Positions 1 to 64,000 of a stretch of 64,000 bases of DNA are shown one piece after another (the stretch's first letter is position 1; each line of letters begins with the position of its first letter). The stretch covers positions 1 through 64,000 of the forward strand of contig JACPZD010000005.1 of the NCBI GenBank assembly GCA_016195665.1, read 5' to 3'. The notes beneath the pieces were generated by a model. It was given only the letters and a program-made list of their open reading frames with translations. It searched no databases and had not been told where the DNA came from. Position numbers and translations under genes: made by a program. This DNA comes from Gammaproteobacteria bacterium. GTDB lineage: Bacteria; Pseudomonadota; Gammaproteobacteria; SURF-13.

Positions 1-71
1 TCGGTCGGACGTTCCCCGCGCTCCAGCGCACCTAACACACGGTCACGCAAGTCTCTTGAATACGCATACAT
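1..71 (-). CDS. IS630-like transposase, N-terminal fragment (runs off the window)
   Basis: Read on the minus strand from ATG at 71, the first codons give MYAYSRDLRDRVLGALERGE, which looks like the helix-turn-helix N-terminus of IS630-family transposases. A purine-rich GGGGAGGGG lies just upstream as a ribosome binding site. Only about 23 codons are inside the window, so completeness cannot be judged. The neighbouring plus-strand reading frame has no good start, which fits insertion of the element into or beside it. The family call is an inference from a short N-terminus. Confidence 0.5.
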   Translation of the reverse strand, partial: MYAYSRDLRDRVLGALERGERPT

Positions 72-142
72 AGTCGCCCCTCCCCTATGACAGGGACACT
101 ATAACACATAAATGTAAATACTTAAATCAAAAATGCTCTAAT

Positions 143-766
143 GTGAGAAACCCGATCACCACGGTGGAAAAGGTTGTGAATTCCGTTACGACAGGGGATG
201 TAGGGAGCTTGTTACGAACTGTCGGCAATGTGGCGCAAACGATAGTGGCGCAAAAGATTGAAGAAAAAATTGCTGACAAGATAGGGATCTCACCGACCCT
301 CTTGAATGCAGGTCTGACGGGGCTTTCTATTATTGGCAATGAAGTAGCTGGGTCGAGATATACGGATAACTTTCAGGGCACCGGGCAACCTGGGTTTAAT
401 GGTGTTGGCAATCGTGGACCTATAGGCGCACCCTTTGACGCCGTCGACATTGTACTGGGCTATCAAGGTCTCCCGACCGCCTCGACAGGCGATTATATAA
501 ATGGGTCCTCTTATGCAACCAGCCCCACAGGGTATAGTGGAGGTGTGTTTGATGCTAACTATCTTGTATCCACTGGGAATGCCGTGGGGGGTAATACTTT
601 TGCACCGCCCTTCGGTACTGTTGCGCCCGGTGGGGTAAACCCTACGATAGGCGCCTATGACCTTGTGAATGGAGGGGTTTTAGGGGTAATTCCGAACCCG
701 ACTGCAATCATAAACTATAAACCCTGTACTGCGGTACATTTTTTTGATGGGTGTTATGGGAATTAG
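143..766 (+). CDS. Hypothetical Gly/Asn-rich protein, possibly 5'-truncated
   Basis: This frame is open from about position 74 but offers only a GTG (143) as start, with no convincing Shine-Dalgarno. The product of about 207 residues begins with a helical stretch (residues 1-60, alternating Val/Ile/Ala and charged residues). It then becomes rich in Gly, Asn, Pro and Tyr. No signal peptide or catalytic motif is seen and I do not recognise the family. The IS630-like transposase start lies about 70 bases upstream on the other strand, so the true 5' end may have been removed. It ends 35 bases before the lipoprotein gene on the same strand and may be co-transcribed with it. Confidence 0.4.
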   Translation: MRNPITTVEKVVNSVTTGDVGSLLRTVGNVAQTIVAQKIEEKIADKIGISPTLLNAGLTGLSIIGNEVAGSRYTDNFQGTGQPGFNGVGNRGPIGAPFDAVDIVLGYQGLPTASTGDYINGSSYATSPTGYSGGVFDANYLVSTGNAVGGNTFAPPFGTVAPGGVNPTIGAYDLVNGGVLGVIPNPTAIINYKPCTAVHFFDGCYGN

Positions 767-800
767 AGAAGTCTGTTTTAAGTTAGAACAGAAAATCATC

Positions 801-1373
801 ATGCTGAGAAACTGCTTTATGTTTTTGATAACATTTTCTCTAGCTGTGAACCTATATGGTTGTTACGGTATGGCGCACTATCAAAGTCCCCCCTCCGCTG
901 TTTTAACTGATGGCACTGGCGTCGCACCAGTCAAGCCAGATGAGTTCGAAGTTAAATCTGATAAATACCAACGGTATCAGGCTTCGTTCGACTTTAAACC
1001 GCCGAAGCCTTCTGAAAGCCTGAGAAATATGGTAGAAGTTAGAAAGGAGGAAATCTGGAAGATTACACACGTCATCGGATCGAGATACATAATTCAGTCA
1101 GATGAATACAATGAACGCCAGTGCCAATACCTCAACAGTCTAGGCAAAGGCACTGGAGGGTTCGTAAACATCTTTGGTGTATGCCTCAGCGATTATGACT
1201 ACGGTATTTACATCACAGCAGACGGAAAAGTCAACGGTGGCTGGGAGTTACTCCCAAGCGATCGTATAATGGGCGCTAATCGCTATATGTACATGCATTG
1301 GGAAGAGACAAAAAATGAGGGTTGGCCACGCGGCGTGGTGTTCGAACCAACAAAATCACTACCCTTCCATTAG
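801..1373 (+). CDS. Hypothetical lipoprotein
   Basis: From ATG 801 the protein of about 190 residues starts MLRNCFMFLITFSLAVNLYG and then Cys. This is a hydrophobic signal peptide followed by a lipobox (L-Y-G-C), so it should be lipid-anchored after signal peptidase II cleavage. An in-frame ATG at 744 would put extra residues before the signal sequence and is less likely. The mature part is Lys/Pro/Tyr-rich with no recognised domain. The last 133 bases of the gene and 71 bases beyond are duplicated at 1671-1874. Function unknown. Confidence 0.6.
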   Translation: MLRNCFMFLITFSLAVNLYGCYGMAHYQSPPSAVLTDGTGVAPVKPDEFEVKSDKYQRYQASFDFKPPKPSESLRNMVEVRKEEIWKITHVIGSRYIIQSDEYNERQCQYLNSLGKGTGGFVNIFGVCLSDYDYGIYITADGKVNGGWELLPSDRIMGANRYMYMHWEETKNEGWPRGVVFEPTKSLPFH

Positions 1374-1444
1374 GAACAGCGCCTAAAGGGTCACAATGTG
1401 CCACCCCCGGTTTTCCGGACACCCAGATAAGGGGATAGGCTTAC
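1241..1444 (+). repeat. 204-bp direct repeat, copy 1 (3' end of lipoprotein gene)
   Basis: Positions 1241-1444 recur at 1671-1874 with one visible mismatch (ggaacagc versus ggagcagc after the stop codon). The unit contains the last codons of the lipoprotein gene and its downstream flank. The near-identity indicates a recent segmental duplication. Confidence 0.9.
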
Positions 1445-1456
1445 TAAGCCGGTAGG

Positions 1457-1484
1457 GTGGGCAAACATCTTTTTGTTTGCCCAC
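1457..1484. terminator. Hairpin after the lipoprotein gene
   Basis: GTGGGCAAACA at 1457-1467 pairs perfectly with TGTTTGCCCAC at 1474-1484 around a short T-rich loop. It lies 84 bases after the lipoprotein stop and may act as a terminator. The GTAGGGTGGGCA lead-in is the same motif that opens the 29-bp inverted repeat at 37594, so it is also a dispersed repeat. Confidence 0.5.
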
Positions 1485-1536
1485 GCGTATCGAATGAACG
1501 TGATGCATGATGGACGGTGAATTTTATAGTGTCGGA

Positions 1537-1705
1537 TTCTTCGGGCCTTTACCGCGCGGGCACAAAAACCGTGCCCACCCTACTACTGGGAATTACTCCC
1601 AAGCGATCGTATAATGGGCGCTTCTTCGGGCCTTTACCGCGCGGGCACAAAAACCGTGCCCACCCTACTACTGGGAGTTACTCCCAAGCGATCGTATAAT
1701 GGGCG
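1537..1705 (+). repeat. Tandem duplication of about 84 bp
   Basis: A unit beginning ttcttcgggcctttaccgcg occurs at 1537-1621 and again at 1622-1705. It contains an inverted pair (gcgggcac / gtgcccaccc) and ends in a copy of the ctgggagttactcccaagcg sequence from the lipoprotein gene. The first unit carries a 37-base fragment of that gene and the second runs into the full 204-bp repeat. The short frame through it (1517-1699) is a product of the repeats and not a gene. The wider stretch 1374-2013 contains only these duplications. Confidence 0.8.
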
Positions 1706-1874
1706 CTAATCGCTATATGTACATGCATTGGGAAGAGACAAAAAATGAGGGTTGGCCACGCGGCGTGGTGTTCGAACCAACAAAATCACTACCCTTCCAT
1801 TAGGAGCAGCGCCTAAAGGGTCACAATGTGCCACCCCCGGTTTTCCGGACACCCAGATAAGGGGATAGGCTTAC
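1671..1874 (+). repeat. 204-bp direct repeat, copy 2
   Basis: This is the second copy of 1241-1444. It includes a truncated, promoterless 3' end of the lipoprotein gene (stop at about 1801-1803) and its flank. No functional gene is present. Confidence 0.9.
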
Positions 1875-2013
1875 GAAGTGAGATGCCTCTAGTGTATGCG
1901 GCTCAATGAATCGCCGGGCCGATTTTGCTTCTCAAGCGGACGGTAGATAAGCTGCCAATTGGACGGTCTGAAGACTTCCAATTGGACGATAGTCAGGGTT
2001 GCAATGGGACGCT

Positions 2014-3232
2014 ATGGGAACCGATCCGCTGTATCCGCGCTATCTGTTGCCCCGCCTGCGGGAAGCCTTGGCGGCACGGACCGCGCCAATGCGGCAAGAC
2101 CACGCTTGCGCGGATGCTGGGCAAGCGCTACGCCTACTACACCTTTGACGACCGCGATCTGTTGGCGGCCGCCAAACGGGACCCGGTCGGCTTTGTCGAG
2201 CGGTTGCCCGCGCGGGTCATTCTTGATGAAGTGCAGCACGCGCCGGAACTCTTTGCGGAGTTGAAGCAGGCAATCGACTGGCAGCGGCAGCCGGGACGTT
2301 TCGTGTTGACCGGCTCCGCGAATGTGCTGCTGCTGCCCCGGCTGTCGGATTCGCTGGCCGGGCGGATGGAGATTCTGCCGCTCTACCCGCTGGCGCAGAG
2401 CGAGCTGGCCCGCAAGCCGTCCGGTTTTCTGGATCAGGTATTTAGCGGGAAGCTTGCCGGATATCACGCTGAGAGACTGGGAAAGGAACTGGCGGCGCGC
2501 ATCGTGGCTGGCGGATTTCCTGAACCGTTGCAGCGCGCCACCGCGGCGCGGCGGCGCGCCTGGTACGACAATTACGTTGATACCCTGATCCAGCGTGATA
2601 TCCGTGAGCTCTCCCACATTCAGCATGGCGACATCATCCCCAAGTTACTGCGGCTGCTAGCCAACCACACGGGGCAGTTGCTCAATATCAGTGAGCTGGC
2701 CAAAGCCTTTCAATTGAGCCGTCACACGATTGACGGGTATGTGGCGCTGCTGCGCCAAGTCTTTCTTGTGGATTTCCTGTCGCCCTGGTTCAGTAACCGC
2801 AACAAACGTCTGGTCAAGACGTCGAAGATTCATATGCTAGACACGGGTCTCGCCTGCGCGCTTATGCAACTTAATCAAGCCCGGATCGAACAGCAGCCGG
2901 CGGTATTCGGCCAAGTTCTGGAGTCGTTTGTTTACGGCGAACTGCGCAAACAGGCGAGCTGGCGGTCTGAGTCCCTGGAGTTTCATTATTATCGTGATAA
3001 GGACCAATACGAGGTGGACATGGTGCTGGAAGATTCCTCCGGCCGGTTCGTGGGCATAGAAGTCAAGGCGGCCGCCAGCATCGCCGAATCCGACTTCCGC
3101 GGTTTGCGCCGATTCCAACGACAGATAGGCAAGCGCTTTTCGGCAGGCGTGGTGCTGTACGACGGCAGGCAGGTATTGTCCTTCGGTGAGGGCCTGTTTG
3201 CAGCGCCTGTGAGTGTACTGTGGGCGATATAG
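2014..3232 (+). pseudogene. AAA ATPase with DUF4143 domain, frameshifted/deleted near the P-loop
   Basis: The family binds ATP through an N-terminal AAA_14 domain and carries a C-terminal nuclease-like DUF4143 domain. ATG 2014 opens a frame reading MGTDPLYPRYLLPRLREALA, the usual family N-terminus. The P-loop GPRQCGKTT (about 2078-2104) and everything after it, including DEVQHAP (Walker B region) and LTGSANVLLL (sensor), lie in another frame. The hydrophobic strand normally between these blocks is missing, so a short out-of-frame deletion is the simplest explanation. A continuous frame from upstream (1925) exists but its first 50 residues look unrelated. The C-terminal part is complete and ends at 3232. 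Probably non-functional, unless translation starts unusually. Confidence 0.65.
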
Positions 3233-3248
3233 TCATTGATACCCACTT

Positions 3249-4091
3249 ATGAGCCGGTCCTCTACTCTTTCGGTTGCGATTGTTTGCTATCGCCCCGATA
3301 TTTCTTTGCTAAGCAAAACGATTGAGAGTGTCAATGCAGCAATCGGGTATGCACAAGACAGGGGTGAATTGGGCGAAACAGCGTTATGGTTGATTGACAA
3401 TGGTCCGCATCAGGAGGGGGAGACTACTGATATCACAAGCTTGTTGCGTGGTGAACGGGTACAGCTAAACGGTGTGCCTGTAGAGGTAATCAGGTGCGAA
3501 GAAAATCTGGGCTATGGACGAGGCCATAATCTCGCCATCCGGCGCACCAGCAAGGACTATCATTTGATATTGAATCCAGACGTCATCTTGGCGGAAGACG
3601 CGCTGTCCCAGGCCCTCGCTTTTATGGGAGCACATTCCGATGTCGGCCTGCTGGCGCCGGCGGTGACCGGAGAAGATGGCGCACCGCACTATTTATGTAA
3701 ACGCTACCCTGCTGTGTTCGATCTTCTGTTGCGCGGTTTTGCTCCGCGAGCCGTTCAGCGCTTGTTTCGAAAGCGCCTTGCTTATTATGAGATGAGGGAT
3801 GTGCTCAATACTGCGACGGCATTGGATGTGCCCATGGTGAGCGGTAGTTTTATGTTTTTCAGGCGCCCCGTGCTTTCAAAGCTGGGGGGCTTCACGGATG
3901 ATCTGTTTCTGTACTTTGAAGATTTCGATCTCTCTCAAAGAACGCGTGAAATAGCGCGCACCGCCTACGTGCCCGCCGTCCGCATCCGGCATTTTGGAGG
4001 TAACGCGGCAAAGAAGGGGATGGCTCACGTCTGGATGTTCATTAAATCCGCTTTTATTTTCTACAATAAGCATGGATGGAGATGGTGGTAA
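3249..4091 (+). CDS. GT2 family glycosyltransferase (rhamnosyltransferase-like)
   Basis: The 280-residue protein has the GT-A order of family 2 enzymes: N-terminal SVAIVCYRPD, an LIDNG strand, then NLGYGRGHNLAIR and a DxD-like LILNPDVIL near residue 115. The C-terminal acceptor side contains GGFTDDLFLYFEDFDLSQR. This pattern is typical of WbbL-type transferases that add deoxyhexoses to cell-surface glycans at the cytoplasmic membrane. It starts at ATG 3249 just after the broken ATPase. It converges with the minus-strand surface cluster, and the two stop codons abut at 4091/4092. Substrate cannot be told from sequence. Confidence 0.85.
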   Translation: MSRSSTLSVAIVCYRPDISLLSKTIESVNAAIGYAQDRGELGETALWLIDNGPHQEGETTDITSLLRGERVQLNGVPVEVIRCEENLGYGRGHNLAIRRTSKDYHLILNPDVILAEDALSQALAFMGAHSDVGLLAPAVTGEDGAPHYLCKRYPAVFDLLLRGFAPRAVQRLFRKRLAYYEMRDVLNTATALDVPMVSGSFMFFRRPVLSKLGGFTDDLFLYFEDFDLSQRTREIARTAYVPAVRIRHFGGNAAKKGMAHVWMFIKSAFIFYNKHGWRWW

Positions 4092-5969
4092 TCAGAGATT
4101 CCCGATAGATTTGTTTTCCCGGCAGTAGCTCCATAACTCAGGCCATACATTCAGCGCACTGCCGTAACGTTGTAATACATCGCGCGTCCCCTCACTACCG
4201 AGCCGGCCTGCCGACAGTTCTGCCTGATTTGATGGATTAACGTCATCGGACGGAGTGGATGTGCCGTTGGCGGTGATGATGCGTTGCAGGTCTTTGATCC
4301 AGTAGTCCGGCGCATCGGGATGTTCCTGCAGACGATTGTGCAGGCGTCGTATCACGTCAGCCCGCATGGATAGCCTGTGTTCCTGGAGAGCGGTCTTGAA
4401 GGTGCTCTCATCGGCGTCGGCAATGTCGAGATAAAGCGTTGCGAGGGTATGGAGGCGTTGCGCAGTGTGCCCGGCCAGGCAACGCGGCGCATCGCGCAGG
4501 GCAAGATCGGCGAGATAACCGAGCACGTTCGGCCTGGCGGCTCTGTCCAGGGCGTCCCTATCCCAGCGGCGCGGCGGTTCGGGAAGGTGTAACAACCCCC
4601 ACGAAAACTCAAGCACGAGCATATCGGGATAAAGATATTGTGTGGCGGCGCCGAACAATGCGTCTTCGTTGCCGAACTCGGGCGCGGTGGGCGGGAGCAG
4701 GCGGCGATTATCCAGGCCCATGGCGGTCGTCGTCATGAGGCCTTTGGAGGTTGCGAAATGCAGGCCCGGATGGCCCCACCACAGTGTGCGGGAACTGCTG
4801 TTGTGCAGGTAGTCGGCCTCGCTGGCGATAAAGCGTTGCCAGGAATCCTTATCCAGATCGAATAACCAGCCTGGAGAATTGATGCCGGGATCGCCGAAGC
4901 TTCCGGCGACTGTTAATAATACCGGCGAGGCTTTGGCCACGCGCGATATTTCGTGGGGTTGCAGGCGGCTTACCGATGCCTGTGTCAGAGTGCCCCCGGA
5001 AAAATGCCCCAGCGCCTGCGTCAGGGTTGCGCCGAGTATTTCTTGATGCTGAGCGATAGGGTCTATGTCGGCAATCTGATTACGTTTCAGCAGCTCGTCA
5101 CGATCAGGATAAAAATTAACCTGCCGCTCACGGCCGGAGATTTCTACTGCGGACGTGTGATGCGGGGACTTATACGCCACAGGCAGGGCGTCGTCATCGA
5201 ACATGACGAAGCGTTCGCCGGCGCTCAGCAATAAAGCATAGTTCCAGGTGCGGCCATAGGACGCCGCGCCGTAACCCGGAGTCGCATTCAAAAGCCATTG
5301 TATCGTTGGCGCATGCTGCGGGAACTTCCGGCATAGAGTTTCCGTAAAGCGCTGCTGGGAAGTTTGGCCGTAGTAGGCGACGTTCAAGCTCTGCGCGGCG
5401 AACTCTGCTACGGATTGGTTATTCTGCTGTTGCTGTTCTGAAGACTTGGAGTCGTCGAGGATGATATAGCGATAATGATTTTTGAAGCGCTTTTCATTAT
5501 CCAGGAAACTGTTTAATAGCCGGCGCAATTGCTCAGGGCGGTCGCAGGCACGCACCATTACGCTATGCAAGGGGCCCGCGCTGTATGGAACGGCCGGTAT
5601 GGACAGCTCGCGGACAATATCCATGGCGCTGGTCATGAAGCCTTGGGTAGAGAGCGAGTCCAGGATGCGTCGCACCTCGGCGGCTTGATCTGCGAGTGCG
5701 GGGACAAGGCCGGTTACCCGGCTGACGTGATCGTCGAGGCTGCGGAATTCGCGGCACAACTGCAGGGTGTTTAATACATCCAGACCCACCGCAACTTCGG
5801 CGCCGGTGCGCTTGCTTCGCAGCAGACAGTGACTTGCAGAGAGCGGGAAGACGTGGCAGTCATCTAACGCTATTAAAGGCACGCTATTTCCTTTAGGTGC
5901 AGCAGATACAACCGTTGGAGCCTGGCTCCATGAATAATCCAGTGTCGTTTCGGGCTTTTCTTGATTCAT
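4092..5969 (-). CDS. PqqD-like domain fused to a DxD glycosyltransferase-like protein
   Basis: ATG 5969 is preceded by AAGGA at good spacing, so the longer frame reaching 6173 is rejected. The protein has about 625 residues. Roughly residues 25-110 (VPLIALDDCHVFPLSASHCL and on to LDSLSTQGFM) look like a PqqD/RRE-type winged-helix domain. A GT-A-like region follows: HSVMVRACDRPEQLRRLLNS, YIILDDS and RFVMFDDDALP, the last a DxD-type metal site. The remaining 300 residues are unrecognised. It is the last gene of a minus-strand run behind exosortase H and its partner. A role in glycosylating a sorted surface protein is an inference. Confidence 0.6.
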   Translation of the reverse strand: MNQEKPETTLDYSWSQAPTVVSAAPKGNSVPLIALDDCHVFPLSASHCLLRSKRTGAEVAVGLDVLNTLQLCREFRSLDDHVSRVTGLVPALADQAAEVRRILDSLSTQGFMTSAMDIVRELSIPAVPYSAGPLHSVMVRACDRPEQLRRLLNSFLDNEKRFKNHYRYIILDDSKSSEQQQQNNQSVAEFAAQSLNVAYYGQTSQQRFTETLCRKFPQHAPTIQWLLNATPGYGAASYGRTWNYALLLSAGERFVMFDDDALPVAYKSPHHTSAVEISGRERQVNFYPDRDELLKRNQIADIDPIAQHQEILGATLTQALGHFSGGTLTQASVSRLQPHEISRVAKASPVLLTVAGSFGDPGINSPGWLFDLDKDSWQRFIASEADYLHNSSSRTLWWGHPGLHFATSKGLMTTTAMGLDNRRLLPPTAPEFGNEDALFGAATQYLYPDMLVLEFSWGLLHLPEPPRRWDRDALDRAARPNVLGYLADLALRDAPRCLAGHTAQRLHTLATLYLDIADADESTFKTALQEHRLSMRADVIRRLHNRLQEHPDAPDYWIKDLQRIITANGTSTPSDDVNPSNQAELSAGRLGSEGTRDVLQRYGSALNVWPELWSYCRENKSIGNL

Positions 5970-6028
5970 AGAGTTCCTTGATGGTGGGGCGCGAGGGAGA
6001 ACTAATGAGTTGAGGGCGCCCTCAACTC

Positions 6029-6637
6029 TCAGGTCCCTGTTACGGGCTGAGAGCGGTCCAGCAGCCTGTTCAGAAAACTTCGATTCATGGCGATCCATAA
6101 GACAGCGGTGGAGATGGGCGGCAGGATGAGGTAGCCGAATTGGTAGCCGAGTGCGATGCCTTCGCGGGTCCATTGCGGGAAGTTTACTTGCGTTGCGACA
6201 GTCGGACCGAGATCGAAGGCCACTGTTTTTAGAAATTCAAAACAAACGCCCCAGGCCTGAAAGGGCAGCAGGCCCACATAAGCAATAAAGAGCTTGCTCC
6301 AGGAAACGCTCAAGCCTTCGACAGCGAACAGCAATGCTATCAGTAAGGGGAGGCTATAGCCGTAAATGAGCGGGTTGATTTCAACGACGATAAGGCCCTT
6401 ACCCTGTTGCGGCTGCGCCGCTGGTATCTCGGCTTCGAAGGGTGTGACGAAAGTGAGTTTGTGATCGCCCAGCTCGACGTTGGTCAGCAGATGGGTGGTA
6501 GATTGCTGCAAGGCGAACTTGGATATCGTTGCCAAAGGCAGGTTAAGCAGGTTGGCGGCCTGGTACCAGAACACAAAGCTAAGCGGCAGCCAGATCAGCG
6601 TCCTCAATAGAAATGCATAGAGCGGGTTAGAAGGCAT
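6029..6637 (-). CDS. Exosortase H-associated membrane protein
   Basis: The 202-residue protein has an N-terminal membrane helix (TLIWLPLSFVFWYQAANLL), a periplasmic-like segment around residues 45-85, then three or four more hydrophobic helices. This size and layout, with an 11-base overlap with the upstream exosortase H frame, match the membrane protein usually encoded next to xrtH. Its biochemical job is not known. It probably works with exosortase H in processing IPTL-type C-terminal sorting signals. The gap of 59 bases to the PqqD-like gene suggests one operon. Confidence 0.8.
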   Translation of the reverse strand: MPSNPLYAFLLRTLIWLPLSFVFWYQAANLLNLPLATISKFALQQSTTHLLTNVELGDHKLTFVTPFEAEIPAAQPQQGKGLIVVEINPLIYGYSLPLLIALLFAVEGLSVSWSKLFIAYVGLLPFQAWGVCFEFLKTVAFDLGPTVATQVNFPQWTREGIALGYQFGYLILPPISTAVLWIAMNRSFLNRLLDRSQPVTGT

Positions 6638-7121
6638 GGGCGGTGTTACGCGGCAACATCCGTATCCAGACCAGCCAGACGATCATCGCGTCGAGCATGA
6701 TGAGCGCCTGCCAGATATACAGGTGCGCCCAATCAAACGCCTCGCGGTCCCATTGTCCAATGTAAAACAGGCTGATGATGCGCACCAGGTTGAGGCCCTG
6801 GATGGCGAGAAAGCCGATGGCGAAGCCGATCAGCTTGTGCCACGCGGAGGCGGGAAAGGCGAGGATGGCGGCGAGCAGGATGAGCGTGGCCTCTACCCCA
6901 TTGCAGCCGGCGACTATCTCTACGCCAAAGCCGGTGCGGATGCTTTGGATAATAACGCCGCCGGAGCGGACATCGCTGTCAAACAATTGCATGAGCCAGG
7001 CGCTGATCTTGGCCAGCAACCCCGTCCAGGGGATGATGACGGCCTGCTGCACCGGCTGGAGTATCTCCACGGTGAACAGAACTATGAGCAGCAAAAGAAA
7101 AATGGCGAAGAAGCGAAACAT
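6627..7121 (-). CDS. xrtH: Exosortase H (IPTLxxWG-CTERM sorting protease/transpeptidase)
   Basis: The 164-residue integral membrane protein carries the exosortase catalytic triad motifs. AGCNGVEA holds the nucleophilic Cys (about residue 72), NLVRI the conserved Arg (about 112), and WAHLYIWQ the His (about 133). The short length with no C-terminal extension fits the H subfamily, which cleaves proteins ending in an IPTL-type signal, a transmembrane helix and basic residues. No protein with such a tail is visible in this window, so the substrates must be encoded elsewhere. It is the first gene of the minus-strand surface operon. Confidence 0.85.
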   Translation of the reverse strand: MFRFFAIFLLLLIVLFTVEILQPVQQAVIIPWTGLLAKISAWLMQLFDSDVRSGGVIIQSIRTGFGVEIVAGCNGVEATLILLAAILAFPASAWHKLIGFAIGFLAIQGLNLVRIISLFYIGQWDREAFDWAHLYIWQALIMLDAMIVWLVWIRMLPRNTAHAF

Positions 7122-7189
7122 GGATGAGTTAGTATTATCTCGTGCTGTAATGTTGCTAAAAACTACGATAGTAATACCTCATAAAGCAA

Positions 7190-7229
7190 CACCCTCCCCC
7201 CAGCCCCTTCCCGTCAAGGGAGGGGGATA
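7190..7229 (-). terminator. G/C-rich hairpin between addA-like gene and xrtH
   Basis: CCCTCCC and GGGAGGG arms flank a short spacer about 70 bases after the addA-like stop, in the minus-strand direction of transcription. It could terminate the addBA transcript or be one of the dispersed GC hairpins of this genome. The arms are imperfect and no strong U-tract follows. Confidence 0.4.
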
Positions 7230-7299
7230 TTTTTCCGAGGGGCTTTGTTTACGAATTCATCGGTACAGGCGCCATCGTACAAGGGTGTGGTGTTCTAGT

Positions 7300-10200
7300 C
7301 TATATCTCATATAAGCGGCTGCATGCCGTAAATAGTAACAAGGTGCGCACAGCCTTTTCAGGCCACAGCCTGCCTGCGGCTACGCCGTAGTGATACAGTT
7401 GTCCGCGGTAGGGTTCAGCCAATTCGGTCAGGTTATCCGGGCTGGCTATTTCATGGGTTTTGTAGTCTACGACGGTGATGTGATCGGTGTGCACCACCAG
7501 GCGGTCTATGACGCCGTGCACCATCGTCGCGCCGGCTTGATAAGAAACGGGGACCTCGTTGTAAGCGGCGAGATAACACGTAGGGTCATAGAGGTCGCGG
7601 AACTGCGGTTGGCGGATGATTGCGCAGGCCTTGCTCCACCAGCCCTGCAGGGTGTTGTCGCCGGCCTCTAGTCCGTGTTCGTGGGCGATAAGTTTCAGCA
7701 GCTCGCTGTCCTTTATTGGGGGCAACGCGGTTAGTTTTTCCAGCATGCGATGAATGACGATACCGCGCAGTCTGCCGTCTTCGTCATCGCCGTAAAGGGT
7801 GGGTTGCGAGCTGCCCGCCCTGCTTGGCGCGATTTCTGTCACTCGGTTTGGTAGCAGGATAGGCTGAGATAAGCCGGCATCTATTTCGACGGGTTCACGC
7901 AAGAGATCATGTTGTGATGCGGTGATCTCCGTTGTTCTCTCGCCCGATTCAATCACCTGTGCGTCTTGTGACGCACAGGGATGTGCTAATGCCGCAGGCG
8001 CAGGAAGCGCAGGAGCGGCTTCGCCCGGAGGCGACAAAGCCTGTTGGATGAGACCGTACCAGCCGAGATCACTGCCTTTGTTCGGCGCGCAGCCGGAGAT
8101 GAACAATAGTTGCTGGGCGCGGGTGAGGGCGACATAGAGCAGATTGGCGTCTTCGCGCCGTTCCGCCGATTTATGCCGTTCGAGTAATGTCTGGCTCAGC
8201 GTATCGAGATCCTCTTTTCTACCGCTGAGCAGAAAATGCGTGGGGCGCGGCGCCGCGGAGGGCCACTCGATCAATACCTGATAAGGCCGCGTGGACGGTG
8301 GCGCACGACCGGCGTCGGCGAGAAATACCACCGGCGCTTCGAGCCCCTTGGCCGCGTGTATGGTCATGATCCGCACGGTCGCTCCCGGCATCCTGCCTCC
8401 TGCGACATTAGTACTTCCCTGTACGTCACAAGAAGTGATGCCGGGCGCTGCGGCGTCATCGGGCGCTTCTCTATCGGCCTGCGCCATCGCGCGAAGCTGG
8501 GCGCGAAACTGCGGCGGACTGGGGTAGCGTCCGCTGTCGAGTTCCAGCGCAAGTTCGATAAATCGTGTTAGATTGCCTAGCACCCGCGCTGTGAGATGAT
8601 CGGGGAAGGCCGCCCCAAAGCGCGCCATAACGCCGCCTTCACAATAGATACGATCCAGCAGATCATGCACGGGCAGCCGGCCTGCGAGCGCGCGCCATTG
8701 GCTGAGACTATGGTGCGCGCGGCAAAGCGGCGTGCCAGGCTGTAATTCCGGAGCGAGCAGCTTGAGCCGCTCATTCCAGGGCGTTTCATCTGAAGAGTGC
8801 ATGGCGAGCCGTATGAGATCGGCGTCGCTGCATGCAAACAGCGGAGAGCGCAACACCTGCGCCAAGGCCAGATTGTCATAGGGGGTAATCAAGGTGTCGA
8901 GCAGGGCGAGCATGTCCTGCACCTCCAGACTTTCGAGGAGGGTGCCGCGCGCCGCGCCCAGGTAGGGGATGCCGGCTTCGCGCAGCGCGGCTTCGTAACT
9001 CTGGGCATGGGTGCGGTTACGCAGCAGGATGAGGATGTCGCCGAAATTGACGGGCCGCGCATTCCCCGGCGGGCCAATCAGGGTGCGCGTGTCAATGAGT
9101 GTTTGAATGCGTTGCGCGATGAGGCGGCCTTCCTCCAGGTGACGGATATCTTCTTCGAGTACGCGCGGCTCTAGTAAAGGATTGCGTAATGCGTCCCGTG
9201 CACTATTATCCGGCGCCGTCTCGGCAACAGTAATCAACGGCAGCAGTTCGACACGTCCCCACAGGTCGTCTTGATGTGTGACGTGTGTCTCAAAATCGCC
9301 GAGCTGCTCCGCCAGTGCGGGCAGACTGAAGGTCCGGTTCACACATTCGATGATGGCCGTCGCCGAACGCCACGAGGCGTGCAGCGGGAAGCTTTCGGAC
9401 TGTAAATTCTTCTCCAGCCAGGACCGGGCCGCGGTGAACAGGTGAGGGTCGGCGCGGCGGAAACGGTAAATGGACTGTTTGTGATCGCCCACTAAAAATA
9501 CACTGCGCTCCCGTGTAGGTCCCGAGGCAAGTTCCTCTAACAGAGGCAGGATCAAATGCCATTGCGTGGGGTTGGTGTCTTGAAACTCATCAATCAGTAA
9601 ATGGTCAATGCGCTGATCCAGTTTATACTGCACCCACAGGGCATGATCGGAGCGGTTTAACAGGCGATACGCCTGCCACTCCAGATCGCTGAAGTCGAGC
9701 AAGCCCTGTTCCGCCTTGAGGCGTTGATAGTGATCGAGATAACGGCTCCCGGCCGTGAACCAGGCGCGCGATACGTTAAGGGTAGAATGTTTGGCAAACC
9801 ACGCCAGCCGTTCGCACACGTGCTCAAAGATAAATACGAAACGCCGCGCGGCGGCATCACCCAGAAGCGTTGACTGCGCCTTGGTGATGGGACGTTTGCG
9901 CGGCGTGCCGTCCTGAGTGAGAAACACCTCACGGATCATCCGGATATGCAGTTCATTGTGTTCAGTGTGGTTCAGACAGTCTTGCAATAGCCGGATGTGA
10001 TGCGGGTTGCCTGAAAACTTCACCAGCAATTCGGCAAACTCATGCAGTTGCTGTTGTACCTCTGACGTACATGGATGTACTAATGTCGCGGGAGGCAGGA
10101 TGCCGGGAGCGACCGCTGAAAAGAATTCACTCACCGCATCTGAATCTGGGTCAATCTCCAACTGTTTTGCGAGGTTCATGACTGCAAAGCCGACAGGATC

Positions 10201-10821
10201 AGACTGGCCTTCGCTATAGGCCCACCAGTCGCTACGGTGTTCCAGAAAATTTTTGAGCGCCGTCTCGGTTCCGGAGAGCCCGCCGCAGAGATCGAACAGG
10301 GTCAGCATCGCCTCCGCGAGCGCGCCGTCCGGGGTCTCCGTCGCCTCGCGCAACAAGGCCTGCCACGCCGTTCGCTGCCAGTGCGCCGTCTGCTCGGCCA
10401 ATTCAAATCCGGGCGAGACGCCTGCCTCCAGCGGGAAGCGTTGCAGTAATTCCTGGCAGAAGGCGTGGAAGGTGGAAATCTTGAGCGGTTGCTCAGAACG
10501 CAACAAGGCTTCGTATAAGCCGCGCGCCCGCGCGCAATTTTCCTCATCGGGCGCCACACCCATGCCCTGTAATGCAGTTATCAACTCAGGGCCGGAACAG
10601 CGGGCGAGTTCAAACAGGCGGTCGTTCAGGCGCGTCTGCATCTCCGCCGCGGCCTTGCGGGTGAAGGTGATGGCGAGGATGGCATCGGGACGCGCGCCGG
10701 CCAGCAGCAGGCGGATCAGGCGAGTGACCAGCAGCCAGGTTTTGCCGGTGCCCGCCGAGGCCGTTACGGTGGCATGACGCTCCGGGGCGCTGGCGGCATG
10801 TATCGAGGTCACTCCCGGCAT
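7300..10821 (-). CDS. addA: AddA/RecB-like UvrD-family helicase-nuclease
   Basis: This 1173-residue SF1 helicase would act with the adjacent AddB-like nuclease in processing double-strand DNA ends for recombination. Visible motifs are ASAGTGKTWLL (motif I, residues 21-31), AITFTRKAAAEM (Ia), LLIDEFQDTNPTQW (II), VFLVGDHKQSIYRFR (III), VRIMTIHAAKGLE (V) and LLYVALTRAQQLL (VI). A C-terminal RecB-type nuclease follows (GIVIHRMLE, GVIDRL, VVDYKT). Three copies of the 52-bp palindromic element lie in frame near residues 236-252, 798-814 and 934-950. The second abuts motif V without interrupting it. The ATG at 10821 and an AGGAGG four bases before it are both supplied by a further copy; a GTG four codons later (10809) is an alternative. 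Confidence 0.85.
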   Translation of the reverse strand: MPGVTSIHAASAPERHATVTASAGTGKTWLLVTRLIRLLLAGARPDAILAITFTRKAAAEMQTRLNDRLFELARCSGPELITALQGMGVAPDEENCARARGLYEALLRSEQPLKISTFHAFCQELLQRFPLEAGVSPGFELAEQTAHWQRTAWQALLREATETPDGALAEAMLTLFDLCGGLSGTETALKNFLEHRSDWWAYSEGQSDPVGFAVMNLAKQLEIDPDSDAVSEFFSAVAPGILPPATLVHPCTSEVQQQLHEFAELLVKFSGNPHHIRLLQDCLNHTEHNELHIRMIREVFLTQDGTPRKRPITKAQSTLLGDAAARRFVFIFEHVCERLAWFAKHSTLNVSRAWFTAGSRYLDHYQRLKAEQGLLDFSDLEWQAYRLLNRSDHALWVQYKLDQRIDHLLIDEFQDTNPTQWHLILPLLEELASGPTRERSVFLVGDHKQSIYRFRRADPHLFTAARSWLEKNLQSESFPLHASWRSATAIIECVNRTFSLPALAEQLGDFETHVTHQDDLWGRVELLPLITVAETAPDNSARDALRNPLLEPRVLEEDIRHLEEGRLIAQRIQTLIDTRTLIGPPGNARPVNFGDILILLRNRTHAQSYEAALREAGIPYLGAARGTLLESLEVQDMLALLDTLITPYDNLALAQVLRSPLFACSDADLIRLAMHSSDETPWNERLKLLAPELQPGTPLCRAHHSLSQWRALAGRLPVHDLLDRIYCEGGVMARFGAAFPDHLTARVLGNLTRFIELALELDSGRYPSPPQFRAQLRAMAQADREAPDDAAAPGITSCDVQGSTNVAGGRMPGATVRIMTIHAAKGLEAPVVFLADAGRAPPSTRPYQVLIEWPSAAPRPTHFLLSGRKEDLDTLSQTLLERHKSAERREDANLLYVALTRAQQLLFISGCAPNKGSDLGWYGLIQQALSPPGEAAPALPAPAALAHPCASQDAQVIESGERTTEITASQHDLLREPVEIDAGLSQPILLPNRVTEIAPSRAGSSQPTLYGDDEDGRLRGIVIHRMLEKLTALPPIKDSELLKLIAHEHGLEAGDNTLQGWWSKACAIIRQPQFRDLYDPTCYLAAYNEVPVSYQAGATMVHGVIDRLVVHTDHITVVDYKTHEIASPDNLTELAEPYRGQLYHYGVAAGRLWPEKAVRTLLLFTACSRLYEI
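7969..8020 (-). repeat. Palindromic coding element, diverged copy A (inside addA-like gene)
   Basis: On the plus strand it begins tgacgcacagggatgtgcta where the family consensus has tgacgtacagggatgtacta. The rest follows the family plan at the same length. Stem 2 is GCACA/TGTGC instead of GTACA/TGTAC, and the outer stem 1 is GCCGC/GCGGC instead of GTCGC/GCGAC. Both arms changed together, so pairing is kept. It encodes PALPAPAALAHPCASQ in the AddA frame. Confidence 0.7.
8379..8429 (+). repeat. Palindromic coding element, copy B (inside addA-like gene)
   Basis: Forward on the plus strand, it contains hairpin 1 (GTCGC ... GCGAC family arms, inner GGCA/TGCC) and hairpin 2 (GTAC ... GTAC). On the minus-strand gene it encodes [17 protein letters not shown] directly before helicase motif V. 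Confidence 0.92.
10063..10114 (-). repeat. Palindromic coding element, copy C (inside addA-like gene)
   Basis: In the opposite orientation to copy B. Hairpin 2 is a perfect GTACAT/ATGTAC palindrome around GG. In the AddA frame it reads VAPGILPPATLVHPCTS, a different open frame of the same element. Confidence 0.92.
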
Positions 10822-10908
10822 CCCGCCTCCTGTGCCGTACAGGGAGTACCCATGTCGCGAGAGGCAGGAAGCCGGGAGCGACCGACATTAGTACCTCCGT
10901 GTACGTTA
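10807..10908. repeat. Nested palindromic element, composite D (addB/addA junction)
   Basis: A forward element is split after its CTGCCTC-equivalent by a complete reverse element, giving 102 bp. It fills the interval between the AddB-like stop codon (10909-10911) and the AddA-like gene, and it extends into the first AddA codons, supplying the apparent ribosome binding site and ATG. Confidence 0.88.
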
Positions 10909-13900
10909 CTAGACATGCCGTGATTCTGCGACAGGCCATGCCTGGCGGCGGCACAGACCCTGCATCTCGCAACGTGCGCAGGTTTTTGGATCGCCCCAGG
11001 CCGGTGCGCCTGTTCCTTCACGCAGCGCCTGCATGACGGCATCGAGCCGCTGCGCCGTCAGGGTGCTCAGCCGGTGCAGCTCTTCCCCTTCCAGCCGCGC
11101 GCCCGGTTTGACCAGATCTTTATCGAGCAGCAAATACTCGACGCGCTCTATATTATCGTTATATAACTGCTCCGCCAGCAGCGCATAGAAAATCAACTGC
11201 GTGGCCTCGCCGCTGGAGACGTCCGCCTGCTTGTCACCCTGGCCGGTCTTGTAATCCAGGATGTGCAGCCCGTTCCGGCGCCGGTCTATGCGATCCAGCC
11301 GCCCGGTTAGCGTGAGGCCATCCGCCCGAGCGCTGCGCACGCTGACCTCGCAGGCGAGTGGTGAACCCTCCTGCGCGATCTGCCAGTCAATGTAATCGGG
11401 GATAATCGCCAGCCAGCGCGCCAGCCAGGCGCGGTGTACGAAGTTTTTTTTCACATCGGGGGCGAATACGGCTTGGCTGATTTCGGTGAGCATGTGAATC
11501 GCCCGCGCGCGGTTTTCCGTCGCGATCGCTTCGCTAAAAGGGCCGGGTAAATCTTTGGCGCCGCAGTGAAAGGCTTGCAGGATACGATGCGCGCGCTCAC
11601 CGAAGTCGCTTTTTTCGAGCAGCTCCTGTACCTCCTCGGACACGCGGAGTTGCAGGGCGTGTGCGGCGAAGAACTGATACGGACAATCAATGAGCCGCTG
11701 GTGAGCGCGGGCGGAGAGGGTGTCCGGCAATAGCGCCCGATCTATCGCGGGCCGCGGCCGGACGGTTCGGGCGGGGAGGGTGGATGGATCGGCATGGCTG
11801 ATCTGGGCGCGAGGTTCATTGATCAGCGCGGTGAGCGTCTTGTCGTCCAGCCGGTCGCCATAGGCCAGGAGATGAAATGACTGCAAGGCCTCGACCCACG
11901 GACTGGGGAGGATGGGCTCGCCGTCCTGTTCGCGGCGCAGCGTGATCGTCACCTGCGGGGCGCACTCCAGCAATCGCCGGAAGTGGTAAAAGCGTGTGCA
12001 GAGTTCGTCATGACGCGTGGCGAGCCCCAACTCGCGCCGTACCGCGCTGTTGAAAAAGGGCGATGGCGGACCGCCGCCGGGCAGATGCTCGTGGTCGGCC
12101 CCGGCGATGATCAGCGCATCGAAACGGCACAGCGCTGTCTGTTCCAGCGCCAGCAACTGCACCGGACTGCCGGTATTATTCGGAACAAAATTCGCCGTCT
12201 CCAGGCTGCGCGCCAGCCAGGCCCGGAACTCCCGCCAGTTCATGCGCAGGCTGCGCCCAAAGAGCGCCTGCTGCAACGCCTCTATTTCAGCCAGGATGCG
12301 TTGCCCGGCGGCGTCATGAGCCAGCGCCTGGGTTATTCCCAGTCGCTGCAGGCTCTCTTGCAGGGCGTTGAGCAGGGTCTGGGGGTGATGTGCGTGCCCC
12401 TTCAACAGCGGCAGCAGAGGCTGGGAGGCGCGGTCGAGATCGGCGATGAGTTGGGCGATCGCGTCGCGCCCCTGCGTGAGGTGCGGCAGGCGCTTACGGG
12501 TCGTTCCCGGCATCCTGCCTCTGACGTACAGGGAAGTACTAATGTCGCGGGAGGCAGGACGCCGGGAGCGACCCGCGACATTAGTACTTCCGTGTACGTC
12601 ATAATTGTGCAGCCCGCGCGGGAGATTGGCGCGGCGGATGATGTCGCGCTCCAGCCGGTAGACGGTATCGAGATGCTTGTCCCGGTCACGGTCCGGAAAG
12701 ACAAAACTCGATTTGAGCAGGTCGAGCAGGGGGTCGTGGGCGAAATCCTGCTCCACCGTCTGTAGCCAACGCTCAATCGTGCTCGCGGCGCTGGTGGTGG
12801 ACAGCGCCCATCCTGCCGCATCCTGAAGAGTGACACCGGCGCGCTCCAGCAAGGCCCGGATACGGCGGGTGAGGCGTCTGTCCTCGCTGACGATGCCGAT
12901 GGCGCTACGGCCCTCAATCAGCCAACGGCGCACCTGGATGTCCACCGCCTTGGCCTCTTCTTCGGCCCCGTTGGCCGCAAACACCGACAGCCGGGTCGCT
13001 CCCGGCGTCCTGCCTCCCGCGACATTAGTACTTCCTTGTACGTCACCGGTGGCGGGGCTGTTGGAGCGGCGTTCCGCAAACGCACTTGCGCGTACCGCCA
13101 AAGCGGCGCTGCTGGGCGCATACACACTAGTTACAAAATCCGTGAAATCATCGTGGGATACTATTACCGTAGCGTCGCACTGCATGTTTTTTAGCAGCCT
13201 GACGAGAGGCGCGTCGGGAGCGGAACCGTGCAGAATGAGACTCAGTTGCCCGCGTTCATGCAAGGCCTTGCACCAGGCAAGTTCGGCGGGATAGAACTCA
13301 TGAAATCCCGCCAGATAAAAATGCAGATTGCCCGGAATGGAACGATCACCGAGCCTGGACACATAGGCGCTGCGCCCATCCGTCTTGTGTTCGGCCTGAA
13401 GCTGATCGCGTAGCGCTTGCCAGAGGGTGTACACGACGCGGGCCTCGTCGCCCAGCGCCGCAGTGGCGATACCGTCAGGCAGGCCATACGCGTGCGCCAG
13501 CCGTGCCGTGAAGTGTTCCAGTGAGACGGGAGGGTCAGTCTGCCGCAGGGTCAATTCATCGAACAGCCTCAGCAAACTATCGGCTATTCGCCAGGGGGCC
13601 GCTCCCGGCGTCCTGCCTCCCGCGACATGAGTACTTCCGTGTACGTCACCGCCAAACAGATCCGGATGCTCTGCCAGGGCCTCTACGAGGAGGAGCGCGC
13701 GTGCGGGCTCTGAAATCACCCGGCCCGTTATGGGAACATGACGCTCCATCCAGCCGCGCAGGGTATCAATGTTCGGCCCCAGCAGGGCGTGATGACCGTG
13801 CGCCTGGGCGCGTTCCAACAGCAGCCTGCGCAGGCGCGGCGCGGCGCTCAGCGTAGGGAGCAGAATGACCGAGTTCGTGAGATCAGGCAGGGACGCCTGT

Positions 13901-14013
13901 TGCACGATCTCATCGGCGAGGACGGCGAGCGGATCGTGCCCATAGGGGACAATGAGCACGGGGTGGTGTATCAGCGCTCCAATAATTTGAGCTTGTCCGG
14001 CACCCCATCCCAC
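10909..14013 (-). CDS. addB: AddB-like PD-(D/E)XK nuclease / helicase-fold protein
   Basis: This protein of about 1030 residues precedes the AddA-like gene in the same direction, as in AddAB end-processing nucleases. The C-terminus has a RecB-type nuclease ([21 protein letters not shown]) framed by iron-sulfur cysteines: one in LIDCPYQFF, then C-x2-C-x5-C in [10 protein letters not shown]. Together these match the AddB cluster. The start is uncertain: GTG 14013 overlaps fdxA by 43 bases, and GTG 13959 is an alternative giving [10 protein letters not shown]. Three in-frame palindromic elements add peptides near residues 121-138, 322-339 and 470-504 (a nested one), in regions with no catalytic motif that I can see. 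Confidence 0.8.
12499..12601. repeat. Nested palindromic element, composite E (inside addB-like gene)
   Basis: 103 bp: the first 23 bases of a forward element, a complete 52-base reverse element, then the last 28 bases of the forward element. The junction is at the same internal position as in composites D and J. It encodes an in-frame insert beginning [20 protein letters not shown]. Confidence 0.92.
12994..13045 (+). repeat. Palindromic coding element, copy F (inside addB-like gene)
   Basis: A single forward copy with all arms intact. In the minus-strand gene it encodes [17 protein letters not shown]. Confidence 0.93.
13598..13648 (+). repeat. Palindromic coding element, copy G (inside addB-like gene)
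   Basis: A forward copy with cgacatgagtac in place of cgacattagtac. It encodes [17 protein letters not shown] in the AddB frame. Confidence 0.92.
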
Positions 14014-14294
14014 TCCTTGGCATCAGGCGGCGGTTCGCCCATTTCGGTGATCACCGGCCAGGCCTTGGCCAGTTCGGCGTTGAGCGCGGTGAAATGCTTT
14101 TGTCCCTCGGGCACGGCGTCCTCCGCGAAGATGGCATTGGCCGGGCACTCCGGTTCGCACAAGGTGCAATCTATGCACTCATCGGGATCTATGACCAAAA
14201 AGTTCGGCCCTTCGTGGAAGCAGTCCACGGGGCAGACCTCGACACAGTCCATGTATTTGCATTTGATGCAGTTTTCGGTAACGACAAAGGTCAT
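13971..14294 (-). CDS. fdxA: 7Fe ferredoxin FdxA
   Basis: A small electron carrier of about 107 residues with one 3Fe-4S and one 4Fe-4S cluster. The cysteine motifs [17 protein letters not shown] (residues 9-25) and [12 protein letters not shown] (about 40-51) are those of FdxA. ATG 14294 is chosen because GGGAG lies six bases upstream; an earlier frame start at 14327 is not supported. The 3' end may overlap the AddB-like gene, which suggests co-transcription. A palindromic element sits upstream, between it and the divergent PHP gene. Confidence 0.92.
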
Positions 14295-14417
14295 GTTCAT
14301 CTCCCGCACGGGGCCGTGCGCTATCAAAATGCCCGGTTGCTCAATATAATGGGGTCACTATGATCCCTTTAGGCTGCAATTATAGCAGGATGTTTCCGGC
14401 CGTTTCCAAACGGGTGC

Positions 14418-14469
14418 GGTCGCTCCCGGCATCCTGCCTCCCGCGACATTAGTACTGCCTTGTACGTCA
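14418..14469 (+). repeat. Palindromic coding element, copy H (fdxA/PHP intergenic)
   Basis: A complete forward copy in the divergent promoter region, ending 14 bases before the PHP gene ATG (14484). Its hairpin 2 is GTACTGCCTTGTAC. Confidence 0.93.
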
Positions 14470-14483
14470 CCGGTAGCCCTCCC

Positions 14484-15392
14484 ATGACTTTGCACTACGA
14501 CCTGCACAGCCACTCCACCGCCTCCGACGGCACCTTGAGTCCGGCCGAGCTGGTGGCGCGGGCCCATGCCCGCGGCGTGCACGTGCTGGCGCTCACCGAC
14601 CACGACAGCACCGAGGGCCTTGCCGAGGCGGCGGCCGCGGCGGCCATTAGTACATCCATGTACGTCAGAGATATCGGGTTAGACCTCGTCCCCGGCGTAG
14701 AGATCTCGGTGAGCTGGAATAGCCAGACGGTACACATCATCGGCCTGCACATTGACCCTGCGAATCAAGCCCTGCAGGAGGGTTTGGCGGGGCTGCGCGG
14801 CTTTCGGGACTGGCGCGCGCAAGAAATCGCGCGGCGTCTTGAAAAACACGGCATTGCGGATACCTACGAAGGCGCCAAGGCCTATGCCAAAGGGACTATC
14901 GTGAGCCGCACCCATTTTGCGCGATTGCTGGTCGAGCGTGGCGAGGCGCGCGATCTGCAACAGGTTTTCAAGCGGTTTCTGGTCCACGGCAAGCCCGGCT
15001 ACGTGAGCGGCGAGTGGGCCAAGCTGGAAGACGCCGTGAGCTGGATCACCGGCGCGGGCGGGCAAGCCGTCATCGCCCATCCGGCCCGTTACAAACTCAC
15101 CGCCTCGCGCCTGCGCACGCTGTTCACCGAATTCAAGGACGCAGGCGGCGCAGGCATCGAAGTCGTGTCCGGCAGCCACAGCCGCGACGATTATTTCACC
15201 CTGGCCAACTACGCAAAACAGTTCGGACTGCTCGCCTCCAGCGGCTCCGATTATCACGGCCCCGAACACCCCTGGATAGAGCTGGGCCGGCTGCCTGAAT
15301 TGCCCAAGAATTGCGTTCCGATCTGGACAGAATGGAGTCAATATCCATGCAACGTCTCCACCTCCACCCCACCCACCCCCAGGCGCGCCTGA
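14484..15392 (+). CDS. PHP-domain phosphatase (YciV/RNase AM-like)
   Basis: A metal-dependent phosphoesterase of the PHP family. E. coli YciV acts as a 5'-3' exonuclease/3',5'-nucleotide phosphatase in RNA maturation. Metal-binding motifs are DLHSHSTASDGTL (residues 6-18), LALTDHDS (about 38-45), PGVEIS (about 71-76), VIAHPARY, and a C-terminal SGSDYHGPEHPW. A fragment of the palindromic element adds ISTSMYVRD in an Ala-rich stretch at residues 54-62, just before the IGLDLVPGVEIS strand. The C-terminus overlaps the following yciO-like gene by 46 bases. Gene order (PHP, YciO, M50, trpS, scpAB, rluB) is the usual gammaproteobacterial one. Confidence 0.88.
   Translation: MTLHYDLHSHSTASDGTLSPAELVARAHARGVHVLALTDHDSTEGLAEAAAAAAISTSMYVRDIGLDLVPGVEISVSWNSQTVHIIGLHIDPANQALQEGLAGLRGFRDWRAQEIARRLEKHGIADTYEGAKAYAKGTIVSRTHFARLLVERGEARDLQQVFKRFLVHGKPGYVSGEWAKLEDAVSWITGAGGQAVIAHPARYKLTASRLRTLFTEFKDAGGAGIEVVSGSHSRDDYFTLANYAKQFGLLASSGSDYHGPEHPWIELGRLPELPKNCVPIWTEWSQYPCNVSTSTPPTPRRA
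14645..14668 (+). repeat. Palindromic coding element, fragment I (inside PHP gene)
   Basis: Only the hairpin 2 portion is present (attagtacatccatgtacgt and two more bases), with perfect GTACAT/ATGTAC arms. It is in frame and encodes ISTSMYV. Either it is a partial insertion or the rest was deleted without frame loss. Confidence 0.85.
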
Positions 15393-15967
15393 TTAACCTG
15401 GCCGTCAAGGTCATCCGCGACGGCGGAGTGATCGTCTATCCAACCGATTCCAGCTATGCCCTCGGTTGTCATATCGGCGACAAGACCGCGCTGGAACGTA
15501 TCTGCCGTATCCGCAACCTGGACGACAGACACAACTTCACCCTGGTGTGCCGCGATCTCTCGGAGATCGCCATCTATGCCAAGGTGGATAACACCGCGTA
15601 CCGGGCGATCAAGGCTCACACCCCCGGCCCCTACACCTTCATCCTCAAGGCCACCCACGAAGTGCCGCGCCGCCTGCAAAACCCCAAGCGCAAAACCATC
15701 GGCCTGCGCGTGCCCGATCACCCCATCGTGCAGGCGCTGCTGGCCGCGCTGGGCGAGCCGATCATGAGCACCACCCTCATCCTCCCCGGCGGTGATCTTC
15801 CGCTCAATGATCCGGATGAGATCGAGCGGCTTTTAAAAAATCAAACGGACCTCATCCTGGACGCCGGCAACGGCGGCTTGGACACCACCACCGTGGTGGA
15901 TCTGGTGGACGAAGTCCCGCGTGTGATCCGCGAGGGCAAGGGCGATGGCCGTGCGTTTGTGAGCTGA
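15347..15967 (+). CDS. YciO/TsaC/Sua5-family protein
   Basis: A 206-residue member of the YrdC-fold family, which binds ATP and tRNA-type substrates. TsaC paralogues make threonylcarbamoyl-AMP, while the YciO branch is less well defined. The diagnostic segment is GGVIVYPTDSSYALGC near residues 26-41, followed by RIRNLDDRHNFTLVCRDL and TIGLRVPDHP. Start ATG 15347 has GGAG nine bases upstream, inside the 3' end of the PHP gene. The neighbourhood (PHP, trpS) is the standard yciO context, so I favour YciO over the essential TsaC. Confidence 0.85.
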   Translation: MQRLHLHPTHPQARLINLAVKVIRDGGVIVYPTDSSYALGCHIGDKTALERICRIRNLDDRHNFTLVCRDLSEIAIYAKVDNTAYRAIKAHTPGPYTFILKATHEVPRRLQNPKRKTIGLRVPDHPIVQALLAALGEPIMSTTLILPGGDLPLNDPDEIERLLKNQTDLILDAGNGGLDTTTVVDLVDEVPRVIREGKGDGRAFVS

Positions 15968-16030
15968 GCGGATTTCCCGCCCGGTTTGGTAAAACTGTAG
16001 GGCAAGGGCCAAACCGGTTATAATCCGGCG

Positions 16031-16690
16031 ATGGATGAACTCAGTTTGATGCAGCGCATCGCGGTATGGGCGCTGCCCTTGATCTTTGCCATTACCGTGC
16101 ATGAAGTGGCCCACGGCTGGATGGCGCGGCGGCTGGGCGACCCCACCGCCATGATGTTGGGGCGGCTGACCCTCAATCCCCTTAAGCATATTGATCCGGT
16201 CGGAACTATCCTGGTGCCGCTGTTGTTATTGATGATCAGCCCGTTCATCTTCGGCTGGGCCAAACCGGTGCCGGTGACCTGGCAGAACCTCAAGCACCCC
16301 AAGCGCGACATGGCGCTGGTGGCCGCCGCCGGGCCGCTCGCCAATCTGCTGATGGCGGTGCTTTGGCTACTGGTGTTGAAGATTGGGGTGGTACTCAGCG
16401 GTCAATTCCCCTGGGCTGCGACCTTTCTGCGCTATGTCGGACAGGCGGGGGTGTTTATCAATCTCATACTCATGGTGTTGAACCTCATCCCCATCCCGCC
16501 GCTGGACGGCGGGCGGGTGCTGTCGGGGCTGTTGCCTGGGCCTTTGTCCTGGCAATTAAACCGGCTGGAGCCGGTCGGCTTTATTATTCTGATTGCGCTG
16601 CTGGTGACGGGCATCCTCGGGCAGGTCATGGGGCCGGTGGTGTTCGGGTTACAGTCGGCGCTGTATTTTTTAGTCGGTTTGAGGGGGTAG
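16031..16690 (+). CDS. Site-2 protease family (M50) membrane metalloprotease
   Basis: A 219-residue polytopic membrane protein with the zinc motif HEVAHG (about residues 22-27) and the second motif NLIPIPPLDGGRVL (about 154-167) supplying the third metal ligand. No PDZ domain is present, which fits the compact group of M50 proteases commonly found beside trpS. It would cleave transmembrane segments, but its substrate is unknown. Its stop is next to the trpS start. Confidence 0.88.
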   Translation: MDELSLMQRIAVWALPLIFAITVHEVAHGWMARRLGDPTAMMLGRLTLNPLKHIDPVGTILVPLLLLMISPFIFGWAKPVPVTWQNLKHPKRDMALVAAAGPLANLLMAVLWLLVLKIGVVLSGQFPWAATFLRYVGQAGVFINLILMVLNLIPIPPLDGGRVLSGLLPGPLSWQLNRLEPVGFIILIALLVTGILGQVMGPVVFGLQSALYFLVGLRG

Positions 16691-16691
16691 T

Positions 16692-17930
16692 TTGAGTTCG
16701 GTTCCTACGCAACACCAGCGGGTGCTGTCGGGCATGCGCCCCACCGGAGCTTTGCATCTCGGTCACTATCACGGGGTACTCAAGAACTGGCTGCGCTTGC
16801 AGCACGAGTACGAGTGTTACTTTTTTGTCGCCGACTGGCACGCGCTCACCACGCACTACGAAGACCCGCGCATCATCGGCGAGAGCGTCTGGGACATGGT
16901 GGTGGATTGGCTGGCGGTGGGCATCAACCCGGGCGCCGCCAAGCTGTTTATCCAGTCGCGCATTCCCGAACACGCCGAGCTGCACTTGTTGCTCTCCATG
17001 ATGACCCCGCTCGGCTGGCTGGAACGGGTGCCGAGCTACAAGGATCAACAGGAAAAGCTCAAAGAGCTGGATTTGGCGACTTACGGTTTTCTCGGTTATC
17101 CGCTGCTGCAGAGCGCGGATATCCTGATCTACAAGGCCGGCCAGGTGCCGGTCGGCGAGGACCAGGTCGCCCACGTCGAACTGACCCGCGAGGTGGCGCG
17201 GCGCTTCAATCATTTGTATGGGCGGGAACCGGACTTTGAGGAAAAGGTCGAGATCGCCATCAAAAATCTGGGTGCGAGGAACGCCAGACTTTACAAATCC
17301 TTGCGTAAGCGCTATCAGGAACAGGGCGATCACGAGGCGCTGGAGACGGCGCACGCCTTGTTGACAGGGCTCCAGAACATCACCCTGGGCGACCGCGAAC
17401 GGCTGCTCGGATTTCTGGAGGGCGAGGGGCTGATTATCCTGCCCGAACCGCACGCCCTGCTGACCCCGATACCCAAGATGCCGGGGCTGGACGGGCAGAA
17501 GATGTCCAAGTCCTACAACAACACCATCGGGCTGCGCGAAGATCCCAAGGCAGTCGAGGCCAAGCTGCGCACCATGCAAACCGACCCCGCGCGCGTGCGC
17601 AGAACCGATCCCGGCGAGCCGGAACGCTGTCCGGTGTGGCAGCTCCACAAGATCTACTCGAGCGACGAGACCAAGGCCTGGGTGCAGGAGGGCTGCCGCA
17701 GCGCGGGCATCGGCTGTCTGGACTGCAAGCGGCCGCTCATCGAGGCCATCCTTCAGGAGTTGGCGCCGATCCGCGAGCGTGCCCAGGAGTTTGTCGAGAA
17801 CCCGGAATCGGTGCAGCGCATTATCGCCGACGGCTGCGAGGCGGCGCGCGCGGTGGCGCGTGAGACCCTGGACGAGGTGCGGCGGGCAATGGGTCTTTCT
17901 TATCAGTGGTCCAGCACGGAACACGGCTGA
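16692..17930 (+). CDS. trpS: Tryptophanyl-tRNA synthetase
   Basis: This class I enzyme charges tRNA-Trp. It contains the HIGH-type signature HLGHYHG (about residues 22-28) and KMSKS (about 270), with GQKMSKSYNNTIGL intact. At about 412 residues it is longer than the 330-residue E. coli enzyme. The extra part is a C-terminal segment with a Cys-containing stretch (CRSAGIGCLDCKRPL), as in the longer proteobacterial TrpS forms. The start is TTG 16692, directly after the M50 stop; no nearer ATG precedes the catalytic domain. It is followed after two bases by scpA. Confidence 0.93.
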   Translation: MSSVPTQHQRVLSGMRPTGALHLGHYHGVLKNWLRLQHEYECYFFVADWHALTTHYEDPRIIGESVWDMVVDWLAVGINPGAAKLFIQSRIPEHAELHLLLSMMTPLGWLERVPSYKDQQEKLKELDLATYGFLGYPLLQSADILIYKAGQVPVGEDQVAHVELTREVARRFNHLYGREPDFEEKVEIAIKNLGARNARLYKSLRKRYQEQGDHEALETAHALLTGLQNITLGDRERLLGFLEGEGLIILPEPHALLTPIPKMPGLDGQKMSKSYNNTIGLREDPKAVEAKLRTMQTDPARVRRTDPGEPERCPVWQLHKIYSSDETKAWVQEGCRSAGIGCLDCKRPLIEAILQELAPIRERAQEFVENPESVQRIIADGCEAARAVARETLDEVRRAMGLSYQWSSTEHG

Positions 17931-17932
17931 AT

Positions 17933-18790
17933 ATGAGCACTGAACTTCAAGAAGCAATAAGCGCACAGACTCCACCGGCGCTGCCGCCCTTCGCTATGGT
18001 ACAGGGCGCCCCGCTCACCCAAATGCCGCGCGACCTCTACATCCCCCCCGATGCGCTGGAGGTGTTTCTGGACGCCTTCGAGGGGCCGCTCGATCTGTTG
18101 CTCTATCTCATCAAGCGCCAGAACATTGATATTCTCGACATCCCCATCGCGCAGGTCACCCATCAATATATGGACTACATCGAGCTCATGAAGGAGGGGC
18201 CTCTGGAGTTGACCGCAGAGTATTTGCTGATGGCGGCAATGCTGGCCGAGATCAAGTCGCGCATGCTGTTGCCGCGCCCGCCCGATCTCGCCGGGGAGGA
18301 TGATCCGCGCGCCGAGCTGGTGCGGCGGTTGCAGGAATATGAACGCTACAAGCAGGCGGCGGAGGATATGGACACCCTGCCGCAACTCGGTCGCGATGTG
18401 TTTCACGCCGGTGTGCAAGCGCCCGACGGCCGCTTGCAGAGGCCGCCGCCCACGGTGAATCTATATGAAATCCTGCTGGCCTTCAAAGAGGTGCTGGCGC
18501 GCGCCGAGATGTTTTCTCATCATCATATCCAGCGCGAACCGTTGTCGGTGCGCGAGCGCATGGCGCAGGTCTTGACGCTGGTACAGGCCGACAGTTACAC
18601 CGATTTCACGAGTCTGTTTAATGTGGAAGAGGGGCGCAGGGGCCTGGTGGTCACACTGCTCGCGCTGCTGGAATTGATTAAGGAATCCCTCGTCGAATTG
18701 GTGCAGAACGAGGCCTTTGGGCCGATTCACGTAAAATCCGCCGGGGCGCGCTTTACTCAGGAGTCAGAAAATAAGGCTACAACGTTATAA
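17933..18790 (+). CDS. scpA: Segregation and condensation protein A
   Basis: This is the kleisin that bridges SMC and ScpB in chromosome condensation. Recognisable blocks are FEGPLDLLLYLIKRQNIDILDI (N-terminal helical domain) and LTAEYLLMAAMLAEIKSRMLLP, then a C-terminal winged-helix part ending LVELVQNEAFGPIHV. The start ATG 17933 lies just after the trpS stop. The last dozen residues (RFTQESENKATTL) and the TAA stop are read from an inserted intergenic repeat (18752-18891), so the native C-terminus has been replaced. Function is probably kept because the winged-helix core is complete. Confidence 0.92.
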   Translation: MSTELQEAISAQTPPALPPFAMVQGAPLTQMPRDLYIPPDALEVFLDAFEGPLDLLLYLIKRQNIDILDIPIAQVTHQYMDYIELMKEGPLELTAEYLLMAAMLAEIKSRMLLPRPPDLAGEDDPRAELVRRLQEYERYKQAAEDMDTLPQLGRDVFHAGVQAPDGRLQRPPPTVNLYEILLAFKEVLARAEMFSHHHIQREPLSVRERMAQVLTLVQADSYTDFTSLFNVEEGRRGLVVTLLALLELIKESLVELVQNEAFGPIHVKSAGARFTQESENKATTL

Positions 18791-18891
18791 TGTGACTCCT
18801 GAGTAAAAACCCTGTTTACTCTACCCCACCCTGTCCCGCCCCCTCAATAGGGGGCGGAGACGTAGCATGAAGTGTAGTCTTAATTACTGAC
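18752..18891 (+). repeat. Intergenic repeat family 2, copy 1 (scpA/scpB)
   Basis: The element of about 140 bp starts with an inverted pair tttactcaggagtca / tgactcctgagtaaa. An AAACCCTGTTTAC segment follows, then a GC hairpin (ccctgtcccgccccct / agggggcgg), and it ends gtagtcttaattactgac. Other copies are at 21931-22071 (reverse), 52114-52331 and 57846-57980. This one overlaps the scpA 3' end and abuts the scpB coding region. Confidence 0.88.
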
Positions 18892-18950
18892 TTCGCTATC
18901 GAGAAATTACTAAGCCTGTTCGGCGAGAATCCGCCCGAGCGTGCCGAGGT

Positions 18951-19437
<487 letters not shown>

Positions 19438-19443
19438 CAAGCG

Positions 19444-20562
19444 TTGAAAAAACCCGCCTCGCGTTTTTTCAAGCCCGACGTGGCTGATGTGAGTTCGAAG
19501 CCACCGAAGCGTTCCAAAGCGCCGGCCCGGCGCGCCGCGCCGCCGCGTCCCCACGCTGCGCCGCGGAAGGTATTGCAACACCCCGTTGCAGCGCCTCTCC
19601 CCCGCCCATCCACCGAACCGGTCACTCCCGGCATCCTGCCTCTGACGTACAGGGAAGAACTAATGTCGCGGGAGGCAGGACGCCGGGAGCGACCCGCGAC
19701 ATTAGTATATCCGTATACGTCAGGGGAAAAGCTGCAGAAGGTCTTGGCACGCGCGGGTTACGGCTCGCGCCGTGAGATTGAGGGTTGGATCGCCGAGGGG
19801 CGCATCACGGTCAACAAGCAGGTGGCCAAACTGGGCGACCGGGTCAGCGAACACGATGCCATCCTCATAGACGGCCATCCGCCGCAGGCCCACCGTCTGG
19901 CCGGGCCCAAACGGCGTGTGCTGGCCTATTATAAACCGGAGGGTGAGGTCTGTACCCGCACCGATGAGGAAGGCCGTCCGACCATTTTTGACCGCCTCCC
20001 CAAGCTCCGCAACGGACGCTGGATTGCGGTGGGTCGCCTCGACATCAGCACCCAGGGCCTGATTCTGCTCACCACTGACGGTGAGCTGGCTCATCGTCTC
20101 ATGCACCCTTCCAGCGAGGTCGAGCGCGAATACGCGGTACGGGTTTTGGGAGAGGTCACGCCCGAGGTGTTACAAGCCTTGCGCCAAGGCGTGCCGCTGG
20201 AAGACGGCATGGCGCATTTCGACGCCATTCAAGAGGCGGGCGGCACGGGCGCCAACCACTGGTATCACGTCGTCCTCAGGGAGGGCCGTAACCGCGAGGT
20301 GCGCCGCTTGTGGGAGTCACAAGGGGTTACGGTGAGCCGCTTGACGCGGGTGCGCTATGGCCCGGTCACTCTGGGGCGGCGGCTGCGCGCCGGGCAGTGG
20401 CGCGAACTGGAGAGCGACGAGGTACGGACGTTGGCGCAGCACGCGGGATTAGAACAAGTTTCCACACCGCGCGGCCAGCCAGTGACTCAACCCGAGGTCA
20501 AGTCCGTTAAGAAATCCGATGCGACGCGCCGTATCGCCCCACGCCGCCGTCAGCCCCGCTAG
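19444..20562 (+). CDS. rluB: 23S rRNA pseudouridine synthase B
   Basis: This enzyme makes a pseudouridine in helix 80 of 23S rRNA (position 2605 in E. coli). An S4 RNA-binding domain ([20 protein letters not shown], about residues 96-115) precedes the RsuA/RluB catalytic domain, with the catalytic Asp in [20 protein letters not shown] long Lys/Arg/Pro-rich N-terminal extension carries a nested 103-bp palindromic element in frame (about residues 59-93), ending just before the S4 domain. The C-terminus is basic, as is usual for RluB. TTG 19444 is the only plausible start, next to the scpB stop. Confidence 0.9.
19620..19722. repeat. Nested palindromic element, composite J (inside rluB)
   Basis: Same nested plan and junction as composite E. 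Hairpin 2 of the outer copy is GTATATCCGTATAC: both arms changed from GTAC to GTAT/ATAC, so pairing is kept. In frame it encodes [20 protein letters not shown] and on to the S4 domain. Confidence 0.93.
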
Positions 20563-21208
20563 ACGCCTGCACGACGTTTACCGGCGTCTGCATCGGGCTT
20601 ACGGGCCGCAGCACTGGTGGCCAGGCGAGACACCCTTCGAGGTGATGGTGGGCGCGGTGCTCACCCAGAATACCGCCTGGGGCAATGTCGAAAAGGCGAT
20701 TGAGAACCTGAAACAGGCGCAGGCCCTGGATGCCATGGTCATCGCCAAGACCCCTCATGCCCGTCTGGCCCGCTGGCTCAAGCCTTCCGGTTATTTCAAT
20801 ATCAAGGCCAGACGGCTGCGTAATTTTTGCATCTGGTACCTTGCCCAGGGCGGCTTCGAGGCGCTCGCGTCGTGGGACACGGCGCGGCTGCGGCACGGGC
20901 TGCTCTCCGTCAACGGCGTCGGGCCAGAGACGGCGGACGATATGTTGCTCTACGCCTTTGCGCGCCCGGTGTTTGTGATAGACGCCTATACCCGTCGGCT
21001 GCACAGCCGGCTTGGGACTATCCGCGGTGATGAAGGCTATGAAACCTTGCGCTCGTTGTTCGAATCCACTCTGCGAGGCCGAAAAAAGATTCAATTATTC
21101 AATGAGTTTCATGCCTTGATTGTCAGACACGCCAAGGACGTCTGCCGGCCCCGGCCACGTTGCCGGGAATGCTGTCTGGCAGGGAGCTGTCCTTCGGCGA
21201 CGGTTTGA
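20519..21208 (+). CDS. Endonuclease III-like HhH-GPD DNA glycosylase
   Basis: A 229-residue base-excision-repair-type protein with the endonuclease III fold. Seen are [22 protein letters not shown], a helix-hairpin-helix [17 protein letters not shown] (about residues 138-154), the catalytic Asp in [10 protein letters not shown], and a C-terminal iron-sulfur motif C-x5-C-x2-C-x5-C. The HhH lysine used by E. coli Nth for beta-lyase chemistry (GRKTA) is replaced by PETA, so it is probably a monofunctional glycosylase or a non-canonical family member. It overlaps the rluB 3' end by 44 bases. Confidence 0.85.
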
Positions 21209-21286
21209 TGCTGCGATGATTGCAACACATTCGGCTTAGGCTTATGCTCATAATTCGAATTGTTGTTCATATAAAGGAGGTATCCC

Positions 21287-21928
21287 ATGAGCCTGCAATT
21301 AGGTGATATCGCCCCCGACTTTACCCAGGATTCCAACGAGGGGCCGATCCGTTTTTATGACTGGATGGGGGACAAGTGGGCCGTGCTGTTCTCGCACCCG
21401 GCGGACTTCACGCCGGTCTGCACGACCGAACTCGGCGCGGTTGCTAAGCTTAAGCAGGAATTTGATAAGCGCAACGTCAAGGTGTTGGCCTTGAGTGTGG
21501 ACCCGGTGGAGTCGCACAAGGGCTGGATCGGCGATATCAACGAGACCCAAAACGCCCGGGTGAATTTTCCGATCCTCGCGGACGGCGACCGCAAGGTCTC
21601 CACGCTGTATGACATGATACACCCCAACGCCAGCAATAACTTTACGGTTCGTTCGGTGTTCATCATAGACCCCAATAAAAAGATACGGCTTATCATCACC
21701 TACCCGGCGAGCACGGGCCGTAATTTCGACGAGATCCTGCGCGTGATTGACTCACTGCAACTCACCGACAAATACAGCGTCGCCACACCGGTCAACTGGC
21801 ATGACGGCGATGATTGCGTTATTCTCCCTTCGCTCACAGACCCGGTAGTGCTGAAGCAGAAATTTCCCAAGGGCTATAAACAACTGAAAGCGTATTTACG
21901 GATGACGCCGCAGCCTAATAAGTACTAA
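21287..21928 (+). CDS. 1-Cys peroxiredoxin (Prx6 family)
   Basis: The 213-residue thiol peroxidase reduces hydrogen and organic peroxides in the cytoplasm. The peroxidatic Cys45 lies in FTPVCTTELG. The C-terminal extension (HDGDDCVILPSLTD and KGYKQLKAYLRMTPQPNKY) is typical of Prx6 enzymes. AAAGGAGG is six bases before ATG 21287, a very strong ribosome binding site. It lies directly upstream of an FccB-like flavoprotein, separated by repeat family 2, so the two are probably transcribed separately. Confidence 0.93.
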   Translation: MSLQLGDIAPDFTQDSNEGPIRFYDWMGDKWAVLFSHPADFTPVCTTELGAVAKLKQEFDKRNVKVLALSVDPVESHKGWIGDINETQNARVNFPILADGDRKVSTLYDMIHPNASNNFTVRSVFIIDPNKKIRLIITYPASTGRNFDEILRVIDSLQLTDKYSVATPVNWHDGDDCVILPSLTDPVVLKQKFPKGYKQLKAYLRMTPQPNKY

Positions 21929-21930
21929 GT

Positions 21931-22071
21931 AGTTCATAAGTAAGACGACATCTCCACCTCGTTCCCCGCCCCCTGTTTAGGGGGCGGGACAGGGTGGGGG
22001 TAAGTAAAACAGGGTTTTTTACTAATCAGACACAAAGTAGGCGTGTGCGCACATTAGTTTCTGATTAGTAA
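21931..22071 (-). repeat. Intergenic repeat family 2, copy 2 (reverse)
   Basis: Read on the minus strand it has the family order: terminal inverted pair, AAACCCTGTTTTAC, GC hairpin ccctgtcccgccccct / agggggcgggg, and a GTCTTACTTA end. The terminal arms are ttactaatcaga / tctgattagtaa instead of ttactcaggagtc / gactcctgagtaa. Their sequence has changed but they still pair perfectly. Confidence 0.82.
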
Positions 22072-22111
22072 CGAATAATCTATCTACCCTCATACTTGAA
22101 AGAGACCAATC

Positions 22112-23443
22112 ATGAGCAAAAAAATAACACGTCGTGATTTTGTAAAACTGTCCGGCGCCGCCGTCGCCGCCGCCGGCCTCGGCGGCCTCCCCGCGATCGG
22201 CGAGGCCAAGCCCAGGTCCGCATCGCTCGGCAAGGCTTACCTGCCCAAGGCCAAAGGCCCGCGCGTGGTGGTGGTCGGGGCGGGCACGGCGGGGCTCACC
22301 ATCGCCAAATATCTCAAAAAGGAAAACCCCAAATTTGATGTGGTGATGGTGGAAAAACGCGCCCAGTACAGCTCGTGTTTTTCCAGTAATCTTTGGTATG
22401 CGGACGTCATTAATCTCGATTTTCTTGCGGCGCACAGTTTTTTAGATGCGGCGAAGAACGGTGATTACACCTTTTTCAACGCGACCTGCACCGGCGCGGA
22501 CCGCGCGGGGCGCAAACTCATCACCGATCAGGGTGAAATCGCCTATGACTATCTGGTGCTCACCCCGGGGATAGATTACGACTACGCCAAGATCGGCGTG
22601 AACGATCCCGATACCGAGTACCGTCTGCGCACGGAATATCCCGCCGGCTGGACCCTGGGCACCGAGCACGTAACCATCAAACGCAAGGTGCAAAACTTCA
22701 AGGGCGGCGTGTTTGTGCAGACCGTGCCCGGCGGCAATTACCGCTGTCTGCCGGCGCCGTATGAGCGGGCGTGCATGATCGCCTCGGTGTTCAAGAAAAA
22801 CAAGGTCAAGGGCAAGGTGCTGGTGCTGGATCACAATCCTGACATTACCATCAAAAAGAACGGCTTCCACGCGGCATTCGATGAGTTGTATAAGGATATC
22901 ATCGAATATGTGCCGTCGGTTGAAATCAAATCGGTGGATGTGGATAAAAAGGGCATCGTCACCGAGTTCGACACGTATCAGTTTGACGACGCGGCCATCT
23001 ATCCCAATATCCGCGGCTCCAAATTGCTGGAGACGCTGGGTGTGATGGACCCCAAGAGTTTGCAAAAAGAGGCGCGCATTGACGTGCTCAAATATCACGT
23101 GCTCAGCAATGAGCACGTCTACGTGGCGGGCGACTCGCGGCCTATGCCGTTCTCGAAGAGCGCCAACACCTCTAACACCGAAGGCAAATACGTCGCCAAG
23201 GTGATCGCCGCCCATGCCGCTGGCAAACAGATGGATTGGGTCAGCCCCACTACGACGTGTTACTCGATGGTCAGCACCGGTCCCAACGAGGCCATCAGCG
23301 TGGATGCGCGCTACGCCTATGACGCGGCAAAGCAGGAGTTCAGCTTCTCCAAAGACACCAAGATGTTCGAGGAGCGCAGCCCCGAGCAGGGCAAGGCGGC
23401 GCTCGATTGGGCGCAGGGTTTATACAGCGACTTGTTTGGTTGA
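22112..23443 (+). CDS. fccB: FCSD-type flavoprotein (sulfide dehydrogenase flavin subunit-like)
   Basis: A 443-residue protein with a twin-arginine signal (KKITRRDFVKLSGAAVAAAG), so it should be exported folded to the periplasm. The FAD-binding fold is shown by RVVVVGAGTAGLTIAKYL (residues about 51-68) and a late NEHVYVAGDS. Candidate redox cysteines are in YSSCFSSN, NYRCLPAPYERAC and TTTCYSMVST. The last fits the C-terminal domain of flavocytochrome c sulfide dehydrogenase, which oxidises sulfide to sulfur. No cytochrome subunit gene is adjacent. Instead a 28-codon membrane protein follows after 13 bases. A lone FccB-like protein or other sulfide:acceptor oxidoreductase is possible. Confidence 0.82.
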   Translation: MSKKITRRDFVKLSGAAVAAAGLGGLPAIGEAKPRSASLGKAYLPKAKGPRVVVVGAGTAGLTIAKYLKKENPKFDVVMVEKRAQYSSCFSSNLWYADVINLDFLAAHSFLDAAKNGDYTFFNATCTGADRAGRKLITDQGEIAYDYLVLTPGIDYDYAKIGVNDPDTEYRLRTEYPAGWTLGTEHVTIKRKVQNFKGGVFVQTVPGGNYRCLPAPYERACMIASVFKKNKVKGKVLVLDHNPDITIKKNGFHAAFDELYKDIIEYVPSVEIKSVDVDKKGIVTEFDTYQFDDAAIYPNIRGSKLLETLGVMDPKSLQKEARIDVLKYHVLSNEHVYVAGDSRPMPFSKSANTSNTEGKYVAKVIAAHAAGKQMDWVSPTTTCYSMVSTGPNEAISVDARYAYDAAKQEFSFSKDTKMFEERSPEQGKAALDWAQGLYSDLFG

Positions 23444-23456
23444 GGTATCACAAACA

Positions 23457-23543
23457 ATGGACTTTACATTTATCATGTTCGGTATCGCGGCGCTGATTAT
23501 GATCGCTGCGTGGATCACCTCTCTCTTTGCCGGCAGAGGCTGA
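23457..23543 (+). CDS. 28-residue single-helix membrane microprotein behind FccB
   Basis: ATG 23457 to TGA 23543 encodes 28 residues starting MDFTFIMFGIAALIMIAAWI, a single strongly hydrophobic helix of about 20 residues, then a short SLFAGRG tail. GAGG lies about 10 bases upstream. The position just after the fccB-like stop and the helix-with-basic-tail pattern suggest a small membrane subunit or anchor that could dock the periplasmic flavoprotein. It is below the size usually annotated. Coding status is inferred from composition and position. Confidence 0.55.
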   Translation: MDFTFIMFGIAALIMIAAWITSLFAGRG

Positions 23544-23625
23544 GACAGCAGCCGCTGTTGTCCGCTTCAGGACGTGGGTGCATACCCTTGTGTATCTTTT
23601 GCTGCACGCGCCGATCCCATCCTGA

Positions 23626-23934
23626 ATGAGTAGATCATCTCAACCGTGGTTATCTTTTGTGCGCAGGGTCGCCGAAGGCATCGAGCTACGGCTGAAGGTC
23701 ATCCCCGGCGCCAGCCGTTCCGTGATCGTGGGCGTGCTCGGTGACAGATTGAAGGTGAAGGTGGCCGCTCCGCTGGAGGATGGCAAGGCGAACAAGGCGG
23801 TCGTCGAACTGATTTCAGAGTGGCTGGAGGCGGACTCTGTGGAAATTGTTTCCGGTCACGCCCATCCGGAAAAGGTCGTGCGGGTGCGCGGTTTGATGAA
23901 GATAGACGAAGGCCGTTTGTCGGTATTGAAGTGA
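23626..23934 (+). CDS. DUF167/YggU family protein
   Basis: A 102-residue protein with the family core GIELRLKVIPGASRSVIVGV, then LKVKVAAPLEDGKANKAVVELI and VRVRGL near the end. Its function is not established in the family. It is followed by a GTGA overlap with a membrane-protein gene, so the two are probably translationally coupled. Proteobacterial YggU genes usually sit beside yggT or proC, which are not seen here. Confidence 0.85.
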   Translation: MSRSSQPWLSFVRRVAEGIELRLKVIPGASRSVIVGVLGDRLKVKVAAPLEDGKANKAVVELISEWLEADSVEIVSGHAHPEKVVRVRGLMKIDEGRLSVLK

Positions 23935-24458
23935 AATCTTCCACGCCCTTAAAACTGGTGCGGAGCAGGCAACTCCGCTCTCCCGTCCAAGCGGTGAGGA
24001 TTCCGCATCTGCGCAACTGGCTGGCGCTCACCCTGTTGACGGGCTTGTACAGTTATGTGGTATTGGCGACCCAGGGCGGCCTTCACCTGGTGGTGGCGCC
24101 GCTGGTAATCGCGCCATTGGGCTACCATGCCTTTAAGGGTAGATCGTTCATCCGCAAAGTGTTGCCCGCAACGGTCCCTTGGGCGGGCGCACCCATCCTT
24201 GCTGCAGCAGGTCTTGATAATGCGATAGAAGCGGTCTTTGTCCACTCCTTTCTCATCGGCATGGTGGTGGTGCAGGTGTGGGAGGCGTCGCTGTGGTTGG
24301 GCGGATACATCATTGCCCGCCTTGGCCGCTTAAGGAGTCGTCTCTCCGACCAGGATCACCCGCTTGCTTCGGGCGATAACAGGCAGAACGTGGTGCCGTT
24401 AAACCCCAAGTCCAAAGCAACGTCCGAGCATCCCGATGAGGGGCGGGAGACCCGCTAG
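23931..24458 (+). CDS. Hypothetical membrane protein
   Basis: Taking GTG 23931 as start, its first bases overlap the YggU stop (GTGA). The protein of about 175 residues has three or four hydrophobic helices: WLALTLLTGLYSYVVLAT, VVAPLVIAPLGYHAF, an ALDN-preceding stretch, and FLIGMVVVQVWEASLWLGGY. The C-terminal tail is polar. I do not recognise the family. The convergent ybaK gene ends 5 bases away. Moderate confidence that it is expressed, because of the coupled start. Confidence 0.65.
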   Translation: MKSSTPLKLVRSRQLRSPVQAVRIPHLRNWLALTLLTGLYSYVVLATQGGLHLVVAPLVIAPLGYHAFKGRSFIRKVLPATVPWAGAPILAAAGLDNAIEAVFVHSFLIGMVVVQVWEASLWLGGYIIARLGRLRSRLSDQDHPLASGDNRQNVVPLNPKSKATSEHPDEGRETR

Positions 24459-24462
24459 CAGT

Positions 24463-24933
24463 TTACGCCCTCTGGCTGAACCGCCCTAGTCTGGCATCGG
24501 CGAGCAGACTTTGGAAGTGTCTGCCGCTCAGATGAATCAGTTCCTCATGGTCGCCCGCCTCAAAATAGATGTCCGGCTGTTCTATCAGACTGCTATCCAA
24601 GATGGTCGGCATTCCATAGGCCATGCCCAGCGGTGGGACTGCGCCGAGTTGGCAATCCTTAAAGATAGGGGTGAGTTCGCTCTCCACCGCAAGACGAAGT
24701 TTGCGGTTAAGTTGCTCACTCAACCTGCCGAGCTTGATGTGGTGGGTGGCCGGTACCACCGCCATGAGATAGCCGTCGTCGTCTTCGAGCAGTACGGCCT
24801 TGGCGAGGGCATCGCCCGGGATGTGCGCGGCCTCGGCGGTCTCGAGGCTTGAAAGGGTGCGGGGATGAGGCACCACCTCGTAGTGTATTCCCTTGCTCAT
24901 CATGTAGTCTTCAAGAGTGTGTGCAATAGCCAT
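24463..24933 (-). CDS. YbaK/EbsC-type aminoacyl-tRNA deacylase
   Basis: A 156-residue protein of the YbaK fold, which hydrolyses mischarged aminoacyl-tRNAs. Seen are SSLETAEAAHIPGDALAKAVLLEDDDGYLMAVVP, with the catalytic-type Lys in ALAKAVLL (about residue 45), and AVPPLGMAYGMP later. Length is usual for the stand-alone group. It is divergent from the archease operon. A sigma70-like promoter TTGATC (25006-25011) and TATACT (24981-24986) reads toward it, and the FNR box at 25028 would sit about 60 bases upstream of that start point. Confidence 0.88.
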   Translation of the reverse strand: MAIAHTLEDYMMSKGIHYEVVPHPRTLSSLETAEAAHIPGDALAKAVLLEDDDGYLMAVVPATHHIKLGRLSEQLNRKLRLAVESELTPIFKDCQLGAVPPLGMAYGMPTILDSSLIEQPDIYFEAGDHEELIHLSGRHFQSLLADARLGRFSQRA

Positions 24934-24980
24934 GTCAGCTCCTCCTGTCGTTGGGTTTTCTACAATCGTTTACCAAATTC

Positions 24981-25011
24981 AGTATACATCTTAAGTACAC
25001 CGTGAGATCAA
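24981..25011 (-). promoter_or_regulatory. Predicted ybaK-like promoter
   Basis: On the minus strand, TTGATC at 25011-25006 and TATACT at 24986-24981 are separated by 19 bases. This is a reasonable sigma70 promoter about 48 bases before the ATG at 24933. The FNR box centre (25034.5) would be near -60, a class I position. Not verified. Confidence 0.45.
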
Positions 25012-25027
25012 GACATTATTGGAATAT

Positions 25028-25041
25028 TTGATCTTAATCAA
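25028..25041. promoter_or_regulatory. FNR/ANR box upstream of archease-rtcB
   Basis: TTGATCTTAATCAA is a perfect match to the FNR/ANR consensus TTGAT-N4-ATCAA. A TATCTT hexamer follows at 25064-25069, which puts the box at about -41.5 from a start near 25076, the class II activator geometry. The same box-to-hexamer distance occurs at 29301/29337. Confidence 0.8.
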
Positions 25042-25050
25042 TGTGCCTGC

Positions 25051-25072
25051 ATTAAGATCGGAATATCTTAAT
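25051..25072. promoter_or_regulatory. 8-bp inverted repeat overlapping the predicted -10
   Basis: ATTAAGAT at 25051-25058 and ATCTTAAT at 25065-25072 form a perfect dyad with a 6-base spacer, covering the TATCTT hexamer. It could be a repressor site for the archease operon, or a chance AT-rich dyad. Confidence 0.35.
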
Positions 25073-25139
25073 TTTCCATGAAAATTTTCGATGAAAATCC
25101 ATCAATTAGAAACATCATGAGCTGACCCGGCTATTCGAG

Positions 25140-25553
25140 ATGAGATCAAGCTATAGCTATTTCGACCACGACGCCGATATCGGCGTCATCGGCTGCGGCG
25201 AGACGGCAGAGGCCGCCTTCGTTGCGGCGGCCGAAGCCATGTTCGCAATCATGACGGATATCACGACGGTAAGCGACGTTATACACATCCAAGTCGGTTT
25301 CGAGGAGTCCGATTTGGAGCTGGCGTTGGTCACCTGGCTAAACAACCTGCTCACCGAGGCCCGCATGGAGGGACTGATCTTCAGCCGCTTCGCCCTGCAA
25401 AGGAACGAAACAAATTGGCGTGGTGAGGCGTGGGGCGAGCCGTGGCGTGCAGGGATGGAGAGAGGGGTGGAGGTCAAGGGCGCGACGCTGACGATGCTTT
25501 CCGTGAAGCAGGTCGAGGCGGGCTGGGAGGCGCGTTGCGTGGTGGATGTATGA
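25140..25553 (+). CDS. Archease
   Basis: Archease is the small activator of the RNA ligase RtcB. It speeds guanylylation and allows multiple turnovers. The 137-residue protein begins YSYFDHDADIGVIGCGET and ends with ARCVVDV, the family's typical conserved ends, with acidic metal-binding residues in the N-terminal DHDAD. rtcB follows 25 bases later, the classic pairing. A perfect FNR box precedes the gene, so expression under low oxygen is predicted. Confidence 0.92.
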   Translation: MRSSYSYFDHDADIGVIGCGETAEAAFVAAAEAMFAIMTDITTVSDVIHIQVGFEESDLELALVTWLNNLLTEARMEGLIFSRFALQRNETNWRGEAWGEPWRAGMERGVEVKGATLTMLSVKQVEAGWEARCVVDV

Positions 25554-25578
25554 GACGGGTGAGGAGTGAGGAGCTTGT

Positions 25579-27012
25579 ATGGACATGACCCGGTTGAACA
25601 AGATTGATGACACGTGCTGGAGTGTCAAACCCGCTGCGGGTGAGCAAGCCGCACCGGTACGGATGTACGGCAGCGAAGCGCTGCTCGCCAGCATGGACGA
25701 CAAGGTGCTCGAGCAGATCACCAATGTGGCGAAGCTGCCGGGTCTGGTCGGCGCCGCCATGACCATGCCGGATGCGCACTGGGGTTACGGGTTTCCCATC
25801 GGTGGGGTCGCCGCGTTTGATCCCGAACAAGGCGGCATCATTTCTGCGGGCGGTGTGGGGTTTGACATCTCTTGCGGCATCCGCTGTCTGCGCGCCAACC
25901 TTACCCTCACAGACATCACGCCGCAGTTGGAGAATCTGGCCGACGCCCTGTTTCACACCATCCCCGCAGGAGTGGGAGAGGAGGGACAGCTTAAATTCGC
26001 GCCGGCGCAGCTCGATGAAGTGCTGCTGGGCGGCGCAGAGTGGGCGGTGCGGCAAGGCTATGGCGTGCCGGAAGATCTGGAGTACATCGAGGAACGCGGC
26101 CGTGTGACGGGCGCGGTGCCGGAAAATGTCTCGGATCACGCCAAGAAACGCCAGCGCGGCGAGATGGGCACCCTGGGCTCCGGTAATCACTATCTCGAGG
26201 TGCAGGTCGTGGATCACATTTACGATCAGCAGGCGGCGCAGGTCTTTGGACTCAGCGAAGGCCAGATCGTGGTTTCCATACACTGCGGTTCGCGCGGCTT
26301 GGGTCATCAGATCGGCACGGAGTATCTGGTGACGCTGGCCAAGGCCGCGAACCGGCTGGGTATTACTCTGCCGGACCGGGAATTGGCGTGCGCCCCGATT
26401 CAATCGCCGGAGGGTCAAGAATATATCGGCGCAATGAACGCCGCCATCAACTGCGCGCTCGCCAACCGGCAGATACTCGCCCACCTCACTCGTGAAGTAT
26501 TCGACAGGATAATTCCGAATGCGACACTCGAAACCCTGTTCGATGTCTCGCACAACACCTGCAAAGTAGAGAAGCATAAGGTGGACGGCAAGACACGGCT
26601 GCTCTATGTCCACCGCAAAGGAGCGACCCGCGCCTTCGGGCCGAACCACCCGGCGCTGCCGGAGCGTTACCGCGCGATTGGTCAGCCGGTCATCATCGGC
26701 GGCAGCATGGGTACCGGTTCCTACGTGCTGGCAGGCACTGCGGAAAGTGAAAACCAGGCCTATTCCTCGGCCAGTCACGGCGCGGGGCGCGCCATGAGCC
26801 GTCACCAGGCGCTGCGCCACTGGCGCGGCCGGCAACTGATAGACGAATTGGCCGAACGCGGCATTCTGATCCGCACCCGCTCCATGCGCGGCGCGGCCGA
26901 GGAAGCCCCGGCTGCTTACAAAGACGTGGACCTGGTCGCGGAGGCGACGGAAAAGGCGGGACTCGCCAGGCGTGTCGCCTTTCTGCGCCCCAAGGTTTGC
27001 GTTAAGGGATAA
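25579..27012 (+). CDS. rtcB: RNA-splicing ligase RtcB
   Basis: RtcB joins 2',3'-cyclic phosphate (or 3'-phosphate) RNA ends to 5'-OH ends using GTP and Mn2+. The 477-residue protein shows GVGFDISCGIRCLRANL with the metal-binding Cys, GTLGSGNHYLEVQ, and HCGSRGLGHQ. The C-terminal HGAGRAMSR carries the His that is guanylylated. GAGGAGTGAGGAG lies upstream of ATG 25579. It follows archease and runs into the PRPP synthetase gene after two bases, so one operon is likely. A broken rtcA remnant lies 7 kb away. Confidence 0.95.
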   Translation: MDMTRLNKIDDTCWSVKPAAGEQAAPVRMYGSEALLASMDDKVLEQITNVAKLPGLVGAAMTMPDAHWGYGFPIGGVAAFDPEQGGIISAGGVGFDISCGIRCLRANLTLTDITPQLENLADALFHTIPAGVGEEGQLKFAPAQLDEVLLGGAEWAVRQGYGVPEDLEYIEERGRVTGAVPENVSDHAKKRQRGEMGTLGSGNHYLEVQVVDHIYDQQAAQVFGLSEGQIVVSIHCGSRGLGHQIGTEYLVTLAKAANRLGITLPDRELACAPIQSPEGQEYIGAMNAAINCALANRQILAHLTREVFDRIIPNATLETLFDVSHNTCKVEKHKVDGKTRLLYVHRKGATRAFGPNHPALPERYRAIGQPVIIGGSMGTGSYVLAGTAESENQAYSSASHGAGRAMSRHQALRHWRGRQLIDELAERGILIRTRSMRGAAEEAPAAYKDVDLVAEATEKAGLARRVAFLRPKVCVKG

Positions 27013-27014
27013 CT

Positions 27015-27869
27015 ATGATACTGGCAACAAAAAACTGCCTGCACCTCGCCACCAAGCTTGCCAAGTACACGCGCACCGGCCTGCTCGGTTACGAAGTAAA
27101 AAGGTTTGCCGATGGGGAGTATTATTACCGTCTGCAATATGTCAGGAAACCTAAATCGGTAATACTGCTCGGCAACATTACTCCCGATCCCGCTTCGATC
27201 TTTGAACTACTTGCGCTCGCCGAGGCGTTAGCAGACAGCCGTATTGGAATCAAAACACTGTGCGTGCCTTATCTTGGCTACAGCCGTCAGGATCGGCAGA
27301 GCGAGAAGGGGGAGGCGGTGATGGCGCACCTGGTCGCCGAGATGCTCAACCGCATCCCCGCGAAGAAAAGGGTGTTTGTGGATCTGCACAGCGACACCGT
27401 GCGCGCCATGCTGTCCCCGCATACGGAGGTGTTTTGCCTGCCTCTGATCGTGCAGCAGCCGCTTGCTCGTGGCATTGACGTTGTCGTTGCGCCGGATAAG
27501 GGCGCGCAGGCGCGGGCCAAACGTATCGCAGGCGATTTGCCCGTCATCACCATGCTTAAGCACCGCCCCAAACACAATATCGTTGAGCGCGCGCCGATGA
27601 GTTATCCCGTCAAGGGCAAGAGGGTGCTGATGGTGGACGATATGATAGACACCGGGCGCACCATTGCCTCGGCGGCGATTCTTCTGAAGAGGCAAGGGGC
27701 CAAATCCATCACGGTGGCGGCGACACACGGCATCTTTTCCCCGTCCAGCGACAAGATTCTGACCTCCGCCCCCATCAATAAGATTTTGGTGGGCGACACG
27801 TTGGCCCCACACGTTCCGTCCGGCGGCCGCGTGATGTCCATCTCACGCTTGCTTGCAGAAACACTGTAG
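27015..27869 (+). CDS. prs: Ribose-phosphate pyrophosphokinase (PRPP synthetase), divergent form
   Basis: It makes PRPP from ribose-5-phosphate and ATP. The 284-residue protein is shorter than the usual 310-315 and rather divergent. It keeps FADGEYYYRL, the catalytic-loop-like LGYSRQDRQSEKGEA, FVDLHSD, VVAPDKGAQARA and the PRPP-binding LMVDDMIDTGRTI (about residues 208-220). It is probably a second, specialised Prs beside a housekeeping copy elsewhere (inference). It lies two bases after rtcB and 41 bases before a phosphoribosyltransferase. Confidence 0.88.
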   Translation: MILATKNCLHLATKLAKYTRTGLLGYEVKRFADGEYYYRLQYVRKPKSVILLGNITPDPASIFELLALAEALADSRIGIKTLCVPYLGYSRQDRQSEKGEAVMAHLVAEMLNRIPAKKRVFVDLHSDTVRAMLSPHTEVFCLPLIVQQPLARGIDVVVAPDKGAQARAKRIAGDLPVITMLKHRPKHNIVERAPMSYPVKGKRVLMVDDMIDTGRTIASAAILLKRQGAKSITVAATHGIFSPSSDKILTSAPINKILVGDTLAPHVPSGGRVMSISRLLAETL

Positions 27870-27910
27870 CGGACTCATGACCTATTCAGCCAAAGATAAG
27901 GGAGGCAATC

Positions 27911-28558
27911 ATGCTGTTTCAGAATCGTGACGAAGCCGCGCAATTGTTGTCGGAAAAGCTCACGCAATACCGTGGTAAAAATCCTCTGATACTGGCCATC
28001 CCGCGCGGGGCGGTCCCCATGGGAAAATTGATCGCCGCCGAGCTGGGCGGCGAGTTGGACGTCGTATTGGTGAGAAAACTGCGCGCGCCGGGGAATCCTG
28101 AGTTCGCCATCGGTTCGGTGGATGAAACGGGCTGGACCTATGTGGCGGACTATGCCGCCGGTGTGGGTGCAAGCGAGAGTTATATAGAGGCCGAAAAACA
28201 GGCGCAGATGGAAACCATGCGCACTAGACGCGCCCAATACACGCCCGTGCACCCGCCGGTGGATCCAAAAGGCCGCATTGTCATCGTCGTGGACGACGGG
28301 CTTGCCACCGGCGCCACCATGATATCGGCCCTGCACGCCTTGCGCGCCAAGCAGCCTGGAAAACTGATTGCCGCCGTGCCGGTGGCCTCCCCGGAGGCCT
28401 TGCGCAAGGTGAAGCCCTATACGGACGAGCTGGTGTGCCTGCATGCGCCGGAATATTTTCAGGCCGTAGGCCAGTTCTATATGGACTTTCCGCAGGTGGA
28501 CGATGAAGAGGTGATTGCCGTTCTGCGCGAGAGCAAGGGTGCACCGGCGGTCAAGTAA
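27911..28558 (+). CDS. Type I phosphoribosyltransferase domain protein
   Basis: A 215-residue protein with the PRPP-binding motif VIVVDDGLATGATM (about residues 119-132) and an N-terminal IPRGAVPMGKLIAAEL. This pattern is found in the group often annotated as predicted phosphoribosyltransferases or erythromycin-esterase partners. The acceptor base is unknown. A strong AAGGGAGG precedes ATG 27911. Placement behind PRPP synthetase suggests nucleotide or nucleobase salvage linked to RNA breakdown and repair. Confidence 0.85.
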   Translation: MLFQNRDEAAQLLSEKLTQYRGKNPLILAIPRGAVPMGKLIAAELGGELDVVLVRKLRAPGNPEFAIGSVDETGWTYVADYAAGVGASESYIEAEKQAQMETMRTRRAQYTPVHPPVDPKGRIVIVVDDGLATGATMISALHALRAKQPGKLIAAVPVASPEALRKVKPYTDELVCLHAPEYFQAVGQFYMDFPQVDDEEVIAVLRESKGAPAVK

Positions 28559-28608
28559 ATAAAACCAAGGGCTGTTGAGCTAAGGAATCGCTGATTTATT
28601 CATGCTGA

Positions 28609-28693
28609 ACCGCCAAGACGCCAAGAACGCCAAGATTTTTACTTACAATTCAAGCCTTTTTTCTTGGTGACCTTGGCGCCTTGGCGGTTGGCG
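28609..28693. repeat. CGCCAAG-type hairpin repeat
   Basis: Repeated AACCGCCAAGACGCCAAGAA-type sequence at 28605-28635 is mirrored by CCTTGGCGCCTTGGCGGTT at about 28670-28690 across an AT-rich loop. It lies between two convergent genes and probably acts as a bidirectional terminator. It is also a widely dispersed repeat type. Confidence 0.7.
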
Positions 28694-28713
28694 ATATATT
28701 TTTCAGAGCTTCC

Positions 28714-29010
28714 CTAAAGAAGTTCTTGATTGGCGAGCGAAACGAAGGCCCAATATAACCCTTCTGTTGCACGTGCAAGACGCGGGTAGTCGAGTTTATC
28801 AGGCGTATCTTGCTCAGTGTGATAATAAGGATAACGGTAAAATGCCGTGTCGGTTACCATCAATGCTCGGTATCCTTTCCTCCAGAAAGAATGATGATCG
28901 CTCCAGGCAACGCCGGGTAGCCAGGCAAAAGTGGCCGTGTGTTCGATGGGAAAATCGGAATGCGCACGAAATGCCGCCGCGGCCGCAGCGGCACCCGCCC
29001 TGTTCAACAA
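28714..29010 (-). pseudogene. M28-family aminopeptidase, C-terminal remnant
   Basis: About 95 codons match the end of M28 zinc peptidases: SDFPIEHTATFAWLPGVAWS, DHHSFWRKGYRALMVTDTAF and YHTEQDTPDKLDYPRLA, the last holding the final metal-binding His. The N-terminal two-thirds with the other zinc ligands are absent. There is no proper start, only TTG 29010 beside the dodecin stop. It is therefore a decayed remnant, and may be transcribed with dodecin. Confidence 0.75.
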
Positions 29011-29012
29011 GA

Positions 29013-29216
29013 CTAATCCAGCAGAAAAGTGATATTGGCGTTAATGCGATACGCGGTGATCTTGTTGTTCTCCACCTTGGCCTCAAAATTCTTGATGTAA
29101 ATAGACTTAATCCCGTGCAGCGTCTTGGCTGCGCGGGTCACCGCCTGGGCCGCCGCATCTTCCCAGCTTTTATCCGATTCGGCGAGCACCTCAATGACCT
29201 TCAAAATGTGTGACAT
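29013..29216 (-). CDS. Dodecin
   Basis: A 67-residue flavin-binding protein that forms a hollow dodecamer and stores FMN or riboflavin derivatives. The sequence MSHILKVIEVLAESDKSWED with AVTRAAKTLHGIKSIYIKNF and an N-terminal-sheet partner ITAYRINANITFLLD is typical of the family. GGAGG lies upstream of ATG 29216. It is divergent from the dksA-nrdDG operon, and the FNR box between them lies about 43-45 bases before a TATTAT hexamer-based start for dodecin. Confidence 0.9.
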   Translation of the reverse strand: MSHILKVIEVLAESDKSWEDAAAQAVTRAAKTLHGIKSIYIKNFEAKVENNKITAYRINANITFLLD

Positions 29217-29300
29217 GCGTCCTCCTGGCTAGATGGTGATGTTCGCAGATAAAGCATACTTCCGCCGGATATAATATGTCATGCGTAAATAACAAAGAGA

Positions 29301-29314
29301 TTGATCTATATCAA
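29301..29314. promoter_or_regulatory. FNR/ANR box between dodecin and dksA-nrdDG
   Basis: TTGATCTATATCAA is a perfect TTGAT-N4-ATCAA site. On the plus strand TATCTT at 29337-29342 puts it at about -41.5 from a start near 29349, about 20 bases before the ATG at 29369. On the minus strand TATTAT at 29269-29274 gives a near-class-II position for dodecin. Confidence 0.82.
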
Positions 29315-29368
29315 ATCCAACGGGCCTGCAATCGGGTATCTTGAACTTACGTAAAAAGGAGGTCAGCT

Positions 29369-29764
29369 ATGGCAAACCTGACGAGTTCCCAGATCAAGGA
29401 ACTTAAGCAAATGATAAATAACCGGTTTACGGAGCTTCTGGAGGAGGTCCGCCAAGAGCTGATACGCTCCGACGATCAGCGCTATGCTGACCTTGCCGGC
29501 AGGGTAACGGATGTCGGTGACGAATCCGTGGCGGACATGCTCGTGGATATGGATGCCGCTATCGTGGATAGGCAAATCCGGGAAATCCGCGATCTCGAGG
29601 CCGCAAGGCTGCGTATCGGCGATTTCAGCTATGGGATCTGCGCTGATTGTGGCGAGGACATCGGCTATGAGCGGCTGCTCGCGTATCCGACGGCCAAACG
29701 TTGTTACGCTTGTCAGCAGCAGCACGAAAAGAGCTATGCCCAAGAGGGTAGACCGAGCTTGTGA
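29369..29764 (+). CDS. DksA/TraR-type zinc-finger protein
   Basis: A 131-residue protein with a coiled-coil-like N-terminal half (MINNRFTELLEEVRQELIRS) and a C-terminal C4 zinc finger CADCG-x16-CYACQ. Family members bind the RNA polymerase secondary channel and adjust initiation. Length is close to the short DksA-like group, and the coiled-coil tip acidic pair is not obvious. AAAAAGGAGG precedes ATG 29369. Being first in the FNR-controlled operon with nrdDG, it may tune transcription during anaerobic or slow growth. Confidence 0.88.
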   Translation: MANLTSSQIKELKQMINNRFTELLEEVRQELIRSDDQRYADLAGRVTDVGDESVADMLVDMDAAIVDRQIREIRDLEAARLRIGDFSYGICADCGEDIGYERLLAYPTAKRCYACQQQHEKSYAQEGRPSL

Positions 29765-29773
29765 CAGCAACTT

Positions 29774-31885
29774 ATGATAATCAACGACGTAGGAGGCCAA
29801 TTTAAATTCATCAAGAAACGGGACGGCGCCCTTGTCCCGTTCGAGTCGGACAAGATTAAGCGCGCCATCGCCAAGGCCGGCGAAGTCACAGGCGAGTTCA
29901 GCGAGTCGGTCGCCGCGGAATTGGCGCTCAAGGTTTTAAGAGTTGCAGAAGAAACTCTCACGGAAAAGATTCCTACCGTTGAAGAAATACAGGACATCGC
30001 CGAAGCGGTATTGCTCTCCTCCCCTTATCACAAGACCGCCAAATTCTACATTCTCTATCGGGCCCAGCACGCGGGAATACGCGAGATCGTCGCCAAGGCC
30101 GATGTGGATCTGGTGGATCAGTATCTGGAACAGCTCGACTGGCAGGTCAAAGAAAACAGCAACATGACCTATTCCCTGCAGGGGCTCAATAATTACATCT
30201 CTTCTGAGATCAGCAAGGTTTACTGGCTCAATAAAATCTATCCGCCCGAGATCAGAGAGGCTTATCTCAGCGGCGATTTTCACATCCATGACCTCAACGC
30301 CATTTCGGTTTACTGTGTAGGTTGGGATCTCACCGACCTGCTCATGCAGGGGTTCAGAGGCGCGCCCGCCAAGATCGAAAGCAGGCCGGCCAGGCATTTC
30401 CGCAGCGCGCTCGGTCAGGTGGTCAATTTCTTTTATACCCTGCAGGGCGAGGCGGCAGGCGCCCAGGCTTTCTCCAATTTCGACACGCTGCTCGCGCCCT
30501 TCATCCGTTACGACGGCCTGGGGTATACCGAGGTCAAACAGGCCATGCAGGAATTTATCTTCAATATCAACGTCCCCACGCGGGTAGGTTTCCAAACGCC
30601 GTTTACCAATGTCACTATAGACTTGCAGCCTCCCAGCTATCTCGCCGGGCAGGGCGTGATTATCGGCGGCGTCATGCAGGACAAACCCTACAAGGACTTT
30701 CAGGAAGAGATCAATCTATTCAACCGGGCGCTCTTTGAGGTCATGCAGGAAGGGGATGCGAACGGCAGGGTGTTTACCTTTCCAATACCGACCTACAACA
30801 TCACCAAGGATTTTGATTGGGACAACCCGAATTTAGAGGGCTTATGGCGGATGACAGCCAAGTACGGCATACCGTATTTTTCCAACTTTGTGAATTCCGA
30901 CATGAAGCCGGAAGACGCCCGTTCCATGTGTTGCAGGCTGCGTATTGATACGCGCACTCTGGAGCGCAGGGGTGGAGGGTTCTTCGGCGCCAACCCGCTC
31001 ACCGGCTCTATCGGCGTAGTGACCATCAACATGCCGCGGCTGGGCTATCTGTCAAAAAGCGAAGCAGAATTTACACAACGGCTGGAAAGGCTCATGCGCT
31101 TGGCCAAAAACAGCCTGGAGATTAAAAGAAAGACCCTGGAGCGTCTTACAGAAAGAGCGCTTTATCCTTACGTCAAATATTATCTCAGAGACATCAAAAA
31201 CCGCTTTGGCGAATACTGGAAAAATCACTTTTCCACCATCGGTCTGGTCGGTATGAACGAGGCCTGTTTGAATCTGTTTGGAGAAAACATTGCCACTCAC
31301 AAGGGGCATGCCTTTGCGATAAGAGTGCTCGATTTCATGCGCGGCAAACTGATCGAGTTCCAGGAAGAGACCGGCAACAACTACAATCTCGAGGCCACGC
31401 CCGCCGAGGCGACGGCGTACCGGCTTGCCCGCAGGGACAAGGAGAAGTATCCGGAAATTATTTGCGCCAATGAGGAACAGTACAAGAACGGCGCAGAGCC
31501 TTTTTATACCAACTCGACACACCTGCCCGTCAATTATACCGATGATGTGTTTGAGGCCTTTGACCTGCAAGATGAGTTACAGACCAAATATACGGGCGGC
31601 ACGGTTTTGCACATCTTTGTCGGGGAGGAGATCAAGTCGCCGGGCGCCATCAAAAATCTCGTGCGTAAGATATGCGAAAATTATCGTCTGCCCTGTTTTA
31701 CCGTAACCCCCACTTTTAGCGTTTGTCCCTCGCACGGCTATGTGGCGGGCAAACATCCGGATTGCCCGGTCTGCGGAGCGGACTGTGAGGTCTATTCCCG
31801 CATCGTGGGTTATTTACGCCCCACTGACCAGTGGAACAAGGGAAAACAAGAAGAATTCAGGCTCAGGAAAACCTACATGCTTTGA
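29774..31885 (+). CDS. nrdD: Anaerobic (class III) ribonucleoside-triphosphate reductase
   Basis: This oxygen-sensitive glycyl-radical enzyme reduces NTPs to dNTPs in the cytoplasm. The N-terminal ATP cone (KFIKKRDGALVPFESDKIKR, about residues 9-95) senses ATP/dATP. The central barrel contains the substrate-site segment SMCCRLRIDTR. The C-terminal zinc site CPSHGY...CPVCGADC is followed by the glycyl-radical loop RIVGYLRPTDQWN (about residues 677-689). At 703 residues it has the normal length. The start ATG 29774 is 9 bases after the DksA-like stop, and nrdG follows 3 bases after its own stop. Confidence 0.95.
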   Translation: MIINDVGGQFKFIKKRDGALVPFESDKIKRAIAKAGEVTGEFSESVAAELALKVLRVAEETLTEKIPTVEEIQDIAEAVLLSSPYHKTAKFYILYRAQHAGIREIVAKADVDLVDQYLEQLDWQVKENSNMTYSLQGLNNYISSEISKVYWLNKIYPPEIREAYLSGDFHIHDLNAISVYCVGWDLTDLLMQGFRGAPAKIESRPARHFRSALGQVVNFFYTLQGEAAGAQAFSNFDTLLAPFIRYDGLGYTEVKQAMQEFIFNINVPTRVGFQTPFTNVTIDLQPPSYLAGQGVIIGGVMQDKPYKDFQEEINLFNRALFEVMQEGDANGRVFTFPIPTYNITKDFDWDNPNLEGLWRMTAKYGIPYFSNFVNSDMKPEDARSMCCRLRIDTRTLERRGGGFFGANPLTGSIGVVTINMPRLGYLSKSEAEFTQRLERLMRLAKNSLEIKRKTLERLTERALYPYVKYYLRDIKNRFGEYWKNHFSTIGLVGMNEACLNLFGENIATHKGHAFAIRVLDFMRGKLIEFQEETGNNYNLEATPAEATAYRLARRDKEKYPEIICANEEQYKNGAEPFYTNSTHLPVNYTDDVFEAFDLQDELQTKYTGGTVLHIFVGEEIKSPGAIKNLVRKICENYRLPCFTVTPTFSVCPSHGYVAGKHPDCPVCGADCEVYSRIVGYLRPTDQWNKGKQEEFRLRKTYML

Positions 31886-31888
31886 ATC

Positions 31889-32578
31889 ATGGATATCGGC
31901 GGGTTTCAGCGTTTTTCACTTATAGACTATCCTGACAAGATCAGCGCCATCGTATTCACGCGCGGCTGCGATTTCAGGTGCGGTTACTGTTACAACGCAG
32001 AGCTGGTGCTGCCTGAGCGCTATCCCGAGCTGATTCCTGAAAAAGAGGTTCTGGAATTTTTACAGACGCGCCGCGGCAAACTGGACGCCGTCGTCATCAC
32101 CGGTGGCGAGCCTACCCTGCAACCTGATTTGCTGGAATTCATCGGGAAGGTTAAAAAACTGGGCTTTCTCGTCAAGCTCGACACCAACGGCTTCAATCCG
32201 GAGCTGCTCAAAAAGATTATTGAGCAAAAGGCGGTGGATTATATCGCCATGGATATCAAGGCGCCGTTGGAAAAATATCAAACCGTCATCAATGTGAAGA
32301 TTGATGTCAATAAGATTGGCGAGAGCATCAGGCTCGTCATGAATTCCGGCATAGCCTGCGAATTCCGCACCACCGTGGTTAAATCGCAACTCAACAAGGA
32401 AGATATTCTCAAGATAGGAAAATTAATCAAAGGCGCCAAGCGCTATGCCTTGCAAAAATTCCTGCCCGCCAAGGTGTTGGATCCTGAATTTGCTCACAGA
32501 GAAACCTATTCCGATGCGGAATTTGCCGAATTCAGGCAGGCCTTGTCAGCCGATGTGGAGGAATGTCTGGTGCGTTAG
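31889..32578 (+). CDS. nrdG: Anaerobic ribonucleotide reductase activating enzyme
   Basis: A radical-SAM enzyme that installs the glycyl radical in NrdD. The 4Fe-4S motif is CDFRCGYCYN (C-x3-C-x2-C, about residues 31-40), with the SAM-binding VVITGGEPTLQ following. At 229 residues it belongs to the longer NrdG type with a C-terminal KFLPAKVLDPEF region, as in archaea and many anaerobes, unlike the 155-residue E. coli enzyme. It is three bases behind nrdD and is the last gene of the operon. Confidence 0.93.
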   Translation: MDIGGFQRFSLIDYPDKISAIVFTRGCDFRCGYCYNAELVLPERYPELIPEKEVLEFLQTRRGKLDAVVITGGEPTLQPDLLEFIGKVKKLGFLVKLDTNGFNPELLKKIIEQKAVDYIAMDIKAPLEKYQTVINVKIDVNKIGESIRLVMNSGIACEFRTTVVKSQLNKEDILKIGKLIKGAKRYALQKFLPAKVLDPEFAHRETYSDAEFAEFRQALSADVEECLVR

Positions 32579-32607
32579 CCGTTGTATAGCAGCGGATGAC
32601 GGACCCG

Positions 32608-33876
32608 TCAGGCATCGTAGAGATGCGCGCGCGACCAGGGCAGGGTGTTGTTGTCGCCACGGGCGAAGACGACCTGGAAAAGCTGCAAGCAGCCGGTAGT
32701 GAAGCCCGCCAGCGAGCCCGCGAGATAGAGCCGCCAGGCTCGGACAAAGTTCTCGTCGAACATCGTTTGTACGGTGTCCGCATGCCGTTCGAAGCGCACG
32801 AGCCAGTGTTCCAGTGTCTTCGCGTAGTGGAGCCGCAGATTTTCCACGTCGAGCACGGAGAATGCGCGCGGCTCGAAGATCTCCATCATCTCGCGCAGTG
32901 ACGGCGGGTAGGCGCCGGGGAAGATGCGCTTCTCGATCCAGGCGTTCATCGGTTCCGGTTTGTTGCGGCCGATGGAGTGTATCAGGCCACGTCCGTCGGG
33001 GGTTAAACAGCGGTGTATCACCTCGCCGAGTTCACGGTAATGATCCAAGCCGACATGTTCCAGCATCCCGACCGAGACGAAGGCATCATACTGGCCGGCG
33101 ATGTTGCGGTAATCGTCCTCGATGTATTCGATACCGCTCAAGCCTTCCGCCGCCGCGCGTTCGCGGGCGTAGCGAATCTGTTCGCGGGAGATGTTGAATG
33201 AGCGCACCTTTACGCCATAGTGGCGCGCCATGTGCCGCGCCAGCCCGCCCCACCCGGAACCGGCCTCGACGACACGGTCGCCCGGCCGCAGTTGCAGTTT
33301 GCGGCACACGTGATCCAGCTTTGCGATCTGGGCCTCTTCAAGCGTCATCGAGGGAGAGGGGAAATAGGCGCAGGTATATTGCATCTCCCGATCGAGCCAA
33401 AGCTGATAGAAGTCATTGCTGAGATCGTAGTGATGATGGATGTTGCTCGACGAGCCCGCCAAGGTGTTGGCGCGAGGACGGTTGAGCACGTACGACTGGA
33501 ATTTTCTCAAGAATTCAAATTTGGCCGCGCTTGTGCCGTAGGCGATTTCCAGAAACTTTACGAGATCCCCTTCGACTTCAACGCTCCCGACGCTGTAAAG
33601 ATCGCCGAATTGCAGATTCGGATTGCTGAGCAGCTTATACAACGCAGAACGGCGACGGAGCGCAACGCGCGCGGCCGGCCGCGCGGAAGAGGTTGTGATC
33701 TCTTCACCGTTCCACAGCACCATCTGCAACGGCGGATCGCCAAGGAGGGAGAGCGTCTTGCGGGCGAGCCAGCGTTCCAGGGGAGAGACCCGCGCTGACG
33801 TTTCCGTGAAATCGGGGGCCGGCATGCCCTCAGTGACAGCCGGCATATTGAACGCTACGGCTTTTTCTTTTTTCAT
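32608..33876 (-). CDS. cfa: Cyclopropane-fatty-acyl-phospholipid synthase
   Basis: It methylates unsaturated acyl chains in membrane phospholipids using SAM, giving cyclopropane fatty acids in stationary phase or stress. Motifs are SNIHHHYDLSNDFYQLWLD, MQYTCAYF, VVEAGSGWGGLARHMA (SAM site) and SVGMLEHVG. ATG 33876 is chosen since AAGGAG lies nine bases upstream; the frame extends to 33963 without support. The length of about 422 residues is normal. It converges with nrdG. Confidence 0.93.
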   Translation of the reverse strand: MKKEKAVAFNMPAVTEGMPAPDFTETSARVSPLERWLARKTLSLLGDPPLQMVLWNGEEITTSSARPAARVALRRRSALYKLLSNPNLQFGDLYSVGSVEVEGDLVKFLEIAYGTSAAKFEFLRKFQSYVLNRPRANTLAGSSSNIHHHYDLSNDFYQLWLDREMQYTCAYFPSPSMTLEEAQIAKLDHVCRKLQLRPGDRVVEAGSGWGGLARHMARHYGVKVRSFNISREQIRYARERAAAEGLSGIEYIEDDYRNIAGQYDAFVSVGMLEHVGLDHYRELGEVIHRCLTPDGRGLIHSIGRNKPEPMNAWIEKRIFPGAYPPSLREMMEIFEPRAFSVLDVENLRLHYAKTLEHWLVRFERHADTVQTMFDENFVRAWRLYLAGSLAGFTTGCLQLFQVVFARGDNNTLPWSRAHLYDA

Positions 33877-33959
33877 GGATACAGTCTCCTTGTGGTTATT
33901 CATCTCCGCATAACTATGAACGACCGGCGTTTCAGCACTCCAATTTGTTGCAAACAGCC

Positions 33960-34199
33960 TCAAATATCTCCTGAATAGATAAGCTTACTTGCATTGTAAT
34001 AAAGAGGCATAAGGGTGGCAACTGTAGAATTCAACTCGGCCAGGCCCATTACGATGGGAACACATCGAGATGAATGAGCCCCCCTATCTGGGTAGAATGG
34101 AAGCGGACCGGGAGAAACTGTTGCAGCAGCCGCCAAGGCCACGGCCGTTCTCACGAGTTGGCCGCCGCCTTCGCCGTATGAGCCGTCTATTTCAAGCAT
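33960..34199 (-). pseudogene. rtcA: RNA 3'-terminal phosphate cyclase (rtcA) remnant
   Basis: From ATG 34199 the frame reads MLEIDGSYGEGGGQLVRTAV then ALAA, the unmistakable N-terminus of RtcA, which converts RNA 3'-phosphate ends to cyclic phosphates. After about 25 codons the family similarity is lost and the frame ends at 33960. More than three quarters of the gene are gone. With rtcB and archease intact in the same region, this suggests loss of the cyclase arm of the RNA end-repair pathway. Confidence 0.75.
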
Positions 34200-34328
34200 G
34201 CGATTCAAACCCCGGCGTCAAAACTTTTGTGTTGATGGGGCGGACTATTATCCTCTGGACAGAGGGTTGCATGATGTTTAAAGTTGTAGCTGCCCAGTGA
34301 GAGTCTTACATAAAAGGAGTTAACCGTC

Positions 34329-34877
34329 ATGCAGCTTCCCCTTCAAATTACCTTCCGAGATATTCCTCCCTCCCCCGCCGTTGAGGCGCGTATCCGCAAA
34401 AAGGCGGAGAAGCTGGAATCGTATTATGACAGGATCATGGGTTGCCGGGTCGTGATCGAGGTGCCCCAGAAACACCACCACCAAGGCAAACTTTTTAATG
34501 TGCGCATTGATATCACCGTACCCGGCGGCGAGCTGGTGGTGAATCGTCATCCACACGAAGATATTTATGTCGCGCTGCGTGATGCCTTTGCCGCCGCCGG
34601 CCGTCAGTTGGAAGATTATGCGCGCCACCAGCGAGGCGACGTGAAGGTTCACGAGACTCCGCACCACGGCCGTGTGGCGAGGCTGTTTCCTGAAGAGGGT
34701 TACGGCTTTATCGAGACACCGGACGGGCGCCAGATTTACTTCCATCGCAACAGCGTGGCGCATCCTGAATTCGAACGCCTCAAGACGGGTACGGAGGTGG
34801 TGTTTGTGGAGGAGCAAGGACATGAAGGTCCGCAGGCCAGAACAGTCACCATGGGCAAGCATCACCTGACTGAGTGA
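34329..34877 (+). CDS. Hibernation-promoting-factor domain fused to a cold-shock domain
   Basis: The 182-residue protein begins with an HPF/RaiA-type ribosome-binding domain (about residues 1-100: LQITFRDIPPSPAVEARIRK, VVIEVPQKHHHQGKLFNVRI, REDAF-like IYVALRDAFAAAGRQL). It ends with a cold-shock domain (about 110-178: GRVARLFPEEGYGFIETPDG with RNA-binding RNP1-like GYGFIE, and IYFHRNSV). It would bind ribosomes and RNA in dormant or stressed cells. AAAAGGAG lies nine bases upstream of ATG 34329. Fusions of this kind are less common than either domain alone. Confidence 0.9.
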   Translation: MQLPLQITFRDIPPSPAVEARIRKKAEKLESYYDRIMGCRVVIEVPQKHHHQGKLFNVRIDITVPGGELVVNRHPHEDIYVALRDAFAAAGRQLEDYARHQRGDVKVHETPHHGRVARLFPEEGYGFIETPDGRQIYFHRNSVAHPEFERLKTGTEVVFVEEQGHEGPQARTVTMGKHHLTE

Positions 34878-34895
34878 GGCGTTTGCGGTATCGGC

Positions 34896-35918
34896 CTATT
34901 TTGCCGCGGGGTGCCGGTCGGTAGAAAGTGAATCGCCGCCTATCCAAAGGTGGCTTTCCTTGCGCTGAACTTTCACTCCCAATTCGGCGCTGAGTGCCGT
35001 GATCCGGTTGGCGATATATTCAAACTCATCCCCGGTGGCGGGTACACTGCGGCAGTCTTCGATGAAGACGGGATGAAGATTGATCCGGTGAAGCTTAGAG
35101 CGGCTCAACTCAAGTTCAAAGAGCAACTGCAAGTCGTTTCTAAATCCGGGATCTACGTGGTAATCATCCACCAGATCGCCGGCCGCATAGAGGATGGGGC
35201 GGCCGCGATAGATCTCAATGCCCTGAAACAGATGTGCGCTATGGCCAAATAGAATTCCATAGCCCATGTCTATGGCCGCGTGGGCCAGGGTGACGAAATA
35301 ATCCGGGGGGCGCTCGGCCCAGTTCGATCCCCAATGCAGCGACAGGATCGGCCAGTCTACGCCGGCCTGCTGCATGGCGTGGCAACTCGCCCGGAACTGG
35401 GCGAGGGTGGCCTTTTCGTCATCCAGATCAAGGTAGGCGATGCCCGGCCTGGCCCCGCTCGCGGCAAAGTCCTCCTGGTGGTCGCAAAAGGCCACCATTC
35501 CGAATTTGACGCCGTCACGTTCGATATAAACCGGGACGCGGGCCTCATTCAAATCTCTGCCGGCGCCGCTGTAACCAATGCCGTGCGCATGCAGGTGGCT
35601 CAGCGTATCCGTTAATCCCGTTATGTCGAAATCGAGGGTGTGATTGTTGGCGAGGCTGACGAGATCAATCCCCGCATCGGCCAGTGATCGCGCGGCCTCC
35701 GGCGGTGCGCCGAAATAAAAGGCCTTGGATGCGCCCTGCCAGAGTTGCTGAGAGGCGGTGACGGCGCATTCCAGATTGACGAGGGTGAGATCAGCGGCGC
35801 GCATCAGCGGGGCGATGCGGCCGAGGGGATAATCGGGACCGTGGCTCTTGATCCGCTCAGCCACGATGCGACCCAGCATCACATCCCCACCCACCATGAG
35901 GCGCAGAGTTTTGTCCAT
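34896..35918 (-). CDS. CapA-family (PGA_cap) metallophosphatase-like protein
   Basis: A 340-residue member of the CapA/PgsA family, which has a calcineurin-like fold and is linked to poly-gamma-glutamate or related capsule synthesis. Motifs are LMVGGDVMLGRIV (residues 7-19), TLVNLECAVT, LANNHTLDF, LSLHWGSNW and FGHSAHLFQGIEIY. The longer frame to 36041 runs into tRNA-Leu, so ATG 35918 is used. No cap operon is nearby and no N-terminal signal is seen, so this is probably a cytoplasmic stand-alone member. Confidence 0.88.
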   Translation of the reverse strand: MDKTLRLMVGGDVMLGRIVAERIKSHGPDYPLGRIAPLMRAADLTLVNLECAVTASQQLWQGASKAFYFGAPPEAARSLADAGIDLVSLANNHTLDFDITGLTDTLSHLHAHGIGYSGAGRDLNEARVPVYIERDGVKFGMVAFCDHQEDFAASGARPGIAYLDLDDEKATLAQFRASCHAMQQAGVDWPILSLHWGSNWAERPPDYFVTLAHAAIDMGYGILFGHSAHLFQGIEIYRGRPILYAAGDLVDDYHVDPGFRNDLQLLFELELSRSKLHRINLHPVFIEDCRSVPATGDEFEYIANRITALSAELGVKVQRKESHLWIGGDSLSTDRHPAAK

Positions 35919-35997
35919 GTCGGGTCTGAGAGACCTCTGCAGGAATGCAGACACACGTGGAAGATAGAAGTGCCCTTGTATCTTGTATCTGATTAAA

Positions 35998-36084
35998 TGG
36001 TACCGAGGGTCGGAATCGAACCGACACGGTGTCACCACCACTGGATTTTGAGTCCAGCGCGTCTACCAGTTCCGCCACCCCGGC
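35998..36084 (-). tRNA. tRNA-Leu (anticodon CAA)
   Basis: The minus strand reads GCCGGGG (acceptor), TGGCGGAA with D-loop GGTAGACGC, anticodon arm CTGGA-CTCAAAA-TCCAG (anticodon CAA), a long variable arm typical of Leu, then T-arm TCGGTTCGATTCCGA and encoded CCA at 35998-36000. Length 87. An upstream TTGTGT-N18-TATACT promoter fits the minus strand. Confidence 0.96.
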
Positions 36085-36094
36085 ACGATCGCCA

Positions 36095-36124
36095 AGTATA
36101 AGAAAAAACCAGGCTCTTACACAA
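36095..36124 (-). promoter_or_regulatory. tRNA-Leu promoter
   Basis: On the minus strand TTGTGT (36124-36119) and TATACT (36100-36095) are separated by 18 bases. The predicted start is a few bases before the tRNA 5' end at 36084. Confidence 0.65.
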
Positions 36125-36159
36125 GGCAGGGGGGCGATTATTTGCTACAATTTGCAATA

Positions 36160-37194
36160 ATGCGGCGCAGTGACTTTTATTTTGAGCTTCCTGACGGCCT
36201 CATCGCCCAATATCCCGCATCGCAACGCAGCCAAAGCCGCTTGTTGTGCCTGGACGGCCGCAGCGGCGCCATGGACGATAGGCTCTTTGCAGATCTCCCT
36301 GAGCAGCTCCGCAGCGGCGATTTGCTGGTCTTTAACAATACCCGAGTGATCCCGGCGCGTCTGCTCGGCTCCAAACAAAGCGGCGGCAAGGTTGAGGTTC
36401 TGGTTGAGCGGCTGCTGGACGACCAGCGCATCCTGGCGCAGATCCGCGCCAGCAAACCGCCCAAGCCCGACAGCCGGATCGTTCTGCAACGCGGCGATCA
36501 CTCCGTAACGGCCGGAGTGCTTGCGCGGCGCGATGATCTTTATGAACTGCGGTTTGACGATCCGCGCCCGGTATTGGAGATCCTCGATGCGGTTGGACAT
36601 CAGCCGCTGCCTCCCTACATTGCCCGCGCCGACGAACTTCTCGACCAAGAACGCTATCAGACTGTCTACGCCGAAAGGCTGGGCGCGGTAGCCGCACCCA
36701 CCGCCGGTCTGCACTTTGATCGGCCGTTGCTCGACCGGCTCGCCAGTATGGGCGTGGAAAGCGCCTTTGTGACACTGCACGTGGGCGCCGGCACCTTTCA
36801 GCCGGTGCGTGTCGAGGATATTACCGCGCACCGCATGCACAGCGAAGTTGTGGAGGTCTCTGAACAGGTCCGCACCCAGGTGCGCGCGACACAACAAAGG
36901 GGAGGGCGAGTCATTGCGGTCGGCACCACCAGCGTGCGCGCCCTGGAATCGGCGAGCCGCGGCGGCAAGATCGAACCCCTGCACGGCGAGACAGCCATCT
37001 TCATCTACCCCGGCTATGTGTTCAAAACAGTAAATGCCCTGATCACCAACTTTCACCTGCCTGAATCCACGCTGCTCATGCTGGTATGCGCCTTTGCGGG
37101 AAGAGAACATGTCCTCGCGGCCTATCGCCACGCAATAGCACAAGGCTATCGCTTTTTCAGCTATGGCGACGCGATGTTCATCACCCCGGCCTGA
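36160..37194 (+). CDS. queA: tRNA preQ1(34) S-adenosylmethionine ribosyltransferase-isomerase
   Basis: QueA transfers and isomerises the ribosyl part of SAM onto preQ1 in tRNA to give epoxyqueuosine. The 344-residue protein begins [20 protein letters not shown] and shows [50 protein letters not shown], and the C-terminal [22 protein letters not shown] 36160 is preferred over an upstream TTG at 36142. tgt follows downstream, separated by a small Cys-rich gene and repeats. Confidence 0.95.
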
Positions 37195-37359
37195 AATGAC
37201 TTGATCTATTGGAGAAGACGTAAAATAATGCCCAGTCAGAATGTCTATTTTTATTTGCTGGTCGGGCGCGCCGTCCAAACGTATCGTTAGGCAGCGCGTA
37301 GCGGGTGGGTGTATATACTTCAACGCGGTGGATAAAAATGATCTCGTAAGGAGGTGGAT

Positions 37360-37590
37360 ATGTTGCGAACTGTTAGTGGGTGTTCTTTCCGTTCAAGTAG
37401 TGTGAGACTCAGCGATGTTGGATGTGATCCCCGGATAAAAATACACGACGAAGATTTTCTGCAGCGGCATAAGTGGCATATGGGCCCCGGCGCTTGTTCG
37501 GTGTCCGGGTGCCCTTGTAAGGGTTACACGGCAACATACGGGTCGGATCTGTGCAACAACTGTGGCCATAACTATACCGCTCATTGGTAA
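37360..37590 (+). CDS. Small Cys-rich protein (possible zinc-binding)
   Basis: AGGAGG, five bases before ATG 37360, is a near-perfect ribosome binding site for a 76-residue protein. The C-terminal half has six cysteines in an ordered pattern (CSVSGCPCKGY, then LCNNCGH) and ends NYTAHW, so a metal-binding C/H cluster is plausible. I do not recognise the family. It lies between queA and tgt, which are normally adjacent, and is followed at once by a 29-bp inverted repeat. This suggests an insertion into the queA-tgt interval. Confidence 0.6.
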   Translation: MLRTVSGCSFRSSSVRLSDVGCDPRIKIHDEDFLQRHKWHMGPGACSVSGCPCKGYTATYGSDLCNNCGHNYTAHW

Positions 37591-37593
37591 GTT

Positions 37594-37676
37594 GTAGGGT
37601 GGGCACGCCGTATGTGCCCACCTGTTTGAGTTGGGATTGAATCCAGGGGTGGGCACATACGGCGTGCCCACCCTAC
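37594..37676. repeat. Perfect 29-bp inverted repeat with 25-base loop
   Basis: GTAGGGTGGGCACGCCGTAT and nine more bases (37594-37622) are the exact reverse complement of 37648-37676. It starts four bases after the Cys-rich gene stop. It could be a terminator or a small non-autonomous mobile element; the GTAGGGTGGGCA motif recurs near 1452. The rest of the 37677-37846 interval shows nothing else clear. Confidence 0.9.
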
Positions 37677-37783
37677 GAAACTGAACGAGAATCTCGCCCG
37701 ACAAGATAAGGTAATTAGGACGAAACGTACCAAAAATAGCCTCACCGTGTCGCCTTACACGTTCATGGCGACATAAAAAATAA

Positions 37784-38962
<1,179 letters not shown>

Positions 38963-38997
38963 TTAACGAATAAATCACGACAAGTAAGGAAAATCCC

Positions 38998-39330
38998 ATG
39001 AGTCTGTTTATCTCCGATGCCTGGGCGCAGGCCGCACCCGCCGCCGGCCCCGAGGCGATGTTAACGAGCTTTTTGCCGCTGATTGTCATCTTTGCACTGT
39101 TTTATTTCCTGCTGATCCGCCCGCAAATGAAGCGCGCCAAGGAACACAAGATGCTGGTGGCGGCTCTGAGCAAGGACGATGAGGTGGTCACCAGTGGCGG
39201 CCTGCTGGGACGCGTGACCCAGGTGGGAGAGGACTTTATCGCCCTTGAGGTGGCGCCCGATGTCCAGATCAAGGTGCAAAGGCATGCGGTGTCGGGCGTG
39301 ATGCCTAAAGGGACGATTAAGTCCGTATAA
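38998..39330 (+). CDS. yajC: Preprotein translocase subunit YajC
   Basis: A 110-residue single-span membrane protein associated with SecDF and SecYEG. It has an N-terminal transmembrane helix (LTSFLPLIVIFALFYFLLIR, about residues 22-41), then the family's LVAALSKDDEVVTSGGLLG and a small beta domain. GTAAGGAAAATCCC lies before ATG 38998. It sits between tgt and secD as usual. Confidence 0.95.
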   Translation: MSLFISDAWAQAAPAAGPEAMLTSFLPLIVIFALFYFLLIRPQMKRAKEHKMLVAALSKDDEVVTSGGLLGRVTQVGEDFIALEVAPDVQIKVQRHAVSGVMPKGTIKSV

Positions 39331-39357
39331 CCTCTGCGCTCCTCTGAGACTTAACCC

Positions 39358-41217
39358 ATGATTAATCAGTACCCGTTGTGGAAGTACCTGCTGGTCTTGA
39401 TTCTTGTTGTTGCGGGGGGGCTGTATTCCGTGCCCAATCTGTACGGCGAGGACCCGGCCCTGCAGGTAAGCCCCACCCGCACCACAAAGGTGGACAGCGC
39501 GACCCTCGCCAGGGTGGAGGATCTCCTCAAGCAGGACGGGCTGAGCTATAAGTCCATCGTTCTGGATACGCACGGGTTGCTGGTGCGCTTTGCCGATACC
39601 GAGACGCAACTGAAGGCCAAAGACAAGGTCAAGGAGGCCCTGGGCAATGACTACGTGGTCGCCTTGAATCTTGCCCCCAGCACCCCGCGTTGGCTCACGG
39701 CCATCAATGCCTTGCCTATGTATCTCGGTCTGGATTTGCGCGGTGGCGTGCACTTCCTGATGGAGGTGGATATGGGGGCCGCCGTCAAGCAGTCCGAAGA
39801 GCGTTATGCGGGCGATCTGCGCACCCTGTTCCGCGATAAAAAATTGCGTTATGTGACGATCACGCGCACCAACAAGGGGGTAGAGGTCAAATTCCGCACC
39901 CGTGAGGAACGCGGCCAGGCGCGGGATGCCGCACATAAGGAATATAACAGTTTGGTGCTCAAGGAAGAGGACAGCGGCAATGATTATTATCTCTACGCGA
40001 GCCTGAGCGAGGCCGATCAGCGCGAGGTGCGCAAGCTGGCCCTGCAACAGAACATCACGACTCTACGCAACCGCGTGAATGAACTGGGTGTCTCCGAGCC
40101 CGTGATCCAGCAACAAGGTCAGGAGAGGGTGGTCGTGCAGCTCCCCGGCGTGCAGGATACCGCGCGCGCCAAGGAGATCCTGGGCGCCACCGCCACCCTG
40201 GAGTTTCGCATGGTGGATGAGGGGCACAGCGTCGAAGACGCGCTCGCCGGGCGTGTGCCCGCGGGTGCGCGGCTCTACAAAAAGCGTGGGGGCGGCCAGG
40301 TTCTGCTGAAGAATCAGGTCATGCTCACCGGCGACTACATCACCGATGCCGCATCCGGCATCGAGCAGCGCAACGGCAGTCCGGCGGTGTTCATCACTTT
40401 GGACGGCAAGGGCGCCGCTATCTTCAGCAACGCCACCAAGGAGAACGTCGGGAAGGCGATGGGCGTCGTGTTTATCGAAAACAAGACCGAGACGCGCACC
40501 GTAGACGGCAAGCAGGAGAAGGTCCGCAGCAAGGTCGAGGAGGTCATCAACGTCGCGGTGATTCAGGAACAGCTCGGCAAACGCTTCCAGATCACCGGTC
40601 TGGACAGCACCACCGAAGCGCGCAATCTCGCGCTGCTGCTGCGCGCCGGCGCGCTCGCCGCGCCGCTCGAGATCGTCGAGGAGCGCACGGTCGGCCCCAG
40701 CCTGGGCGCCGAAAACATCACCAAGGGCTTCGATTCCACGCTCATCGGATTCGCCGCGATTGCGTTGTTCATGACGATTTACTACCACTTCTTCGGCGTG
40801 ATCGCCAGCGTCGCGCTCGCCGTCAACGTGCTGTTGCTGATCGCCGTGCTGTCTCTGTTACAGGCGACGCTCACCTTGCCCGGTATCGCCGGTATTGCGC
40901 TTACCGTCGGCATGGCGATAGACGCCAACGTGCTTATCTTCGAGCGTATCCGCGAGGAACTGCGCAACGGCAATAGCCCGCAAGCCAGCATCCATGCCGG
41001 CTATGACCGCGCCTTGGATACCATCGTAGACTCCAACATCACCACGCTGATTGCGGGTTTTGCGCTGTTCATGCTCGGCTCCGGCCCGGTACGCGGTTTC
41101 GCCGTGACTCTGTGCATCGGTATTCTGACCTCCATGTTCAGCGCCGTGATGGTGTCGCGCGCCGTCGTCAATTTGCTGTACGGCGGGCGGCGCAAGCTCG
41201 CCAAGCTCAGTATATAG
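39358..41217 (+). CDS. secD: Protein translocase subunit SecD
   Basis: The 619-residue RND-type membrane protein uses proton motive force to complete export through SecYEG. It has an N-terminal helix (WKYLLVLILVVAGGLYSVPN), a large periplasmic domain beginning LDLRGGVHFLMEV, and five more C-terminal helices. SecD family motifs include GIAGIALTVGMAIDANVLIF and the loop ERIREELRNG. It has the normal length and runs with secF 12 bases on. Confidence 0.96.
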   Translation: MINQYPLWKYLLVLILVVAGGLYSVPNLYGEDPALQVSPTRTTKVDSATLARVEDLLKQDGLSYKSIVLDTHGLLVRFADTETQLKAKDKVKEALGNDYVVALNLAPSTPRWLTAINALPMYLGLDLRGGVHFLMEVDMGAAVKQSEERYAGDLRTLFRDKKLRYVTITRTNKGVEVKFRTREERGQARDAAHKEYNSLVLKEEDSGNDYYLYASLSEADQREVRKLALQQNITTLRNRVNELGVSEPVIQQQGQERVVVQLPGVQDTARAKEILGATATLEFRMVDEGHSVEDALAGRVPAGARLYKKRGGGQVLLKNQVMLTGDYITDAASGIEQRNGSPAVFITLDGKGAAIFSNATKENVGKAMGVVFIENKTETRTVDGKQEKVRSKVEEVINVAVIQEQLGKRFQITGLDSTTEARNLALLLRAGALAAPLEIVEERTVGPSLGAENITKGFDSTLIGFAAIALFMTIYYHFFGVIASVALAVNVLLLIAVLSLLQATLTLPGIAGIALTVGMAIDANVLIFERIREELRNGNSPQASIHAGYDRALDTIVDSNITTLIAGFALFMLGSGPVRGFAVTLCIGILTSMFSAVMVSRAVVNLLYGGRRKLAKLSI

Positions 41218-41229
41218 AGAGGGCTGGAC

Positions 41230-42162
41230 ATGGAATTTTTTAGAATCAAGCGCGACATTCCCTTCATGAGCTATGGCCGGAGCACTGCGGTGATTTCAGC
41301 GCTCACCTTTCTCGCCGCCGTAGTGTTCCTTATCGTGCGGGGCCTCAACCTCAGTATTGAGTTTACCGGCGGCACACTCATCGAGGTGCGCTATCTGCAG
41401 GCCGCGGAATTGCAAAAAATCCGCGCCGAGCTGACGGACGGCGGTTTTCATGACGCCTCCGTCCAAAACTTCGGTACCGCACAAGATGTGATGATACGGC
41501 TCCCCGCTAAAAAGGGTGTCAGCAGTGCAAAACTGAGCGAGGCCATCCTGGCGAGCTTGCGCCAGCAGGATAGCGGCGTCGAATTGCGGCGCGTGGAGTT
41601 TGTAGGCCCCCAGGTCGGCGAGGAACTGATCAACGACGGCGGGCTGGCGCTGATCCTGGTCTCGATAGGTATCATGCTCTATCTCGCCATCCGCTTCGAA
41701 TGGCGCTTTGCGGTCGGCGCTATCGTCGCCACGGCGCACGACGTGGTGATTGTTTTGGGTCTGTTTGCGCTGTTTCAGTGGGAGTTTTCACTCACCGTGC
41801 TGGCGGCGGTGCTGGCGATCCTGGGCTATTCGGTGAACGACACCGTGGTGGTGTTTGACCGGATACGTGAAAACTTCCGCAAGATGCGCAAAGGCACTAT
41901 CGCTGAAATTATAGACAACGCCATCACCCGCACCTTGAGCCGTACCATCATGACGCACGTCACCACCCAGCTCATGGTGTTCTCCATGCTGTTCCTGGGA
42001 GGCGAGGTGTTGTTTTACTTCGCGCTCGCGCTCACCATCGGCATCGTGGTCGGCACCTATTCATCGGTGCTGGTGGCAAGCCCCATCGTCATGTGGCTCG
42101 GCATCTCGCGCGCCGACCTGGTGCCGGTCAAGAAAGAGGGCGAGGTGGACCAGCGGCCTTGA
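41230..42162 (+). CDS. secF: Protein translocase subunit SecF
   Basis: The 310-residue partner of SecD. It has an N-terminal helix, the family motif LSIEFTGGTLIEVRY, and the C-terminal bundle with ILGYSVNDTVVVFDRIRENF and TLSRTIMTHVTT. AGAGGGCTGGAC precedes ATG 41230. The operon seems to end here, with 140 bases and a weak GAGG before the next gene. Confidence 0.96.
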   Translation: MEFFRIKRDIPFMSYGRSTAVISALTFLAAVVFLIVRGLNLSIEFTGGTLIEVRYLQAAELQKIRAELTDGGFHDASVQNFGTAQDVMIRLPAKKGVSSAKLSEAILASLRQQDSGVELRRVEFVGPQVGEELINDGGLALILVSIGIMLYLAIRFEWRFAVGAIVATAHDVVIVLGLFALFQWEFSLTVLAAVLAILGYSVNDTVVVFDRIRENFRKMRKGTIAEIIDNAITRTLSRTIMTHVTTQLMVFSMLFLGGEVLFYFALALTIGIVVGTYSSVLVASPIVMWLGISRADLVPVKKEGEVDQRP

Positions 42163-42304
42163 GGGCACCGCAAAAAATAGTGGATTTTGGCTTTAGGCAA
42201 GGCGGAATTCTGCGAGAAAGCGGAGTGTACACGCCAGTACATGAGCATTTCGAGCAGAATTCCAACGCCGCATAAAGACAAAAGACGCATTTTTAGAGGT
42301 GCCC

Positions 42305-43543
42305 ATGATCCCGCCTGTAAGCCTAACCGTTGGAGGACTTCCTCATACCTGTATTCAGGGAGAAACTCTAAGCCTCACCCTGCGCTTTTCGGTTACCAAT
42401 CTTTGCGTCTTCGACCCCGTCCTGCGGATCTTTATCCGCCGTCGTGGCGAGACGGCGCATCTGCTCAGCGCCGATACGCATCAAGGCGGTTTATTCTTCC
42501 CGTGGTTGCCGCGCGGCGACTATTCATTCAACTATAGCCACAGGCTTCCCTTTCCGGAAGGCGACTACGAGTTGGGGATCGCCTGGGGTAGCCCGAGGGA
42601 GATTCGTGATCCGGATATTGTGCATACCTTTTGTATTCTGGCAGGTGCATCGGAGGTATCTGCGGAAAATCCTTCCCACTGGAAGATGTCCGAAGAGACC
42701 CGTTTGCGTGTAGAGAAATTGTCCTGGCAAGCAGGCATGAAAAATTGGTTTCACCGTCACTTCTGTCATGCGGCCTGTGTCATTGGTGAAACTTTTTTAG
42801 CCCATTCTCCGCTCCTCAAAGGGCGGATTCTCGACATCGGCGGAGGCGACGGCGTTACTGATCTGAGTTTGTTCCTGCGTTACCGGCCGCAGCAATTGGT
42901 GGTCATGGATATCGTAGACTACATCGCCGAGCTTCCTCGGGTGGCCACCGAGAATGGGCTGCCGTTGGAACGGCTGCCTGACAACTTCGTTTTCGTGCGG
43001 CAAAGCTGTGAATCGGTGCCCTATCCCGACGCGAGTTTCGATGTCGTGCTCTCTTGGGGCTCCGTGGAACACATCGTAGGCGGCTACAAAAAGGCCCTCG
43101 ACGAGGTCTGGCGGGTGCTCAAGCCGGGCGGTTTGTTTTTTGTAAACCCGGGGCTGTACTATTCTTCCTACGGCAGTCATCTGGGCGAGTTTAGCGACGA
43201 GCCGCACCTTCATCTCAAGATTCCCGAAGAGGAATTGCGCGCCCTGGTCATGAGTGGTCGTCCCCGCTTGATGGACCGCGCCGGGTTCGATGTCTCAAAC
43301 GCTGAGTACTGGCGCTTTTACAAGGAATTAAACCGCATCAAGGTCGCGGAGTTCGAGGCCGAATTGAAGGCCTACGGTTACACCATAATCAGGGCCGCGT
43401 TGCGGGTCAATGATGTGGTCGAGTACAGTCCCGAGCTGCAACACTACAGCGTGCTCGACCTGGCGATAGAGGATGCCTTTTTTACCCTTCAGAAGCCCGC
43501 TGGATTGGGGTCGCTCCCGGCATCCTGCCTCCCGCGACATTAG
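42305..43543 (+). CDS. Wzt C-terminal-like domain fused to a class I SAM methyltransferase
   Basis: The roughly 412-residue protein has an N-terminal beta-rich domain (VSLTVGGLPHTCIQGETLSL ... PFPEGDYELGIAW, about residues 5-100). This resembles the sugar-binding Wzt C-terminal domain of O-antigen ABC transporters. A methyltransferase follows: RILDIGGGDGVTDLSL for SAM binding (about 178-193), VRQSCESVPYPDASFDVVLS, and WRVLKPGGLFFVNPG. Glycan methylation is a reasonable inference. GAGG is five bases before ATG 42305. The C-terminal residues [11 protein letters not shown] and the TAG stop are read from a palindromic element, so the natural end has been replaced. Confidence 0.75.
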   Translation: MIPPVSLTVGGLPHTCIQGETLSLTLRFSVTNLCVFDPVLRIFIRRRGETAHLLSADTHQGGLFFPWLPRGDYSFNYSHRLPFPEGDYELGIAWGSPREIRDPDIVHTFCILAGASEVSAENPSHWKMSEETRLRVEKLSWQAGMKNWFHRHFCHAACVIGETFLAHSPLLKGRILDIGGGDGVTDLSLFLRYRPQQLVVMDIVDYIAELPRVATENGLPLERLPDNFVFVRQSCESVPYPDASFDVVLSWGSVEHIVGGYKKALDEVWRVLKPGGLFFVNPGLYYSSYGSHLGEFSDEPHLHLKIPEEELRALVMSGRPRLMDRAGFDVSNAEYWRFYKELNRIKVAEFEAELKAYGYTIIRAALRVNDVVEYSPELQHYSVLDLAIEDAFFTLQKPAGLGSLPASCLPRH

Positions 43544-43560
43544 TACATCCCTGTACGTCA
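43509..43560 (+). repeat. Palindromic coding element, copy K (3' end of methyltransferase gene)
   Basis: A complete forward copy with hairpin 2 GTACATCCCTGTAC. It is read in the one forward frame that contains a stop (TAG), so it terminates the upstream gene. It also lies just after the stop of the convergent SDR gene. Confidence 0.94.
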
Positions 43561-43575
43561 TTAGTAGCAATTGTT

Positions 43576-44475
43576 CTACAGCGAGGCCGCCAGTCCCGCC
43601 TCCAGTGTAGGGTAGAGGAGTGTCACCCCCAATTCTTCACATATCCGGCGATTGTCCATGCGGCGCGATTCGTTGAGATAGGAGAGCATCTCCGGGCTGA
43701 GGGTTCGCTGCGCCTCGGCCAGGCTGATTTGCGGCGGCCTGGGAAGCCCCAGACGATCAGCCACCGCATTGAAATAATCACTCATGGTACTGTACTCACC
43801 GTCACAGACGTTGTAGATTCCACGGTCAATGCCACGCTCCGCCGCCGCTACACAGACCCGGGCGAGATCATCGGCGTGGATGCGATTGGTATAGGGCGCC
43901 TCTTCCCTGCGCACCACGGGCTGACCTTGTTTGATGTGCTCAATCGGCAGCCGTCCAGGACCATAAATGCCGCCCACACGCAAAATCACCACCGGTATTT
44001 TTTTGATTTGACCCCAGTCGAGCAGGGCGGTCTCGGCTTTGATTCGCGCCTGTGCTCGCGGTGTTTGCGGGTGAGGCGGCGTGTCCTCGTTGACCCAACC
44101 GCCTTGATGGTCCCCGTAGACGCCGCTGGTGCTCAGATAAACGATTTTGTTGGGGAGGCGGTCCGGGGGCACTGCGCCGAGAAAATGCTCCATGCGCGGG
44201 TCGGCGCTGCCTCCCCTTGGGAGAGGGTGGCCCGAAGAGCCGGGAGAGGGCGGTGGGGCGAAGTAATAAATCAGGGCGTTGTGAGCCGGCAAGGTGATCA
44301 GCGAGCGGGCGTCGTCGAGATCGCCGGGTACGGCGGTGATCCCTTTCGCCTCCAGTCGCCTCCGGTTCGCCGTGCTACGGACAAGGCCGCTTACCGTAAC
44401 ACCGCGCGCCTGCCACAGCTGCGCGACGCGCGTGCCGATGTCACCGCAGCCGACGATGAACACTCTGCTAATCAA
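43576..44475 (-). CDS. NAD(P)-binding SDR/epimerase (YeeZ-like)
   Basis: An extended-SDR protein of about 300 residues with the dinucleotide motif VFIVGCGDIGTRVAQLW at the N-terminus, YLSTSGVYGDHQGGWV with the Tyr region, and a C-terminal YNVCDGEYSTMSDYFNAVAD. This is the YeeZ type, whose substrate is unknown. The start may be TTG 44475 (AGAGG just upstream) or the longer frame to 44493. A proline-rich stretch PPPSPGSSGHPLPRGGSADP after about residue 76 is translated from a dispersed CCCTCTCCC/GGGAGAGGG repeat (44211-44250) that is inserted in frame. Confidence 0.8.
   Translation of the reverse strand: MISRVFIVGCGDIGTRVAQLWQARGVTVSGLVRSTANRRRLEAKGITAVPGDLDDARSLITLPAHNALIYYFAPPPSPGSSGHPLPRGGSADPRMEHFLGAVPPDRLPNKIVYLSTSGVYGDHQGGWVNEDTPPHPQTPRAQARIKAETALLDWGQIKKIPVVILRVGGIYGPGRLPIEHIKQGQPVVRREEAPYTNRIHADDLARVCVAAAERGIDRGIYNVCDGEYSTMSDYFNAVADRLGLPRPPQISLAEAQRTLSPEMLSYLNESRRMDNRRICEELGVTLLYPTLEAGLAASL
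44211..44250. repeat. GC hairpin repeat inside the SDR gene
   Basis: ctccccttgggagagggtgg and cccgaagagccgggagaggg form overlapping CTCCC/GGGAG arms. This sequence type normally lies between genes. Here it is in frame and encodes the extra Pro/Ser/Gly loop of the SDR protein. Confidence 0.7.
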
Positions 44476-44536
44476 ATTTCCTCTCCCAGCCAAAATCTAA
44501 GATAATAACGCACTTTACATCACCCTAAGGTCAGCT

Positions 44537-45586
44537 ATGAGCTTCAACGTATTAGTAAAGCCAAGTGGCCACGCGTTTGGTATGGAGGCAGGTGAGACCG
44601 TCCTCGATGCGGCGCTGCGGCACGGCTATGCTTTTCCTTACGGTTGCCGCAACGGCAGTTGTGGCGCCTGCAAGGGTATCGTACTGGAGGGCAGGGTGGA
44701 CTATGGGGTGTTCGAGCACAAGGCGCTCAGCGCGGCGGAGATCGCTGCGGGCAGGGCGCTGTTTTGCCAGGCCACGCCGCTCACTGATCTAACGGTAGAG
44801 GTGCAGGAGGTGTCCAGCGTCAAGGGCATCGTGGTCAAGATATTACCCGCCCGGGTGGTGAAGATCGAGCAGCTTGCGCACGACGTGGCGCGTGTTTATC
44901 TCAAACTGCCCGGCAATGAACGGCTGCAATTCCTGGCCGGCCAATACCTGGACATCCTGTTGCCCGGCGGGCGCCGGCGCAGCTTCTCCATCGCCAATGC
45001 TCCCCATGACGACGCGTTTATCGAGCTGCACATCCGCCAGATCGAGGGCGGGCGTTTTACCGGCGAGATTTTTTCGAATCTCAAGGAAAAGGCCATCCTG
45101 CGCCTGCAGGGGCCGCTCGGGAGCTTCTATCTGCGTGAGGACTCAGACCGGCCTGTCATCTTCGCCGCGGGCGGCACCGGTTTTGGCCCGATCAAGGGCA
45201 TCATCGAGCATGCCTTCGCGCTGGGAACGAGTCGCCCCATGCACCTGTATTGGGGCGCGCGAGCACGCAGTGATCTTTACCTTCACGAACTGGCGCGGCG
45301 TTGGACCGAGGAACACGCCAGCTTCACCTATACCCCCGTGTTATCGCAACCCAATAATGAGGATCATTGGGCTGGCCGGCGCGGCTATGTGCAGGACGCC
45401 ATCGTGCATGACTTTCCCGATTTGAGCGGCTACGATCTTTACGCCAGCGGCCCGCCGGGAATGGTGGAGGCGGTACATAGAGCCGGTATTGAACACGGCC
45501 TCAAGCCGGAGAATTTCTACGCCGACCCGTTTGAGTTTTCCAAGGATGCACCCCCTGCGCAGTTCCCTAGTCAGGACGTTTTATAA
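44537..45586 (+). CDS. 2Fe-2S/FAD oxidoreductase (CDP-6-deoxy-glucoseen reductase-like)
   Basis: The 349-residue electron-transfer protein has an N-terminal plant-type ferredoxin domain with CRNGSCGACKG (about residues 37-47) and a later FCQA. An FAD domain follows (RRSFSIANAPHDD) and then a NAD-binding domain (IFAAGGTGFGPIKGII). This order matches AscD/CDP-6-deoxy-delta-3,4-glucoseen reductase-like enzymes common in beta- and gammaproteobacteria, where the real partner is usually unknown. The start ATG 44537 follows a short AAGGTCAGCT. It is divergent from the SDR. Confidence 0.88.
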   Translation: MSFNVLVKPSGHAFGMEAGETVLDAALRHGYAFPYGCRNGSCGACKGIVLEGRVDYGVFEHKALSAAEIAAGRALFCQATPLTDLTVEVQEVSSVKGIVVKILPARVVKIEQLAHDVARVYLKLPGNERLQFLAGQYLDILLPGGRRRSFSIANAPHDDAFIELHIRQIEGGRFTGEIFSNLKEKAILRLQGPLGSFYLREDSDRPVIFAAGGTGFGPIKGIIEHAFALGTSRPMHLYWGARARSDLYLHELARRWTEEHASFTYTPVLSQPNNEDHWAGRRGYVQDAIVHDFPDLSGYDLYASGPPGMVEAVHRAGIEHGLKPENFYADPFEFSKDAPPAQFPSQDVL

Positions 45587-45594
45587 AGAAACAC

Positions 45595-45757
45595 ATTTTT
45601 TCACCGCTGAGGACGCAGAGGATTTTTTTGTCCCACACTTAAAGTTTCCTCCGCGTTCTCTGCGGTAAATTTTTGCATTTTTTTTCACCGCTGAGGACGC
45701 AGAGGATTTTTTTGTCCCACACTTTTCCTCCGCGTTCTCTGCGGTAAATTTTTGCAT
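45595..45757. repeat. Tandem pair of CGCAGAGG hairpin repeats
   Basis: Two units of about 80 bases (45595-45680 and 45681-45757), each with accgctgaggacgcagagga and the mirrored tcctccgcgttctctgcggt. Each forms a long hairpin. A related one is at 54452-54520. They lie between two convergent genes and may terminate both. Confidence 0.88.
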
Positions 45758-45792
45758 TACTTGGGGGGCTCGTGATCGCCGGTTCGGTCTTT

Positions 45793-47070
45793 TCAGGCCC
45801 GTCGGTCGAACTCGCGCAGCAGCGGGAAATTTTCCACTGCGGCGAGTTTTTCGTTGTTCCTGTTGGATCGCGCGGGGAGTGGAACAGCGGGCTCCACGAC
45901 GAGTTGCAGACCCTTGCGGTAATTCTCCATCGCAGCGTCTTTCTCGTCCATCTGTTCGAGCAGGCCGGCGAGCTCCTTGTAGGCCTCCGGGCGTCCTCCC
46001 GCGCCGACGCTGGATTCGAGATAGCCGCGCGCCTTGCCCCATAGCCGGTTGCGCAGACTGAGGCGTCCCAAGGTCAGCAACAGCACCGGGTTCTTGGGAT
46101 GGGTTTTGAGCCAGCCCTCCGCGTGGGCAAGCTGCTTGGTCGGGTCCGCACCCTCAACCTGGCCGTAGAGGTGTACCAGCGGTTCACTCCACTGTTTTTT
46201 CAGGGCCTCGCGCAACAGGGGTTCACTCTCTTTGTCTTCTCCGTAGAGTCTGAGCTGTTGGATATAAGCCAAAAGAATTTTATCCTGCGCCTGCAGGCGG
46301 CGGGGGATGTTCGCCCACACCTCGTGCAAGGCCTGCGAGTCCTGCGCGCGCGCTGCGGCATGGAGCTGTCCGACATAGGCCTTGGTTTCTAATTCATGCG
46401 CCTCGGTGTCGTTCACCACCTTTGCCTTGCGCAGCAGCGGCAGCAATTCAAGCAACTGCGCCCAGTCCTGCACCTCAAGGTAGACTCTCATCAGGAGCTT
46501 CAGTACGTGGCTATGCTGTGGAGAGATCTGGCGCAGGTGTCTTAAGGTGGCGAGCGCCTGTTCGATCTGATGGTGACTCAATTGCAGCTCGGCCTGGGTG
46601 AGCCCCACGGCGATGTCCGCATCCGGGGCGCTTTCCAGGGCGAGGCGCAGATAATTATCGCGCCGTTCAGGCGCACCCTGCCGCTGTGCCGCGCGTGCCG
46701 CGGCAAGGTAGCCTAACAGGGGGGCCTCGCTGTGAGCGATGTATTTGAGCAGGCTTTTCTCAGCCGTTTCCCATTTACCCTCTTCGAGCAGGGTCAGGCC
46801 GCGAGTGAGCGCCAGCCGTCCCTTATGCGCCAGCCGCTCCCGCCGCCAGGCCTGCATGCGGCGCGGCAGCGTCAATATTTTGATGACAAAACGGGTGAAG
46901 ACGTACAGCACTGCAAATCCGAATAACGTCAAAATGATAAAAAAAGTGAGTGTGGTCTCGGCGCGCCATGGCCCGCGTCCCAGTACCACGTAGCCTGGGT
47001 CGTTTTGTATCAGCAACGCCGTCACCGTGGCGAGAAAGAACACGACAATCGAGGTGATGAGTACTCTCAT
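45793..47070 (-). CDS. hemY: HemY-like TPR membrane protein of the heme cluster
   Basis: This is the proteobacterial HemY, not the Bacillus protoporphyrinogen oxidase of the same name. It is a 425-residue inner-membrane protein with two N-terminal helices (LITSIVVFFLATVTALLI and TLTFFIILTLFGFAVLYVFT) and then tetratricopeptide-type repeats, for example EGKWETAEKSLLKYIA. It is linked to heme synthesis, but its exact role is unproven. ATG 47070 overlaps the hemX stop by four bases (ATGA), so they are translationally coupled. Confidence 0.93.
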   Translation of the reverse strand: MRVLITSIVVFFLATVTALLIQNDPGYVVLGRGPWRAETTLTFFIILTLFGFAVLYVFTRFVIKILTLPRRMQAWRRERLAHKGRLALTRGLTLLEEGKWETAEKSLLKYIAHSEAPLLGYLAAARAAQRQGAPERRDNYLRLALESAPDADIAVGLTQAELQLSHHQIEQALATLRHLRQISPQHSHVLKLLMRVYLEVQDWAQLLELLPLLRKAKVVNDTEAHELETKAYVGQLHAAARAQDSQALHEVWANIPRRLQAQDKILLAYIQQLRLYGEDKESEPLLREALKKQWSEPLVHLYGQVEGADPTKQLAHAEGWLKTHPKNPVLLLTLGRLSLRNRLWGKARGYLESSVGAGGRPEAYKELAGLLEQMDEKDAAMENYRKGLQLVVEPAVPLPARSNRNNEKLAAVENFPLLREFDRRA

Positions 47071-48248
47071 GGCGCGGGCGCCTCTGCTGTGCCAGGCTCA
47101 CTGGCGTTATTATGTTGGAGATTATCAGGAAGGTCAGATTCTGGAACTATACTTCCTGCTCTACCAGGCTCACTGGAGTTGCGATCTTGGAGATCCTCTT
47201 CCGTAGGCGCGCTATCTCGCCGGATGTGCGCCTGCAGCAACTGTAGAGAGAGCGAGACGGGCGGCAGGTACGGTTGTAGCTCGGTTTGCTCCAGTTCCGT
47301 AATGCGGGTCAGCATGGATTGGACAGGCTGAGCCTCCGTGTCGAAATGGGCGATGAGCAGAGTGCGGATGGAGCGCATAACATCGCGGAAGATTCGTGTG
47401 TTACCCTGCAGCAGGGCAAATCGGGCGGTGGCGAACTCCAGGCGGAGATTTTGCCTCAGGATAAATTCTTCATTGGGTGACAGCAGCGGCGAGGATCCTT
47501 TTATCCCGTGGCGGATAACGATGAGGCCGTTAATGTCATCCCACAGCTTGCTCAACGCCTCTCGCCAGCCACGCGGCCCGGACTTTGCGGGAGTGGACGT
47601 GGCGCCGGCGGATTGACGGCCGGATAAGGGTAAATCGGTCGCTTCCTCGCCCATTTCGGTGAGTGTCCGCGCCAGTTTTCCAAAATCAGGCATTTTGACG
47701 GCCAGCAGGTTGTCGAGATCTTCCTTCAATTTCACGCGAATCTCGGAGGCGGCCGGGTCGCTGCTTTCCTGCAGACGTTGATCGGCCAGGCCGAGGGCTT
47801 GTAGCGCGCCCGGCAAGTCACGTTCCAGGGCCAGCCGGTGATTGGCGATACGCACCAGATATTCAGCCTCGGCCACGGCCTGGCTAGCACCCTGCCGGCG
47901 TAATTGAGTATGTAGCGCGGCGAGCGAGGTTTGCAGGGTGCGTTGTTCATCCTGCAGGGCCTTCAGGCGAGCGGTGACCTGTTCGGAGATGTCTTGTTTG
48001 AGATGCTGATTGTCTTCGCGCAGGGCGGTAATCTGTTGCTCGGTTGCAGCCGAACGCAGATTGCTGAGTTGCTGGACATCGGTGAACGCACGCCAGGTGA
48101 GGTAACTCCCTGCAGCCGCCGCAATAGCAAGCACCACGGCCAGCAGGGTGAATAACGTGAATAACCCTCTTCCCCTGGTTTTTTGAGGTAGAGGAGCGGC
48201 CTGTTCTGCCTCGGCGACGGACTCTTGCGGCGGAGTGATGTCGTTCAT
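47067..48248 (-). CDS. hemX: HemX-like membrane protein
   Basis: The 393-residue HemX family protein is often mislabelled as uroporphyrinogen-III C-methyltransferase. It has an N-terminal cytoplasmic Pro/Glu segment, one transmembrane helix (GLFTLFTLLAVVLAIAAAAG, about residues 28-47), a coiled coil (QLSNLRSAATEQQITALRED), and a periplasmic helical domain. It overlaps both hemD and hemY by four bases (ATGA), so hemD-hemX-hemY form one coupled unit. The C-terminal end is rich in Pro and Ser. Confidence 0.93.
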   Translation of the reverse strand: MNDITPPQESVAEAEQAAPLPQKTRGRGLFTLFTLLAVVLAIAAAAGSYLTWRAFTDVQQLSNLRSAATEQQITALREDNQHLKQDISEQVTARLKALQDEQRTLQTSLAALHTQLRRQGASQAVAEAEYLVRIANHRLALERDLPGALQALGLADQRLQESSDPAASEIRVKLKEDLDNLLAVKMPDFGKLARTLTEMGEEATDLPLSGRQSAGATSTPAKSGPRGWREALSKLWDDINGLIVIRHGIKGSSPLLSPNEEFILRQNLRLEFATARFALLQGNTRIFRDVMRSIRTLLIAHFDTEAQPVQSMLTRITELEQTELQPYLPPVSLSLQLLQAHIRRDSAPTEEDLQDRNSSEPGRAGSIVPESDLPDNLQHNNASEPGTAEAPAP

Positions 48249-49228
48249 GCCGTTGTTCTCGTTTTAACCAAATCCTCAATCGCCTCGGCCAGCCCCGCAT
48301 CACTGGCTTGTTTTCCTATCGCTATCGGCCCGGCAAAGCCCAGGCTGCGGGCATGCGCGACGTTACGCTCACTCATCACCGCCAACGGGGTGGCCAGTAA
48401 GGTGCTCCGTACAGCGGGCCCCGCCAATTCTAATAGATTAACCAATCCTGCGTTGCTCGTCACGCTGATGACGTCCACTTTACCACGCCGTAAGTGATCT
48501 TGCAGGTTACCAGGATCGGTCGCGGGCTTGGCCCGCCGGTACACCTCCGCATAGACCACGCTGGCGCCGCGTTGCCGCAGGGTCTCGCCCAACAGCTCGC
48601 GGCCACCCTCGCCGCGGAAGATCACGATGTTCTTGCCTCGCACCTGCTGCATCTCAGGCAGGGCCAGCAGGGCCTCGCTGTTGGACTGTTCGCGCGGGCA
48701 GAGATCGGGGCTCCTGCCGTACTTTTGCAGTGCCTTGGCGGTGCTCTCACCCACGGTGACGAGCCGCAGCCGGGAGGGCAACGGTCTCCGCGCTGTTATC
48801 ATCGGCATCGCCTTGTGCACGGCATTGGCGCTGATGAAGATCGCCATATCGAACTCATCCAGCCGCTCGATGAGCGCATGCACCGCGCCGGTGCCTTCGG
48901 CATCTTGAATTTCCAGCACCGGGAACAAAATAACCATTCCGCCCCTGTCTTCGATCAGCTCTCGCAAGCCCTGCGCCTGATGCGCGGGGCGCGTTACCAC
49001 CACCGTGACGCCGGCGAGGGGACGATAAGCAGGCTGCTGAAAAGTCTGTTTTTCAGCAGCCTGCGTGCGGTGTAGGGATGCACCGCCATTTTTCAAACAC
49101 GCCCAGTGTTTGAAAAATGTAGAAAAGAAAAAATTACATTTTTTGCTTTTCGCGCTGAAAAGGCCATGGACGGACTTTTTCAGCATTCTACGGGCCCTTT
49201 TCGGCGAAGCGTTCATCGGCATAGACAT
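48245..49228 (-). CDS. hemD: Uroporphyrinogen-III synthase
   Basis: HemD closes hydroxymethylbilane to uroporphyrinogen III with ring D inversion. The body is typical: [47 protein letters not shown], and [17 protein letters not shown]. The start is unclear. The frame runs upstream to 49228 over a cluster of hairpin repeats (49029-49190) that gives odd sequence ([20 protein letters not shown]). A TTG at about 49112 within that cluster is another option. The native ribosome binding site was probably displaced, and repeats sit between hemC and hemD. Confidence 0.88.
49029..49190. repeat. Cluster of three hairpins between hemC and hemD
   Basis: GCAGGCTGCTGAAAA (49029-49043) pairs with TTTTCAGCAGCCTGC (to 49064). 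ATTTTTCAAACAC (49088-49100) pairs with GTGTTTGAAAAAT (49106-49118). GCTGAAAA pairs with TTTTTCAGC across 49158-49188. They fill the hemC-hemD junction and overlap the putative hemD start region. Confidence 0.85.
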
Positions 49229-50141
49229 CGCGCAGGATGGCGCGCGCGCCGCGTTCCAACAAATCCACGGCCAATGCCCCCCCCAGTTTTACTGCTTCCT
49301 TCTCATCGCCGCTGATCGTGCCGCGCACCACCTCGCTGCCGTCCGGCCTGCCCACCAAACCGCGCAGCGTCAGCACCCTGTTATAAATTTCCGCGTAACC
49401 CGCGATGGGCACCTGACAGCCGCCCTGCAATCCCTCATTCATGGCGCGTTCGGCGCGCACGCACGTGTCGGTGACGGGATCATGCAGAACGTTAATCAAG
49501 TCATGCACACGCGCATCGTTGCTGCGGCATTCAATGCCGATGGCCCCCTGGCCTATCGCAGGCAGGCTGATATCGGGTTCCAGGCAGTGCGTGATGCGAT
49601 CCGCAAATCCCAACCGCACCAGGCCCGCCACGGCAAGGATGATGGCGTCGTAGTCGCCGTTGTCGAGTTTCTTCAGGCGCGTATTCACATTGCCGCGCAG
49701 TGCGGTAATGCTAAGGTCGGAACGGCGGGCGTGCAACTGAGTCTGGCGCCGCAGGCTGGATGTCCCCACGTGCGCGCCTTGCGGCAAATCATCCAGCCGC
49801 GCATAACGATGCGAGACAAAGGCATCGCGCGGGTCTTCGCGTTTGCCGATGACCGGCAAGTGGAGACCCTCGGGAAACTCGACCGGCACGTCTTTCATGG
49901 AGTGCACCGCGATATCGGCGCTGCCATCCAGTAGACATTGCTCCAATTCCTTTACAAACAACCCTTTGCCGCCGACCTTGGCGAGCGGGGCATCGAGCAA
50001 CTTGTCGCCCTGCGTGCTCATGCGCACCAGTTCGATCCGGAGAGCCGGGTGGGCCGCCATCAAAAGATCACGGATGTGTTCAGCCTGCCACACGGCAAGC
50101 GGACTTTTTCGGGTGGCGATACGGAGGATATTAGCGGGCAT
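49188..50141 (-). CDS. hemC: Porphobilinogen deaminase (hydroxymethylbilane synthase)
   Basis: HemC joins four porphobilinogens on a dipyrromethane cofactor. Motifs are [18 protein letters not shown] (residues 6-23), [42 protein letters not shown], and the cofactor Cys in [14 protein letters not shown] (about residue 243). Its length of about 317 is normal. It lies downstream of algZR, with a hairpin terminator between, as in Pseudomonas. Confidence 0.95.
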
Positions 50142-50193
50142 AGTACGGGGTGAGAGTAGATTCGAATGCCTATGCTACTCTCTAGCGGGCCAT

Positions 50194-50217
50194 TGAAAAA
50201 GCCCTTGCATGGGCTTT
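50194..50217 (-). terminator. Rho-independent-type terminator after algR
   Basis: On the minus strand AAAGCCC, a six-base loop, and GGGCTTT are followed by more T residues (TTTTTCAA). It sits 13 bases after the algR stop and upstream of hemC, so it should separate the two transcripts at least partly. Confidence 0.7.
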
Positions 50218-50229
50218 CCCAACAGCCTG

Positions 50230-50973
50230 CTAGCCCTTGGTCAATCGCTTGCGCACCTCCGGCAGGTGACGGCGGCTGATCTCAAGCAGCTCTTCGGCCC
50301 CTTGCAGGGCAAGCATACAATTTCCTTCGTGATCCTTGACCAGGCCGGAGATGTGGGCGGCGGCGGCCAGGGCGTTGCGGTGGATGCGGAAAAAGCGCTC
50401 GCCGAATTCATCTTCCAGATCCTTGAGCGACTCTTCAATCAGCACCTCACCGGCAGCAAAGCGCACTGTCACGTATTTCTGGTCGGCCTTGAAATAGAGA
50501 ATGCTCGTTACCGGGATGAGCTGCAGGCTGCCTCGGTTCAGCACGCTGATGTGGGTGCGCGCGCGCGAGTCGTGCGTTTCGCCCTTGGTCTGATTCAGGG
50601 CGGCGAGCTGCACCCGGTTAAGCTGCTGGAGTTTGCGCAGGGCGTTCTCCAGCCGCTCCTTGCGGATGGGTTTCAGCAGATAATCCACCGCATGCGCCTC
50701 AAAGGCCTCCAGGGCGTGATCGCCAAAAGCGGTGGTAAAGATGATCGCGGGCGGCTGTTCCAGTGCGGAGAGGTGCATCGCGGCCTCCAGTCCGTCCATC
50801 GTGGGCATGCGGATGTCCATCAGGATCAGGTCCGGCTGGATGTTCACTCCCTGTTGCAGGGCTTCTTTGCCGGTGGCGGCCTCCCCCACGATGTGATAAC
50901 CGCCGATCTCGCCCAGCAATTCACGCAGACGGGCGCGGGCCAGCGGCTCGTCATCGGCGATCAGGATGTTCAT
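50230..50973 (-). CDS. algR: LytTR-type response regulator AlgR
   Basis: A 247-residue regulator with a CheY-like receiver (ILIADDEPLARARLRELL, phospho-Asp in PDLILMDIRMPTMDGLEA near residue 54) and a C-terminal LytTR DNA-binding domain (SVLNRGSLQLIPVTSILYFK ... FFRIHRNALAAAAHI). AlgR controls alginate, motility and virulence in Pseudomonas; the targets here are unknown. Its ATG overlaps the algZ stop by four bases. The order argH / algZ-algR-hemC-hemD is that of P. aeruginosa. Confidence 0.93.
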   Translation of the reverse strand: MNILIADDEPLARARLRELLGEIGGYHIVGEAATGKEALQQGVNIQPDLILMDIRMPTMDGLEAAMHLSALEQPPAIIFTTAFGDHALEAFEAHAVDYLLKPIRKERLENALRKLQQLNRVQLAALNQTKGETHDSRARTHISVLNRGSLQLIPVTSILYFKADQKYVTVRFAAGEVLIEESLKDLEDEFGERFFRIHRNALAAAAHISGLVKDHEGNCMLALQGAEELLEISRRHLPEVRKRLTKG

Positions 50974-52076
50974 GATTCTTTGTGCAAATAAGGAAAGCGG
51001 AGATGCACGACATGCAACTGTGGCGAGACGTTTTCCACGGCCAGTTCGCCGCGCTCGCCATAGAAGGCCTGCAAGCGCTGCCGCACGTTGTCGAGGGCTA
51101 TACGGTTGCCTGTGAGCCGGCCGGCTGCTTCAACGCCTAACGGGTTGCTGATGCTGACATGAATCGTAGTCTGTCGCAGGGTTCCGGAGATCACTATCTC
51201 GCCGCCGGACGCCAGGGGTTCAATGCCGTGATAGATCGCATTCTCCAGCAGGGGTTGCAGGGTAAGGGCGGGGAGCAGGGCGTCCGGGGGGAGTTCGCCG
51301 GTCTCCCAGCGCAGGCTCAGCCGCTCGCCGAGGCGCAGCTTTTCGATGCGCAGATACTTGTGGCATAACTCGATTTCTTCGGACAGCGGCACCCGCAGGC
51401 GCGCCTCGCGCAGGCTGCCGCGAAACAGGTCTGCGAGATCCATGACCGCCGCCTCGGCCTGATGGGGATGGCTGCGGGTGAGACTCGCAATGCTGTTGAG
51501 GCTATTGAATAAGAAATGCGGCCGGATGCGCGATTGCAGCGCCTGGATACGCGCCTGGGTTTCGGATTCGATGTTTCTTTTCCATTGATGCTGCACGTAA
51601 AAATAGCGCAGCGCCACGGCGCTGACGATGGCGCTGATCGCCAGATTGCGCAGCAGGAAACCGTAATACCAGTCGCGTGAGAGGAGCGCGTCCATCGCGG
51701 TGCTCTGCATGATCCAATACACGGCCTCACTCATCCCCGCCGTCACTGCCAGCAACAGAAAATGGCTGAGCAGTCCGGCCTGAATGTTGGGCAGCTTGCG
51801 CAGCCAGGGACGGCTGAAACACAGCACCGCGCCGCCGCTGAGGGCGGTCCACTGGATGAACAGCGAGATCAAGCTGAGGTCTTTCCAGCGGTTGTCCGAC
51901 CCCATCTGCCCCAGCGCCAGCACGAAGGCCAGCAGTTGCTCAATGACCATCAGCGCCAGCACCATCCGCACGCCGCAGAAATTGGGCAAGAACAGTTCGT
52001 CTGTCACCGGTTTGACGGCGGCGCCGGTCTTTTTCTTGTCATTTAAGGAGAGCAAGGCTCGCATTTCGCTATACAT
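50970..52076 (-). CDS. algZ: LytS-type sensor histidine kinase AlgZ (FimS)
   Basis: A 368-residue membrane kinase that pairs with AlgR. Four to five helices (LALMVIEQLLAFVLALGQM through a long hydrophobic domain) precede the His_kinase domain with the phospho-acceptor His in LQSRIRPHFLFNSLNSIASL (about residue 202) and an ATP-binding GHKL region (LQPLLENAIYHGIEPLASG). N-box and C-terminal parts are present. Starts at 52076 and 52064 are both possible. It is divergent from argH, with repeat family 2 in the gap. Confidence 0.9.
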   Translation of the reverse strand: MYSEMRALLSLNDKKKTGAAVKPVTDELFLPNFCGVRMVLALMVIEQLLAFVLALGQMGSDNRWKDLSLISLFIQWTALSGGAVLCFSRPWLRKLPNIQAGLLSHFLLLAVTAGMSEAVYWIMQSTAMDALLSRDWYYGFLLRNLAISAIVSAVALRYFYVQHQWKRNIESETQARIQALQSRIRPHFLFNSLNSIASLTRSHPHQAEAAVMDLADLFRGSLREARLRVPLSEEIELCHKYLRIEKLRLGERLSLRWETGELPPDALLPALTLQPLLENAIYHGIEPLASGGEIVISGTLRQTTIHVSISNPLGVEAAGRLTGNRIALDNVRQRLQAFYGERGELAVENVSPQLHVVHLRFPYLHKES

Positions 52077-52113
52077 AGTGACGGCTCGGTAAAAAAATGC
52101 AACTGCGGCTGAA

Positions 52114-52331
52114 TTTACTCAGGAGCCACAAAGTAAGGCTGCAATGCTTATGATGTGACTCCTGAGTAAATACACTGTCTTACCTGCCCCCACCCTGTCT
52201 TTTGCGCTGTGCTTCCTGCGCCGCGCAAAAGTCCAGGGTGCACATCCCTGTGCACCCGTTCGGCAGCTTCGCTGCCTCACCCCCTGCACAGGGGGCGGGG
52301 ACGTAGCGGGAAGTATAGTCGCGCTTACTGA
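52114..52331 (+). repeat. Intergenic repeat family 2, copy 3 (with 80-base insert)
   Basis: It starts tttactcaggagccacaaag and has the mirrored tgtgactcctgagtaaata, then the CCCCACCCTGTC segment. The GC hairpin is interrupted at 52200-52279 by a block carrying its own short inverted pairs (gcgctgtgcttcctgcgc, gggtgcacatccctgtgcac, ggcagcttcgctgcc) before cccctgcacagggggcgggg. It ends gtcgcgcttactgac. It fills most of the 52077-52394 gap, which has no gene; the argH promoter must lie in the last 60 bases. Confidence 0.88.
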
Positions 52332-52394
52332 CTTATGAGTATCATCGTTTATACTGTTCTATTATCGGCCTGAAATGACGGTTCTAAAGCGTTC

Positions 52395-53783
52395 ATGACT
52401 GACAACAAAAAGCCCTGGGGCGGGCGTTTCACCGCCCCCACCGACGAATTTGTGGAGGTCTTCACCGCCTCGGTGAGTTTCGACCAGCGCCTCTACAGGC
52501 ACGATATCGCAGGCTCCATCGCCCATGCGCGTATGCTCGCCAAAGTGGGCGTACTTAAACAAACGGAATGTGACGCCATCGTAAACGGTCTCAAGGGCAT
52601 CGAACTCGATATCGAGCGCGGCGAGTTTGCCTGGCTGGCGGAACTTGAGGACGTGCACATGAATATCGAGGCGCGCCTGATTGACCGCATCGGCGAAGTG
52701 GGCAAGAAGCTCCACACCGGACGCTCCCGCAACGACCAGGTGGCGACCGACCTCAGGCTCTACCTGCGCGATGAAATAGACGCCATTCTGGCTGAATTAC
52801 AGCGGCTGCAAACGGCGCTGCTGGATCTCGCCGAGCGTGAGGCCGACACCTTGATGCCGGGCTTTACGCACTTGCAGATCGCCCAACCGGTGACCTTTGG
52901 CCATCACATGATGGCGTGGTTTGAGATGCTGAGCCGCGACCGTGAGCGCTTCAAGGATTGCCGCAAGCGGGTCAACATCATGCCGCTCGGCGCCGCCGCC
53001 CTGGCCGGCACGAGTTATCCGATAGACCGGGCCTATACCGCGGAATTGCTCGGTTTCGACGCCCCCGCGCAAAATTCGCTCGATGCCGTCAGCGACCGCG
53101 ATTTCGCCATCGAATTCGCGGCGGCCGCAGCCCTGCTGATGGTGCACCTGTCGCGGTTTTCCGAAGAACTGATTCTGTGGTCGTCCAGTCAGTTTGACTT
53201 TGTGGACCTGGGCGACGCCTTTTGCACCGGTTCCTCCATCATGCCGCAAAAGAAAAACCCCGACGTGCCGGAGCTGGTGCGCGGCAAGAGCGGCCGCGTC
53301 ATCGGCCATCTGATGGCCTTGTTGACCCTCATGAAGGCCCAGCCGCTGGCCTACAACAAGGACAACCAGGAAGACAAGGAGCCGCTGTTCGACACCGTGG
53401 ATACGGTCAAGGCCTGTCTGCGCGTCTATGCCGAGATGATCCCGGCGCTGCGGGTAAAGCGCGACAAGATGCGCGCGGCCGCCGAGCAGGGTTACGCCAC
53501 CGCCACCGACCTCGCCGATTACCTGGTGCGCAAGGGCGTGGCGTTCCGTGACGCCCACGAGATCGTGGGCAAGACGGTCCGTTACGGCCTGGAGCAGGGC
53601 AAAGACTTGGCACAAATGCTGCTTACTGAATTGCGTGAGTTCTCTCCCATGATCGAGCAGGACGTGTTCGACGTCCTCACCCTGGAGGGATCGGTCAAGG
53701 CGCGCAATCATCTCGGTGGGACCGCGCCCGAACAGGTAAGACAAGCGGTGCACAAGGCTAGACAAAGGCTATGCGGCAAATGA
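52395..53783 (+). CDS. argH: Argininosuccinate lyase
   Basis: It cleaves argininosuccinate into arginine and fumarate, the last step of arginine synthesis. The 462-residue protein has [32 protein letters not shown], and the fumarase/aspartase signature [12 protein letters not shown] (about residues 279-290). The length is normal. It is divergent from algZ, the usual Pseudomonas arrangement, and overlaps the following DUF4124 gene (ATGA). Confidence 0.96.
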
Positions 53784-54421
53784 CACGAATGTTGATCCCC
53801 TTCATGCTACTGCTACTGGCAGGCCTCGCTCTGCCTGCGCTGGCAGGCAAGCTTATCAAGTGGGTAGATGACCAGGGGCAGGTACACTACGGCGACAAAA
53901 TCCCGGTGGAATACGCCGCCCAGCAGCATTCTGTGCTGAACAAACAGGGTGTGACCCTCAAGCGCAGCGAGGATGCAGTACGCACGCGGGAAGAAGCGGA
54001 AGAGAAGAAGCGCCAGGAACAGTTGCAGGCCGAACAGAAACAGCAGGCGCAGGAGCAGGCGAAAGAGCAGGCGGCCAAAGATAAGCGGCTGCAGGATAGC
54101 TACGCGAGCGAGCAGGACATTATCAAAATCCGCGACCGCCAGTTGGCGGGCCTGGAAGAAGAGATCAAGAACAGCCTCGTTAATCAGGAAAAGCTCAAGG
54201 CCCGGCTGGCCGAACTTAATACCAAGTCGAACGCCCTGCAAGCGGCGAATAAGCCCGTGCCAGCAAAACTGCAAGACGACATCAAGACGACTCAGACTCA
54301 GGAAACTCAATATGATGCCCTGATTCAGGCCAAGCGCAAGGAACAGGATCTAGTCCGTAAGACGGCGGAAGAAGACCTGCGGCAATATCAACAAATGCAG
54401 GCTAGGGCCCAAGTTCCCTGA
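53780..54421 (+). CDS. DUF4124-domain periplasmic protein
   Basis: ATG 53780 overlaps the argH stop (ATGA); an in-frame ATG at 53771 is also possible. The 213-residue protein starts with a signal peptide ([20 protein letters not shown]), then the DUF4124 core ([20 protein letters not shown]). It ends with a long Gln/Lys/Glu-rich coiled coil (about residues 65-205). Its function is unknown. It is likely co-transcribed with argH. Confidence 0.85.
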
Positions 54422-54451
54422 TTCTGCTCATAGCAAGCTGGCTCCTGGCTT

Positions 54452-54520
54452 TATTTACCGCAGAGGACGCAGAGGAACAACGCGGCTTTGCTTCTCCTCT
54501 GCGCTCTCCGCAGTGATTTA
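54452..54520. repeat. CGCAGAGG hairpin repeat
   Basis: taccgcagaggacgcagagg on the left and tcctctgcgctctccgcagt on the right form a long hairpin between convergent genes. It is the same repeat type as 45595-45757 and probably acts as a bidirectional terminator. Confidence 0.8.
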
Positions 54521-54552
54521 TTTTATCGTAGAGCGAGTTACGAAAGTTAGGA

Positions 54553-55281
54553 TTACAGCACCAGGCTGGGCTGTAAGCGGCGTAGTGCAACCCGATGGGC
54601 ATGGCAGTCAGGGTCCAAACCTTCCACCAAGTCCCAAAATGCCGCTGAATGATTGAGGTGGCGGAGATGGCAGAGTTCGTGCGCCAGCACATAATCCACC
54701 AGCGCCGCCGGCGCGAGCATGAGGCGCCAGTTGAGGCTGATCGTGCCGCGCGCAGAACAGCTCCCCCAGCAGGTCTTTTGGCTGCGTATGGTGACCCTCT
54801 CGGGCCACAGGCCGGCCTTTTCAGCGAGTATCGCCAGCCGCCCAGTCATGTAAACCTGCGCCTCCCTCCGGTACCAGATCTCAAGCAAACGCACGATGCC
54901 CGCGCGCTCGTGACATGGGCTATGTACATGCAGCGCCTCATCGTGGCGGTCGACGCGGCCATGTGCGGCGTGATGCAGACGCAGCGTGAGTTCGGTATCG
55001 AGCAGGGGAAGGCGGGAGGCCTCCTCCAGGGGGCGGCGCCGCGCAAGTTGAGCGCGCACCTGCGCAAGCCGTTTCGCCACCCACGGGGTATGGTTATGCA
55101 CAAACTCCCGTGCCTCGCGCAGGCTGGCGCGCAACGGGATGCGCACGATAACTTCCGCATCGTCACTGACGTGAAGACTCAGACGGCGGCGACGGGGGAT
55201 CCGATGGAGGGTGTAGGGGATGTCTTCACCCATGACTGTCAACTGGTCTTTGGCAAAGAGCTTGCCAAGTGTATTAGACAT
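54553..55281 (-). CDS. YgjP-like zinc metalloprotease (M48/SprT-type fold)
   Basis: A roughly 242-residue predicted metallopeptidase. The conserved WGSCS of the family is followed by LNWRLMLAPAALVDYVLAHE and the zinc motif HELCHLRHLNHSAAFW (about residues 190-205). An N-terminal basic stretch (HRIPRRRRLSLHVSDDAEVI) matches YgjP/DUF45 proteins. The substrate is unknown. ATG 55281 overlaps the upstream small gene by 8 bases; the frame also continues to 55320. Confidence 0.85.
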   Translation of the reverse strand: MSNTLGKLFAKDQLTVMGEDIPYTLHRIPRRRRLSLHVSDDAEVIVRIPLRASLREAREFVHNHTPWVAKRLAQVRAQLARRRPLEEASRLPLLDTELTLRLHHAAHGRVDRHDEALHVHSPCHERAGIVRLLEIWYRREAQVYMTGRLAILAEKAGLWPERVTIRSQKTCWGSCSARGTISLNWRLMLAPAALVDYVLAHELCHLRHLNHSAAFWDLVEGLDPDCHAHRVALRRLQPSLVL

Positions 55282-55560
55282 TTTGAGATTTGCCACTTTC
55301 AATCTCGGTGGCGGCGACATTGCCTTCGGGAGTGAATCTCAGCCGAATCTTTCCCCAGCAGGGCACGCGCCCGGCCTCGCAGCCGGAGCCTTCCATCACT
55401 ACTTCATCAAAGCTTACCGCACACAGCGCCTCATCGGGCTTATTCTCTATTACGCTGACCTTGAGGCTGGCGGGGTCGGGCCAGCCGTTCTGGGTGCACA
55501 ACTCGGCCAGTCTTGGCGTCGTAGCGAAGAAGTCTGCTAACGCTTTCTGATTCATGCGCA

Positions 55561-55561
<1 letters not shown>
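55274..55561 (-). CDS. Hypothetical small protein between argB and the ygjP-like gene
   Basis: A protein of about 95 residues (MRMNQKALADFFATTPRLAE, then LKVSVIENKPDEALCAVSFD, ending EIESGKSQNV). Start codons ATG 55561 and 55555 are both possible, and the first overlaps the argB stop. A regular alpha/beta pattern and tight packing with argB and the ygjP-like gene suggest a real, conserved gene, but I do not recognise its family. Confidence 0.7.
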
Positions 55562-57832
<2,271 letters not shown>

Positions 57833-57845
57833 TTTCCCTTCTCTC

Positions 57846-57980
57846 TTACTCAGGAGTCACAAAGTAAGGTTACAATCTTTATGATGTGACTCCTGAGTAA
57901 ATACCCTGTTTTACCTGCCCCCACCCTGTCCCGCCCCCTAACATAGGGACTCAGCGGGAAGTGTAATCTTACTTACTGAC
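57846..57980 (+). repeat. Intergenic repeat family 2, copy 4
   Basis: A complete copy: ttactcaggagtcacaaagt with mirrored gtgactcctgagtaaa, then CCCTGTTTTACC, CCCCACCCTGTC and a reduced GC hairpin, ending gtaatcttacttactgac. It lies between dut and algC and separates them by about 170 bases. Confidence 0.9.
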
Positions 57981-58003
57981 CGATGAGTACAACTTGTAAC
58001 GTG

Positions 58004-58459
58004 TCACTGCCGTCCGGAATGTCCGAATCCGCCCGCACCGCGCCGTGTCTCGTTAAATTCCTCGACCACCTCGAAGTCGGCGCGCACCACGGGCACGATG
58101 ACCATTTGAGCGATGCGTTCGCCCACGGCGATGGCGAACGGTTCCTGGCCGCGATTCCAGCACGACACCAACAACTGCCCTTGATAATCGGAGTCTATCA
58201 GGCCCACCAGATTGCCGAGCACGATACCATGTTTATGACCGAGGCCGGAGCGCGGCAATAACACGGCGGCCAGCGAAGTGTCCGCGATATGCACCGCCAT
58301 GCCGGTCGGAATGAGATGAGTCTCGCCCGGCTTGATGACCAATGGACCATCCAGACAGGCGCGCAGATCTATACCGGCCGAACCCTCCGTCGCATACTGC
58401 GGCAAGGGGAATTCTCCGCCGATGCGCTTATCGAGAATCTTAAGCTGAATTTTTTGCAT
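58004..58459 (-). CDS. dut: dUTP diphosphatase
   Basis: It hydrolyses dUTP to dUMP, keeping uracil out of DNA. The 151-residue trimeric-type enzyme has motif 2 [20 protein letters not shown], motif 3 [14 protein letters not shown], and the C-terminal flexible motif [11 protein letters not shown] (about residues 139-149). ATG 58459 is used, overlapping the coaBC 3' end by 20 bases; a frame start at 58480 is unlikely. Confidence 0.96.
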
Positions 58460-59648
58460 GATACCTCTCGGCGATGACATAGATGAGTTCGCGCGCCAGC
58501 CGCTCCTTGGGCGCGCGCGTCAGCAGTTTGCCGCCGCCTTCCCAAAACAGCCTTAATTCATTTTCGTCGCTGTCGAAACCGAGGCCGGGTTGATTCACCC
58601 AGTTCGCGGCGATCATATCGAGTTTTTTCGCGGCGCGCTTGGCTTGCGCATTCAGTTCAAGATTCTCGGTCTCGGCGGCGAAACCCACAGTGAAGGGCGC
58701 CGGAGTCAATGCCGCGACATCTTCCAGGATGTCCGGATTACGTACCAGGGAAAGGGCGAATTTGTCTTGTGACTTTTTCATTTTCTGCGTAACGCTCTCG
58801 GCAGGATGGAAATCTGCAACCGCCGCGGCGGCAATGAAGATGTCGCTGTGCAGTGCGCGCGTGAGCGCCGCCTCGTGCATCTCTTGGGCGCTGACCACAT
58901 CAATGCGCTCCACGCGCTCCGGTGCGGGCAATGCCGTCGGCCCGCTGATGAGCGTGACCCGTGCTCCTGCCTCGCAGGCGGCCGCCGACAGCGCATAACC
59001 CATCTTGCCGGAACTGCGGTTGCTGATATAACGCACCGGATCTATCGCCTCGCGGGTGGGGCCGGCGCTCACCAATACCCGTGCGCCGCTGAGGCTGCCG
59101 GTGGTAAAGATCCCCGCCGTCAATTCGGTAATCCGCGCCGGCTCCAACATCCTGCCGGGTCCGACTTCGCCGCAGGCCTGCGCGCCTTCCGCGGGGCCGA
59201 ATAGACGCGCGCCGCGCTCTTCCAGAATTTTTTTATTGGCCTGGGTGGCGGGGTTAAGCCACATCTGCTGATTCATGGCGGGCGCCAGTGCGAGCGGCGC
59301 GGCCGTCGCAAGGCACAGGGTGCTCAGTAAATCATCGGCTAAACCGTGGGCGAGCTTGGCCATGAAATCGGCGCTGGCGGGGGCGATCAATACGACGTCC
59401 GCCCAGCGCGCCAGCGTGATGTGCCCCATGCCGGCCTCGCTGGCCGGATCGAGCAAATGCTGTTGTACGGGATGGCCCGACAAGGCTTGCAGGGTGAGGG
59501 GGGTGATGAATTCGCCGGCCGCCTGCGTCATGACCACCCGCACCTCCGCCCCCGCGCTGCGCAGGCGCCGCACCAGCTCGGCGCTCTTGTACGCAGCGAT
59601 GCCTCCCGTGACGCCTAACAGGATGCGTTTGTTTGTTAGAGATGACAT
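58440..59648 (-). CDS. coaBC: CoaBC: phosphopantothenoylcysteine synthetase/decarboxylase
   Basis: This bifunctional enzyme makes 4'-phosphopantetheine in CoA synthesis. The CoaC part has [20 protein letters not shown] and the substrate motif [12 protein letters not shown]. The CoaB part has [20 protein letters not shown] (about residues 189-208), a [12 protein letters not shown] stretch, and [15 protein letters not shown]. It has 402 residues, the normal length. It heads the coaBC-dut-algC-argB block. Confidence 0.95.
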
Positions 59649-59694
59649 GGGGGGATTGTAACGCAGGGTGACGCCTAGAGACTACTAGGCGTGA

Positions 59695-59755
59695 GGCGTT
59701 AGAAGTGGGGAGTGAGGAGTGAGGAGTGAAATGCTGTTCCCCTCACTCCTCACCC
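59695..59755. repeat. AGTGAGG direct/inverted repeat hairpin
   Basis: gtgaggagtgaggagtgaaa is mirrored by cccctcactcctcacccc around a short loop. It lies between the GGDEF/EAL stop and coaBC on the minus strand and could terminate the signalling operon. Small repeats of the GAGGAGTGAGGAG type also occur before rtcB. Confidence 0.6.
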
Positions 59756-61504
59756 CTAATTGCGCTTGCTGAACCCGTTGCCGTTTATAGAGACTACGGA
59801 CGGGGTCGTATAATCCTGGGCGAAACACTGCTCGATCTCGGACGGCGGCAGCGGCATGCTGAAATAATAGCCCTGCATCTCGGTGCACCTCAGCGAGCGC
59901 AGGAACTCTAATTGCCTCATGGTCTCCACGCCCTCGGCGATGACTTGTAATTTCAAACTGTGCGCCATGGCGACGATCGCCGTGGTGATGGCCATATCGT
60001 CCGCATCGTCGGGGATCCCCTGTACAAAGGACTGGTCAATCTTCAGCTTCGTGACGGGGAAGCGCTTTAGATAACTGAGCGACGAATAACCCATCCCGAA
60101 ATCATCTATGACAAGGTGGATACCGGTATTTTCTAATTCATGCAGGATATCGGAGGTTTCCACCCCCTGCATCATGCTTTCCGTCAGCTCCAGCTCCAGG
60201 CAGTTGGGGTCGAGGCCTGTTTCGCTTAGCACCTGATTGATGGTGCTCAGTAGCTGCTGCTGATGGAACTGCCGCGCGGAGAGATTGACCGCCATGCGTA
60301 TGGGCGGGTAACCGGCGGCCTGCCAGGCCACGTTCTGCTCGCAGGCGGCACGCAGCACCCACGCGCCGATCGGAATGATCAAACCGGTTTCCTCCGCCAC
60401 CGTGATGAATTCGTTCGGCGACACCAGCCCGAGATCGGGACTTTGCCAACGCAACAGCGCCTCCACGGCGATGATCTTTCCCGTGAGTAGATCAATCTGC
60501 GGCTGATAGCACAGAAACAGCTCTTCGCGATCGAGGGCGTGGCAGAGCCTGTTTTCCAACTCCAGGCGGTGCGAGGCCTTGTCGTTCATCTTGGGGGAAT
60601 AGAGCTGATAGCCGCCCCCCTGCTCCTTGGCGCGATACATGGCGAGATCGGCGTTTTTCAACAGGGCCTCGGGGGTTTCACCGTCGTTAGGGAAGATGCT
60701 CACGCCGATGCTGGTGATGACGTTGAGGTCATAGCCCGCGATTTCGAAGGACTCAAAAATGGAGTTGTTGATCTTCTGCGCCACCCTGGCCACGTCGGTC
60801 GGATCCGCGACATCGCCGAGTATCAATGCAAATTCATCCCCGCCCAGTCTCGCCACCGTATCGCTTTCGCGCACATGAGTGGAGAGGCGATCCGCCATCG
60901 CCGTCAGCAATAGGTCCCCGACCGCGTGCCCCAACGTGTCGTTAACACGCTTGAAGCGATCCAGATCCATAAACAACACGGCCACCATGCGGTTATGGCG
61001 CGGCGCCTGCACCAGCGCCTGGGTCAGGCGGTCCATGAACAGGAGCCGGTTGGGCAGGTTGGTGAGCACATCGTGGGTCGCCATATGATGCAGACGTTCT
61101 TCCGAGCGCTTGCGCTCGATGGCGTAGCGGAGCGAATGGACCAGCAAGCGGGTGTCCACCTGGCCCTTGATCAAATAATCCTGCGCCCGGCACTGCACGG
61201 CCTGCAGCGCGAGCTCCTCATCGTGCAGGCCGCTCAGCACCACAATCGGCATGTGCGGAACCACCGTCTGCACTTGGGTCAGGGTGTCGAGCCCACGGGA
61301 GTCCGGTAGGGTCAGATCCAGTAACACCACGTCGAAGTGCTGTTCGCCGAGCCGTTTGAGCGCCTCGGCGAACAAGTCAACATGGGTAAGGGCGAAGTTG
61401 CCGGTGCGCGCCTCGGCCAGCATCTCGAGTACCAGCCTCGCATCCCCCGGATTATCCTCCACCAGCAAAATATGTATCGGCGTGCTTATGCTTGGCTCAT
61501 GCAT
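59756..61504 (-). CDS. Response regulator with GGDEF and EAL domains
   Basis: A 582-residue cyclic-di-GMP protein. It has an N-terminal receiver (ILLVEDNPGDARLVLEML, phospho-Asp in DVVLLDLTLP near residue 61), then a diguanylate cyclase domain with intact active site (ARLGGDEFALILG, about 243-255). An EAL phosphodiesterase domain follows (AVEALLRWQS, NEFI-type VIDDFGMGYSSLSYLK, VIAEGVET). No obvious mutation of either active site is seen. Its ATG overlaps the stop of the upstream histidine kinase by 8 bases, so the two are a probable phosphorelay pair. Confidence 0.93.
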   Translation of the reverse strand: MHEPSISTPIHILLVEDNPGDARLVLEMLAEARTGNFALTHVDLFAEALKRLGEQHFDVVLLDLTLPDSRGLDTLTQVQTVVPHMPIVVLSGLHDEELALQAVQCRAQDYLIKGQVDTRLLVHSLRYAIERKRSEERLHHMATHDVLTNLPNRLLFMDRLTQALVQAPRHNRMVAVLFMDLDRFKRVNDTLGHAVGDLLLTAMADRLSTHVRESDTVARLGGDEFALILGDVADPTDVARVAQKINNSIFESFEIAGYDLNVITSIGVSIFPNDGETPEALLKNADLAMYRAKEQGGGYQLYSPKMNDKASHRLELENRLCHALDREELFLCYQPQIDLLTGKIIAVEALLRWQSPDLGLVSPNEFITVAEETGLIIPIGAWVLRAACEQNVAWQAAGYPPIRMAVNLSARQFHQQQLLSTINQVLSETGLDPNCLELELTESMMQGVETSDILHELENTGIHLVIDDFGMGYSSLSYLKRFPVTKLKIDQSFVQGIPDDADDMAITTAIVAMAHSLKLQVIAEGVETMRQLEFLRSLRCTEMQGYYFSMPLPPSEIEQCFAQDYTTPSVVSINGNGFSKRN

Positions 61505-63248
61505 TTTTACTTACATCCTCTTTATCCGGCAGGGTGAAGTAAAAAGTACTGCCTGCCCCCGCCTCTGATTCCACCCAGATCCTTCCACCAAGACTTTCCA
61601 CGATCTTCTTGCAAATTGCAAGACCTATCCCCGTACCGGTGGGCCTCGCCTGGCCTGGCAGCCGCTGAAATAGCATAAATATCTGGCTGGAAAACTGCGG
61701 GTCTATGCCAATGCCGTTGTCGCGCACCGAAAACTGCCAGGCGCCGTCCCTATGCTCTGCGCGGATGTAGATCTGCAGGGGTCTGTCGGCACGGAATTTA
61801 ATGGCATTGCTGATCAAATTTTGAAACAGTTGCACCAGTTGGGTTTCGTTGGCATACACCGTCGGCAGCGGCTCACAGGTTACCGTGGCGTTACTCTCCT
61901 GTATGGCGATCTGCAGATTGCTCACCACTTCATTGAAGACCTTGTTGCAATCAACCTGCGTCAAGCCCCCTTGCGCCAACCCGGCCCGCGAGTAGGCCAA
62001 CAGGCCGTCTATCATGCGCTGCATGCGCAGCGTGCCGTCCATCACGTACTGAATGAACTCATCGGCGTTGGGGTCGAGCCTGCCCTGGTAGCGCCTCGCC
62101 AACAATTGGGTGTAACTCGACACCATCCGCAGCGGCTCCTGCAGGTCATGGGCGGCGACCTGGGCCAATTCGCTCAGCCTGTCGTTGGAAGTCATCAACT
62201 CCACGGTGCGCTCTCTCACCCTATGCTCCAGCTCCTCGGTAAGTGTGCGCTGGCGCTCCACGGCGCGTTTCTGATCCTCGATGTCGGTCGCGCTGCCCAG
62301 CCATTTGATAATGCTGCCGTCCTGATCTCTAAATGGGGCGGCACGGAACAGGTGCCAGCGGTAAGTCCTGTCGCTCGGCCTCTTGAAGCGGTACTCGGCC
62401 TCATAGGCATCGCCTCTTTGTATCACCTTAGCCCAGCGTTGCAGGCAGCTCTCCACATCATCCGGGTGCAGCACCGCCTGCCAGCTTTTACCCTGACTCT
62501 GTTCGCGCGTCAGGGTGGGGTGGTTGTACCAATAGTGGTTATAGTAATCCAGCGTGCCGTCGGGCAGGGCGGTCCATACGATCTGGGGAACAGCAGCCAC
62601 AGGCTTGCCGGGAGGCGGCTCTCCGCGCGGTTTCTCTTCCCTTTGACCTAAAGGGTGTTTCTCAAGGTTGACCACCGTTTTATGCGTGCCCGGTGCTGGT
62701 GGTTCACCTTCACCGCCGGTTTGTCCCACCTCATCCATACCCCGGCGTAGCTCGAGCTGGCTCACGATCTGCCGGCCCAAGGCATGCAGGGCCTCTCGCT
62801 GGTCCATATTGAGTCCGCCAAGGACATGATCCACCACGCACAACATCCCTAACATATCTCCCTTGGGCGTAGCCCACGCAATGCCCGTGTAAAAGCGGAT
62901 GTTGGGTTCGGAACTTACGAAGGGGTTGGTGGCGTAGCGTTCGCCGAGGAGCGCATCGGGGATGACAAAAATATCAGAGTGCAGCCCCGAATGGGCACAA
63001 AACGACACATCGCGCGGGACTATCGGGGTAACTGGACCGGGTCTGGACTTAAACCACTGGCGATTGGCATCAACAAGGGTAATAAAGGAGATCGGTGTCC
63101 GGCAAATGTGCGAGGCAAGCCGGAGGAAGTCTTCGATGAGATCCTCGGGCACGGTATCCAGAATGTTGAAACGGCGCAAGGCATCCAGGTGTTCCGCTTC
63201 ATGGTCAGGCACTTTCATCACGATGCCTTTTGGGGCGGTAGTGCTCAC
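61497..63248 (-). CDS. GAF-PAS hybrid-type sensor histidine kinase
   Basis: A 583-residue cytoplasmic-looking kinase without membrane helices. A GAF domain (about 15-165: TPISFITLVDANRQWFKSRP, DVSFCAHSGL) precedes a PAS/PAC fold (TALPDGTLDYYNHYWYNHPT, about 230-340). A coiled-coil HisKA then carries the phospho-His in AQVAAHDLQEPLRMVSSY, and a GHKL ATPase (LISNAIKFRADRP, NGIGIDPQF, GTGIGLAICKKIVE) follows. The bacteriophytochrome-like HisKA type is seen, but no chromophore Cys motif is evident. Starts at 63248 and 63218 are possible. The signal is unknown. Confidence 0.92.
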   Translation of the reverse strand: MSTTAPKGIVMKVPDHEAEHLDALRRFNILDTVPEDLIEDFLRLASHICRTPISFITLVDANRQWFKSRPGPVTPIVPRDVSFCAHSGLHSDIFVIPDALLGERYATNPFVSSEPNIRFYTGIAWATPKGDMLGMLCVVDHVLGGLNMDQREALHALGRQIVSQLELRRGMDEVGQTGGEGEPPAPGTHKTVVNLEKHPLGQREEKPRGEPPPGKPVAAVPQIVWTALPDGTLDYYNHYWYNHPTLTREQSQGKSWQAVLHPDDVESCLQRWAKVIQRGDAYEAEYRFKRPSDRTYRWHLFRAAPFRDQDGSIIKWLGSATDIEDQKRAVERQRTLTEELEHRVRERTVELMTSNDRLSELAQVAAHDLQEPLRMVSSYTQLLARRYQGRLDPNADEFIQYVMDGTLRMQRMIDGLLAYSRAGLAQGGLTQVDCNKVFNEVVSNLQIAIQESNATVTCEPLPTVYANETQLVQLFQNLISNAIKFRADRPLQIYIRAEHRDGAWQFSVRDNGIGIDPQFSSQIFMLFQRLPGQARPTGTGIGLAICKKIVESLGGRIWVESEAGAGSTFYFTLPDKEDVSKNA

Positions 63249-63568
63249 TTAGGTACCCATATTCGCACGACCATCGGCACGGCCAATGCACTCGGGGAAA
63301 AGTATAACAATATTTTGACTCCCCCTTCGAAAGGTATTGAGATGTCTATTTGTCATGTGTCATTTAAATGACATACCATTGGATGCAATGGGCAATTTTC
63401 ATTCCATTTATAAAAAACGTATGGTTACCAGTTACTTAAAATAAACTGCCAATAATTAGTCAAGCTAACTGTAAAAATTCCCGACAGTTAACTAAGTCTT
63501 CAATCATGATGGTGTCCTGACAAATCACTATCGCTGAGGTAAGATTTAAAGTTCAGAGGCTGTGCCCC
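63249..63568. other. Intergenic region with 16-bp perfect palindrome
   Basis: AT-rich 320-base divergent region between the kinase and radC. It contains TGTCATTTAAATGACA (63358-63373), a perfect palindrome that could be an operator. A small AGAGG precedes the radC ATG. No other gene is visible. Confidence 0.5.
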
Positions 63569-64000
63569 ATGCCCATCACAGATTGGCCGTCCGAGGAACG
63601 CCCGCGCGAGAAACTGCTGCTGCGCGGCCCTGGCGCACTGTCCGACGCCGAGTTGCTGGCCATCTTTTTACGCACCGGCGTGGCCGGCAAGACCGCAGTG
63701 GATCTCGCCCGCGAGTTGCTTGCCGCCTTCGGAGGTCTGCGCCCGTTGCTGGAGGCGGAAAGTGAGCGCTTTTGCGCGGAGCACGGCCTGGGTGTCGCCA
63801 AGTACGCACAGCTACAGGCCGTGTTGGAGATGGGCCGCCGTCATCTACTCGAGACCCTCGCCCGCGGCGATGCCCTGTCCAACCCCGATGACACCCGTGA
63901 CTACCTCAAGGCACGGTTGCGCGGCTATGCCCATGAGGTGTTCGCCTGCCTGTTTCTCGACAGCCGGCATCGCGTCATCAGCCTTGATGAACTGTTTCAC
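63569..64000 (+). CDS. radC: DNA repair protein RadC (3' end outside window)
   Basis: The first 144 residues read [40 protein letters not shown] and [18 protein letters not shown], the helix-hairpin-helix N-terminal part of RadC/YicR. The JAB1/MPN-like part begins [20 protein letters not shown]. The metal motif itself lies beyond the end. RadC is linked to DNA repair by name, though its role is unproven. The usual neighbour coaBC is separated here by the signalling pair. Confidence 0.9.

Follow-up and report, generated by a model that had tools for sequence, protein, structure and literature searches.

A glycosyltransferase with an RRE fold as a probable accessory of an exosortase H-linked surface-glycan and secretion locus in Gammaproteobacteria

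In our study, a stretch of 64,000 nucleotides from a gammaproteobacterial genome (hereafter, the window) was analysed, in which the gene of a 625-residue protein lies beside that of exosortase H (XrtH). This protein is probably an accessory cytoplasmic glycosyltransferase of a surface-glycan/type II secretion pathway which works together with XrtH, a reading to which we assign a probability of about 0.58. It is predicted, from its structural model, to be a GT-A glycosyltransferase with intact catalytic motifs that carries at its N-terminus a RiPP recognition element (RRE) fold, of the kind that binds peptides in peptide antibiotic pathways, and it is referred to below as the RRE-GT fusion.

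All four genes that the first-pass annotation had placed at the xrtH locus were found there. The xrtH gene (6627..7121, minus strand, 164 aa) scored 194.1 bits against TIGR04177 (cut-off 86), and its product has the triad C73, R114 and H133, which was identical in 7/7 XrtH sequences compared. It overlaps by 11 nt with the gene of a 202-aa membrane protein (6029..6637, minus) which scored 186.2 bits against NF041730, the NCBIfam family 'exosortase H-associated membrane protein' (cut-off 35), both scores being far above the cut-offs. The RRE-GT fusion is encoded on the same strand at 4092..5969; the mechanical open reading frame spans 4092-6173 and the likely start is the ATG at 5969. The fourth gene encodes a GT2 glycosyltransferase (3249..4091, plus, 280 aa; PF00535, 42.3 bits against a cut-off of 23.3), which is convergent with the fusion as had been described, its last base immediately preceding the fusion's stop codon. 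The proposal that xrtH, its partner and the fusion form one minus-strand unit holds as far as the strand is concerned, but a perfect 22-nt palindrome resembling a terminator hairpin (6007..6028, minus, z -2.6) lies directly after the stop codon of the partner gene and 37 nt ahead of the fusion's ATG. Co-transcription of xrtH and its partner with the fusion is not assured because of this intervening hairpin.

The full-length fusion showed no significant family match (PF00535 remained sub-threshold at 12.7 against 23.3 bits), and its N-terminal domain had no Pfam or NCBIfam match by sequence. The AlphaFold2 model, built on an alignment of 36 relatives, reached a pLDDT of 86.4 and a pTM of 0.87. 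Residues 30-123 (5601..5882, minus), modelled in isolation with a pLDDT of 93.2, are predicted to form strands followed by three helices. The top Foldseek matches of this domain in the PDB were RRE-bearing RiPP enzymes, namely TruD, a LynD-type heterocyclase and TbiB1 with its leader (a lasso RRE), along with TigE, MadB, the sactipeptide enzyme 5why and ThcOx, at modest statistics (best E 2e-3, probability 1.00). Moreover, two relatives matched the lantibiotic dehydratase N-terminus weakly (best E 0.0018), which agrees with an RRE fold. The RRE-like domain read from the sequence was hence borne out by the structure prediction, whereas its assignment to the PqqD family was not: PF05402 had no match among 29 relatives of the fusion, and PqqD itself (5sxy) ranked only 25th by fold. 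The glycosyltransferase region with a DxD motif was also confirmed. It corresponds to a GT-A domain of about residues 131-470 (4560..5579, minus; approximate boundaries), in which D172-D173-S174, D258xD260, D420, E435-D436 and H461 are conserved, so that both the DxD (D258-D-D260) and the ED motif are present and the catalytic motifs are complete. Its closest solved folds are GlfT2, RmlT and TarS, which differ from the fusion in showing about 10% identity, low TM-scores and no RRE domain. The remainder of the protein is a helical C-terminal domain (4092..4559, minus) with invariant P554, W557, D560, N568 and W609.

When one peptide pattern was scanned against a single genome per species, 42 relatives of the fusion were obtained, at 25-36% identity. 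These come from Dokdonella and other Rhodanobacteraceae, Lysobacterales, Marinicella, Alcanivoracaceae MAGs and one Halothiobacillus MAG, the remaining ones being less precisely assigned gammaproteobacterial or pseudomonadotal MAGs; no relative was found in the viral contigs searched. In 40/40 relatives whose contig continues, the next gene downstream of the fusion is a GT2, codirectional with it in the relatives and convergent in the window genome. On the other hand, xrtH falls within the fetched flank of the fusion in only 1/42 relatives (L083), at a distance of 6.7 kb. Direct adjacency of the two is restricted to the window genome, and the fusion was absent from the XrtH loci examined in other genomes of the class. 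A dedicated XrtH operon as a conserved unit is ruled out by these neighbourhoods of the fusion and of xrtH. Together with the intervening hairpin, they indicate that the 'exosortase H operon' of the first-pass annotation, a four-gene cluster whose conservation was in question, is an arrangement of the window genome. At the level of gene neighbourhood, the fusion is thus found mostly away from exosortase clusters.

The association reappears at the level of whole genomes, where the expected functional link between fusion and XrtH is supported. XrtH scored above cut-off in 39/42 fusion genomes, as against 13/369 genomes drawn across the class. In the order of G369 (250 genomes), both genes occur in 106, only the fusion in 6, only XrtH in 40 and neither of the two in 98 (Fisher p 9e-29, only indicative since the genomes are related and such p-values overstate their independence). 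Among the six genomes with the fusion alone, the hit in G429 is very weak and G629, which is 63% complete, has a partial one; the remaining four are likewise incomplete (77-85%). The pairing also varies within families: in f181, both genes occur in six genomes and neither in seven, and the listed f13 genomes comprise one with both, one with XrtH and the locus described below but no fusion, and otherwise only genomes with neither. The dependence runs in one direction; the fusion implies XrtH, and the converse does not hold. The fusion is not needed for XrtH, because XrtH and its substrates with IPTL tails occur without it (40 genomes).

In most relatives the fusion is housed in a conserved locus with the usual gene order GspD secretin, small lipoprotein, SURF, sec9, PPIase, Wzm, Wzt, GT2, methyltransferase, RRE-GT and GT2, where SURF denotes an exported protein about 480 residues long, sec9 a secreted protein and PPIase a PpiC-type enzyme. 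SURF had no convincing NCBIfam family (21 members) and no Pfam match (one member scanned). In the window genome, the lipoprotein, SURF, a sec9-like protein, PPIase and methyltransferase are encoded on one strand of contig C4, with Wzm and Wzt on the opposing strand; this locus core is apart from the fusion and its GT2, which lie beside xrtH on C5. XrtH genomes that lack the fusion keep the same locus, the methyltransferase then abutting the GT2 (e.g. L204, L209, L210). SURF was detected in 8/13 XrtH genomes of the class sample versus 5/356 others (Fisher p 2e-10, likewise only indicative). Within the order, it was found in 33/40 XrtH-only genomes, in 0/6 XrtH-negative genomes tested and in 10/10 tested genomes with XrtH and a fusion hit (one hit being weak). 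The GspD/SURF/Wzm-Wzt locus thus tracks XrtH even without the fusion. Distant SURF relatives also occur in four genomes without XrtH (G030, G120, G207 and G352). In the first of these (L181 8171-19899, G030:C2), several SURF-like proteins are encoded beside genes resembling those of the lipoprotein and the PPIase, which may point to a related system that uses another sorting enzyme.

The genome search for IPTL-tailed proteins recovered one strong tail on contig C39 of the window genome and two mini-proteins near the cut-off on C22. The former (L049 8030-8889, minus, G000:C39) is ice-binding-like, and no other strong IPTL-CTERM protein was found in this genome; its gene is apparently split into two overlapping ORFs, with the domain partly missing. 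The mini-proteins (L050 6394-6567 and 6618-6806, minus, G000:C22) have 57 and 62 residues and contain little besides a signal peptide, a brief PPPVQAPALDEWGL stretch, a membrane helix and basic residues, with an ALDEWG tail; from this composition they are predicted to be near-minimal XrtH substrates. An IPTL-like motif on C26 was discarded as a chance pattern match, since it falls inside an ORF resembling nadB. Across genomes, IPTL tails were found in 19/22 with XrtH versus 0/8 without it, regardless of the fusion, and a regular-expression scan found none among the ORFs of the relatives' fusion loci. The earlier suggestion that the RRE is guided by the C-terminal tail is therefore not favoured, because proteins with such tails also occur in XrtH genomes devoid of the fusion, and only the basic end of the tail should face the cytoplasm. 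Two other candidate ligands were compared by distribution, and neither was specific to fusion carriers: the SURF signal peptide is conserved equally in fusion-free genomes, and sec9 occurs in fusion-free loci too. Hence, no RRE ligand was found among the candidates compared.

These observations can be accommodated in a pathway in which the RRE would bind a peptide segment of a pathway protein, either an exported protein prior to its translocation or a partner enzyme, and sugar transfer would thereby be directed or tethered. Wzm and Wzt would export the glycan, and in the periplasm XrtH would then process the proteins with IPTL tails, which it might join to the Wzm/Wzt glycan or to its lipid carrier. 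Type II secretion may finally carry the products to the surface. The analogy with the MYXO-CTERM and PEP-CTERM systems makes glycan-linked surface display the most economical reading. Besides the relatedness of the genomes, the occurrence of XrtH without the fusion and the lack of a ligand among the candidates, two further points count against the accessory role: xrtH is usually far from the GspD/SURF/Wzm-Wzt locus, and the data may fit glycosylation of a protein and of a lipid-linked acceptor alike. A stronger form of the proposal, in which the RRE picks exported proteins, the Wzm/Wzt glycan is joined to exosortase H proteins by XrtH or its partners and type II secretion exposes the resulting glycoproteins, is tentative and in our judgement unlikely.

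The alternative that survives best is that the protein takes part in glycan assembly as an ordinary glycosyltransferase would; its RRE-like domain would then serve only for docking to another protein, e.g. the GT2 or Wzt, and would read no substrate peptide, the link to XrtH being inherited from the locus. The constant GT2 partner, the position of Wzm/Wzt beside the fusion in the locus, the XrtH-linked loci in which the methyltransferase and GT2 are adjacent with no fusion between them, and the failure to notice any precursor-like gene would all suit such a role. However, four genomes (G418, G420, G438 and G472) keep the locus but encode the fusion elsewhere, and there too it co-occurs with XrtH; moreover, the nearest solved folds of the domain are peptide-binding RREs and not generic winged helices. 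We regard docking alone as a possible but not a probable explanation. A RiPP pathway, in which a small precursor would be bound through its leader by the RRE and glycosylated by the GT domain, as in glycocins or mycofactocin, is very unlikely. The RRE fold is consistent with it and RRE-glycosyltransferase fusions have been reported among RiPP candidates (PMC12710340), but the spacing of the conserved genes speaks against it: the genes flanking the fusion in the relatives abut or overlap, leaving no space between them for a precursor gene. Moreover, the surrounding genes encode large exported proteins, a secretin and an exporter of the O-antigen type, and neither a maturase nor an exporter of RiPPs was recognised. 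An operon dedicated to exosortase H, whose fusion protein would recognise and glycosylate the XrtH substrate guided by that substrate's C-terminal tail, draws on the adjacency in the window and the genome-wide co-occurrence and is highly improbable in view of the single 6.7-kb case elsewhere, the hairpin and the IPTL substrates of fusion-free XrtH genomes.

In comparison with described systems, the window genome shares XrtH, the partner and IPTL-tailed proteins with the exosortase H/IPTL-CTERM system (TIGR04177, TIGR04174, NF041730), whereas these family definitions contain no RRE-GT fusion, Wzm/Wzt or GspD locus. A link between an exosortase and glycans is itself already known for another exosortase: PEP-CTERM/EpsH has been tied to exopolysaccharide genes by genome distribution, with such genes adjacent to epsH, and the accessible part of that report mentions no RRE-glycosyltransferase (PMC1569441). 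The MYXO-CTERM/myxosortase and GlyGly-CTERM/rhombosortase systems are alike in that C-terminally tagged proteins are processed and placed on the surface, which MYXO-CTERM proteins reach by type II secretion (PMC11980579). They differ in using unrelated proteases, and no RRE-bearing glycosyltransferase is described in the accessible parts of these sources (PMC11980579, PMC3237569). The initial view that no system of such composition had been described needs to be narrowed, as RRE domains fused to PF00535 glycosyltransferases were already reported as a class (PMC12710340). The domain pairing is the same as in the window; that class was noted only as Pfam co-occurrence in RiPP mining, whereas the present family belongs to an XrtH-linked glycan locus. 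A literature search on exosortase H/XrtH, and on PqqD with glycosyltransferase and exosortase, returned nothing relevant. As far as the searched literature shows, what is new is the XrtH-linked GspD/SURF/Wzm-Wzt locus with an RRE-glycosyltransferase as an accessory member.

To our knowledge, the attachment target of cleaved exosortase substrates in Gram-negative bacteria is still open. With its glycan exporter, glycosyltransferases, secretin and uncharacterised exported protein, the locus that tracks XrtH supplies genes to delete and narrows the possible acceptors to a few. In addition, the RRE-glycosyltransferase offers a test case of whether RREs direct the modification of large exported proteins. 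If the glycoprotein form of the proposal were true, the Wzm/Wzt glycan would be the acceptor or a decoration of XrtH proteins; an exosortase would thereby have an identified glycan partner, and RRE-guided protein glycosylation would occur outside RiPP biosynthesis.

Some further features of the window and of distant sequences were also recorded. A repeat of about 50-60 nt with the core CGACATTAGTACTTCCCTGTACGTC has ten copies in the window versus zero expected (8403-8427, 10064-10088, 10883-10907, 12523-12547, 12576-12600, 13020-13044, 13623-13647, 14444-14468, 19644-19668 and 43535-43559). It often lies in frame within coding genes, e.g. recB-like and recC-like ORFs, to which it adds peptides, and a similar repeat-derived peptide was seen in a mannose-1-phosphate guanylyltransferase-like ORF on contig C4; in this respect it resembles the palindromic elements inserted in Rickettsia genes. 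Tandem and dispersed repeats with 208-nt and 85-nt copies were found at 1241-1878 and 37594-37676, and a perfect 29-nt inverted repeat, GTAGGGTGGGCACG...CGTGCCCACCCTAC, was listed with them. A relative of the GT domain without an RRE forms the C-terminus of a 1294-aa protein (L046 4444-8328, G016:C171) which has a phosphopantetheine (carrier protein) domain and, by eye, an FkbH-like N-terminal part. Distant GT relatives in two different families (L047 6618-10085, G088; L048 5474-8845, G257) adjoin an ORF resembling a thiamine-diphosphate (acetolactate synthase-like) enzyme.
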